DNA of 36,889 nt from Armatimonadota bacterium (lineage in GTDB: Bacteria; Bacteroidota; Ignavibacteria; OLB7): assembly GCA_020850315.1 (NCBI GenBank), contig JADZEY010000106.1, forward strand, positions 1-36,889, written 5' to 3'. Position 1 is the stretch's first letter. Each line of letters opens with the position of its first letter. Positions 1 through 36,889 of the stretch are shown here, piece by piece. The translations under genes and the position numbers were made by a program. The notes under the pieces were generated by a model. It did not search any database, was not told the origin of the DNA, and saw only the letters and a program-made list of their open reading frames with translations.

Positions 1-2
1 AT

Positions 3-1592
3 GGTTTTGCACGGCTGAGAACCCTGAAAAGCAAGGACTATGCTTCGCTGCCAACAGCCGAACAATCGGAACTGAAATCGCTGCAAGAATTGGAGAAACA
101 GGGGAAGCTGAAAGCCTTCATCTCCTACCTAGACCTCCCCACCTTCTACTGCATCTACGCTGCGCTGATCGCACTGTACACCATGCTTGGCGGCCTGTTT
201 GCGGTTGCCATTCTGGATGTTGTTCAAGGGGTGCTTATCGTCTTCCTTTCGCTGGTGCTGATCCCGATTGCGCTGGCGCAAATCGGGGGAATTTCTGGGA
301 TGCAGCAAACCGTCCCTGCGGCTATGTTCCAACTGTTCGGCAGCAGCGCGGCAAGCGATTACACCTGGTACTTCGTGGCCAGCTTCGCACTGCTGAATCT
401 TGTGGTGAATGCCCCAAAAAATTTCACCATGGGGGGATCGGCTAAGGACGACCGCTCGGCACGGATCGGCTTAGTTACCGGAAGCATCTTCAAGCGGTTT
501 ATGATGATCGGTTGGGCGTTTACCGGGTTGCTTGCGGTGGGGCTGTATGCCGGCCAAGTCTCGGATCCCACCAACATCTGGGGGGTGATGACCCGCGACC
601 TTCTGGGCGTTGGCGCAATCGGTTTGATGATTGCCGCCATTTTCTCGGCAAACATGGATGGCGCGGCAACCGCATCGCTGGATGCCTCGGCTGCGTTCGT
701 GAAAAATATCTACGTGACGATTCGCCCCTCCACCAGCGAGCAGCGGCAGATGCTGGTTGGGCGGCTGATCGTCTTCCTGATCCTTGCCTCCTCCATCTTC
801 TTTGCCCTGCGTGCCGATGATATTGTAGCTGTCTTCAAATATGCTCTGCAGATTGGGGCGATTGTGGGGCCAACGTTCTGGCTGGTCTATTTTTGGCGCA
901 GGCTGAACACACGGGCGGTAGCGGCGCAAATCATCATCTCCATTCTCCTCACCATCATCATCCCCAATGCCTTGCCGGAACTAACCGGGATGCGAACCGA
1001 TCCGGCCCTTACCCAACGCACAGCCGAACGCATCGTGAAAGCCGAAGCCCCCGCAACAGCAGATGATGTGAGGTCTGGGAAAGCAGAAGCGATTGGCCAG
1101 AAAATCACCAAAACTGAACGAGTTGCCCCAGTTGGTATTTATTTTGAGCGCGTTGTGGAAACACCCGAAGGGCTTCGCGGCGAAGGATTGTTCCGAACCA
1201 ACATCTACATGATGTCAGCCGCTGGTGCTGATTTCACCACGTGGTCCAATGCCCAAATCTCCACGGCCAACCTGCTGGCCGATGCGGTTCTCCCCTTCCT
1301 GTTGCTGGTGCTGTTCTCGCTGTTCACAAAACCGAATGCCGACCCGGTGCTTCGCGATTTCTACGCCCGAATCCACACCCCAGCCGTTGCCGACCCGGAA
1401 GAAGATGCGCGATTGGTCCAAGAAAAGATCAACAACCCTGAGCTTGTTGAACAGAACAAACTGTTCCCCGGAACCAACCTGATGTTCTGGCGGCCAACAC
1501 GGTTCGATATCTTGGGGTTCCTTGCCTGCATTGGGTTTGTGCTGTTGATTATTGGCTGCTACATGGCCGTTGCCAGCATCGCGGATCCGTAG
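3..1592 (+). CDS. Sodium:solute symporter (SSS family), 5'-truncated by window edge
   Basis: This is an inner-membrane carrier that would couple solute uptake to the sodium gradient; the substrate cannot be read from the sequence. The reading frame is open from base 3 with no stop before base 90, so the gene begins outside the window and the TTG at 90 is not a real start. The visible part starts in a hydrophilic loop, followed by hydrophobic segments typical of the SSS/LeuT fold, including LYTMLGGLFAVAILDVVQG, which matches the conserved middle of SSS transporters. Many helices follow. Roughly residues 310-410 of the visible part form a hydrophilic insertion rich in A, E and K before the last helices, and the tail carries a further helix pair. 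No neighbour indicates the substrate. Family assignment is secure; specificity is unknown. Confidence 0.85.
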   Translation, partial: GFARLRTLKSKDYASLPTAEQSELKSLQELEKQGKLKAFISYLDLPTFYCIYAALIALYTMLGGLFAVAILDVVQGVLIVFLSLVLIPIALAQIGGISGMQQTVPAAMFQLFGSSAASDYTWYFVASFALLNLVVNAPKNFTMGGSAKDDRSARIGLVTGSIFKRFMMIGWAFTGLLAVGLYAGQVSDPTNIWGVMTRDLLGVGAIGLMIAAIFSANMDGAATASLDASAAFVKNIYVTIRPSTSEQRQMLVGRLIVFLILASSIFFALRADDIVAVFKYALQIGAIVGPTFWLVYFWRRLNTRAVAAQIIISILLTIIIPNALPELTGMRTDPALTQRTAERIVKAEAPATADDVRSGKAEAIGQKITKTERVAPVGIYFERVVETPEGLRGEGLFRTNIYMMSAAGADFTTWSNAQISTANLLADAVLPFLLLVLFSLFTKPNADPVLRDFYARIHTPAVADPEEDARLVQEKINNPELVEQNKLFPGTNLMFWRPTRFDILGFLACIGFVLLIIGCYMAVASIADP

Positions 1593-1631
1593 GTTTTGGC
1601 CAGGCATGTGATCGAACAAAAAACTGTGACT

Positions 1632-1658
1632 CAGGTTAACGCGCAGAGCGTTTGCCTG
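1632..1658 (+). terminator. Hairpin downstream of the symporter
   Basis: An 11-bp imperfect stem (one mismatch, one G-T wobble) closes a 5-base loop 40 bases after the symporter stop. No T-run follows, so it would be a weak or factor-dependent terminator or a 3'-end stabiliser rather than a classic intrinsic terminator. Confidence 0.3.
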
Positions 1659-1700
1659 ATGCCGAGATTCTACACCCTCTCTTCTTCCCCCTCTCTGTGT

Positions 1701-1757
1701 CCTCTGTGCCTCTGTGGTTTTCCCCCCTCTTTCCAATGAACCACAGAGACACAGAGG
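1701..1757. repeat. Inverted repeat of the CCTCTGTGYCTCTGTGGTT type
   Basis: Two 19-bp arms (1701-1719 and 1739-1757) are reverse complements apart from one base, separated by 19 bases. This CACAGAG-rich sequence resembles a dispersed repeat seen in many environmental bacterial genomes, where it gives spurious peptides with TEAQRTQR. It lies in the 240-bp gap between the symporter and the regulator. A hairpin role at the 3' end of the symporter message is possible. Confidence 0.7.
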
Positions 1758-1832
1758 GAAGAAAAGGCGAGAGGGAGTATTGCCTCGTGTAGATACGCCA
1801 GAACTGATTCCCATCTTTCTACCAATTTCCTT

Positions 1833-4800
1833 ATGCAGGCACTGCTTGATTTTGCAAACCACGGAATACTCCCCTTTGTTGGGCGGGAGCATGAGTTCCA
1901 ACGATTGCTCAATTTCTGCCAACGCCCCGCCGATTCCGGCACGCTGCGTGCGGGGTTGGTGATTGGCGAAGCTGGTTCCGGAAAGTCGCGATTGTTAGAT
2001 GAGGTGACCCCGAACTGCGAGGCCGCTGGCGTGATTGTGGTTCGGATAAAACTTTATCCGGCGGCGGTCAATGCCATTGCCCCGCTGCTTGCCCAATCGC
2101 TCTATCTGATCCCAACCGCACGGCAGCTTCTGCGCGCCGAACCGGAAGCGACGCTCCATTCGGTTATCGCTGCGTTGCAACGGTTGTCGCGGTTGCGTCC
2201 GGTGGCGATTGTGATGGAGGATATTCATCTGCTGCCGCAGCACTCCGTTGGTGAGTTTGCAACAGTACTTGGGGGGATTGCCGACGAGCCGATCACACTG
2301 CTTTTGGTTGCGCGCCCGCTAGACCTTCCGGTGCGGGGCGTGCTGGAACCCCACCTTGTGTTGGAGTTGGAGCTTGCCGGAATCCCCCAGCAAGCCCTTG
2401 CTCACCTCTGGAATCAACTGTTTGGCAGCAATCTGGATGCCACAGTACTTGCGCAACTTCGGCAACGGACCCTTGGCAATCCGCTTGCGCTGCGGTCGGC
2501 ATTGCGTGGCGCGCTGCGTACCGAACAAGCAACGGAATCGCCAGACCGCACCGTTCAAATTCGGCTTGACACGGCACACTTGCAGGCATCGCTGGAACGG
2601 AACGTGAAGTTGCTGGCCGAAGGGATGATTGCCCACTTGAACCCGAACGAGCGGAAACTTGCTGCCAAGCTATCGCTGTTGGGAGAAGTTTTCGCGCGCG
2701 AGGCAGCGGCGGCATTGCTTCAGGATCCCGCCGATGCCATTGCCAGTTTAATTTTCAAAGGGGTTCTTGCCCCGGCAGTGCTTTCCACCACCCCCATTAC
2801 CAATTCAGCAAGCCAGTTCCCATTGCTGATCTTCACCCACACGCTGCTGCATCACCACTTGATGGAGGAGGAGACCGCACCCGCCGCAACGACCACAGTT
2901 GAAACCGGCCACCAGCTTGCAAACATCATCCAGCAGCAACTGCCGCTGTTTGCAATCGCCCCAATCGAGTATCTGGACCGCCACGCAACACAGATAGCGT
3001 TTGCCCCCGATACGCTTGCGGCACTGATTCATTCATTAATCAGCATAGGGCTGCGGGTTACAGGAACCACCGATTGGAGTATTCGGCTGCAGATTGGGGA
3101 GGTCGCGTTGAAGTTGTACGATGCCCACACCACTTGGTGGAACGATGCCAAGTTTCTGGAGCTTCGGTTGTGTGCGTTGGGAATGCGAACCACGCTGCAA
3201 ATTCGGAAGTTCAGCGTGGAAGAGCTATCCGCCACCATTCAAGAATACCTGCAGGCAACTTCCGGTATGCTTCCCACCCACCTGCTCAATCATCGCCTGC
3301 GTGCGCTGGGGTTGGTCAACAGCCAGAACCGTCATCCAAATCTGGAGCTTGGGTTGCAATCTTGGGAAGAAGGGGAAGCGATTCTGAAACGTGCCCCAGA
3401 GCTACGATTCAGCTACGACTACCACTACTTTCTTAGTGGAGTTGCCCGATTCCATTACTACAACCAGATTGAAGACACCGACCACCTTGAGCAGCGGGTG
3501 ATTGAACTCTTAGACAGCCACGACACCCCGCCCGATGTTCGGCGTGAGATTGCCCAAGCCCTGGCCCCGCAGTTGTTCCCCCTTTTCTTCACCGCCAGTG
3601 ATGTGCAACGGAGATTAGCGTTGTTGGAGCGAACCGAACGGGAGAATATCCCGCCAACGTCGCATTGGTTTATAGCAACCTTGGGGCTGCTGCATTCGGT
3701 GGGGCAATACGACAAGTTCACGGCGATGCTTCCAAGCGCGCTGCGGGCATTTAGGGATATGGGGCACTGGCGCAACTACGCGCTTGCCAACTCCAAATCC
3801 CTGCTGGCAAAACTGATGCTTGGTCACGCTAAGGATGAAGTTTTGGGGAAATGGGAGCGGTTTATTGAGACCTTGCCACCGGATCGCCTAAGCGATCTAC
3901 GGGTTAGCTTCCAGCACGCATTGGGCTACCACACAATCCTAACAGGGGTAACCGAAAGGGCCGACGCACTGCTGCGGAAATTCAATCTTTCAACAATTTC
4001 GGAAGATCATTTCTGGGCCTACAGCCACGCGGTGCTTGCTGGCGATTGGGAAGGGGTGCAGGCCGCCTTGCAGAAGCCATCATTCTCACCCTACCGCCGG
4101 TTGGTGGAAGCATTGGGAACCGCCCCCGACGTTGTGGCCAACACCGTCACCGAAATTCTTACCCCGGAAGTCACCACCTACGAAAGCGGTTTTTACCTGT
4201 TCGTAATCGGCCTAAAGCTGATAGAGCTAATTCAGAAAACCACGGGGGACAATCTGCTGGATGGGCGTGAACGTGAGGTGCAAGCAGCATTCATCAACCG
4301 ATTGGAGTGGTATCACACACGTGGGATGTTCCCCTGCATGGCGATGATGATAGAGCATTGCGGCGACCACCTTCCGGAAAAAGAACAAGCAACGTGGAAG
4401 AATCGAATTGAGGATCTGCAGAAGCAATTCCGACAGCAGCACGCAGCGGCAGCGCGCAACGTGCAATGCAGGCTAACCATGCTTGGCCGTGTGGAGTTCA
4501 CCCTATCCGACGGCACAGTGCAGCCGGTGCGTGGCGGGCGAATGAAATCAATTCTGGGGCTGTTGGTTGCCGACCGGATGAGTCGCCGCCCGTTATCAAA
4601 ACAGGAATTTTACTTGCTGGCGGCCGGCGAGGATGGGAAAGACTTTGAGCTTGCACGCAAAACCGTCAACATGGCGATTGCAAGCCTTCGGAAACTGCTT
4701 GGCGACCAAGCATTTCTGCGGGATGAGGAGGCCATCCGGCTGAATTTTGAGTTCATCAGCGTGGATATTCTGGAGGCTTGGGATGCCTTGCATGAAGCAA

Positions 4801-5141
4801 TCGCTGCGGCCAAGCAGCGCGCTTTTTCCCGCGCCCGCACCCAGTTGCTGCGTGCCTTGCAAACCGCCGGCGAGGTTCCCTTCCCGTCGCTGTATGACGA
4901 TTACTTTGAGGCTGTCCGCGAAGATTTCGAGACACGGCTGCGCGGGGTCACGGTGGATATTGCAAAAGCCCTACTCCGCGAAGGGGATGCAGCCGGGGCC
5001 GAGGAGGTGCTGCGCATCGGGTTTGAATGGCTTCCCGAGGATGAGGAGCTTGCCGAACTTTTGCAGCAAGCCCTAATTGCCGACAACCGACGCGCCGAAG
5101 CCGAGCGGGTGAGGCTTCAGATCGCTGGGGAGGATTGGTAG
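1833..5141 (+). CDS. AAA-ATPase signalling protein with C-terminal winged-helix/BTAD (SARP-like) module
   Basis: Probably a large cytoplasmic transcriptional regulator of 1102 residues. The N-terminus (about 15-300) is a STAND/AAA-type ATPase: a VGRE lead-in at 16-19, Walker A GEAGSGKS at 45-52, and a Walker B-like VAIVMED ending at 130. Residues about 330-870 are helix-rich and look like TPR-type repeats, the usual ligand- or partner-sensing part. Residues about 879-975 resemble a winged-helix DNA-binding unit (CRLTMLGRVEFTL opening, ASLRKLLGD helix), and about 980-1100 resemble the bacterial transcriptional activation domain of SARP regulators. In ordinary SARP/LAL proteins the DNA-binding unit comes first; here it is last. 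ATG at 1833 is taken because the conserved FVGRE motif follows closely. No Shine-Dalgarno is visible. It converges on the next gene with an 8-base gap. The target genes are unknown. Confidence 0.8.
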   Translation: MQALLDFANHGILPFVGREHEFQRLLNFCQRPADSGTLRAGLVIGEAGSGKSRLLDEVTPNCEAAGVIVVRIKLYPAAVNAIAPLLAQSLYLIPTARQLLRAEPEATLHSVIAALQRLSRLRPVAIVMEDIHLLPQHSVGEFATVLGGIADEPITLLLVARPLDLPVRGVLEPHLVLELELAGIPQQALAHLWNQLFGSNLDATVLAQLRQRTLGNPLALRSALRGALRTEQATESPDRTVQIRLDTAHLQASLERNVKLLAEGMIAHLNPNERKLAAKLSLLGEVFAREAAAALLQDPADAIASLIFKGVLAPAVLSTTPITNSASQFPLLIFTHTLLHHHLMEEETAPAATTTVETGHQLANIIQQQLPLFAIAPIEYLDRHATQIAFAPDTLAALIHSLISIGLRVTGTTDWSIRLQIGEVALKLYDAHTTWWNDAKFLELRLCALGMRTTLQIRKFSVEELSATIQEYLQATSGMLPTHLLNHRLRALGLVNSQNRHPNLELGLQSWEEGEAILKRAPELRFSYDYHYFLSGVARFHYYNQIEDTDHLEQRVIELLDSHDTPPDVRREIAQALAPQLFPLFFTASDVQRRLALLERTERENIPPTSHWFIATLGLLHSVGQYDKFTAMLPSALRAFRDMGHWRNYALANSKSLLAKLMLGHAKDEVLGKWERFIETLPPDRLSDLRVSFQHALGYHTILTGVTERADALLRKFNLSTISEDHFWAYSHAVLAGDWEGVQAALQKPSFSPYRRLVEALGTAPDVVANTVTEILTPEVTTYESGFYLFVIGLKLIELIQKTTGDNLLDGREREVQAAFINRLEWYHTRGMFPCMAMMIEHCGDHLPEKEQATWKNRIEDLQKQFRQQHAAAARNVQCRLTMLGRVEFTLSDGTVQPVRGGRMKSILGLLVADRMSRRPLSKQEFYLLAAGEDGKDFELARKTVNMAIASLRKLLGDQAFLRDEEAIRLNFEFISVDILEAWDALHEAIAAAKQRAFSRARTQLLRALQTAGEVPFPSLYDDYFEAVREDFETRLRGVTVDIAKALLREGDAAGAEEVLRIGFEWLPEDEELAELLQQALIADNRRAEAERVRLQIAGEDW

Positions 5142-5149
5142 GGCTGCCG

Positions 5150-6844
5150 TTATGGGTTTCCGTTGGGGTCAATGCGCTTGAACAGAATAAACTGCGCAAC
5201 CGGAGTACTCAGCACCACTTGGTAGCGCGTATTCAGCAACGAATCCACCCCAGGAAGCCGGCGAAGCCCTTGTTCGGAAGAAAAATTATTCCCCGTCATT
5301 ACCGGGCTTTCATCGTTCTGTTCAGTCAATATCCATTTTGGCACAGAAGCCCGTAGGTAGTTAGCGGTTTCCTGCTTCCAGTGATATGGTGCAAAATCAG
5401 CACAAAAAAACATTGAATAAGTGAACTTAAATGGTGGCATTCGATTGGTGACGGCATACGCTAACCCAGTTGAAAGAGAGGAAGCATACAACGTGTCTTG
5501 CGGTGTTCCGCTGGCATCAATTAGGGAGTCAATGCTCTGCAGTTCCAGGTACTGGCCCGCCACAACTGGTTCGTAACCCCAATATGTTTTTCCCTGCACT
5601 GTTTGGAAATATACAGCAATCGTGTTGCGGAACATTCGGGAAAGTGGGCTGTACACGATAAGCAAACAAGCCGCTACCAAAGCAATTATTTTTCCAAACA
5701 AATCTTTCTTCAACGCATATCGAATCAGCGACAGCAACGACAACACTCCAGCCCCCGCAAGAATTGCTCCAAACGAAAAAATTCTGGAGAAATGATAATC
5801 CGCCATTTTACCTTCAATCAACACCGTCAGAACCATCCCTAAAAAACCTAACGTTGCTACGCGGAGCAAGATGCTTCCTGTAAAACCATGATTGCTGTTG
5901 TTAAGATTTTTCGGCAACGTTTGGCCTGTTGTTTGTCGAACAGATTCGCCCGATTGAATCGCAAGGAACATGCCTATTGCTGTTGAAAAAACTAACAGCA
6001 TCGAATAATCATCTCCAAAATATGATGGAACACCCGACAAATAGTTTTTTATTAACAACGCAGGATTTTGCCATTGAATTGTTCCATACTTCGACATAAA
6101 CGCGCTGGCTTCAAGAAAATTAGCCCATGCACCGGATGAAGCCAGCCACGCCACCAACAGCAACGGAACAATTAAAAATCCAGCGATTAAGAACAAGGCC
6201 CGTTGCATCATTTTCTGAGCCGTATCGCGAAAAAACCAAAATTCGGCCACTACAGCAATCGCAAGCATTATTCCCATCGGATACTTCAGGGTAAATAACG
6301 CTCCTAAAAGAAATCCTGCCGTAAATAGCCCCCAACCAGTCCGCTTGTGTAATTGGAACCACAATGCCGAAACAGCACAAATCCCAGCATACGACTCCGT
6401 TTGTGCTGAATTCATAAATCCTAATCCGGAATAGAGGATTGCATACAGCAGCGCACTTGTCACCGCCCAAAGGCTGTTTCCTGTTGCCCTGCGCACAAGG
6501 CTAATCATTACCCCGCAGGTAATTATCTGAACGATGCAGTCCAGGATTCGGATGGAATACGATTGCGAGCCAAACAAAAAAATTCCACCTGCATAAATCC
6601 ATGCAATTAACGGTGGCTTATTGTCAATAAAATCACGGAACATCACCTTCCCTTCCAGCAACTGCTTCCCTAACAAATAAAACACGGCAGTATCTGGGCT
6701 CCAGACGTAGGTAATCATCATCCCCAGCAACCCGGCAATAAGTGCCCAAACAGTAATCCACACCCAACGCGGCAACGTGGAATAGTGCCCGAACAAGGAA
6801 TCGGGCGACATGATTGATGCTACATCACTATTGATCTGTTTCAT
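5150..6844 (-). CDS. GT39-like polytopic membrane glycosyltransferase (ArnT/PMT type)
   Basis: A 564-residue membrane protein with many hydrophobic helices. The first periplasmic loop, after the first helix, carries FRDFIDNKPPLIAWIYA, the acidic-residue plus KPP signature of dolichyl/undecaprenyl-phosphate-sugar-dependent GT39/GT83 enzymes. Members move a sugar from a lipid carrier to lipid A, glycans or proteins on the outer face of the inner membrane. About 12 helices are followed by a C-terminal soluble tail (from about 430) with YLELQSID and DTLYAS stretches. The ATG at 6844 is used; an ATG at 6811 is the alternative. The gene is clearly richer in A+T than its neighbours (sampled 60-base lines at 32, 43 and 48% G+C, against about 60% in housekeeping genes of the window), which suggests acquisition by transfer. 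The acceptor is unknown. Confidence 0.75.
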   Translation of the reverse strand: MKQINSDVASIMSPDSLFGHYSTLPRWVWITVWALIAGLLGMMITYVWSPDTAVFYLLGKQLLEGKVMFRDFIDNKPPLIAWIYAGGIFLFGSQSYSIRILDCIVQIITCGVMISLVRRATGNSLWAVTSALLYAILYSGLGFMNSAQTESYAGICAVSALWFQLHKRTGWGLFTAGFLLGALFTLKYPMGIMLAIAVVAEFWFFRDTAQKMMQRALFLIAGFLIVPLLLVAWLASSGAWANFLEASAFMSKYGTIQWQNPALLIKNYLSGVPSYFGDDYSMLLVFSTAIGMFLAIQSGESVRQTTGQTLPKNLNNSNHGFTGSILLRVATLGFLGMVLTVLIEGKMADYHFSRIFSFGAILAGAGVLSLLSLIRYALKKDLFGKIIALVAACLLIVYSPLSRMFRNTIAVYFQTVQGKTYWGYEPVVAGQYLELQSIDSLIDASGTPQDTLYASSLSTGLAYAVTNRMPPFKFTYSMFFCADFAPYHWKQETANYLRASVPKWILTEQNDESPVMTGNNFSSEQGLRRLPGVDSLLNTRYQVVLSTPVAQFILFKRIDPNGNP

Positions 6845-6914
6845 GGCTCGGGTAGGAATTGTGAACCGGAAGGATTGGCTTTACAGAGAAGAAGGTACAG
6901 CTTGCATACCCCCC

Positions 6915-6958
6915 AAAAAAAGGAACGCCCATGCCACTATTATGGCAAAGGGCGTTCC
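6915..6958 (-). terminator. Intrinsic terminator of citrate synthase
   Basis: Read on the minus strand, a 9-bp perfect stem GGAACGCCC/GGGCGTTCC, with inner TGCCA/TGGCA pairing, is followed directly by seven T. It starts 23 bases after the citrate synthase stop, the expected place for a rho-independent terminator. It also insulates the glycosyltransferase gene downstream. Confidence 0.85.
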
Positions 6959-6980
6959 GGCAGAACTGCTTGCCGAAGGC

Positions 6981-8123
6981 TTAGTTGCGCTCGCTAATTG
7001 GGGCGTACTTCAGTTCGGTTGGGCCGGTATATTCGCTTGCTGGGCGGATAATCCGGTTGTCAGCTTGTTGCTCCATGATGTGTGCCGTCCACCCGACCAT
7101 GCGGCTCATCGCAAAAATTGGTGTGTACAGGTCAATCGGGATACCCATCATGTAGTAGGCCGAAGCTGAGTAGAAGTCAACATTTGGATAAAGATGCTTC
7201 TGCTCAAGAACGTAGTCCTCGATAATCCGCGACATCTCGAACCACTTCGTCTCGCCAGCTTCTTCGCCCAACTGTTTGGACATTTGGCGAAGGTGCGTTG
7301 CGCGTGGATCTTCGGTTTTATAGACGCGGTGGCCAAAGCCCATCACTTTTTTCTTGGAGGCTAAGGCATCGGTAATCCATTCCTGTGCGGCGGAAACTTC
7401 GCCAATCTCTATCAGCATCTTCATTACCTGCTCGTTTGCGCCGCCATGCAGCGGACCTTTCAGCGCGCCGATTGCCCCGGTGACTGCCGAGTGCATATCG
7501 GACAAGGTTGCGGCGATGCAGCGTGCGGTGAAGGTGCTAGCGTTGAACTCATGGTCGGCATGAAGCGTTAGGGCCACATCAATCACCCGGGTGTGGGCCG
7601 CCGATGGCTCCTTCCCGAACAACATGTAGAGGAAGTTTCCGGCGATCGAGAGGTCGTTCCGTGGCATCACCAAATCGCCGCCGGAGCGGATGCGGTGGAA
7701 CAGTGCCACCACTAACGGCGTTTTGGCAATCAAACGGATGGTCTTGCGGTAGTTGGCTTCGCGGCTGTTGTCGGCAACGTCTTCATCGAAGAAGGAAAGG
7801 TTGCTGACGATTGTGCGCAGCACCTCCATCCCGTTGGCGTTGGCGGGAAGCCGCAACATCTGCGCAAGAATTTCGCTGGGCAAGTTCTGCTCAGCACGGA
7901 TTTGCCCGATGAATTCATCAAGCTGTGATTGGTTCGGCAACGTGCCGTTCAGAACCAGATACGCTACTTCTTCAAAGGTCGCGCCACCATTCACCAGATC
8001 GTGGATGTCGTAACCTCTATAGATCAGCCGCCCTTCGCGACCGTCAATGAAGCAGATCGCTGACGTTCCGGCAATGATGTCCTCTAGTCCCTTCTTTGCT
8101 ACTACTGCTGTGGTCTCGGCCAT
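6981..8123 (-). CDS. gltA: Citrate synthase
   Basis: Condenses acetyl-CoA with oxaloacetate to citrate, the entry step of the TCA cycle, in the cytoplasm. The 380-residue length fits the short, dimeric, Gram-positive/archaeal-type form. The family signature is complete: IYRGYDI near residue 34, the catalytic histidines in GPLHGGANE (His226) and GFGHRVYK (His265), and the catalytic aspartate in NVDFYSA (Asp316). The arginine-containing DNRIIRP stretch near the end binds substrate. A 2-methylcitrate synthase cannot be excluded by sequence alone, but no propionate-pathway neighbours are present. The gene stands alone: a TATCTTTG promoter element lies 58 bases upstream and a strong terminator lies downstream. 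Confidence 0.95.
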   Translation of the reverse strand: MAETTAVVAKKGLEDIIAGTSAICFIDGREGRLIYRGYDIHDLVNGGATFEEVAYLVLNGTLPNQSQLDEFIGQIRAEQNLPSEILAQMLRLPANANGMEVLRTIVSNLSFFDEDVADNSREANYRKTIRLIAKTPLVVALFHRIRSGGDLVMPRNDLSIAGNFLYMLFGKEPSAAHTRVIDVALTLHADHEFNASTFTARCIAATLSDMHSAVTGAIGALKGPLHGGANEQVMKMLIEIGEVSAAQEWITDALASKKKVMGFGHRVYKTEDPRATHLRQMSKQLGEEAGETKWFEMSRIIEDYVLEQKHLYPNVDFYSASAYYMMGIPIDLYTPIFAMSRMVGWTAHIMEQQADNRIIRPASEYTGPTELKYAPISERN

Positions 8124-8180
8124 GATGTCCGGTACTCCTGTATGGATAAAAGTAAGAGTGGATATGTGTCCTTAGAACGC

Positions 8181-8188
8181 CAAAGATA
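8181..8188 (-). promoter_or_regulatory. Bacteroidota-type -7 box (TATCTTTG) for citrate synthase
   Basis: On the minus strand the octamer matches the TAnnTTTG consensus exactly, 57 bases before the citrate synthase ATG, giving a 5' leader of about 50 nt. No convincing TTTG-type -33 box was found. Confidence 0.6.
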
Positions 8189-8304
8189 GGGAACACATTT
8201 TTGAGGGGAGATTACCGAACCGTAAAAAAAGTTTTTAAGAAGGTTGCCCCCCCCTCCTTTACTCCAGGCCGCAATCGGGTGCTGGCGTGTTCTTTTTCTC
8301 TTCC

Positions 8305-8312
8305 TATCTTGG
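8305..8312 (+). promoter_or_regulatory. -7 box-like TATCTTGG immediately before permease ATG
   Basis: One base departs from TAnnTTTG. The box ends 4 bases before ATG 8317, so a transcript started at the normal distance would have practically no leader. It supports ATG 8317 over the in-frame GTG at 8287, which lies upstream of the box. Confidence 0.45.
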
Positions 8313-8316
8313 GGCC

Positions 8317-9555
8317 ATGCACTTCCGAACTTGGGCACTGTTCATCGCCCGACGCTACCTTGCCCCCGCCCGTCGCAACCGCTTTATCGGGTTTATCACC
8401 CTGATTGCCACCCTCGGGGTGATGTTCGGAACCACCGCACTGCTGGTCTCGCTGGCAATTTTGGATGGCTTCGACAAAACCCTGCGCAGCAACATGATCT
8501 CCTTCATGGGGCATATCGAAGTTACCTCCATGAAGCAAAGCGCCCCCCTAACCGGATACCGTGACGTGGTTGCCACCCTGCCAACACTGGATCCCCAAGT
8601 CACCAACGTCAGCCCGTTTGTTCGGCGCGAAGGGATTATCCGATCCAAAGCCGGGCTGGAGGGAATTTTGATGAAAGGGATTGATGCCGCCACCGATCTG
8701 TCAACCATTCGGAATAGAATCGTTGCCGGAAGGTTTGACCTGCCGGAACCGGCCCCCGGCGGGCTTCCAACTATTGTGATCGGCGAACGGCTTGGGGTGA
8801 AACTGCAACTGAAACCGGGGGATACCGCGCTGGTGTTTGCCCCAAACGGAACCCCAAGCCCCGATAATCCGGCGGGGATTGAGCAGTTTGTTGTTGGCGG
8901 GCTGTACCGCACCGGAATGGCCGAACATGATGACATCTACACCTACACCTCACTCCCCACCGCACAGCGGCTGTGGAAATATCAGGATGACCAGATCACC
9001 GGCTATGATATCCTGATTCGCGATGTGGACAGCGTTGCCCAAGCGGCCCAGCGGATCAGCGTCACGCTAGGCTACCCCCATTTTGCGCAGACGTTCTACG
9101 ACATCTTTGCCCCATTCTTTGCTTGGCTGGATCTGCAGCGGGTTCCGATACCGATTGTGCTGACCCTTATCAGTATTGTGGCAGTCTTCAATATCGTCTC
9201 CACATTGCTGATTATGATTCTGGAGAAAACAGAGTCTATCGGCGTGCTGACAACGCTGGGGGCAGGGCCGGGGGGAATCATGTCGGTGTTTGTGGGGCAA
9301 GGGCTGCTGATCGGTGGGATCGGAACGGTGCTGGGCTGCCTGATTTCGCTGGGATTTACGTTGGCACAGCAGCATTTTCAGCTTATCCGGCTGGATGCCG
9401 ATATCTACTTCATTGACGCGGTCCCAGTCTCGCTAAATCCGTGGCATTACCTGATTGTGATCTCCGTTTCGGTGGTGCTCTGTCTTCTTTCCACCCTGTT
9501 CCCCGCCTATGTTGCCTCCCGTTTCCGCCCGGTGGATGCGTTGCGGTTTCGGTGA
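8317..9555 (+). CDS. LolC/LolE-family ABC transporter permease
   Basis: A 412-residue inner-membrane protein of the FtsX/MacB permease superfamily, probably the membrane part of a lipoprotein-releasing or related mechanotransmission ABC complex. The order is a short amphipathic lead (FIARRYLAPARR), helix 1 (about 20-48), a periplasmic MacB-like domain of about 215 residues, and three C-terminal helices. The last of these regions carries the FtsX features VAVFNIVSTLLIMILEK and GVLTTLGAGPGGI, and the protein ends with PVDALRFR, a common LolE ending. ATG 8317 is chosen from family starts and the upstream box; the GTG at 8287 would add ten unlikely residues. No LolD-type ATPase is adjacent. A paralogue lies at 16984-18303. 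It converges with the nuclease gene downstream with an 18-base gap. Confidence 0.85.
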   Translation: MHFRTWALFIARRYLAPARRNRFIGFITLIATLGVMFGTTALLVSLAILDGFDKTLRSNMISFMGHIEVTSMKQSAPLTGYRDVVATLPTLDPQVTNVSPFVRREGIIRSKAGLEGILMKGIDAATDLSTIRNRIVAGRFDLPEPAPGGLPTIVIGERLGVKLQLKPGDTALVFAPNGTPSPDNPAGIEQFVVGGLYRTGMAEHDDIYTYTSLPTAQRLWKYQDDQITGYDILIRDVDSVAQAAQRISVTLGYPHFAQTFYDIFAPFFAWLDLQRVPIPIVLTLISIVAVFNIVSTLLIMILEKTESIGVLTTLGAGPGGIMSVFVGQGLLIGGIGTVLGCLISLGFTLAQQHFQLIRLDADIYFIDAVPVSLNPWHYLIVISVSVVLCLLSTLFPAYVASRFRPVDALRFR

Positions 9556-9573
9556 TTCCAAGCTGCGCCGCAA

Positions 9574-11247
9574 TTACACCCGCTTCATCAACTTCCCAAC
9601 CACAGCGTCCACCCCCTCACCTGTGGTAATCCGAACAAACGCCCCCACCTCACGCTGTTGGAACAGGTAGCTGGCAACAATCCTCATCTCCTCAATCTCC
9701 AACTTCCCTATCTGCAGCGGAAGCGGCTGGGCAGCGAAGTAGAGGCGTGACAGTTGTTTGCGTATGGCCGATTCGGGAACGCGCCCGCCAACAAGCATAC
9801 GCCCAGCAAGGCGACCCTGGCGGATAAAAAACAGATGCCGCTTCCCAAACTCTTCGGCTGGAAGCAGGACGATCATGTTGTTGGTGTTGATGCTATCGGC
9901 CACACGCTCGCCACTGCTGAAAATCCGCTGAAGCTCGGCTAATCGGTCGCGAAGCAGCGCGGCTTCCTCGAACTTCAACTCTTCGGCACTTTGCTCCATT
10001 GCCCGCTCCATCCTCCGTACAATTCCATCCTCCGCCCCCCCCGACAGAAACGCCAAGACGCGGTGAACTTCATGCTGGTATTCTTCCAACGATTGCTGCA
10101 CCGCGCAGGGCGCGCCGCAACGCGCAATCTGGTGGTAGAAACATGGGCGGAAGGCGGGGTTCGGCGTTGGCATCTCCTCGCACTTCCGTAATTGGAACAA
10201 CCGTGTGATCGTATCCAACACCGCCTCGGCAGATTCACGGTTGCGGAATGGGCCGAAGTATTCGGCTCCGTCGGCACTGATTTCGGTTGCAAGCTCCACA
10301 CGGGGGAAGGTATCCTGAAGATTGAAGCGAATAAACGCATGGCGGCGGAATCGCTTCAGCGCGGTGTTGCACGGGGGCAGATGCTCCTTGATTAACCGTG
10401 CTTCCAGCAACAACGCCTCAAGCTCACTTCCGGTCAGTATCGCCTCCACGTTCCGCACCCGTTTCACCATCTCCTGGATTTTTGCAGTGTGTTCCGCGCT
10501 TGGCCGGAAGTAGCTTCCCACACGGTCGCGCAGATGCTTTGCCTTGCCGATGTACAGCACCTCACCCTTGCGATCCAGCATCCGATACACCCCCGGTGCT
10601 GCCGGAAGCGATGCAATGTGCGGCCCCAAATTGCTAACGTGGCGCGGCGGTTCGCTGAAGGCCCGAATTGTCCGCCGCTGGAATGCCAACAAGTCCTCCA
10701 CGGTCTCGCAACCATGCTCCTCTTGCAGCATATCCAAAAATTCGACAAGCAGCCGCGCGGTTGCTTCGGCATCCCCCAACGCGGTGTGGCGGCCCCGGAT
10801 TTTAATCCCAAAATATCCGGCAAGATTCCCCAGCGAATACCCTTTCCGTTTTGGCAGCAACCGCTTGGCAAGGCGCATCGTGCAAAGCGAAGAATCGGCG
10901 AACGGGGCAATGCCGTAGCGGCGGAACGAAGCTTGCAGGAAGTTGTAATCGAACTGGGCATTGTGGGCAACAAACAGCGCACCATCGGGAAACCAACCAC
11001 GGATTTCCGGAAACGCCTGATCCCCCTTTGGGGCCGCCAACACCATCGCGTTGGTGATCCCGGTCATCTGCTGGATCTGCTGCGGGATGAACTGCTCAGG
11101 ATTCACCAATGTGCGGCGGCGTTCGGTGATCTCTCCATCCAACAACCCCACGCACGCCACCTCCGTCACCCGATTCCGCTCCGGCGATAACCCTGTGGTC
11201 TCAATGTCGGTGACAATAAATGGAACTTCAGAAAGTAGCTGCGGCAT
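9574..11247 (-). CDS. DnaQ-type exonuclease fused to GIY-YIG/UvrC-like nuclease
   Basis: A 557-residue DNA-processing protein. Residues about 8-175 form a DEDDh 3'-5' exonuclease of the PolIII-epsilon type: TDIETTG (Asp14, Glu16), AHNAQFD (Asp100), HTALGD (His154, Asp159). Residues about 218-295 are a GIY-YIG domain as in UvrC/Cho (GVYRML, LYIGKAKHLRDR, glutamate in SELEALLLEARLIK). Four cysteines (356, 369, 377, 381), spaced much like those proposed to hold an Fe-S cluster in UvrC, follow. A UVR motif (FEEAALLRDRLAEL) lies at about 425-440. The RNase H-like 5'-incision and HhH domains of true UvrC are absent, so this resembles the known DnaQ-UvrC-like fusions rather than UvrC. The ATG at 11247 is preferred because the only clear promoter box (11282-11289) lies downstream of the first possible start at 11310. 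Confidence 0.88.
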   Translation of the reverse strand: MPQLLSEVPFIVTDIETTGLSPERNRVTEVACVGLLDGEITERRRTLVNPEQFIPQQIQQMTGITNAMVLAAPKGDQAFPEIRGWFPDGALFVAHNAQFDYNFLQASFRRYGIAPFADSSLCTMRLAKRLLPKRKGYSLGNLAGYFGIKIRGRHTALGDAEATARLLVEFLDMLQEEHGCETVEDLLAFQRRTIRAFSEPPRHVSNLGPHIASLPAAPGVYRMLDRKGEVLYIGKAKHLRDRVGSYFRPSAEHTAKIQEMVKRVRNVEAILTGSELEALLLEARLIKEHLPPCNTALKRFRRHAFIRFNLQDTFPRVELATEISADGAEYFGPFRNRESAEAVLDTITRLFQLRKCEEMPTPNPAFRPCFYHQIARCGAPCAVQQSLEEYQHEVHRVLAFLSGGAEDGIVRRMERAMEQSAEELKFEEAALLRDRLAELQRIFSSGERVADSINTNNMIVLLPAEEFGKRHLFFIRQGRLAGRMLVGGRVPESAIRKQLSRLYFAAQPLPLQIGKLEIEEMRIVASYLFQQREVGAFVRITTGEGVDAVVGKLMKRV

Positions 11248-11281
11248 GGAGAATAGATGATGCGGTTGCCATGATGAACCG

Positions 11282-11289
11282 CAAAAATA
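11282..11289 (-). promoter_or_regulatory. -7 box TATTTTTG upstream of the exonuclease/GIY-YIG gene
   Basis: Exact TAnnTTTG match on the minus strand, 34 bases before ATG 11247. A start site a few bases downstream would exclude the in-frame ATG at 11310, which decides the start choice. Confidence 0.5.
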
Positions 11290-11373
11290 TACGCCAGAAG
11301 CATACCTCACTCAGCCAGCGATTCTGCAAACCGCACCATCCCTCCCCCCTTCGCGGTGCTTCGTCACCAACGC

Positions 11374-11667
11374 CTCACAATCACGGGTGAGATTACTTAC
11401 TGACCTTACGCAACGACAAGGTCAGTGGTCAGTGGTCAGTTGCGAAGAGGGTCATTGGTCATTGGTCACTGACCTTAGGCAGAATTTGGATAGTGAACAG
11501 TTGGCCGTTCAGTGGCTCCACTCATATCCTTCGACAGGCTCAGGACAGGCTTCGACGGGGCTCAGCAGGAGCGGAGAGGGTGTTGCCAGGTGGAACACCC
11601 AGATACTGCAATCAACAAGCTCCAGCATGATTCCGCGTAGGGTGAGTTACTCACCCGTGATTGTGAG
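11374..11667. repeat. MITE-like element, copy A (family 1)
   Basis: The 509-base gap between the nuclease and ABC-F genes is mostly this 294-base element. Its ends are an 18-bp perfect inverted repeat (CTCACAATCACGGGTGAG and its complement), continuing imperfectly into a CCTTACGC core. Inside are GGTCAGT/GGTCATT heptamers (about 11420-11470), a CCTTAGGCAGAATTTGGATA module shared with copies B, C and D, and TTCGACAGGCTCAG-type sequence. The inner part (about 11465-11654) aligns over its whole length with copy B read in reverse. It encodes no protein, and no target-site duplication was seen. Confidence 0.7.
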
Positions 11668-11744
11668 CTTGTCGAAACAGCTTCTCACTCGGCATTCGCA
11701 ATTTTCCCAACATCCCGTTTCCTCCTCTCCCATGCTTCGCTTCG

Positions 11745-11752
11745 TATCTTCG
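11745..11752 (+). promoter_or_regulatory. -7 box-like TATCTTCG before ABC-F ATG
   Basis: One base departs from TAnnTTTG. It ends four bases (CACC) before ATG 11757, the same geometry as at 8305 and 16972, predicting a leaderless message. Confidence 0.45.
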
Positions 11753-11756
11753 CACC

Positions 11757-13733
11757 ATGATTGCAACCAACGTTGTTAGCGTCCAGTTCGGCGGGGAGTA
11801 TCTGTTCCGCGATGTCACCTTTATGATTCGCCCGGGTGACCGGGTTGGATTGGTGGGGGCAAACGGTGCGGGGAAGTCCACCCTGATGAAAATTTTAATG
11901 CGGCTGCAAGCCCCCGAATCCGGGCAAGTCCAGACCAGCCGCCATGCTCTGGTGGCCTACCTTCCGCAAGAAGGGGTGGTTCTAAGCGATGCCAGCGTCC
12001 GCGATGAAGTGATGAAAGCCTTCAGCGAGGCAAAGGAGCTTGAGCAGGAGATCATCGAAACCACCGAAGAAGTTGCCCGCCGCGCCGACGAAGCCGGAAC
12101 GCCAGAATATCAATCCTTGCTTGATGATTTGGGCGAGCTTCAACACCGATTCGAGGCGATGAACGGATTTGCGCTGGAGGGTGAGGTGGAGAAAATTTTG
12201 ATGGGGTTGGGGTTCGAGGTGAAAGACTTCGACCGCAGTTGCGGAACATTCAGCGGCGGCTGGCAGATGCGGATCGAGCTTGCAAAACTTCTGCTTCGCC
12301 AGCCCGATCTGCTGATGCTGGACGAACCGACCAACCACTTGGATATCGAGTCGCTGACCTGGCTGGAAAATTTCTTGCAGAACTACCAGGGGGCAATCCT
12401 CCTGATCTCCCACGACCGTGCATTTCTGGATGCGATCACCAACCGCACGTTCGAGCTATCCATGCGCCGGCTGACCACCTACGTTGGCAACTACAGCCGC
12501 TACCTTACCGAGCGCGACGCACGCCGCCAGCAGCAGCAATCGGCCTATGAGAATCAGAAGAAGATGATTGAGGAGACCGAGGAGTTCATCGAGCGGTTCC
12601 GGTACAAGGCCAGCAAAGCTGCGCAAGTGCAATCGCGGGTGAAAATGCTGGAGAAGCTGGATAAAATTGAGCCGCCGGAAAGCGATGAGGAATCCGTTCA
12701 CTTCCGGTTCCCCGCCGCACCACGCAGCGGGCGTGTGGTGGTTGAGCTGCAAGGCTTGGGAAAATGGTACGGCGACAACCACGTTCTGGACAATGTTGAT
12801 TTTGCGATTGAGCGTGGCGAAAAAATTGCATTCCTGGGGCGCAACGGCGAAGGGAAATCCACCATGAGCCGGATTGTTGCCGGGATTGAATCCTTCCAGC
12901 AGGGGAACCGCCTGCTGGGCCACAACGTCAGCATCGGCTACTTTGCCCAGCACCAGGCCGAGGATCTGGACCCGCGCAAAACCGTGCTGCAAACCCTTGA
13001 TGAAGTTGCCACCGGCGACATCCGCCTGAAACTTCGCACCCTGCTTGGGGCATTCCTGTTCCACGGCGATGATGTCTTCAAATATGTTAGCGTGCTTTCC
13101 GGTGGCGAGAAGTCGCGGCTGGCACTGGCCAAGCTGTTGCTGGAGCCGGTGAACCTTCTGGTGTTCGACGAGCCGACCAACCACCTTGACATGGCCAGCA
13201 AGAAAGTGCTGAAGGAGGCACTGATACACTTCGACGGCTCCATCATTCTGGTCTCGCACGATCGCGATTTCCTGAACGGCATTGTGGGGAAATGCATCGA
13301 GTTCCGCCAGCGGAAAACGAAGGAGATGTTGGGGGGAATCGAGGACTATCTGCGGCGGCGGCAAACCGGAAGCATTGATGATGTGTTCCGCAAATCCACG
13401 GCCAAACCGGAAGCAACCGCCACGCCCGCAGCAGCCGTTGGCGACCGGAAAGAGCAGAAACGCCTGGAAGCAGAAGCCAGAAACCGCCGATACGCAGCAA
13501 CCAAGGATCTGAAAAAGAAGATTGAGAAAACGGAGCAGGATATCGCCAAAACCGAAGAAGCAAAAACCCAATGCGAGGATCAGCTTGTGTTGCCAGAAAT
13601 CTACGGCAACCCAACCAAGCTGCGCGATCTGCAAGCCCAGCTTGCCGAAGCCAACCGGAAGTTAAGCGACCTGTACGCCGCCTGGGAACGCACCGCAAGT
13701 GAGATGGAGAAAGTAGAGCGTGAGTTGGGGTAG
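11757..13733 (+). CDS. ABC-F family ATP-binding protein
   Basis: A soluble, ribosome-associated ATPase of 658 residues with two ABC domains and no membrane part. Domain 1 has Walker A GANGAGKST (about 35-43), signature FSGGWQMRIELAKLL and Walker B LLMLDEPTNHLD. Domain 2 has GRNGEGKST, LSGGEKSRLALAKLLL and LLVFDEPTNHLD. The linker between them is charged and helical (SAYENQKKMIEETEEFIERF), as expected for the P-site tRNA interaction motif. The C-terminal about 110 residues (from about 545) are a charged coiled-coil extension (KDLKKKIEKTEQDIAKTEEA) like that of Uup/YheS-type members. Such proteins act on stalled or translating ribosomes; antibiotic resistance is a less likely alternative. The -7 box next to the ATG suggests leaderless expression. 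Confidence 0.93.
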   Translation: MIATNVVSVQFGGEYLFRDVTFMIRPGDRVGLVGANGAGKSTLMKILMRLQAPESGQVQTSRHALVAYLPQEGVVLSDASVRDEVMKAFSEAKELEQEIIETTEEVARRADEAGTPEYQSLLDDLGELQHRFEAMNGFALEGEVEKILMGLGFEVKDFDRSCGTFSGGWQMRIELAKLLLRQPDLLMLDEPTNHLDIESLTWLENFLQNYQGAILLISHDRAFLDAITNRTFELSMRRLTTYVGNYSRYLTERDARRQQQQSAYENQKKMIEETEEFIERFRYKASKAAQVQSRVKMLEKLDKIEPPESDEESVHFRFPAAPRSGRVVVELQGLGKWYGDNHVLDNVDFAIERGEKIAFLGRNGEGKSTMSRIVAGIESFQQGNRLLGHNVSIGYFAQHQAEDLDPRKTVLQTLDEVATGDIRLKLRTLLGAFLFHGDDVFKYVSVLSGGEKSRLALAKLLLEPVNLLVFDEPTNHLDMASKKVLKEALIHFDGSIILVSHDRDFLNGIVGKCIEFRQRKTKEMLGGIEDYLRRRQTGSIDDVFRKSTAKPEATATPAAAVGDRKEQKRLEAEARNRRYAATKDLKKKIEKTEQDIAKTEEAKTQCEDQLVLPEIYGNPTKLRDLQAQLAEANRKLSDLYAAWERTASEMEKVERELG

Positions 13734-13751
13734 CCTCACAGCCGCCACCCC

Positions 13752-13985
13752 GTCATTGCCCCGACCGATGTCGGGGTCTTCGCGACAAGGAGTCGGCGAC
13801 GAAGCAGCGGCGCAAGCAGGTCTCGCGGGGTTCTGGGAAAACATTGTTCTCACTGCCACCCGCAAGAATGCTTCGACTGGCTCAGCATGAGCGGGTGAGC
13901 TTGCCCACCCGCCAGTTCCCCACCCCGCCAGATGGGCTTGCGCCGCTGCTTCGCGGTGCTTCCTCGCTTCGCTCCTCGCAATGAC
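13752..13985. repeat. Dispersed inverted-repeat element, family 2 (GTCATTGC ends)
   Basis: The 339-base gap between ABC-F and the next gene holds this element. Its outer ends are GTCATTGC and GCAATGAC. Inner 18-base arms CGAAGCAGCGGCGCAAGC (13800-13817) and their perfect complement (13936-13953) enclose the middle. A perfect 7-bp hairpin CCCCGAC-CGAT-GTCGGGG sits at 13759-13776, shortly after the ABC-F stop, and could help end that transcript. A 53-base internal stretch (13807-13859) recurs at 15702-15754. GTCATTGCGAGGAGCGAAG-type ends are common in environmental genomes. There are no coding features. Confidence 0.65.
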
Positions 13986-14072
13986 CAGAAGAGAGATGCG
14001 CTGTATTTCCTCGCTCAAAAAAAGAAGATCATCAAGCAATAACAATCAAGCATTCCCTAACCAACCAACACC

Positions 14073-14363
14073 ATGCCCGACATCAGAATAGAACGCTACC
14101 ACACGCTTGGCAAAGAATCGGCCAAACGCTCGGTGGATGGAATTGCGCGGCAACTGAAAGCAACGCTGAACGCCACCTGCGACTGGTACGGCGACGAAAT
14201 GGTGATCCGAAGCGCCGGCGCAGATGGCCGCATCAACGTTTCGGAGAACCAGATTGTTCTGGAGGTCAATCTTGGCCTGATGCTCTCCCCAATGAAAAGC
14301 ACCATCGAACGTGAGATCAACCGGCAGCTGGACACGCGGTTAGGGACGGGGAAAGGGGGATAA
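14073..14363 (+). CDS. Polyhydroxyalkanoic acid system (PHA granule region) family protein
   Basis: A 96-residue soluble protein resembling the small PHA_gran_rgn family. It opens with an IRIERYHTLGKESAKRSVDGIA helix region, has a central two-strand core with WYGDEMVIRS and GRINVSENQIVLEVNLG, and closes with SPMKSTIEREINRQLD. The family is named for occurrence near polyhydroxyalkanoate granule genes, but members are widespread and the role is uncertain; no PHA synthase is in this window. The ATG at 14073 is the only good start. The last 24 bases overlap the end of the convergent protease gene. Confidence 0.65.
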   Translation: MPDIRIERYHTLGKESAKRSVDGIARQLKATLNATCDWYGDEMVIRSAGADGRINVSENQIVLEVNLGLMLSPMKSTIEREINRQLDTRLGTGKGG

Positions 14364-15437
14364 ACCGGTTGCGGGAAGCACCTGCACCACCACTGCTGGC
14401 GGGCTGGGTTGCTGGGCTGGTTCCATCGGCAGCTCGTAAATCCCCACAACGCTGAAGGTGAGCAGAAAGATCAGGATGGAGAGCCAACCAATCGCCATTC
14501 GCCTGCCATCCAACGGGCATTCGTCGGGAAGGGAAGGGTGAGCAACGGGGATCAAAAATCGAAGAATCGCTGCCCAGACCAGCCACCCCATCCACCCGCT
14601 GAACCACCAGCTGGCGTTGGCAGCAATCCACTCCATCGGCGGCCCGAAGATGTTCCGGAGAACTTCGTAGAAAGGGTCATCGCTGGCGAAACGTGTGGCT
14701 TCCAGCAGCATCTGGCCAACGCTTCCCAACCCAATCACCACAAGGATTCGCAGCACCCATTTGGAGATGTTTTTTTGGCGGCGGCCAACCAAGGCGTACA
14801 GGATATGGCCGCCATCTAACTGCCCAATCGGAAGCAAGTTGATTGCGGTGACGAACATCCCGAACCACCCCATGCAGAGGAACGGATAGTGGTACATCTC
14901 GTTGGTGGGTGGAAAGAACTGCCCCGGGACAATCAGCAGCCACTGCAGAAAGTCGTACAGCAAAAAACCACCGAAGTGCATCCCCCCATCCGGCAACGCC
15001 GCCAGCCCCCGATACTCAGGGTGAAACGCATAGAGCGATTCCGAGCCGGGGATTGTTGCCATGCCGATCACCAGATACGCCAGTGCTACCACAAACCCCG
15101 CTAACGGCCCCGCCACTCCAATATCAAACAACGCCTTCCGGCTTGGTATCTGCGACTTGATGCGGATCACCGCCCCCAGCGTGCCAAACAGCATGAACGG
15201 CATCGGCAGATAGAATGGCAGCGTGGCCGCAACCCCATGGCGGCGTGCAGCAATGTAGTGGCCGAACTCATGCACGGTCAGAAATAGCATCAGCAATACG
15301 CTGAACGGAAGCCCTTGCAGAAAACTTCCCCAGAGATCATCAAGGTTCGGCGCGGCATACATCATGCAGGTGAACGTCACCGAGACGAAGGTGAGCAGAA
15401 ACAGCGCAACATGAAGGAAGAGTTTGCGGGAAGGCAT
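14340..15437 (-). CDS. Site-2 protease family (M50) intramembrane metalloprotease
   Basis: A 365-residue polytopic membrane protein. Helix 1 follows MPSRKLFLHV. The zinc-binding HEFGH is at residues 56-60 inside a hydrophobic segment (LMLFLTVHEFGHYIAARR), and the third ligand region appears as LLPIGQLDGGHILYAL near residue 230, equivalent to the LDG motif of S2P enzymes. Such proteases cut membrane-anchored regulators or signal-peptide remnants within the bilayer. The substrate is unknown; no PDZ domain of the RseP type is visible. A long hydrophilic loop lies between the second catalytic region and the C-terminal helices. The ATG at 15437 is chosen, dropping 18 N-terminal residues of an upstream start at 15491 that would be encoded by the repeat DNA of copy C. 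Confidence 0.85.
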   Translation of the reverse strand: MPSRKLFLHVALFLLTFVSVTFTCMMYAAPNLDDLWGSFLQGLPFSVLLMLFLTVHEFGHYIAARRHGVAATLPFYLPMPFMLFGTLGAVIRIKSQIPSRKALFDIGVAGPLAGFVVALAYLVIGMATIPGSESLYAFHPEYRGLAALPDGGMHFGGFLLYDFLQWLLIVPGQFFPPTNEMYHYPFLCMGWFGMFVTAINLLPIGQLDGGHILYALVGRRQKNISKWVLRILVVIGLGSVGQMLLEATRFASDDPFYEVLRNIFGPPMEWIAANASWWFSGWMGWLVWAAILRFLIPVAHPSLPDECPLDGRRMAIGWLSILIFLLTFSVVGIYELPMEPAQQPSPPAVVVQVLPATGLSPFPRP

Positions 15438-15484
15438 GAAGGGGTTGGATAGTTGTTGGTTGCAAGGGGTTGGTCCTTGGTCAT

Positions 15485-15675
15485 TAGTCACTCACCTTAC
15501 GCAAAGCCAAGGTCAGTTGTCAGTTGCCAGTTGCAAAGAGGGTCATTGGTCATTAATCGCTTACCTTAGGCAGAGTTTGGAGAGTGAAGACTTGCCGGCT
15601 CGGTGGCTTGCTTCGATGCTTCTCTTCGGCTTTGGCTCCCTCTCTCGCCCGACCATGCGTAAGGTCAGTGAGTCA
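15485..15675. repeat. MITE-like element, copy C (family 1)
   Basis: About 190 bases with inverted ends around CACCTTACGCA (left) and TGCGTAAGGTCAGTGA (right). Its left 80 bases match the left part of copy A (GTCAGTTGCRAAGAGGGTCATTGGTCATT-type heptamers). Bases 15563-15644 are almost identical, in reverse orientation, to 18400-18483 of copy D: two substitutions and one 2-base indel by eye. It fills much of the 373-base gap between the protease and GT2 genes. Confidence 0.7.
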
Positions 15676-15701
15676 TTGGTCGTTACGGGGGTGCCGCAGC
15701 T

Positions 15702-15754
15702 GCGGCGCAAGCCAATCTTGCGGGATTCTGGGACAACATTGTTCTCACTGCCAC
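15702..15754 (+). repeat. Fragment of family 2 element
   Basis: A 53-base direct copy of 13807-13859, differing at six positions by eye and ending in ACATTGTTCTCACTGCCAC. It lacks the inverted ends of the full element and lies next to copy C. The rest of this gap, to 15810, shows nothing recognisable. Confidence 0.65.
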
Positions 15755-15810
15755 AGGCCAGATCGTTTCCTTGTTGTCGCTCCTATCAATAACGAACAGC
15801 GGAAGGCACT

Positions 15811-16914
15811 TCAGCTTTGATACTCCCTCCCTTTCCAAACCACGGTGCGGCGGAACAGAAGGAGCGGGGTGACAAAAGCCTGGGCAATGAAATAGAACTC
15901 GAACAGCAGAAAATGGCGCAGCAGCGGAAGCAGCCGCAGCCGCCCCATTGTGGGGATCATCAAAGCAAGGTCGCACAAGAATTTGCAGCCCCAGACGGTT
16001 CCCCACATCGCAAGCGAGTGAAACGGAGCAATGGTGATGGAGGCCATCATCAGCACAGCAATCACCAGCACTATTTTCCCTTTGCTGCTCATGGCAATCC
16101 CGCCACGCGCCCACCGCTGTTTCTGCCGAAGCACATCAAGCAACGTTGGGCATGGCTCGGTTTGCATTGCAGCATCGGGGTGGCAGTGAAAGATTCCCCG
16201 CCCGCCGGTGCGCATCACCGCCGCAAACAGCGCAAAATCTTCCGTCACCGAGAACTCCATCCCACGGTATCCCCCCACCCGCTGGTAGGCGCTTCGCCGG
16301 ATCGCGAAGTTGTTGCCGATGCACCCCATCAGCACCCCGAACTCCAACGCAGCCGAAGCAATGGCATGAAGGTGCAACCAATCCAGTGCCTGCAACGCGC
16401 CAAACGTTGTTTTGTGGCCAACGATGGTGAAGCCGGTGGCAACATCAATATCGCGGGTAAGATGCTCCACAACGCTTCGCGCCCAGGTTGGTGGCGGGGT
16501 GCAGTCGGCATCGGTGAACAGAAGGATTTCCCCTGTGGCCTGGTCAATCCCTTGCGCCAGCGCACGCGCCTTGCCGCGCACCGCTGTGTGGTCGGGTACG
16601 GTGCTTATCACGCGCAATGTTTCGGGAGATGTGGCGGCCACTTGCTTCATTATTTGCAGAGTTCCATCCTCCGATTCATCATTGATGGCAATCAGTTGCA
16701 AGCGATCCGCTGGATAATCCTGAGCAAGCAACGATTGCAGGCAAGCACGGATATTCCGCTCCTCATTCCGTGCAGCAACAAGGATGGTGGCATGAGGCCA
16801 CTGGGTTGGTTGGTTGCGGGGCAGGGCAACCACCCGCGACCGTCCAATCAGCAGCACCAGATAGTTCAGGGCGTACAGGGCGCAGCAGCCAAGAAGAAAG
16901 GCATCAAGAAACAT
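15811..16914 (-). CDS. GT2 family membrane glycosyltransferase
   Basis: A 367-residue processive-type family 2 glycosyltransferase anchored in the inner membrane. An N-terminal helix (MFLDAFLLGCCALYALNYLV) is followed by a GT-A domain: ATILVAARNEERNI, NDESEDGT, the DXD-type LLFTDADC, acceptor-site VTEDFAL and QKQRWARGG (QxxRW-like). Two or three C-terminal helices follow. It probably transfers a nucleotide-activated sugar to a lipid or polysaccharide acceptor; the product is unknown. The ATG at 16914 is chosen because an exact -7 box (16921-16928) ends six bases before it; an upstream start at 16998 would overlap the divergent gene. The gene is flanked, with the permease next to it, by inverted repeat copies C and D. 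Confidence 0.87.
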   Translation of the reverse strand: MFLDAFLLGCCALYALNYLVLLIGRSRVVALPRNQPTQWPHATILVAARNEERNIRACLQSLLAQDYPADRLQLIAINDESEDGTLQIMKQVAATSPETLRVISTVPDHTAVRGKARALAQGIDQATGEILLFTDADCTPPPTWARSVVEHLTRDIDVATGFTIVGHKTTFGALQALDWLHLHAIASAALEFGVLMGCIGNNFAIRRSAYQRVGGYRGMEFSVTEDFALFAAVMRTGGRGIFHCHPDAAMQTEPCPTLLDVLRQKQRWARGGIAMSSKGKIVLVIAVLMMASITIAPFHSLAMWGTVWGCKFLCDLALMIPTMGRLRLLPLLRHFLLFEFYFIAQAFVTPLLLFRRTVVWKGREYQS

Positions 16915-16920
16915 GGGGGG

Positions 16921-16928
16921 CAAAAGTA
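16921..16928 (-). promoter_or_regulatory. -7 box TACTTTTG for the GT2 gene, leaderless geometry
   Basis: Exact TAnnTTTG on the minus strand, followed by CCCCCC and ATG 16914. It lies back-to-back with the permease promoter at 16972-16979 in a 69-base divergent gap. It decides the GT2 start. Confidence 0.55.
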
Positions 16929-16971
16929 CAATGGCGCGGTAAAACATGGCGCACTGGTGGAAGGAATCTTG

Positions 16972-16979
16972 TAGCTTTG
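16972..16979 (+). promoter_or_regulatory. -7 box TAGCTTTG for the second permease, leaderless geometry
   Basis: Exact TAnnTTTG match followed by GCGC and ATG 16984. A start site at the usual distance from the -7 box would fall on or beside the start codon. Confidence 0.55.
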
Positions 16980-16983
16980 GCGC

Positions 16984-18303
16984 ATGGCATGGGAACAATT
17001 TGTGGCTGGGCGATACCTTCGTGGGAAGCTACAGCTTGGCATTATCGTCGCAATTCTGGGCATCGTTCTGTTCGATGTCTTTGCGGCAATCTTCTTTTTT
17101 GGCTGGCTAATCTACAAGCGGAAACGGGTTAGCCTTATCACCATCATCTCGGGGATATCCGTCTGCGGCATCAACATTGGCGTGTGGGCGTTGATCTGCG
17201 TGTTGGGGGTGTTCAACGGGTTCAACGGGATTGTGAAATCGCTGCTGGTTGGGTTCGATCCTCACATCCGTATCACTGCCGTGGATGGCGCAATCCAACA
17301 GAGCGATTCGCTGGTGGCGGTGATTCAAGCAATCCCTGAGGTGAAGGCTGCCGGCCCGTTCATCAACGGTCGCTCGGCATTGATGATTGGGAATGAGTTG
17401 AAGGTGATTGAAATCCGCGGGATGCGCGCTGCCGATGCCACATCGGCAATCGGGCTTGGGCAAGCAATGGTCACTGGGGGGCTTCCCGACAGCAACGCGG
17501 CTATCCCCCACCCAATTGTTTTGGGGCGGGCACTCAGCTTCGATCTTCGCATCCGCAAGGGGGACACCCTTTCACTGTTAAGCCAAAGCGGACTAGAGGA
17601 ATCGCTGACACAGTACGCTTCCCCCACCATCATCCGCTCGGTTGTGACGGGCGTGTTTGAATCAAGCAACAAAGATTATGATACCTACCGTGCCTACACA
17701 GACCTTTCCACCGCACGCGCGCTGTTCGCCTTGCCAACCGGGGTGATGGGGATTGAAGTCCGCGTGAAGGACCTTGAGCAAGCCGAAGCCGTGGGGGAAC
17801 AACTGCAAACAATGCTGGGAAAAAACTATCGGGTGGATACGTGGCAAGATTTGCACCGTGACTTGTTGGCGGTGATGGAGCTTGAGCGGTGGGCGGCGTT
17901 CATCATCCTTTCGCTGATTATCATTGTGGCGGTGTTCAACGTGCTTGGCTCGCTGACGATGTTGGTGAAAGAGAAAGGGCGCGATGTCGGGATTCTGAAA
18001 TCAATGGGGGCAACCGATGCGGCTGTTCGCTCCATTTTTCTTCGGCAGGGGCTGCTGATTGGGCTTGTTGGAACAATCGCTGGGGTGATAAAGGGGGTTA
18101 TCATCTGCCTGCTTCAGCAGCAGTACGGGCTGATACCGCTGAACAACAGCGTGTACATCATCTCCGCGCTTCCGGTCCAGATGCGGGTTAGCGACATTGT
18201 GATTATCAGCGCGACGGCGTTGTTGCTTTCCGGCCTTGCCGCAATCTACCCCGCCAGCCGCGCCGCCAAGCTGCTTCCGGCCGATGCTGTCAGGTATGAA
18301 TAA
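16984..18303 (+). CDS. LolC/LolE-family ABC transporter permease with extra N-terminal hydrophobic insertion
   Basis: A 439-residue paralogue of the 8317-9555 permease. The family lead FVAGRYLRGK is at residues 6-15 and the continuation RVSLITIISGISVCGINIG starts at about 48. Between them lies an unusual hydrophobic stretch of about 32 residues (LGIIVAILGIVLFDVFAAIF and following), enough for one or two extra membrane passes. A periplasmic domain of about 220 residues and three C-terminal helices follow (FNVLGSLTMLVKEKGRDVGI, MGATDAAVRSIF), ending SRAAKLLPADAVRYE. It would act with a LolD-type ATPase in lipoprotein release or a related export task; none is in the window. The stop codon TAA is also the first three bases of repeat copy D, so the element abuts or created the gene end. 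Confidence 0.85.
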   Translation: MAWEQFVAGRYLRGKLQLGIIVAILGIVLFDVFAAIFFFGWLIYKRKRVSLITIISGISVCGINIGVWALICVLGVFNGFNGIVKSLLVGFDPHIRITAVDGAIQQSDSLVAVIQAIPEVKAAGPFINGRSALMIGNELKVIEIRGMRAADATSAIGLGQAMVTGGLPDSNAAIPHPIVLGRALSFDLRIRKGDTLSLLSQSGLEESLTQYASPTIIRSVVTGVFESSNKDYDTYRAYTDLSTARALFALPTGVMGIEVRVKDLEQAEAVGEQLQTMLGKNYRVDTWQDLHRDLLAVMELERWAAFIILSLIIIVAVFNVLGSLTMLVKEKGRDVGILKSMGATDAAVRSIFLRQGLLIGLVGTIAGVIKGVIICLLQQQYGLIPLNNSVYIISALPVQMRVSDIVIISATALLLSGLAAIYPASRAAKLLPADAVRYE

Positions 18304-18490
18304 CTCACCGTACGCACCTGCCCTCGTTCGCTGCCAGCCCTCACCCCGGCCCTCTCCCAAACAGGTGATGCTACTGTTTCCACTCCATTCGTCCGCTGGG
18401 AGAGGGAGCCAAAGCCGAAGAGAAGAGCATCGAAGCAAGCCACCGAGCCGGCAAGTCTTCACTATCCAAACTCTGCGTAAGGTGAGTGAC
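18301..18490. repeat. MITE-like element, copy D (family 1, reverse orientation)
   Basis: Left end TAACTCACCGTACGCA overlaps the permease stop codon; right end TGCGTAAGGTGAGTGA is its imperfect complement. Bases 18400-18483 are the reversed near-identical copy of 15563-15644. The centre contains a CCCTCTCCCA ... TGGGAGAGGG inverted repeat (18350-18405 region). Together with the heptamers and copy B it accounts for most of the 469-base gap before the STAS gene. Confidence 0.7.
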
Positions 18491-18533
18491 TAATGACTAA
18501 TGACCAATGACTAATGACCAGTGACTAATGACC
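18484..18533 (+). repeat. Heptanucleotide tandem array (GACTAAT/GACCAAT/GACCAGT)
   Basis: Seven-base units GACTAAT, GACTAAT, GACCAAT, GACTAAT, GACCAGT, GACTAAT run without interruption between elements D and B. They have the same 7-base period as the arrays at 11420-11470, 25847-25873 and 36754-36889. Confidence 0.75.
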
Positions 18534-18706
18534 TTACACAGCATCACGCTGGAGCTTGGTGATTCCAATGGCTCGGTGTTCCACCGGAAAGACCTCTGCC
18601 CATGCTGAACCCCGTCGAAGCAGCCCCGCTCATGCTGAGCTTGTCGAAGCAAGCCACTGAACAGGCAAATGCTCACTGACCAACTACTGCGTACGGTCAG
18701 TGAATA
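18521..18706. repeat. MITE-like element, copy B (family 1, reverse orientation)
   Basis: Read in reverse it starts TTCACTGACCGTACGCAG and ends near TGTGTAAGGTCATTAG. It aligns along its length with the inner part of copy A: GTTCAGTGGCT, TTCGACRRGCTCAG, GGTGGAACACC and CAAGCTCCAGC blocks are shared in the same order. It also carries two TTCGAC/CATGCTGAGC-type palindromic pieces. No coding capacity. Confidence 0.65.
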
Positions 18707-18735
18707 AAGGCAGATGGCCGCCAACATTCTTCCCG

Positions 18736-18743
18736 TATCTTTG
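18736..18743 (+). promoter_or_regulatory. -7 box TATCTTTG for the STAS gene
   Basis: Exact consensus, 29 bases before ATG 18773, giving an A/C-rich leader of about 20-25 nt (CAATAACAACAAACC), unlike the leaderless genes. Confidence 0.6.
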
Positions 18744-18772
18744 CCCCCCTCAATAACAACAAACCATCCATC

Positions 18773-19135
18773 ATGCGTTATTCTGTTGACCACATTGACA
18801 ACACAGCCACCCTGATGATCCACGAGGATCGGCTGGACTCCATTACATCTTCCGAGTTCAAAGGGGAGTTAGTGGTGTTGTGCCGTTCCGGTATCGAGGT
18901 GCTGTTCATTGATATGTCCCAGATCGTGTACTGCGACAGCGCAGGGCTTGGGGCAATGCTTCTGGCACATCGTGAGATGAAGGCATCGGGGGGATACTCC
19001 ATTATCGTTGGGCTAACCCCCACCGTGAAATCACTGATTGAGCTTGCCCACCTGGATCAAGTCCTCTACATCTACGACACCCGTGAAGAAGCACTGGCAG
19101 ATTTGGCCGGAACCGAGGAAGAAGGGGAAAGCTGA
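18773..19135 (+). CDS. STAS-domain anti-sigma factor antagonist
   Basis: A 120-residue single STAS domain of the SpoIIAA/RsbV type. The core motif IVYCDSAGLGAMLLAHR places the phosphorylatable serine in DSAGLG at about residue 63. The alternating strand-helix order (ATLMIHEDRLDS, VLFIDMSQI, GYSIIVGLTPTVKSLI) is complete. Such proteins release a sigma factor or other partner from a serine-kinase anti-sigma factor when unphosphorylated. No cognate kinase or PP2C phosphatase is adjacent, so the partner switch must be encoded elsewhere. It has its own promoter upstream and a likely terminator downstream, so it is probably monocistronic. Confidence 0.88.
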   Translation: MRYSVDHIDNTATLMIHEDRLDSITSSEFKGELVVLCRSGIEVLFIDMSQIVYCDSAGLGAMLLAHREMKASGGYSIIVGLTPTVKSLIELAHLDQVLYIYDTREEALADLAGTEEEGES

Positions 19136-19169
19136 TAGAAGGGCTATCGAACGTTTCGGTAACAGTTCC

Positions 19170-19218
19170 GAGGTTTGCGCTGTGGGTCACCATCTGCCGT
19201 AAACCTCTGTTGTTTTTT
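19170..19218 (+). terminator. Probable intrinsic terminator of the STAS gene
   Basis: A 7-bp stem GAGGTTT (19170-19176) / AAACCTC (19201-19207) encloses a loop with further GGT/ACC pairing and is followed after five bases by six T. It lies 35 bases past the STAS stop. Confidence 0.5.
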
Positions 19219-19267
19219 CCCGATTCCCCACCCCGAACGCTATTGCAAAAACCGTCTTCGTGAGTTC

Positions 19268-19780
19268 ATGAACCAACAGACACCACGCCGGCTGCGCGAT
19301 GCAGCGGCTTCAACTGCTTCAACTCTTTCATCTTCCAAGCCAAGCAATCGGCGGCGATATTGGATGATGATTGTTCCGTTAGCATTGCTGGTGGTAGTGT
19401 TGGGCTATGCCGTTCTGGAGCGGAACCTGTTCCGCCCCTCAGTGAACTCGCAGGTGGAGCGGACTGACATGTACGTGAAAGCCGGGGAGCATATCCAAGT
19501 GAACGTTGTGAACGCTTGCGGGGTGAATGGGGTGGCACTGAAGTTCACGGAGTTCCTCCGCGCACGGAAGTTCGACGTGCCGGAGTACGGGACTGAGAAA
19601 ACAATGGAGCGATTCAGCAAGGTGATTGACCGCATTGGCGATCCTGTGTCGGCACAGAAAATCGCCTACGCTTTGGGTATCTCTGCAGAAAGAATTGAGA
19701 CCGAGGTTGACAGCAGCTTGTACCTTCGCGCAACGGTGGTGATTGGCGAGGATTACCTGACGCTTCGGCCGATGCAGTAA
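19268..19780 (+). CDS. LytR C-terminal domain membrane protein
   Basis: A 170-residue protein: a basic, Ser/Thr-rich N-terminus, one transmembrane helix (about 39-56, YWMMIVPLALLVVVLGYAVL) and an extracytoplasmic LytR_C-type domain (about 75-168). The domain has the recognisable VNVVNACGVNGVALKFTEFL opening, the conserved N-x-(C/S)-G-x-x-G-x-A pattern, and an IDRIGDPVSAQKIAYALGI middle. In other bacteria the domain follows the LCP phosphotransferase that attaches polymers to peptidoglycan, or stands alone as here; its role is not established. The ATG at 19268 is chosen because the protein needs no residues upstream, and an in-frame TTG at 19175 lies inside the terminator hairpin. It converges with the lamin-tail gene. 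Confidence 0.75.
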   Translation: MNQQTPRRLRDAAASTASTLSSSKPSNRRRYWMMIVPLALLVVVLGYAVLERNLFRPSVNSQVERTDMYVKAGEHIQVNVVNACGVNGVALKFTEFLRARKFDVPEYGTEKTMERFSKVIDRIGDPVSAQKIAYALGISAERIETEVDSSLYLRATVVIGEDYLTLRPMQ

Positions 19781-19802
19781 CCCCATTGCCTCCCCCTCCT
19801 CT

Positions 19803-21482
19803 TCACATCTTCTTTGCCACCACCACCGTTGTTTGGGCAGTTACCACCCTTCCCCCCGATGCGTCGTAGGCTTCCAAGCGAACAATGTAAATCCCTTGCG
19901 GAACCAGAAACTGGTCTTCCCCCCGGCCATCCCAAAGCACCTCACTTTGTGCCGGGGATGGAACATTGTTCAGCAGCCGCACCACCGCGCGCCCAAGCCG
20001 ATCATACACCTGAAGCACAATCCGCGAAGCTGGCATCGGAAGCCGAAACGCAAGAAGTGTGAAGTCATCCCGAGAATCTCCATCCGGGGAAATCGTTTCC
20101 GGGATTGCCGACAATACTGCGTCGGATGCCAGGGTGGAGAGCGACCGTGAATTAACCTCGCCCGGCGTCCCCCCCGCCAGCGCAACCGATCCACTCCAAT
20201 TCTGTTTTTGATTCGATCCCCCCCCTGGCGAGACCCGCTCTATTGAAACGCCTCGTGTGCCATCCACATCGGGGCCCCACCAGTCGCTCCAGTAGTGAAC
20301 GCTGTCAACCGTTGCCCCGCGTGTGTTCCGCAACACCACTTGATCGGCATCCACGTTCAGGCTAAAACTCTGCTTGCCGATAATGATGACTTTGCTGGAA
20401 TCTACTTCCGGGAACGCAAGGTAGATGGTGGAGTCGGAGGCAATCACAGCGTAGCCCCCCGGGGGAACGGGTTGGGGGGTGGTGGGAAGTGTGGCCATCG
20501 GCTTTGCTGTGGCATCGAACAACCTCCATCCGGCCATGTCAATGGTGCGGTCAAGGGGGTTGAACACCTCCACATACTCGGCGGTTGTTGTGGCTTCTAT
20601 CACTTTGGGGTCGTTCATCACCTCGGTGATAACCAACCCGGTATCCAACGCCGGCAGGCGGATGATGAACTCGGCTTGGTTGTCACTGGCTTGCTCGTCC
20701 CCCTCCACTTCAATTTGCACCTGGCCGCGTTCTCCGGCCTCGGTTATCGTGCGGCTCCATTGCAATTCCACCACGCTGATTTGCCCGGGGGGAATCACGC
20801 CAAACGGGATAGCCGCAATCGCCTCCTTCCCCCCACCATCCGGCAGATAGAAGAGCGTTGCGTTGCCGCCAGCCGCCAGCGTTCCGGCGTTTCGGATGCG
20901 TGCGGCCACGGTGGAACTATCAACCACAACCAGCTCGACCGCAAGGTTCAGTTCCGGTGCGGCCAGCGAATTTTTCGCGCCTGGGGTGGCCCGGATTTGT
21001 GCGGTGCAGCCACCCCACGATTCGGCAAGTGTCGGGTTGCTGCTTGGGCTAATCCGTTCCAGCGAGACTCCATTCCCCCCACCCCATGCGGCTTGGTAGT
21101 GGAATGAGTCCACCACGTTATCCAAGGGGTTGCGCAGGGTTACGTCGTCGTCGTCGTTGTTGAATGTGGGGAGCTTCACCAGTACCATTCGGTAGCGGCC
21201 CGGGTGCGCCTGCCGAAGCGCGGCGGTATCGGCAGTGGCAACAACAAATGTTTTTGGCGGGAGCAGAGCGGTGGGGAGCAAAGGGCGGGAAGCCGTGGCA
21301 TCGTGCAGTTGCCAGCCAGCCAAGTTCACCGCGTCGGTGCCGTTGTTGAACAGCTCTATCCACTCCGGCTCGTTGGCAGCTGGGGCGTACATCACCTCGT
21401 TAATCACCACTTGCGCCGGTGCCGTCGGCGGCACCAGCAGAAGGCCAAGCAGCGGCAGCAGAATGTTTATTGATCGCAGCAT
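19803..21482 (-). CDS. Secreted protein with two lamin-tail domains and CHU_C/FlgD-like C-terminal sorting region
   Basis: A 559-residue exported protein. The signal peptide (residues 1-23, cleaved after PAQ) is followed by a lamin-tail domain (about 25-175, VVINEVMYAPAANEPEWIEL opening and WQLHDATA). A CARDB-like beta domain (about 176-285) follows, then a second lamin-tail domain (about 287-445, ITEVMNDPKV, WRLFDATA). The C-terminal about 95 residues start TISPDGDSRDDF and end with GIYIVRLEAYDASG, the pattern of FlgD-Ig/CHU_C domains associated with type IX secretion in Bacteroidota. A surface or matrix role is likely; the ligand is unknown. A G-rich stretch (GGGGGGAT) just before the ATG may act as ribosome site. 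The gene may be read through from thyX, 63 bases upstream. Confidence 0.82.
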   Translation of the reverse strand: MLRSINILLPLLGLLLVPPTAPAQVVINEVMYAPAANEPEWIELFNNGTDAVNLAGWQLHDATASRPLLPTALLPPKTFVVATADTAALRQAHPGRYRMVLVKLPTFNNDDDDVTLRNPLDNVVDSFHYQAAWGGGNGVSLERISPSSNPTLAESWGGCTAQIRATPGAKNSLAAPELNLAVELVVVDSSTVAARIRNAGTLAAGGNATLFYLPDGGGKEAIAAIPFGVIPPGQISVVELQWSRTITEAGERGQVQIEVEGDEQASDNQAEFIIRLPALDTGLVITEVMNDPKVIEATTTAEYVEVFNPLDRTIDMAGWRLFDATAKPMATLPTTPQPVPPGGYAVIASDSTIYLAFPEVDSSKVIIIGKQSFSLNVDADQVVLRNTRGATVDSVHYWSDWWGPDVDGTRGVSIERVSPGGGSNQKQNWSGSVALAGGTPGEVNSRSLSTLASDAVLSAIPETISPDGDSRDDFTLLAFRLPMPASRIVLQVYDRLGRAVVRLLNNVPSPAQSEVLWDGRGEDQFLVPQGIYIVRLEAYDASGGRVVTAQTTVVVAKKM

Positions 21483-21545
21483 ATCCCCCCAAGCATCAGT
21501 GTGGTTCGGTCAGTTTTTTGATGATGGTTATCCTCCACTCCACAT

Positions 21546-22967
21546 CTATTCCGGCTCGGCGCTCCCTTCCAGAATCATCCCACGGGTTGCGGGATAGTGC
21601 TGATACCACAACTGCAACGCTTCGTGCAAGTGACGTGCGTAGCGGTAATGCGCCCCGGTTCCGGTGCGTAGCTCGGCTTCGTACAGGAACTTGTCGGCGG
21701 TAGTGGTATGCTCAAATGGATATTGTGTTCCCAACAGCGTCCAGTAGGGGTGGCTGTGTTCCCCTTTGCAAAGGAGTTCGTAGGCTCTGCGGGTTGCATG
21801 TTTCCCAATCTGCTCCAGCCTGCCAAGTTGCTTGTGCTGGTCGGAATCGCGCATCTGGGCTGGCCACTGATCCAGCGCGGCATAAAATCCGACGGGGCGA
21901 AGCGGGACTGATTTGGTTCCGGTGCGGTGGCGGTTCAGGTCGCGAATTTCCCCCATTGCCATTGCTTCCCACCAGAACCGCACGGCAACCCGTTTCAGCC
22001 GTTCGCCAACAAAGGAGTAGCGGTTATCGTGGTCGGCAAGGTCCTCCATCACCATTGCTTCATCAACATCTGGCGGGGGCATCACCGCAAGATGGGCGGT
22101 TGGTGGGTGCTCGGCCACTGGTGAACCCTCCAGAAGGTAGGGGGATTCTGCAGCAATCGCATCCCGCTGCAGCTGCGCAAACTCACGGCGAATGCCGTGC
22201 AGAAAGGATGGTTTTTCCGTGGCGTGGCGAAGCATTCGGGGGGCGGCAAGTTCCAATTCTTGGCGGATCAATTCCCCCAGCCGAACAGCCTCCGGCAGCG
22301 GGTGGGAAAGAAGCGACTGGCAAAGCGTCACCCATCCCCGTGCCGAAAGTATCAGCATCATGTTGGTGGTGGCGGCCACCGGAAGGAAGTAGCGGGCGCG
22401 GTCGAACGCATAGTTGCGTTGCATTCGTGCCACCGTTTTTTGGGCTTTTGCCGAGCTGTCCTCCAGAAGCGAGCGGGGGATGCGGGTGACATCCGGAATT
22501 GCAGCCGCCACCGACTCCCACAACGCCACCGCGTCAATGTACGATTGGAAGCTGTCGGCCATCAGGTTCCGCCATTCATCGGCATTGTTGTCGGGGATTC
22601 CGAAGGCGGCTGCCGACGGCAGCGAGTCGGCGGTTAATCGGATGTAGCGTGTGCTGGATTCCTGCCCCCCTGCGGTCGGGACCAACGTCCAGACGTAGTA
22701 GGCAAGGTGGATGGAAAGCTCATCAATAAACATGGCCACCGGAGCCATATCGGCAATGGACTGGTGGCCATAATCAATCATCTTGAAAATGCCGTCAACC
22801 GACTTATCAAGGTTGTTCGGATCAATCTTACTTAAAATTGCTTGCAGCCCATCGTTGCTGCGGGAATAGCGCGCACCGCTGGCGGCCAATAATTCAGGGG
22901 TGAGTGCTGGGCGATTCGCAGCATTGGATGCTTCGGTTGGACGGAGAGCAACTTGGGTTACGGTCAT
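21546..22967 (-). CDS. thyX: Double-length flavin-dependent thymidylate synthase (ThyX superfamily)
   Basis: Predicted to convert dUMP to dTMP with FAD and methylene-tetrahydrofolate. At 473 residues it is about twice the normal ThyX length and contains two ThyX-like halves. The N-terminal half has YGHQSIADMA (about 66-75), GGQESSTRYIRL (Glu103, Ser105, Arg107, Tyr108, matching the ExSxRY end of the ThyX motif) and RARYFLPVAATTNMM (about 190-204). The C-terminal half has IRDLNRHRTGTKSVPLR (RHR at 346-348, matching the start of the motif) and a closing helix region near YPFEHTTTADKFLYEAELRTG. Each half thus lacks what the other retains. ATG 22967 is used; the TTG upstream lies in heptamer-like sequence. 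No thyA is seen here. The two-domain arrangement occurs in other phyla; whether it is active cannot be shown from sequence. Confidence 0.82.
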   Translation of the reverse strand: MTVTQVALRPTEASNAANRPALTPELLAASGARYSRSNDGLQAILSKIDPNNLDKSVDGIFKMIDYGHQSIADMAPVAMFIDELSIHLAYYVWTLVPTAGGQESSTRYIRLTADSLPSAAAFGIPDNNADEWRNLMADSFQSYIDAVALWESVAAAIPDVTRIPRSLLEDSSAKAQKTVARMQRNYAFDRARYFLPVAATTNMMLILSARGWVTLCQSLLSHPLPEAVRLGELIRQELELAAPRMLRHATEKPSFLHGIRREFAQLQRDAIAAESPYLLEGSPVAEHPPTAHLAVMPPPDVDEAMVMEDLADHDNRYSFVGERLKRVAVRFWWEAMAMGEIRDLNRHRTGTKSVPLRPVGFYAALDQWPAQMRDSDQHKQLGRLEQIGKHATRRAYELLCKGEHSHPYWTLLGTQYPFEHTTTADKFLYEAELRTGTGAHYRYARHLHEALQLWYQHYPATRGMILEGSAEPE

Positions 22968-23061
22968 CAATCGGCGATTGGTAGTTGGTGATTGGCTTGG
23001 GAACAACTATCGGCAGAAGCATGGGGGCGCAGCCCCAATGATCTTGCGCCGTGGCGTTGTG

Positions 23062-23081
23062 CAGCTGGCAGCTGCCAGCTG
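23062..23081. repeat. 20-bp perfect palindrome
   Basis: CAGCTGGCAGCTGCCAGCTG is its own reverse complement, made of three CAGCTG-type steps. With the GGGGC-GCA-GCCCC hairpin at 23024-23036 it occupies the 188-base gap between thyX and the lipoprotein gene (both minus). It could be a dispersed repeat or a transcript-end hairpin. Confidence 0.7.
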
Positions 23082-23155
23082 GCCTGCAAGATAAGCCGAT
23101 TGCGTAGGTTGCCAATATGCCCCTTCCGTCACTTTCTCCCGTCGCCTACTTTTTC

Positions 23156-23848
23156 TCACTTTTCGTGCATCTCGGCCACATCATCGCGCAGCGTTTCGCC
23201 GATTTCGCGCCCGGCCACCACCGCGCCGTTGTTCACCACGTTGCGGATTTCTGCCTCGCTTAAACTGAGCAGCTGCACAGCGTTGAAGATGCTTGCCCCA
23301 GAGCGCACCACCGTTGGCGCAAGCCCCGCAACCCATGTTTCCGATAACGGAATGGTGTGCGATTCTGAGTCCTCCCAAACGATAATCCCGGTCTTCCGTT
23401 CAATCACCCGCGACTTCCCACGGACGTAGATCGCCACGCCGTACGCCCCCGAAACAATGTTGTACTGGGTTAGCTCCGTCTCCACGATAAGCTCTGGGTT
23501 ATCGGCAATGGTGGCAACGGGTTGAAGCCGCAAGTAATCCACCGTTGCCTCGCTGATGCCCCGGCCAACAGCTTGGGCGATGCTGTCGCCGTTGACTGCG
23601 TTTTGCAGTTTCTTCCGCCCCTGGTCGCTAACAACGCCGGAGCCAATGGCGGCAAGAATATCCACCACTGTGTTGTTTTTGGTGGGGCTTTCCACGTAGG
23701 CGTAGCTTCCGGCGGAAGCGGTGGTGTAGGTTCGGTAAATAGCGGTCTTTCCGCCGATGTTGTGTTTGGCCAGCTTGTTGGTGTGGCCGCAACCAGCAAT
23801 CGCCGCCGCGCCAATGGCTGCAAGTAAAAAGAATGCTCGGATGCTCAT
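23156..23848 (-). CDS. Predicted outer-membrane lipoprotein of unknown function
   Basis: A 230-residue lipoprotein. The signal sequence MSIRAFFLLAAIGAAAIAGC ends in a lipobox with the lipidated Cys at residue 20. The mature part has a glycine/alanine-rich segment (SAGSYAYVES, VVDILAAIGSGVVSDQ) and then a beta-rich region (ELIVETELTQYNIVSGAYGVAIYVRGKSRVIERKTGIIVWEDSES). The last part resembles proteins that build a vectorial beta-barrel-like or curli-associated CsgG-like fold, but this is only an impression. ATG 23848 is chosen because it starts the signal peptide; an upstream in-frame start would add 18 hydrophilic residues. It is divergent from the BsuPI gene across 247 bases in which no clear promoter box was found. 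Confidence 0.6.
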   Translation of the reverse strand: MSIRAFFLLAAIGAAAIAGCGHTNKLAKHNIGGKTAIYRTYTTASAGSYAYVESPTKNNTVVDILAAIGSGVVSDQGRKKLQNAVNGDSIAQAVGRGISEATVDYLRLQPVATIADNPELIVETELTQYNIVSGAYGVAIYVRGKSRVIERKTGIIVWEDSESHTIPLSETWVAGLAPTVVRSGASIFNAVQLLSLSEAEIRNVVNNGAVVAGREIGETLRDDVAEMHEK

Positions 23849-24095
23849 GTTCTTCCCCGTTCTGTTGGTTTGTGAAGTGCTTGGAAATTCTGCAAGCCGC
23901 AACGGGTGCAGCGGTTGCTTGGTTGCAGTGAAGTATTGTTTGGAATGCCTGCAAAACAGCCAACCAGTGGGAACAGTTTAACCAACAAGCATTCTGCCGG
24001 AACGCGCCGCCACTGCCCGGGAAGCAAGCGGCTCCACTTCTCCTTACATCACCCTCTTTCTCCGTTCCTGTGTTCCACCGTATTTTCCCCGCCAA

Positions 24096-24626
24096 ATGAA
24101 CAGTATCTCCAACAGCATCTCCACCATTCGGCAGGCCGTTGCCTGCGTTGCGTTGTTGTGTGGGGTGATTGCGATTGCCAGCTGTGGCAAGCCACAGCAA
24201 ACCACAATCCCAGCCGACACCGCCACCGCCGCGCAAGCCCAGAAACCAGCATCTGACCCACTTGCCATCACCCTTGACGTGCGAACCCGCACCGTTGGGT
24301 TGGAGTTTTTGGTGCGGGTGGAGCGTCGGGCCGAAGCACCCGAAGGTGAGTATCTGCCAAGCGGTGAGAACATCCGCATTGAGATTGAGAACGAGCTTGG
24401 CGAGGAATTCTGGTCATCGTCGGCGGGGAAGATGTTCACCCAAGCGATTTCCCCGGTGGAGCCGATTCGGGTTGGGGAGTTTGCCGACTACCGTGAGTAC
24501 TGGGACGGGCGGAACACCATCACCGGCGGAAGGCTTACGCAGGGGCGGTATCGCGTGATCGTCACAATCCCCGCACAACCAACGCCATACATCATTCGCG
24601 AAGATTTTACGTGGAGTGGGAACTAA
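24096..24626 (+). CDS. BsuPI-domain lipoprotein
   Basis: A 176-residue lipoprotein with an N-terminal hydrophobic segment (about 15-29) and the lipobox IASC at Cys30. A Pro/Ala/Thr-rich linker precedes a beta-sandwich domain at about 55-172. The domain resembles the intracellular proteinase inhibitor BsuPI family: LEFLVRVERRAE opening, SSSAGKMFTQAISPVEPIRVGE, and a YREYWDGRNTITGGRLTQGRYRVIVTI finish, which mimics the FlgD-Ig-like W-x-G-R pattern. A protease-inhibitor role is known for the Bacillus founder only; here an envelope role is more likely. It ends 31 bases before ribD on the same strand, so the two may be cotranscribed. Confidence 0.68.
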   Translation: MNSISNSISTIRQAVACVALLCGVIAIASCGKPQQTTIPADTATAAQAQKPASDPLAITLDVRTRTVGLEFLVRVERRAEAPEGEYLPSGENIRIEIENELGEEFWSSSAGKMFTQAISPVEPIRVGEFADYREYWDGRNTITGGRLTQGRYRVIVTIPAQPTPYIIREDFTWSGN

Positions 24627-24657
24627 CATACAGCAGACAACCGTGATCCAAAACAAC

Positions 24658-25770
24658 ATGATTGACATAGAAGAACGGGACGACACCATGATGCGCAGGG
24701 CACTGCAGATTGCCACGCGCGGCCAGGGACTGGTGAGCCCAAACCCAATGGTGGGCGCGGTGATTGCCGACCCCAACGGAAGGATTATTGCCGAGGGCGC
24801 GCACGAACAATTTGGCGGCCCACACGCCGAAGTTGCTGCCCTGGCCAACCTGCCAGAAGGAACCGATCTGAGCCAGGCAACCATGTACGTGACGCTGGAG
24901 CCATGCAACCACCACGGTAAAACTCCCCCCTGCACCGAGGCAATCATGGCCTCCGGGATCAGAAGGGTTGTGGTGGCCATGCGCGACCCCAACCCAATCG
25001 TCAGCGGGCAAGGAAACAAGCGGCTGCGGGAAGCTGGGATTGAGGTTGTGGTTGGCGTTCACGAAGCCGACGCAAAACGGTTGAACGAGGCGTACATCCA
25101 TTTCATAAAAACCGGAAGCCCGTTCATCACCCTGAAAGTAGCGCAGACATTGGATGGATTTATCGCGCTCCCCAACGGCGAATCGCAATGGATCACCGGG
25201 TTGCTTGCGCGGGAACACACCCACCGGCTTCGCGCAATGAACGACGCGGTGATGATTGGCGCAGGAACCGCACTGCACGACAACCCAGCCCTTACCGTCC
25301 GGTTCGACATCCCCGGGCGTAACCCAAAACGGGTGGTGTTGGATGAGCATCTGCACCTGCCTGATACTCTGCAGATGTTCACTGATGAATTCCGCACCAA
25401 CACCATTCTCTTCACCGATAATGACCATCTGGAAAGTGAGAAATCCCACTTGCTGCAAGCAACAGGAGTGACGGTGTATGGGGTACACCGCACCCCAAAA
25501 GGATTGAACCTGAACGAAGTGTTCACCACCCTTGGCGACCACGGGATTGCTTCGGTGATGGTGGAAGGGGGCGCGCAACTTGCCGAATCGCTGATGCGGG
25601 AAGGATTGGTTCACAAACTGAACTTGTTTATCGCGCCCAAAATGTTCGGGCATGGCATCAGCCCGTTCAAGGGCCTTGCCGTGGAGCACGTGAACGAAGC
25701 CTACCACTTCACCATTTACAAAACGGAGATGATCGGCGAGGATATGATGCTGACGGCATATCTGAAGTAG
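24658..25770 (+). CDS. ribD: Bifunctional riboflavin biosynthesis deaminase/reductase
   Basis: A cytoplasmic enzyme that performs two consecutive steps of riboflavin synthesis: deamination of the pyrimidine intermediate, then NADPH-dependent reduction of its ribosyl side chain. It is 370 residues, the normal length. The deaminase half (about 12-150) has PNPMVGAVI, the zinc-ligand and proton-shuttle motif PHAEVAAL and PCNHHGKTPPCTEAI. The reductase half (about 152-368) has KVAQTLDGFIA, GAGTALHDNPALTVR and MVEGGAQLAESLM. ATG 24658 is chosen since the conserved part begins about 10 residues later; a GTG at 24616 would overlap the preceding gene. No ribB, ribE or FMN riboswitch is seen nearby, so the pathway is scattered. 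Confidence 0.95.
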   Translation: MIDIEERDDTMMRRALQIATRGQGLVSPNPMVGAVIADPNGRIIAEGAHEQFGGPHAEVAALANLPEGTDLSQATMYVTLEPCNHHGKTPPCTEAIMASGIRRVVVAMRDPNPIVSGQGNKRLREAGIEVVVGVHEADAKRLNEAYIHFIKTGSPFITLKVAQTLDGFIALPNGESQWITGLLAREHTHRLRAMNDAVMIGAGTALHDNPALTVRFDIPGRNPKRVVLDEHLHLPDTLQMFTDEFRTNTILFTDNDHLESEKSHLLQATGVTVYGVHRTPKGLNLNEVFTTLGDHGIASVMVEGGAQLAESLMREGLVHKLNLFIAPKMFGHGISPFKGLAVEHVNEAYHFTIYKTEMIGEDMMLTAYLK

Positions 25771-25846
25771 CGATGGAAATTGGAAAAAAGGGGTTGATGT
25801 TTGGTACTTGATGCTCGGCATCTCCCCCCTCCCTCTTCTTCCCAAC

Positions 25847-25873
25847 CACTGACCACTGACCACTAACCACTTC
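25847..25873 (+). repeat. Short heptanucleotide array (CCACTGA/CCACTAA)
   Basis: Units CCACTGA, CCACTGA, CCACTAA, CCACTTC follow each other directly in the 132-base gap after ribD. The period matches the longer arrays in the window. Confidence 0.65.
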
Positions 25874-25902
25874 CTACCTTGTCACTGCGCCACAGATTTC
25901 GG

Positions 25903-27951
25903 ATGGATGCACGCCGCTGGGGGCTGATCTTGGCGGCTGCGGTGGGGGTTGCGATCTTCTCGCAATACTCCCAGGATCTGCCACAGTTCGACGTGGTCGA
26001 GGTGGCAATGAACGACCAGAATTTCACCGATCTGGTGCTGCAAACACGGGGTGAGCTTCCAATTGACACCAACATCCGCGTGCTTACCTACAGCCGCTCG
26101 CTGTTCGACAGCAGCGACCGCGTGGATCGCGCTATGCTTGCCACCCAACTTGCCGCGCTGTTGGATCTGAAGCCCCGTGTGGTGGCTGTTGATTTTCTGC
26201 TGGAAGACGAACGTCCCGAATCCCCCGACGGCGATGCAATGCTTGCCGCATTGATTGAGGCACACCCCAATTTGATCTTCGGCATCTTCTACGAGGATAG
26301 CCTGAAACGATTCCGCCTCCCCCCTTCCGCGTTCAAACTTACCGGCGCGCAGCTTGGCTGCATCAACCTTCAGCCCGACGACGACAAAACCATCCGCACC
26401 TACACCGTGCTGTGGGGCGAACCCGATTCCGTGAAATTTGAATCGTTCGACGTGAAAATTGCCCGCGCCGTGGATAGCAACGCCGCAGCAGTGGCCACCT
26501 CCTTCTCGCAAAAAACGTTTGTGATTGATTACGCCGGTGGAATCGGCGAGGAATCCGAAACCGACAACGCAATCGGGAAGCAGATATTCCCCACGCTTCC
26601 GCTCGAGGCGGTGTTTGCCGCAGCAATGTCGGGCGATAGCGGCGCGGTGGAAGCGTTCCGTTCGCAGCTTGCGGGGAAGGCGGTGATGGTGGGCTATGCC
26701 GACATCCGCAACTCCCAAATCACCTCCGTTGTTGACCGCTTTTTCACCCCGCTGAAAAATGGGAAGAACGCGCTTCCCGATATGCACGGCGTGGCTATCC
26801 ATGCCAACGTTGTCAACACCATTTTGCAAGGCAGAGTTGTGGAAGTAGTGGCTCCATACGTGAACATCCTTGTGGGGATTGGGATGGCGGTCCTGTTCCT
26901 GCTGCTGCGTTCCCGAATCGGCAGCCTGCGCCGCCCAACCTTGCGGACCATCAGCCAGTACTCACTTTTCTTTCTGTTCCTGTTTTTGGCAATCCTGCTT
27001 CCGGTGATTGCCTTCCGCTACACTACCTACAAGTTCTCCATCTACACCCCGTTTACTGCGGTGCTGCTGGCAATCCCAGCGTTTGAGTTACTGCAAAAAA
27101 TCCTGGAGTTAAGCCGCGACATCAACCGCCGCCGCCGTGCAAAAAAAATCCGGTTGGGGTGGCTGCGCGAGCAAATCTTCGACATTCTTCAGGCCGGCCC
27201 GGTGGAGCAGCAGTACATGCAGGCGTTGCACTTCCTTCGGTTGCAGTTTCATCTTGCGTGCGCCGCGCTGTTCCACGAATCGGTGGAGCGCGGAACCATC
27301 AGCTTCCCCAGCCTGACGATTGCTTCCCCAACGCCGCAGCGGATGTTTGCCGGGGCGCGTTCGCAACAAGAACAGTTGAACCTTGCCGGAAGCGATGCCC
27401 GACATGGCGCGGCAATTATTGAGATGATGGCACACTACCCGCACATCGTCCAGGAGCTTCGGCTTTCGCGCTCATTCTACATTGCCCTGAACGAAGTCCG
27501 CCGGCAAACCGCCGTTAGCATCGCAGCAGAAGAATCGGCAGCAACGGCGGCGCATCCAACCGGCGAGGAGACCTCGGCCGCCGATTACATTGACCTTGCG
27601 CTGACTGCCTTAACCGGAGAAGGGGGAAGCCGCAAGAACTTCGACGTGCTGTATGCCGAGATTGAACGGTTTGTGACCCAAGCCGAAGCCACATTGATGG
27701 AGGAGGCTCGCGACTATCAATCGCTGTTGGAGCATGGTCCCATCTTCTACCCGTACACCATCAGCTGCCGCTGCCGTTTGCACCAAACGGATGAACTGTT
27801 CATCTACTTCAACGAGCAAGAGGACACCAACGAGCGGGACGATTTTTTTGATTTGGTGTATGGTGGCCGCACCATTCGTTGCCAGCCGGAACGCCATCCC
27901 GGGCTGACCGAGGTGCGCAACTACCGTCTGCGGCTTCGGTCGGCTGAGTGA
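25903..27951 (+). CDS. CHASE2-domain membrane sensor with unrecognised cytoplasmic output
   Basis: A 682-residue membrane protein. After an N-terminal helix (about 6-23) comes an extracytoplasmic CHASE2 domain (about 30-310): VVAVDFLLEDERPES, a conserved stretch ending in the AGKAVMVGYAD region, and LPDMHGVAIHANVVNTIL near the end. Three helices (about 318-336, 350-371, 377-398) lead into a basic segment RRRRAKKIRL. CHASE2 normally senses an unknown signal for a cyclase, kinase or GGDEF domain, but the remaining about 280 residues show none of these. They contain mainly helices, then a terminal part with CRCRLHQTDELFIYF. ATG 25903 is preferred over a TTG at 25879, which lies within a TACCTTGT box that may be the promoter. 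It ends one base from the convergent mcrC gene. Confidence 0.72.
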   Translation: MDARRWGLILAAAVGVAIFSQYSQDLPQFDVVEVAMNDQNFTDLVLQTRGELPIDTNIRVLTYSRSLFDSSDRVDRAMLATQLAALLDLKPRVVAVDFLLEDERPESPDGDAMLAALIEAHPNLIFGIFYEDSLKRFRLPPSAFKLTGAQLGCINLQPDDDKTIRTYTVLWGEPDSVKFESFDVKIARAVDSNAAAVATSFSQKTFVIDYAGGIGEESETDNAIGKQIFPTLPLEAVFAAAMSGDSGAVEAFRSQLAGKAVMVGYADIRNSQITSVVDRFFTPLKNGKNALPDMHGVAIHANVVNTILQGRVVEVVAPYVNILVGIGMAVLFLLLRSRIGSLRRPTLRTISQYSLFFLFLFLAILLPVIAFRYTTYKFSIYTPFTAVLLAIPAFELLQKILELSRDINRRRRAKKIRLGWLREQIFDILQAGPVEQQYMQALHFLRLQFHLACAALFHESVERGTISFPSLTIASPTPQRMFAGARSQQEQLNLAGSDARHGAAIIEMMAHYPHIVQELRLSRSFYIALNEVRRQTAVSIAAEESAATAAHPTGEETSAADYIDLALTALTGEGGSRKNFDVLYAEIERFVTQAEATLMEEARDYQSLLEHGPIFYPYTISCRCRLHQTDELFIYFNEQEDTNERDDFFDLVYGGRTIRCQPERHPGLTEVRNYRLRLRSAE

Positions 27952-27952
27952 T

Positions 27953-29152
27953 TCACGCAGGCGATTCGCTAAGCAGCAGAAGCAACTCCTCCAGCATCCT
28001 TCTTCCCCCCTTCTCAATATCCGTTGCGATATCGAACGCCACGGTTCGGATAGCGATTTCACTTTGGCCATATCGCCCATTGAACGGGCGGCGTAGCTGG
28101 GTTGGATAGATCAGCACCGCGCTGGCGCAACCACGCGCAACGGAGTAGGCAACAACCTGCTGAAGGTCATCAGGGGAAGGGGAATCGGCGGTTTTATACT
28201 TGGTGTCAATCACCAACAACGGGCGATTGCTTGCGGCATTGTAGATCACCATGTCCAACGTTATCGGGAACGCTCCGGCAGCATCCACCGCCACACGCTC
28301 CTGCGCAACCAAGCGATACTCAGCCGGCAGATGCGCCAACAACCACTGAGCAACGAACAGTTCAAACAACCGCCCCATGTTCACCAAAAACGGGATCATG
28401 GTGCGGTCGCCAAGCTGGTGGGTTGGGCCGGAGTGCTCCAAGAAAAAACGGCAGAGCGCGTGCAGAAGTTGATAATCTTGATTGATCCGGGTGTAGTGGC
28501 GGTTGATGCAATCGCTTGGCTGGCATGGCATTGGGGTTGCCGCCCCCGCAAACCGATGCAACGCCGTGCGGATTAATCCGGAAGCATCCCTGCTCAAACG
28601 ATGCCGCGCCAACATCTGCAGAGTGAAGGCGATAATCTGGTTATCCTTGCAATCGGTTGTCCGTTCTTGGAACCGTGAGGTTGGCGGGTGGCGGTGCGGG
28701 GCGCGCCAGTTTTCCGGAAGGTCAATCCGCCCCCGAACAACAGGTGATTGCTGGGTGTGTGCCAGATATGGGCGGTGCAAGCCAATCCGCGCTCTGTCCA
28801 GCACCCGTTTTGCGAAGATGATTGCAAGCTGCTGGAACATCTCATCAATCGCACCAAACGCCGCCACACCATCCAACAGATGAAAGCTGTTCAGCCGATA
28901 CGCATACTCCAACATCCCGAAGATATTGGCCACCGGCGTTTTGGGTTGCAACATCACCCGCAGCTCGGCATCAACAACAATGCCCCCCACCCACCCTTGC
29001 GACTTCAGCACCCATTGGTTGTTGGTGGTTAGCGATGGCCCCATCACCGCCACATAGTTGCCGTAGCGTTGCCACAGCGTAGCCCCCTGGCCGCTGGTTA
29101 TCTGCTGGCAAGCAAGCCGGGTTTCTTCATGCTCATGGACGGTGATGGTCAT
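27953..29152 (-). CDS. McrC-family nuclease subunit, without McrB
   Basis: A 399-residue member of the McrC family, the PD-(D/E)XK nuclease partner of the McrB GTPase in 5-methylcytosine restriction. Visible features are the family-typical N-terminal beta region (GWVGGIVVDAELRVMLQPK), NIFGMLEYAY, the RGRIDLPENW segment and TTDCKDNQIIAFTL. The catalytic block TLDMVIYN ... LLVIDTKYK supplies the acidic residue and the D-x-K pair. No McrB-like AAA+ gene occurs anywhere in the window. The gene upstream in the same direction, 48 bases away, encodes a metallo-hydrolase. Either the GTPase is elsewhere or this is a free-standing nuclease with another role. It is codon-balanced like its neighbours, without obvious foreign composition. 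Confidence 0.75.
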   Translation of the reverse strand: MTITVHEHEETRLACQQITSGQGATLWQRYGNYVAVMGPSLTTNNQWVLKSQGWVGGIVVDAELRVMLQPKTPVANIFGMLEYAYRLNSFHLLDGVAAFGAIDEMFQQLAIIFAKRVLDRARIGLHRPYLAHTQQSPVVRGRIDLPENWRAPHRHPPTSRFQERTTDCKDNQIIAFTLQMLARHRLSRDASGLIRTALHRFAGAATPMPCQPSDCINRHYTRINQDYQLLHALCRFFLEHSGPTHQLGDRTMIPFLVNMGRLFELFVAQWLLAHLPAEYRLVAQERVAVDAAGAFPITLDMVIYNAASNRPLLVIDTKYKTADSPSPDDLQQVVAYSVARGCASAVLIYPTQLRRPFNGRYGQSEIAIRTVAFDIATDIEKGGRRMLEELLLLLSESPA

Positions 29153-29200
29153 GTGGTTGCCGGGAATCAGTTGCCGGGAACATTGTTTACTGCTTGCTGG

Positions 29201-29947
29201 CTACTCCACCTGAACAGAATAGCCATCGGTTGCTGCGATAACCTGAACCGCTGGCGTTGAAGCGGGGACTGTGAGGAGTCCCGGGGGAATGTGAGTAAAA
29301 ACCACACGCCGCACACCCGCCAGTTCGGCCATTTCCACCACGGCCTGAAGGTTCACGTGCGCTGATTCGCACACCAGCAGGCTGCACCCCTTCAGCTTCC
29401 CCCGCAAGTCCTCCTCGCTCCCCAAATCTTGCGATAGATAGACGGCTTCAACTCCATTTTTTTCCAGCAAAAAACTGACGGCTGTTGGGCAAACACCAGC
29501 GCGTTCGGCCAATGCTTCCACCTGATGAAGGTGAGTGTTTGGTATCGGCAAACACCGCCAATCATCGGGCAGCGCAAACGGGGCAAGCGGCTTCCATTCG
29601 ATTGCAAAGCTGAGGCGTTCGGGGAACAAGTGGGAGTGGAGCGCGGATTGCTGCAAGAAAGCAAGCGCGGTAGGGTGAGCAAGAATGGTGAGGGGGGATT
29701 TTCGTTTGGCCACGGCAAGCGCGGTCAGCAATCCGGGAAGCCCGCACCAGTGGTCGGCATGGGTGTGGCTGATGGCAACGGTGATGATGTGGGACAGGTC
29801 AACTCCATCGCGCAGCATCGCCTGTGCGGCACCTTCGCCAGCATCAAACAGCACAACGGCTCCGTTGCTGAAGGTGGCGGTTAGCGCGCTGGCACAACGT
29901 TCGGCAGAAGGAATGCCGGCTCCGGTTCCGTGAAGTATCAGCTGCAT
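29201..29947 (-). CDS. RNase Z-like metallo-beta-lactamase-fold hydrolase
   Basis: A 248-residue MBL-fold protein. GTGAGIPSAERCASA near the start is the glycine-rich opening of RNase Z/arylsulfatase-like members. Metal ligands are seen in SHTHADHWCGL (HxHxDH, about 61-66), PNTHLHQ, SQDLGSEEDL (bridging Asp) and VFTHIPPG (last His). Members act on tRNA 3' ends, other nucleic acids or small esters. It is shorter than typical tRNase Z (about 300) and no clear exosite arm is visible, so the substrate is open. It sits between a SPOR gene (75 bases upstream) and mcrC (48 bases downstream), all in one direction, so cotranscription is possible. Confidence 0.75.
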   Translation of the reverse strand: MQLILHGTGAGIPSAERCASALTATFSNGAVVLFDAGEGAAQAMLRDGVDLSHIITVAISHTHADHWCGLPGLLTALAVAKRKSPLTILAHPTALAFLQQSALHSHLFPERLSFAIEWKPLAPFALPDDWRCLPIPNTHLHQVEALAERAGVCPTAVSFLLEKNGVEAVYLSQDLGSEEDLRGKLKGCSLLVCESAHVNLQAVVEMAELAGVRRVVFTHIPPGLLTVPASTPAVQVIAATDGYSVQVE

Positions 29948-30022
29948 AGGTGGTTGCGTTGTTCTCGTGTGCGTGTGCGTGTTCGTCTGCGGCTTCCCCC
30001 CTCCTTCTCACGGATCACACCA

Positions 30023-31096
30023 TCACTCCACTTTCACGATAAATGCTTGGCAGCCGCAGGCCTCGGCAATCTCTGCTTTCCGGTTGCTAGCATCATCCAG
30101 CGTTGGATAGGGGCCGACAATCACTGCGTATTGCTTCTTTCCATCAATAAATTTCGGCAAGGCATAGACTTGCAGTTTTTTTTGCTGAAGCTCGGTAAGC
30201 TGTGGCTGGGCGGCTTCCTTGGATGGGAAGACACCAACTTGCAAGGCATATCCACGCAGCTTGCTGAGCACGGTGTCGGATGCGGGTTTCGATGCCGATG
30301 TTTTGGATGCCCCGGTTGGCGGCTTGGTGGAGGACGTTGGCTTCGCAGTGGTTTTGGATGAACTCGGCTTTGTGGCCGTCGGTTTGGTTGTGGACGAAGC
30401 CTTCGGCGTTGTTGGCTTGGTTGACGAAGAAGTAGAAGTTGATTTTTTGGCGGAACTTGTTGCCGTGCTTGTTTTTTTGGTTGTTGATGTTGTTGATGTT
30501 TTCGCCGTGGTTGCTGGCTTTGTGGTCTTTGCGGTGTCGCGCCGGACTGCCGATTGCCCTGCCGATTGCGCTGGCTTGCGAACCTGCGAGCGCACCGTAT
30601 CGTTTTTTGTGGAAGCCCCAGTTTTTGGAGCCACTGCCGGGGCATCCGGCAGTTTCCAATCTTTAATTCCGGCAATGGAATCCTGCATTGCCGAAGCAAG
30701 CGGCGAGCGGGGATAGTTCGATTTCAGCATTGCCAGCCAAGTGTGCGCCCCCAACGAATCACGGTTGGCAGCATAGCGTTGCACTAACGCTGCGGCGGCA
30801 TCATCGCTCCAAGCCCCCCCAGGCTCCAGCGCGATAACTTCGCGGTACAGGTTCAGCGAGCGGTCGTCGGGGGTCATCTCCCCGCGCACAAACAGCACCA
30901 CCGGAACAAACCGTGCTTGGCGATCCGATTTCAAGCGGTCAATCAGTTTGTAGGCACTGTCGCGCTTCCCCTTATCTCCACTTTCGTACAGCTTCAGAAT
31001 AGCAAGGGATTGTTCCTGGTAGGCTTCCTGCGCCGATGCGTTGTTGGTGGCAATCAAGCATACCAGCAGGGCAAGCATCACGGTCGTTCTTTTCAT
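30023..31096 (-). CDS. SPOR-domain cell-envelope protein
   Basis: A 357-residue exported protein. The signal peptide (MKRTTVMLALLVCLIATNNASA) is followed by a helical, TPR-like region (about 25-145, SLAILKLYESGDKGKRDSAY, VLFVRGEMTPDDRSLNLYRE). A long low-complexity linker rich in Thr, Ser, Lys and Pro (about 150-275) follows. The C-terminal SPOR domain (about 280-357) has LRGYALQVGVFPSKEAAQPQ and YAVIVGPYPTLDDA. SPOR domains bind denuded peptidoglycan at division sites, so the protein probably spans the periplasm to bind the wall. The repeats of TKK/STK in the linker produce a misleading open frame on the other strand. ATG 31096 is chosen because it starts the signal peptide; an upstream in-frame start would add eleven residues. 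Confidence 0.82.
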   Translation of the reverse strand: MKRTTVMLALLVCLIATNNASAQEAYQEQSLAILKLYESGDKGKRDSAYKLIDRLKSDRQARFVPVVLFVRGEMTPDDRSLNLYREVIALEPGGAWSDDAAAALVQRYAANRDSLGAHTWLAMLKSNYPRSPLASAMQDSIAGIKDWKLPDAPAVAPKTGASTKNDTVRSQVRKPAQSAGQSAVRRDTAKTTKPATTAKTSTTSTTKKTSTATSSAKKSTSTSSSTKPTTPKASSTTKPTATKPSSSKTTAKPTSSTKPPTGASKTSASKPASDTVLSKLRGYALQVGVFPSKEAAQPQLTELQQKKLQVYALPKFIDGKKQYAVIVGPYPTLDDASNRKAEIAEACGCQAFIVKVE

Positions 31097-31190
31097 GCGT
31101 TTCGGTGTTGTGTGTTCTTGGGGCATCAATCAACCTACGGTTGAATTCCATGCTGCTGTGCCATCCTCTGGTTCATGGCAGCCTGGGGAG

Positions 31191-31604
31191 TTAGCGATGG
31201 AAGTGGCCCGATGCTTCCGGCTGATAGACGATCTGCTCAATGCGGATACGCCGAATGCCCGCCGGCACCGACCACTCGATGATATCCCCCTTGGAGTATC
31301 CCAGAATCGCCGTGCCAATCGGGGCAAGGATAGAAATAGCCCCGGTTTCGATGTTGGCATCCTTGGGGAACACCAACGCATAGTTCATTTCTTCGCCGGT
31401 ATCAACATCCCGAAGGATCACCCGTGAGTTCATGGTGACAACGTCGGGGGAAACATCCTTGGATTCCACGATCTCGGCCCTTGCAAGCTCCTGGGCAAGT
31501 TTCTCCAAGTCCTTTCTTGTTTGGCTGCCGAACTCACGGACCACCCCAATCAACTCCTTCAGGCGTTTTCGGTCGGCTTCGGTAATGCAAATTGTTCTTG
31601 ACAT
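31191..31604 (-). CDS. GreA/GreB-like transcription factor of the Rnk type
   Basis: A 137-residue cytoplasmic protein. A short N-terminal coiled coil (SQTRKDLEKLAQELARAEIV) is followed by a GreA C-terminal-type domain: VTMNSRVILRDVDTGEEMNYALVFPKDAN, ILAPIGTAILGYSKGDIIEWSVPAG. This is the layout of the Rnk/regulator of nucleoside diphosphate kinase group, which binds RNA polymerase near the secondary channel but lacks a long cleavage-stimulating coiled coil. It probably modulates transcription rather than rescuing backtracked polymerase. It starts 34 bases after the restriction endonuclease stop and might be read from that operon, or from a promoter not recognised here. Confidence 0.85.
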   Translation of the reverse strand: MSRTICITEADRKRLKELIGVVREFGSQTRKDLEKLAQELARAEIVESKDVSPDVVTMNSRVILRDVDTGEEMNYALVFPKDANIETGAISILAPIGTAILGYSKGDIIEWSVPAGIRRIRIEQIVYQPEASGHFHR

Positions 31605-31638
31605 GATTGGTCTGGTTTTGGGATTGGGTTATTGAGGG

Positions 31639-32301
31639 TTACTCGTTGGGTTTATGTTCCCAGAACGCCCGAACATCTTCGAAGTACGATGCCCGTTCGC
31701 CAATTTTCGCGATTTCTCTGGGATAGAACTCACGCATAATATCACAGAGCTCTATCATCCATTGCTTTCGGGGGTAGCCATGGTTCACCGTCACATTGTT
31801 TGAGTTAGCTATTTGGATTTGCCCCCAACCAAGTGCTCCGATTGTTAAGCAGTTCCAGCCAAGAAATTCAATCGGCACAAAAGCAACGTCGGTTACTGTT
31901 ACCACCATGCCTTCAACGTTGTAGCTAATCAGAAGCACGGTGAAGAAGTTCGTGTCATCTTTGTAGAATCGTGCCAACCGCTCCACCGAAGTCAAGTTCG
32001 GCATATTGAATTGGGCATCGGTTCTGTGCGTCTTGACATCAACGATGTAGTACGCCCCCTCGTGATCCTTGAATGCAAGGTCAGCCATGGCCCGGCGCGA
32101 GAACTCCGAGGAGTACTCGGCACAATGGCCACCAAGAATCTCACCGAAAGAATCGGTCACAATGCTCTCGATGGCATCCCCAACAGCACGTGGGCTTTGT
32201 GCGGTTCTCTCCGTTAAAAATCCCTTGCTGTTGTTGATAAGATCACAAATCCCCCGCTGAACAGCCTTGTAGTCATTGGAATGGAACAGTAAGCTTTTCA
32301 T
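31639..32301 (-). CDS. Type II restriction endonuclease, HincII/EcoRV-like PD-(D/E)XK
   Basis: A 220-residue predicted restriction endonuclease. RAMADLAF (Asp74) and YYIVDVKTHR (Asp88, Lys90) form a D-x13-D-x-K catalytic set. An early acidic helix GDAIESIV, the MPNLTSVERLARF segment after the catalytic lysine, and the C-terminal GWGQIQIAN ... YPRKQW stretch follow the same order as the remembered sequence of HincII, suggesting a blunt-cutting dimer of that fold. Recognition sequence cannot be predicted. Its ATG overlaps the methyltransferase stop by ATGA, so it is translationally coupled and made after the protecting enzyme. Sampled lines are near 47-50% G+C, against about 60% in adjacent genes, a sign of transfer. 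Confidence 0.75.
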   Translation of the reverse strand: MKSLLFHSNDYKAVQRGICDLINNSKGFLTERTAQSPRAVGDAIESIVTDSFGEILGGHCAEYSSEFSRRAMADLAFKDHEGAYYIVDVKTHRTDAQFNMPNLTSVERLARFYKDDTNFFTVLLISYNVEGMVVTVTDVAFVPIEFLGWNCLTIGALGWGQIQIANSNNVTVNHGYPRKQWMIELCDIMREFYPREIAKIGERASYFEDVRAFWEHKPNE

Positions 32302-33305
32302 GCTTGAGTCTCGAATAGCCGAGGTTGCGCCGTAGGGCTATCGGCCTTATCTATTTTATGCACTCCTTGAAGTGCAAGGGTATTTCTCTCCCAGAAATAA
32401 CCATCAACATATCCTTGAATTACATGCTCGGTCTCCGCCAGCTCTAACCGCTTTTCGGTGAGTAAGCAGTACGCCTCTTCCCGCTCGATGCCAACAAACT
32501 TGCGACCAAGTTTCTTCGCAACCACTGATGTCGTTCCAGATCCCAAGAAAGGGTCAAGTAGTAGGTCGCCTGGTTTAGAGCTGGCAAGCACAAGTTTAGC
32601 GATCAACTTCTCAGGCTTTTGGGTTGGGTGATCGGTGTTCTCTGGCATAGACCAAAAAGGAACCGAGATGTCCGTCCAGAGGTTAGAAGGGTGCGTCACC
32701 CGGAAGTCGCCGTTGGATTCCTTGGCCCAGTCCTTTGGTCTTCCGTCAGCGTCACGGTAGGGTGCAATCACTTTCCGTTTTTGCTTCACCGCTTCAACGT
32801 TGAAGAAGTAGTCATTGCCAAGAGTGCAGAACCAAATATCCTCCGAGCAATTCTTCCAATTACGGAGAGCACCGCGCCCTTTTTCGCGCTCCCACGTGAT
32901 GCGGTTCTGAATCACAAAATACTCCTCAAGCACACGCTGGATGGCTGCGGAAGATCGCCACTCGCTGCAAACGTACACCGTCCCTGTTTGCTTCAGCAGC
33001 GGAACTGTGAGGGAAATCCATGAACGGAGCCAATCCTCATACCCGCTCTCTGAACGACGCTTAAACGTTGAATCACTAAAAACCTTTGTAAGGTTATATG
33101 GGGGATCCACAATCAGCAGGTCAACGCTCTGCCGTGGTAGTAGTGGCAACACTTGGAACGCATCCCCCAAGATCGTGCGCCCAGCACATTCGGAGGCGGT
33201 CATCGGCTGATCCACTATCATTAGCCGGCTACGCAGCCGCTTGGCATCACTGTCGGAAAGGACAAGAGTACGATTGCGAGGTGCCCGTTCGCCAGTTTTT
33301 TTCAT
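32298..33305 (-). CDS. Beta-class DNA methyltransferase (N6-adenine or N4-cytosine)
   Basis: A 335-residue DNA modification enzyme protecting against the adjacent endonuclease. The catalytic motif IV DPPYNLTK is at 67-70 and the SAM-binding motif I region DPFLGSGTT is near 251-259, the beta-class order. Between them are WEREKGRGALRNWKNCSEDIWF and NLWTDISVPFWSMPENTDHPTQKP. DPPY allows either N6-adenine or N4-cytosine methylation; by general resemblance adenine is more likely. ATG 33305 is preferred since AGGAAA lies at Shine-Dalgarno distance; a GTG at 33338 would add eleven residues. The 4-base overlap with the endonuclease and low G+C mark a compact, mobile restriction-modification cassette. 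No controller (C) protein gene was found. Confidence 0.85.
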   Translation of the reverse strand: MKKTGERAPRNRTLVLSDSDAKRLRSRLMIVDQPMTASECAGRTILGDAFQVLPLLPRQSVDLLIVDPPYNLTKVFSDSTFKRRSESGYEDWLRSWISLTVPLLKQTGTVYVCSEWRSSAAIQRVLEEYFVIQNRITWEREKGRGALRNWKNCSEDIWFCTLGNDYFFNVEAVKQKRKVIAPYRDADGRPKDWAKESNGDFRVTHPSNLWTDISVPFWSMPENTDHPTQKPEKLIAKLVLASSKPGDLLLDPFLGSGTTSVVAKKLGRKFVGIEREEAYCLLTEKRLELAETEHVIQGYVDGYFWERNTLALQGVHKIDKADSPTAQPRLFETQA

Positions 33306-33390
33306 CGTTCGTTTCCTGTGTCCCTCTATTTGTTCCACTTGCTTTGGTTTGGACTACATGCCGTCTTCTCAAGAAGAAGAACAAGGTTGG

Positions 33391-33453
33391 AAATAGCCAC
33401 ACTCCTTGCATCCGATATTTGGCTTCCGCCAACTCTATCCGTTGCTCAATCAC
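33391..33453 (-). pseudogene. Possible C-terminal remnant of another DNA methyltransferase
   Basis: Just after the MiaB stop, on the same strand, the frame reads IEQRIELAEAKYRMQGV. This resembles the methyltransferase C-terminal TEKRLELAETEHVIQGY of the gene next to it (8 of 17 identical). It is not preceded by any catalytic part. A 14-base stretch CCGCCAACTCTATC occurs both here (33426-33439) and in the end of miaB (33461-33474). It may be a vestige of an earlier cassette or a chance resemblance. Confidence 0.3.
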
Positions 33454-34880
33454 CCCACAACCGCCAACTCTATCGGGAACTCCTTTGGTCGCCCTTCGGC
33501 ATCAACAATGGAGCCGAACAGGGTTGCGGCGGTCCCGCGGTGGATTTTGACGTTCACATACTCCCCCACCTGCTCATCGCCATGCCGGAAGATCACCACT
33601 TTGTTGGTGTCGGTGCGCCCTTTCCATTCGGAGGCATCTTTCTTGCTTTCGCCATCCACCAGAACTTCTTCAATGGTCCCGACATGGCGTTGGTTGTTTT
33701 CCTCGGCAATGGTTCGCTGAACATCTATGATCTCCGCAAGCCGTGCGGATTTCACTTCTTCGGGGACGCTATCCCCCATTGCCCACGCTTTGGTGTTTTC
33801 GCGGGGGGAGTACTTGAACATGTACGCGCCATCGTAGCGGACTTGCTTGATAAGCTCGATTGTCTGCCGGTGGTCATCGTCGGTTTCGGTGGGGAATCCG
33901 GCGATGATGTCGGTTGACATCGAGACATTGGGGATCAACGCATGGATGCTGGCGATTCGCTCCAAATAGTGCTCAATTGTGTAGGTGCGGTTCATCAGTT
34001 GCAGCACGCGGTTGCTGCCAGACTGGACCGGAAGATGGATGTAGTTGCAGATGTTCTTTCGGCTGGCCATCGTCTCGATCAACTTGTCGGACATATCCTG
34101 CGGATGCGAGGTGGTGTAGCGAATCCGCATCAACGGGTCAACATCGGCAACCGCTGCAAGCAGATCGGCAAAATCGCGCCCTTCCCACCGGTAGCTGTTC
34201 ACGTTTTGCCCAAGCAAGGTCAATTCCCGGAAGCCATGTTTGGCCAGCCCCTCCACCTCCTGCACAATGGACTCCATCGAGCGGCTACGCTCGCGCCCAC
34301 GGGTGAACGGGACCACGCAGAAGGTGCAGAACTTGTCGCATCCGCGCATCACCGAAAGCCACGCGGAGATGCCTTCGGTACGGAGCGGTGTAACGTCGTC
34401 GTAAGTTTCCACACGGCTGAGTTTCACAGCTAAACCTTTGGTTCCGAACTGCGCTTCGTTCACCAATTCTGGCAAGGCGCGGTACTCATCCGGGCCAACA
34501 ACAACATCCACGATTGAGCCTTCGTGGATCAGTTTGCGGCGCAGGCGTTCGGCCATGCAACCCAGCACCCCCACCACCATTTCCGGTTTCTTTTTTTTGT
34601 GGAAGGCGATGTGGTTCAGCCGGCCATGAATCCGCTGCTCGGCATTGTCACGAACCGAGCAGGTGTTCAGGAACACCACGTCGGCAGTTTCGATGCTGTT
34701 GGTTGGCTGGTAGCCCTCGCGGTTCATCAGCGAAAGCACGATCTCGGTATCCGCCTCATTCATCTGGCAGCCGTAGGTTTCAACATACACCTTCCGGCCA
34801 GCGGTTGGCCGGCCAGCGGGTTGGTTGCTGGCGGCCAGGGATTCAGTTTGTGGTTGGTTTATCAGGTCGTCCATGGTCAT
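33450..34880 (-). CDS. miaB: tRNA-2-methylthio-N6-dimethylallyladenosine synthase
   Basis: A cytoplasmic radical-SAM methylthiotransferase that adds the 2-methylthio group to N6-isopentenyl-A37 of tRNAs reading UNN codons. It has 476 residues. The N-terminal UPF0004 domain (about 30-145) holds the first cluster cysteines in ETYGCQMNEADTE, FLNTCSVRDNAEQ and GVLGCMAE. The radical-SAM core carries RGCDKFCTFCVVPFTRGRERS (CxxxCxxC). A TRAM domain closes the protein (VLVDGESKK to the end). ATG 34880 is chosen (MTMDDL); ATG 34874 is the close alternative, and a TTG at 34883 is unlikely. It is followed immediately by the remnant described and the restriction cassette, whose arrival may have placed new DNA directly after the gene. 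Confidence 0.95.
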   Translation of the reverse strand: MTMDDLINQPQTESLAASNQPAGRPTAGRKVYVETYGCQMNEADTEIVLSLMNREGYQPTNSIETADVVFLNTCSVRDNAEQRIHGRLNHIAFHKKKKPEMVVGVLGCMAERLRRKLIHEGSIVDVVVGPDEYRALPELVNEAQFGTKGLAVKLSRVETYDDVTPLRTEGISAWLSVMRGCDKFCTFCVVPFTRGRERSRSMESIVQEVEGLAKHGFRELTLLGQNVNSYRWEGRDFADLLAAVADVDPLMRIRYTTSHPQDMSDKLIETMASRKNICNYIHLPVQSGSNRVLQLMNRTYTIEHYLERIASIHALIPNVSMSTDIIAGFPTETDDDHRQTIELIKQVRYDGAYMFKYSPRENTKAWAMGDSVPEEVKSARLAEIIDVQRTIAEENNQRHVGTIEEVLVDGESKKDASEWKGRTDTNKVVIFRHGDEQVGEYVNVKIHRGTAATLFGSIVDAEGRPKEFPIELAVVG

Positions 34881-34911
34881 CAAAACGATTGGTGCGGCTG
34901 CAACTATCCTG

Positions 34912-34919
34912 CGAACTTA
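34912..34919 (-). promoter_or_regulatory. Weak -7 box candidate TAAGTTCG for miaB
   Basis: One base departs from TAnnTTTG, as in the ABC-F box. It lies 31 bases before ATG 34880 in a 158-base gap that is otherwise featureless. Confidence 0.25.
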
Positions 34920-35038
34920 GTGGGATAGCCCCGCGCCGGGCAAGCCGCAAGCGCAGGCATTGAACAACGGTTACGATTGGGCAGATAGAATTGCACAACT
35001 GGGGCGCGGAATGGTTACGCGGCCAACCACACCAGCCG

Positions 35039-36487
35039 TCACCGCCGCGTCACCACAATGGCAACACGGCGATTGAGCTTGCGCCCTTCTTCGCTTTCGT
35101 TGCTCTGGAGCGGCATGGTGCTTCCGTAGCCTTGCGAGGTTAGCCGCCGTTCGGCAATTCCCCGCTGGATCAGTGCTTGGCGGACCGATTCGGCGCGCTG
35201 CTCGGAAAGAAGCTGGTTCCGCTCGGGAGTCCCTTCTGCCGATGCGTGTCCTTCAATTTTAATTTCCAGCCGTGGGTTTCGCTTCATCCGTGCGGCAATC
35301 GTGTCCAGCGCGGGGTTCGATTCCGGCAACAAGTCTGCCGAGTTGTAGGCAAACTGAATCTGCCGCTCAATCGGTTGTTCGGAACTGTTGTTGCCAGCAA
35401 TGGTGTTCGGGGATAGCCGCGGGCCGCTGGTCTCATACTCAATCTTCCCGGCAATCTGCTCCGGCGCGCCGGGGGGATTCAGCCCCACCCGCGCAATGTG
35501 CCGCCCCCCTGCGTTCACCGGCTGATAGCTGACCAAGTAGTAATTCCGCAAGCTCCGGTAAATATCCTCAAAAATTGCTGGCAGCTTTTTGGGGTCCTCT
35601 GTCTGGTAAAATTTTCCGCCGCTGTACTTGCTCAGTTCCTGCAACAGGCCACGGTTCACCGCGCCAAACGCAACGGTGAAAATCGGGATGTTGTGTTTCT
35701 TGACGAATGCGTACAAATCCAACTCGTTGATCTTGCTGGCGTTGTCCTCGCCATCGGTGAACAGGATCATCGCACGCGGGTTTTCGGCGGGGGCGGCGGC
35801 AATTTGCTCGCCCCCCAACTTGGCCGCCGAGTAAATGGCGGTGTAATTTCCGAACCCTTTCAACCCCTGGCCAAACAGGGCAAGAAGCTCATCGGTTTGG
35901 GTGCTGGCTTTTGCGGCAAGCTGCGGTTTGTCGTCGAACTTCACCACGCTGATCCGGTCGGCGGGGCGTTTCAGTTTCACGAAGGTTTGGGCGGCGTTTT
36001 CCAGCAACTCAATGCTGGACCCCATCGTGCCGGAGTAATCCAGCACCAGCGCAAGCTCGTTCGGCAGCCCATCGTTTTCGCTGAACTCACGCACGGTGAA
36101 GTTCTCAATTTTTTCCGGCTGGCCGTCGGTTCCAATCTGCTCGGTCAGGCCGTTCCAGATTGCTCGGTAATCCCCTGTGCCGTCGTAGTAAGGGGGGGCA
36201 AGGTTGGTGATAAGGTAGCCGTCACGGTCAAAAATTCGGACGTAGAGGTGGATGGAGTCGGGGAATTTATCGGTGATAATCCGCCAGGGATCTACCACAA
36301 GCCGTGCGGGGTCGGCTTGGCTGAACGGCTTCAGGCCGATCATGTGCACCTCTTTTGCGCCGGAGGAATCAGCGTACTCCACCTCATCAAGCGCGATCAC
36401 CCCTTTGATTTTATCATCGAAGGAGCGGCACGAAACCAGGGCAAGGGAAACGCCAAGCAGAAGCAGAACAAGCCGAGTGTGAAGCAT
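35039..36487 (-). CDS. VWA-OmpA outer-membrane lipoprotein
   Basis: A 482-residue envelope lipoprotein. The signal MLHTRLVLLLLGVSLALVSC has its lipobox Cys at residue 20. An N-terminal beta domain (about 25-135) precedes a von Willebrand A domain at about 140-310, with a complete metal-site set: DYSGTMGSS (Asp150, Ser152), the GNYTAIY threonine (about 216) and LFTDGEDN (Asp245). An OmpA C-terminal domain (about 377-481) has IEGHASAEGTPERNQLLSEQRA and LNRRVAIVV for peptidoglycan binding. It probably anchors a partner-binding VWA head to the cell wall. The ATG at 36487 is chosen for the signal peptide, discarding 19 residues from an upstream TTG. The TATCTTTG box at 36573-36580 would give a leader of about 80 nt. 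Confidence 0.9.
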   Translation of the reverse strand: MLHTRLVLLLLGVSLALVSCRSFDDKIKGVIALDEVEYADSSGAKEVHMIGLKPFSQADPARLVVDPWRIITDKFPDSIHLYVRIFDRDGYLITNLAPPYYDGTGDYRAIWNGLTEQIGTDGQPEKIENFTVREFSENDGLPNELALVLDYSGTMGSSIELLENAAQTFVKLKRPADRISVVKFDDKPQLAAKASTQTDELLALFGQGLKGFGNYTAIYSAAKLGGEQIAAAPAENPRAMILFTDGEDNASKINELDLYAFVKKHNIPIFTVAFGAVNRGLLQELSKYSGGKFYQTEDPKKLPAIFEDIYRSLRNYYLVSYQPVNAGGRHIARVGLNPPGAPEQIAGKIEYETSGPRLSPNTIAGNNSSEQPIERQIQFAYNSADLLPESNPALDTIAARMKRNPRLEIKIEGHASAEGTPERNQLLSEQRAESVRQALIQRGIAERRLTSQGYGSTMPLQSNESEEGRKLNRRVAIVVTRR

Positions 36488-36572
36488 GAATACCAGGAAA
36501 ATTCGGTTCGGAACGGACGAATCCGGGCATGATTCCAGCCGCAACAGAATTGCCGAACTGGGACCGCCAGGC

Positions 36573-36580
36573 CAAAGATA
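36573..36580 (-). promoter_or_regulatory. -7 box TATCTTTG for the VWA-OmpA gene
   Basis: Exact consensus on the minus strand, 85 bases before ATG 36487, in the 402-base gap at the right edge. The same octamer precedes the citrate synthase and STAS genes. Confidence 0.5.
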
Positions 36581-36635
36581 GCGCGAACATCACCACACAA
36601 CCCCCACCTGTGCAAGTCAATCCGTAATCCCCATG

Positions 36636-36643
36636 TAACTTTG
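36636..36643 (+). promoter_or_regulatory. Orphan -7 box TAACTTTG, facing away from any gene
   Basis: Exact TAnnTTTG on the plus strand, but no convincing gene follows before the heptamer array. About 25 bases downstream, ACCG-AAAAA-CGGT (36667-36679) is followed by TTTTT, a minimal terminator-like shape. A chance match is likely. Confidence 0.2.
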
Positions 36644-36753
36644 CGCCACCCCTTCATCGCTGTTCAACCGAAAAACGGTAGTTTTTGAAGCGTGAGAGAA
36701 AGAGAGGAAGGCCAGATTGCCGATCACCTTCCACGAACCAATTCCCGGCAAAA

Positions 36754-36889
36754 GTCATTAGTCAGTGGTCAGTTGCCGACAACCAACAACTGACAACTGA
36801 TTCCCGAAACCCGATTTCCGACAACCGATTCCCGACAACCGATTCCCGAAACCCGATTCCCGAAACCCGATTCCCGAAACCCGATTCCC
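36754..36889. repeat. Heptanucleotide tandem array reaching the window edge
   Basis: From 36754 to the end every seven bases form one unit: GTCATTA, GTCAGTG and GTCAGTT first, then GCCGACA, ACCAACA, ACTGACA, ACTGATT, then CCCGAAA and CCCGATT with a few TCCGACA/ACCGATT variants, finally alternating CCCGAAA-CCCGATT. About 19 units are visible and the array continues outside. On the minus strand the last part reads GGGNNNN repeated, a strong G-quadruplex pattern. It resembles short tandemly repeated repetitive sequences known in cyanobacteria, not a CRISPR. Confidence 0.85.

Follow-up and report, generated by a model that had tools for sequence, protein, structure and literature searches.

Flavin-dependent thymidylate synthases (ThyX or FDTS, PF02511), such as TM0449 of T. 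maritima (Tm) and ThyX of M. tuberculosis (Mtb), are homotetramers with four active sites that are shared between subunits. In the canonical site, the RHR triad and Arg199 are provided by one subunit, Ser71 and Arg190 by a second and Ser105, Arg107 and Tyr108, along with the dUMP contact Arg87, by a third (PMC6514825). Arg199 of the Mtb enzyme, equivalent to Arg174 of the Tm enzyme, is the arginine that polarises dUMP (PMC6514825, PMC8316439), and the catalytic roles of Tm residues S88, R90, Y91 and R174 have been published (PMC8316439, PMC11940539).

Longer relatives of these enzymes have been described. Most Chloroflexi encode a duplicated ThyX, termed uncharacterised, that is the only thymidylate synthase of the group outside Dehalococcoides (Valas and Bourne 2009, PMC3224940). 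It shares the domain duplication with the protein presented here, but the retrieved passages of that paper neither analyse the motif nor offer a mechanism. Microcystis phage Ma-LMM01 and its relatives encode a thymidylate synthase (phrog_36506) that is a full-length double protein of 491 aa, its motif being split as described below, although it shows only about 25% identity over 52% of our protein and appears to carry Glu at the position of R210. Thy1 of T. thermophilus (PDB 6j61) likewise has extra C-terminal sequence and its ThyX domain matches structurally (Z 12.0), but the extra part is, by the title of the entry, a C-terminal domain and is not called a second ThyX. In the open-licence literature we found neither a paper on 6j61 nor an account of a split ThyX site. 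Duplicated ThyX is therefore already known, whereas the split site is new among open-licence papers; a ThyX-like function is what we would expect of the protein.

The gene considered here is located on the minus strand of a 36,889-nt stretch of DNA, referred to as the window. The open reading frame spans 21546-23006 (486 codons) and opens at TTG. The start was placed at the ATG at 22967 because homologues begin there, which yields 473 aa and agrees with the gene limits of the initial annotation. The gene and its two halves are:

21546-22967, minus strand: double ThyX gene of type 1 (types are defined below), 473 aa; open reading frame, homologue starts, Thy1 match, dN/dS 0.09
22182-22967, minus strand: N half, residues 1-262, ThyX domain with ExSxRY, GHxS and R210; Pfam Thy1 and AlphaFold2 model
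21555-22115, minus strand: C half, residues 285-471, ThyX fold with RHR and R434; VIA-align Z 10.6-12.6

The N half was assigned to ThyX by a Pfam profile and the C half by structure comparison. Thy1 gave a single match, confined to the N half (45.1 bits for a cut-off of 24.8, residues 37-256 of the 486-aa open reading frame), and the NCBIfam ThyX equivalog (TIGR02170) was missed (28.2 bits for a cut-off of 87.9). None of the Pfam and NCBIfam profiles used matched the C half, and hhalign comparison of the C-half family with canonical ThyX was not significant. A single-chain AlphaFold2 model was built from 19 sequences (mean pLDDT 85, pTM 0.85). With an input of 8 sequences the core of the N half was unfolded, and it folded when homologues from giant phages were added; the GHQS loop (residues 61-74) is of low confidence in the model. 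The modelled C half (residues about 279-472) aligned with many solved ThyX chains at the Z-scores listed above, while the next unrelated chain reached only 4.3. The C half is thus a ThyX domain by fold rather than by sequence, and the protein is a tandem of two ThyX domains. Its 473 aa place it among double-domain ThyX proteins, taken as single chains of about 450-550 aa that contain a pair of ThyX domains; no solved structure of any of these was found by sequence search. Purifying selection acts on both halves, as dN/dS between the window gene and a 92%-identical relative is 0.094 over the whole gene (N half 0.096, C half 0.090).

The initial annotation had noticed that the signature motif RHRxxSxNExSxRY, continuous in canonical ThyX, is divided between the two halves. 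This holds: the continuous motif is found in neither of them. At the corresponding place the N half reads LVPTAGGQESSTRY, with E103, S105, R107 and Y108 present and RHR absent, and the C half reads RHRTGTKSVPLRPV, with RHR present and ExSxRY absent, its positions being filled by V354, L356, P358 and V359.

22677-22685, minus strand: L95-V96-P97 in the canonical RHR position, loss in the N half (alignment)
22644-22661, minus strand: ESSTRY, residues 103-108, the retained ExSxRY end on the dUMP/catalytic side; in 19/19 type-1 rows, and in 73/73 double proteins as [E/Q]xSxR[Y/F]
21924-21932, minus strand: R346-H347-R348, the retained RHR end; in 18/18 type-1 rows, RHR in 73/73 double proteins
21891-21908, minus strand: VPLRPV, residues 354-359, in place of ExSxRY, loss in the C half (alignment)

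The four retained residues of the N half are invariant in the 19 rows of the type-1 alignment and the three of the C half in the 18 rows where they are present. No row of this alignment regains a lost residue, including E, S, R or Y at 354, 356, 358 and 359. The protein was set apart from the canonical family because the continuous motif and the equivalog score both failed.

Residues that contact the ligands outside the motif were matched by alignment to TM0449 and Mtb ThyX, using the NxR...LR spacing and the distance from RHR:

22758-22769, minus strand: GHQS, residues 67-70, S70 being Mtb Ser71, a second-subunit FAD contact (PMC6514825); G, H and S invariant in 19 rows
22338-22340, minus strand: R210, equivalent to Mtb Arg190, a second-subunit FAD contact; R in 18/18 type-1 rows
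22311-22313, minus strand: L219 at the position of Mtb Arg199/Tm Arg174, loss in the N half; L in 18/18
21693-21695, minus strand: D425 at the position of Mtb Arg190, loss in the type-1 C half; D in 15/17, while type 2 has Arg (NLRE)
21666-21668, minus strand: R434, equivalent to Mtb Arg199/Tm Arg174; R in 17/17, role from PMC6514825 and PMC8316439

The C-half position matching S70 is mostly glycine in the type-1 alignment. The C half of the window protein consequently holds the first-subunit set only (RHR and R434) and the N half the second- and third-subunit sets only, and in the type-1 alignment the retained contact residues never exchange halves. By alignment, segregation thus appears to go beyond the motif in type 1, with S70, R210 and R434 each in one half only. 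The composite site shared by the two halves, as proposed in the initial annotation, gains support here since the retained residues fit the published contacts (PMC6514825). S70 and R434 lie outside the motif, and their segregation is an independent prediction of the composite-site idea that came out right. For the published dUMP contact Mtb Arg87, no clear counterpart was seen in the window protein.

The reciprocal loss is wider than the initial annotation claimed. The alignment check that it had suggested was run and came out positive: all 73 double ThyX proteins inspected (58 + 15, from three families in bacteria and phages) have [E/Q]xSxR[Y/F] without RHR in the N half, and RHR without a following ExSxRY in the C half. 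Only the two motif ends were scored in all 73, and the residues outside the motif were compared column by column in type 1 only. Type 1 (ESSTRY/RDLNRHRTG) occurs in two genera of the window's family, in Verrucomicrobiota, Kiritimatiellae and Armatimonadota. Type 2 (EKSTRY/RDxQRHR) occurs in Armatimonadota and in one family of the window's phylum, and is likely the counterpart of the duplicated ThyX of Chloroflexi. Type 3 (SEQVSQRY/DQRHRM) is found in the window's phylum, including genome G297 of the window's own family, and in Verrucomicrobiota.

Within these families some positions vary. In type 3 the Glu position is occupied by Gln (QVSQRY), and one row of family 2 has RF instead of RY. In type 2, one Arg of RHR survives in the N half, and the C half has an Arg at its R190 position. 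Judging from the alignments, type 3 seems to have no arginine at the R210 position in either half, and the proteins of phages BONAISHI and Ma-LMM01 also seem to lack R210. Since R210 is not universal across the double proteins, the partition of the second-subunit role is looser than that of the motif.

Type 1 is encoded on giant-phage contigs of up to 479 kb, and related doubles are encoded by Microcystis phages and by Vibrio phage BONAISHI. The type-1 doubles of giant-phage and other viral contigs (L096-L102, L107, L111, L115 and L116) are about 37-52% identical to the window protein, and those of L096 and L097 have about 40 residues inserted after residue 52. A type-2 query found no match among viral contigs, an Mvi-JY20 query found no match, and no plasmid homologue was found. 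Two other unusual architectures were encountered. ThyX-like proteins of 305-323 aa in Verrucomicrobiota (L117-L120) look circularly permuted: an RHR-like MTHRLFSRNASSSRA and HPDAQPEIQELA come first and the normally N-terminal part (RCARVSYLNHDG ... LHASPMEHQ) comes last. In two genomes of the window's phylum (G090:C2:38316-39926 and G157:C142:27539-29146), the ThyX match is broken into two segments of a single 582-595-aa reading frame, pointing to an intein or another insertion in the middle of the domain.

From these residue patterns we consider it quite probable that the protein acts as a flavin-dependent thymidylate synthase in which two fused and diverged ThyX domains divide the labour, working as a predicted two-chain pseudo-tetramer. 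It would carry out the ThyX reaction, the conversion of dUMP to dTMP with CH2-folate, FAD and NAD(P)H. The C half would supply RHR, binding FAD and dUMP, and the dUMP-polarising R434. The N half would supply S70 and R210 to the same FAD, as well as E103, S105, R107 and Y108 for dUMP binding and acid chemistry. Two chains would form the pseudo-tetramer with their two C halves diagonal to each other. One active site would then combine RHR and R434 of one C half, S70 and R210 of one N half and S105, R107 and Y108 of the other N half. Its symmetry mate would be complete too, and the two remaining pockets would contain none of these residues. There would thus be two active sites per four domains rather than the four of the canonical tetramer, and the separate halves would not be functional.

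The geometry was reasoned on a D2 tetramer whose sites are formed by subunits (A;B,C), (B;A,D), (C;D,A) and (D;C,B). If the C halves occupy A and D and the N halves occupy B and C, two sites should be complete and two empty; if the C halves instead occupy A and B, or A and C, no site should be complete. Only the diagonal placement gives complete sites, so that the conserved residue pattern would select a single arrangement. Whether ESSTRY is donated by the same or by the partner chain would depend on the neighbour to which each half is linked. A thymidylate synthase whose sites are built otherwise, for instance by folding of the fused monomer as a closed pseudo-dimer that has one site in cis and forms no tetramer, or by a C half that binds FAD anew, would agree with R210 and the second-subunit role being incompletely partitioned in the two phage proteins as well as in types 2 and 3, and a tetramer is not itself seen in the single-chain model (pTM 0.85). 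The type-1 residues, including R434 and S70 outside the motif, nevertheless fit the canonical three-subunit site, and we regard such other assemblies as improbable.

The origin of the split was addressed by profile comparison and phylogeny. The program hhalign joins N halves with one another (N1-N2 E-value 3.6e-27, N2-N3 1.7e-9, N1-N3 1e-5), and likewise C halves with one another (C2-C3 1e-10, C1-C2 only 5e-4), rather than the N and C half within a single protein (N1-C1 0.5, N2-C2 2e-4, N3-C3 0.013). In a maximum-likelihood tree computed without the motif columns, which has long branches, a clade of N1 and C1 was rejected (p-AU 0.009), ruling out a recent duplication restricted to type 1. Neither an all-N clade (p-AU 0.44) nor an all-C clade (p-AU 0.51) was rejected, given the long branches. 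A hand-anchored block comparison of the halves was set aside, as the anchor of type 3 was doubtful and most single-domain sequences were dropped.

A single ancient duplication, followed by loss in one polarity, is the simplest reading of these profiles and trees, and the long branches leave room for separate fusions with an identical polarity of loss. The split is probably older than the divergence of the sampled families and has been maintained since. A more far-reaching scenario derives all doubles from one ancient fusion, in which a shared multi-subunit site was subfunctionalised and an obligate pseudo-heterotetramer arose that has two complete sites and two permanently dead ones, the dead pockets being kept for regulation or assembly, and sees in the extra copy of some Armatimonadota, within a CARF/ORC-like and possibly defensive cassette, a means of altering thymidylate supply; taken as a whole, it is rather unlikely.

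The genomic context bears on whether the protein is active. In the window genome, which is 99.84% complete, the double ThyX gene itself is the single Thy1 match of a Pfam search. A second ThyX or a ThyA, either of which would have spoken against the initial annotation, was looked for in the same search; no other ThyX, no ThyA, no DHFR and no thymidine kinase were found. The double ThyX is therefore very probably the thymidylate synthase of the window bacterium and its only known route to dTMP, as canonical ThyX is the sole dTMP source of genomes without ThyA and DHFR, and it resembles this enzyme in fold, in RHR, in the R174/R199 arginine, in GHxS and in the S-x-R-Y residues. Within the window's family, genomes G296 and G298 carry the same gene and G297 has the type-3 double instead, while G128 is devoid of any ThyX and has ThyA with an adjacent DHFR. 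Among sampled Armatimonadota, a ThyA match was found in 0/15 genomes with the type-1 gene versus 66/186 of the others (Fisher p 0.003, species not being independent), many of these matches being weak (at most 61 bits, in the central region) so that they may not all be true ThyA. Canonical ThyX is also absent from 14 of the 15.

These data weigh on two further readings. The protein could be a ThyX relative devoid of thymidylate synthase activity, either a pseudoenzyme or a regulator binding FAD or nucleotides, and the split a sign of decay. The complete motif is indeed in neither half, and in genomes G335 and G337 canonical ThyX is present too, the double gene there adjoining genes for a CARF6 protein and for an ORC-CDC6-like ATPase. 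Decay, however, would keep complementary residues in 73 proteins no more than it would give a dN/dS of 0.09 in both halves, and a Pfam search of the window genome turned up neither a second ThyX nor ThyA nor thymidine kinase. The sole-candidate status, the distribution of ThyA and the dN/dS together make an active thymidylate synthase appear much likelier than a pseudoenzyme, which we hold to be very improbable. Alternatively, the double ThyX could methylate another uracil nucleotide (UMP/dUMP) in the manner of PolB, thymidylate coming from elsewhere. PolB (4p5a/4p5b) is among the structural matches (Z 10.8), and phages may use enzymes of the ThyX family for modified pyrimidines (PMC7824862). 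Against this stand the lack of any alternative thymidylate source found in the window genome, the replacement of ThyA and DHFR by the gene within the window's family and the absence of nucleoside-antibiotic genes among the neighbours scanned; hardly any weight is left for a PolB-like activity.

If the protein is the predicted synthase, four shared sites of a homotetramer have become two in a fused enzyme, apparently by complementary loss, and the residues lost are those that mutagenesis showed to be important for activity. The division of labour among duplicated subunits with a shared site becomes testable in one small protein, as each half predicts its own residue set and its own dead mutant. 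Annotation by profiles detects half of the enzyme and scores it under the equivalog cut-off, so that genomes dependent on this enzyme may be miscalled thymidylate-auxotrophic.

Several observations concern neighbouring genes. In three Armatimonadota loci (L006 4364-7170, L008 4404-7306 and L071 549-1520), the type-1 double adjoins a protein of the CARF6 family (PADLOC PDLC01917, E-values 1e-61 to 1e-36). An ORC-CDC6-like ATPase (PF24389) is also near the gene in L006 and L008, and the genome of L071 (G486) has a second type-1 copy. It is possible that the CARF6/ORC loci are defence or mobile cassettes carrying a spare thymidylate synthase. In the window itself, a McrC-like protein is encoded at 27953-29152 on the minus strand (Pfam McrBC, E-value 9e-35), with no McrB recognised among the neighbours scanned, and is adjoined by a CHASE2-domain protein of 690 aa (25879-27951, plus strand). 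Directly downstream of the ThyX gene and on the same strand (19803-21482, minus), a protein with lamin-tail (LTD) domains and an FlgD/CHU_C-like C-terminal region is encoded, and a similar protein likewise follows the ThyX gene in locus L002.
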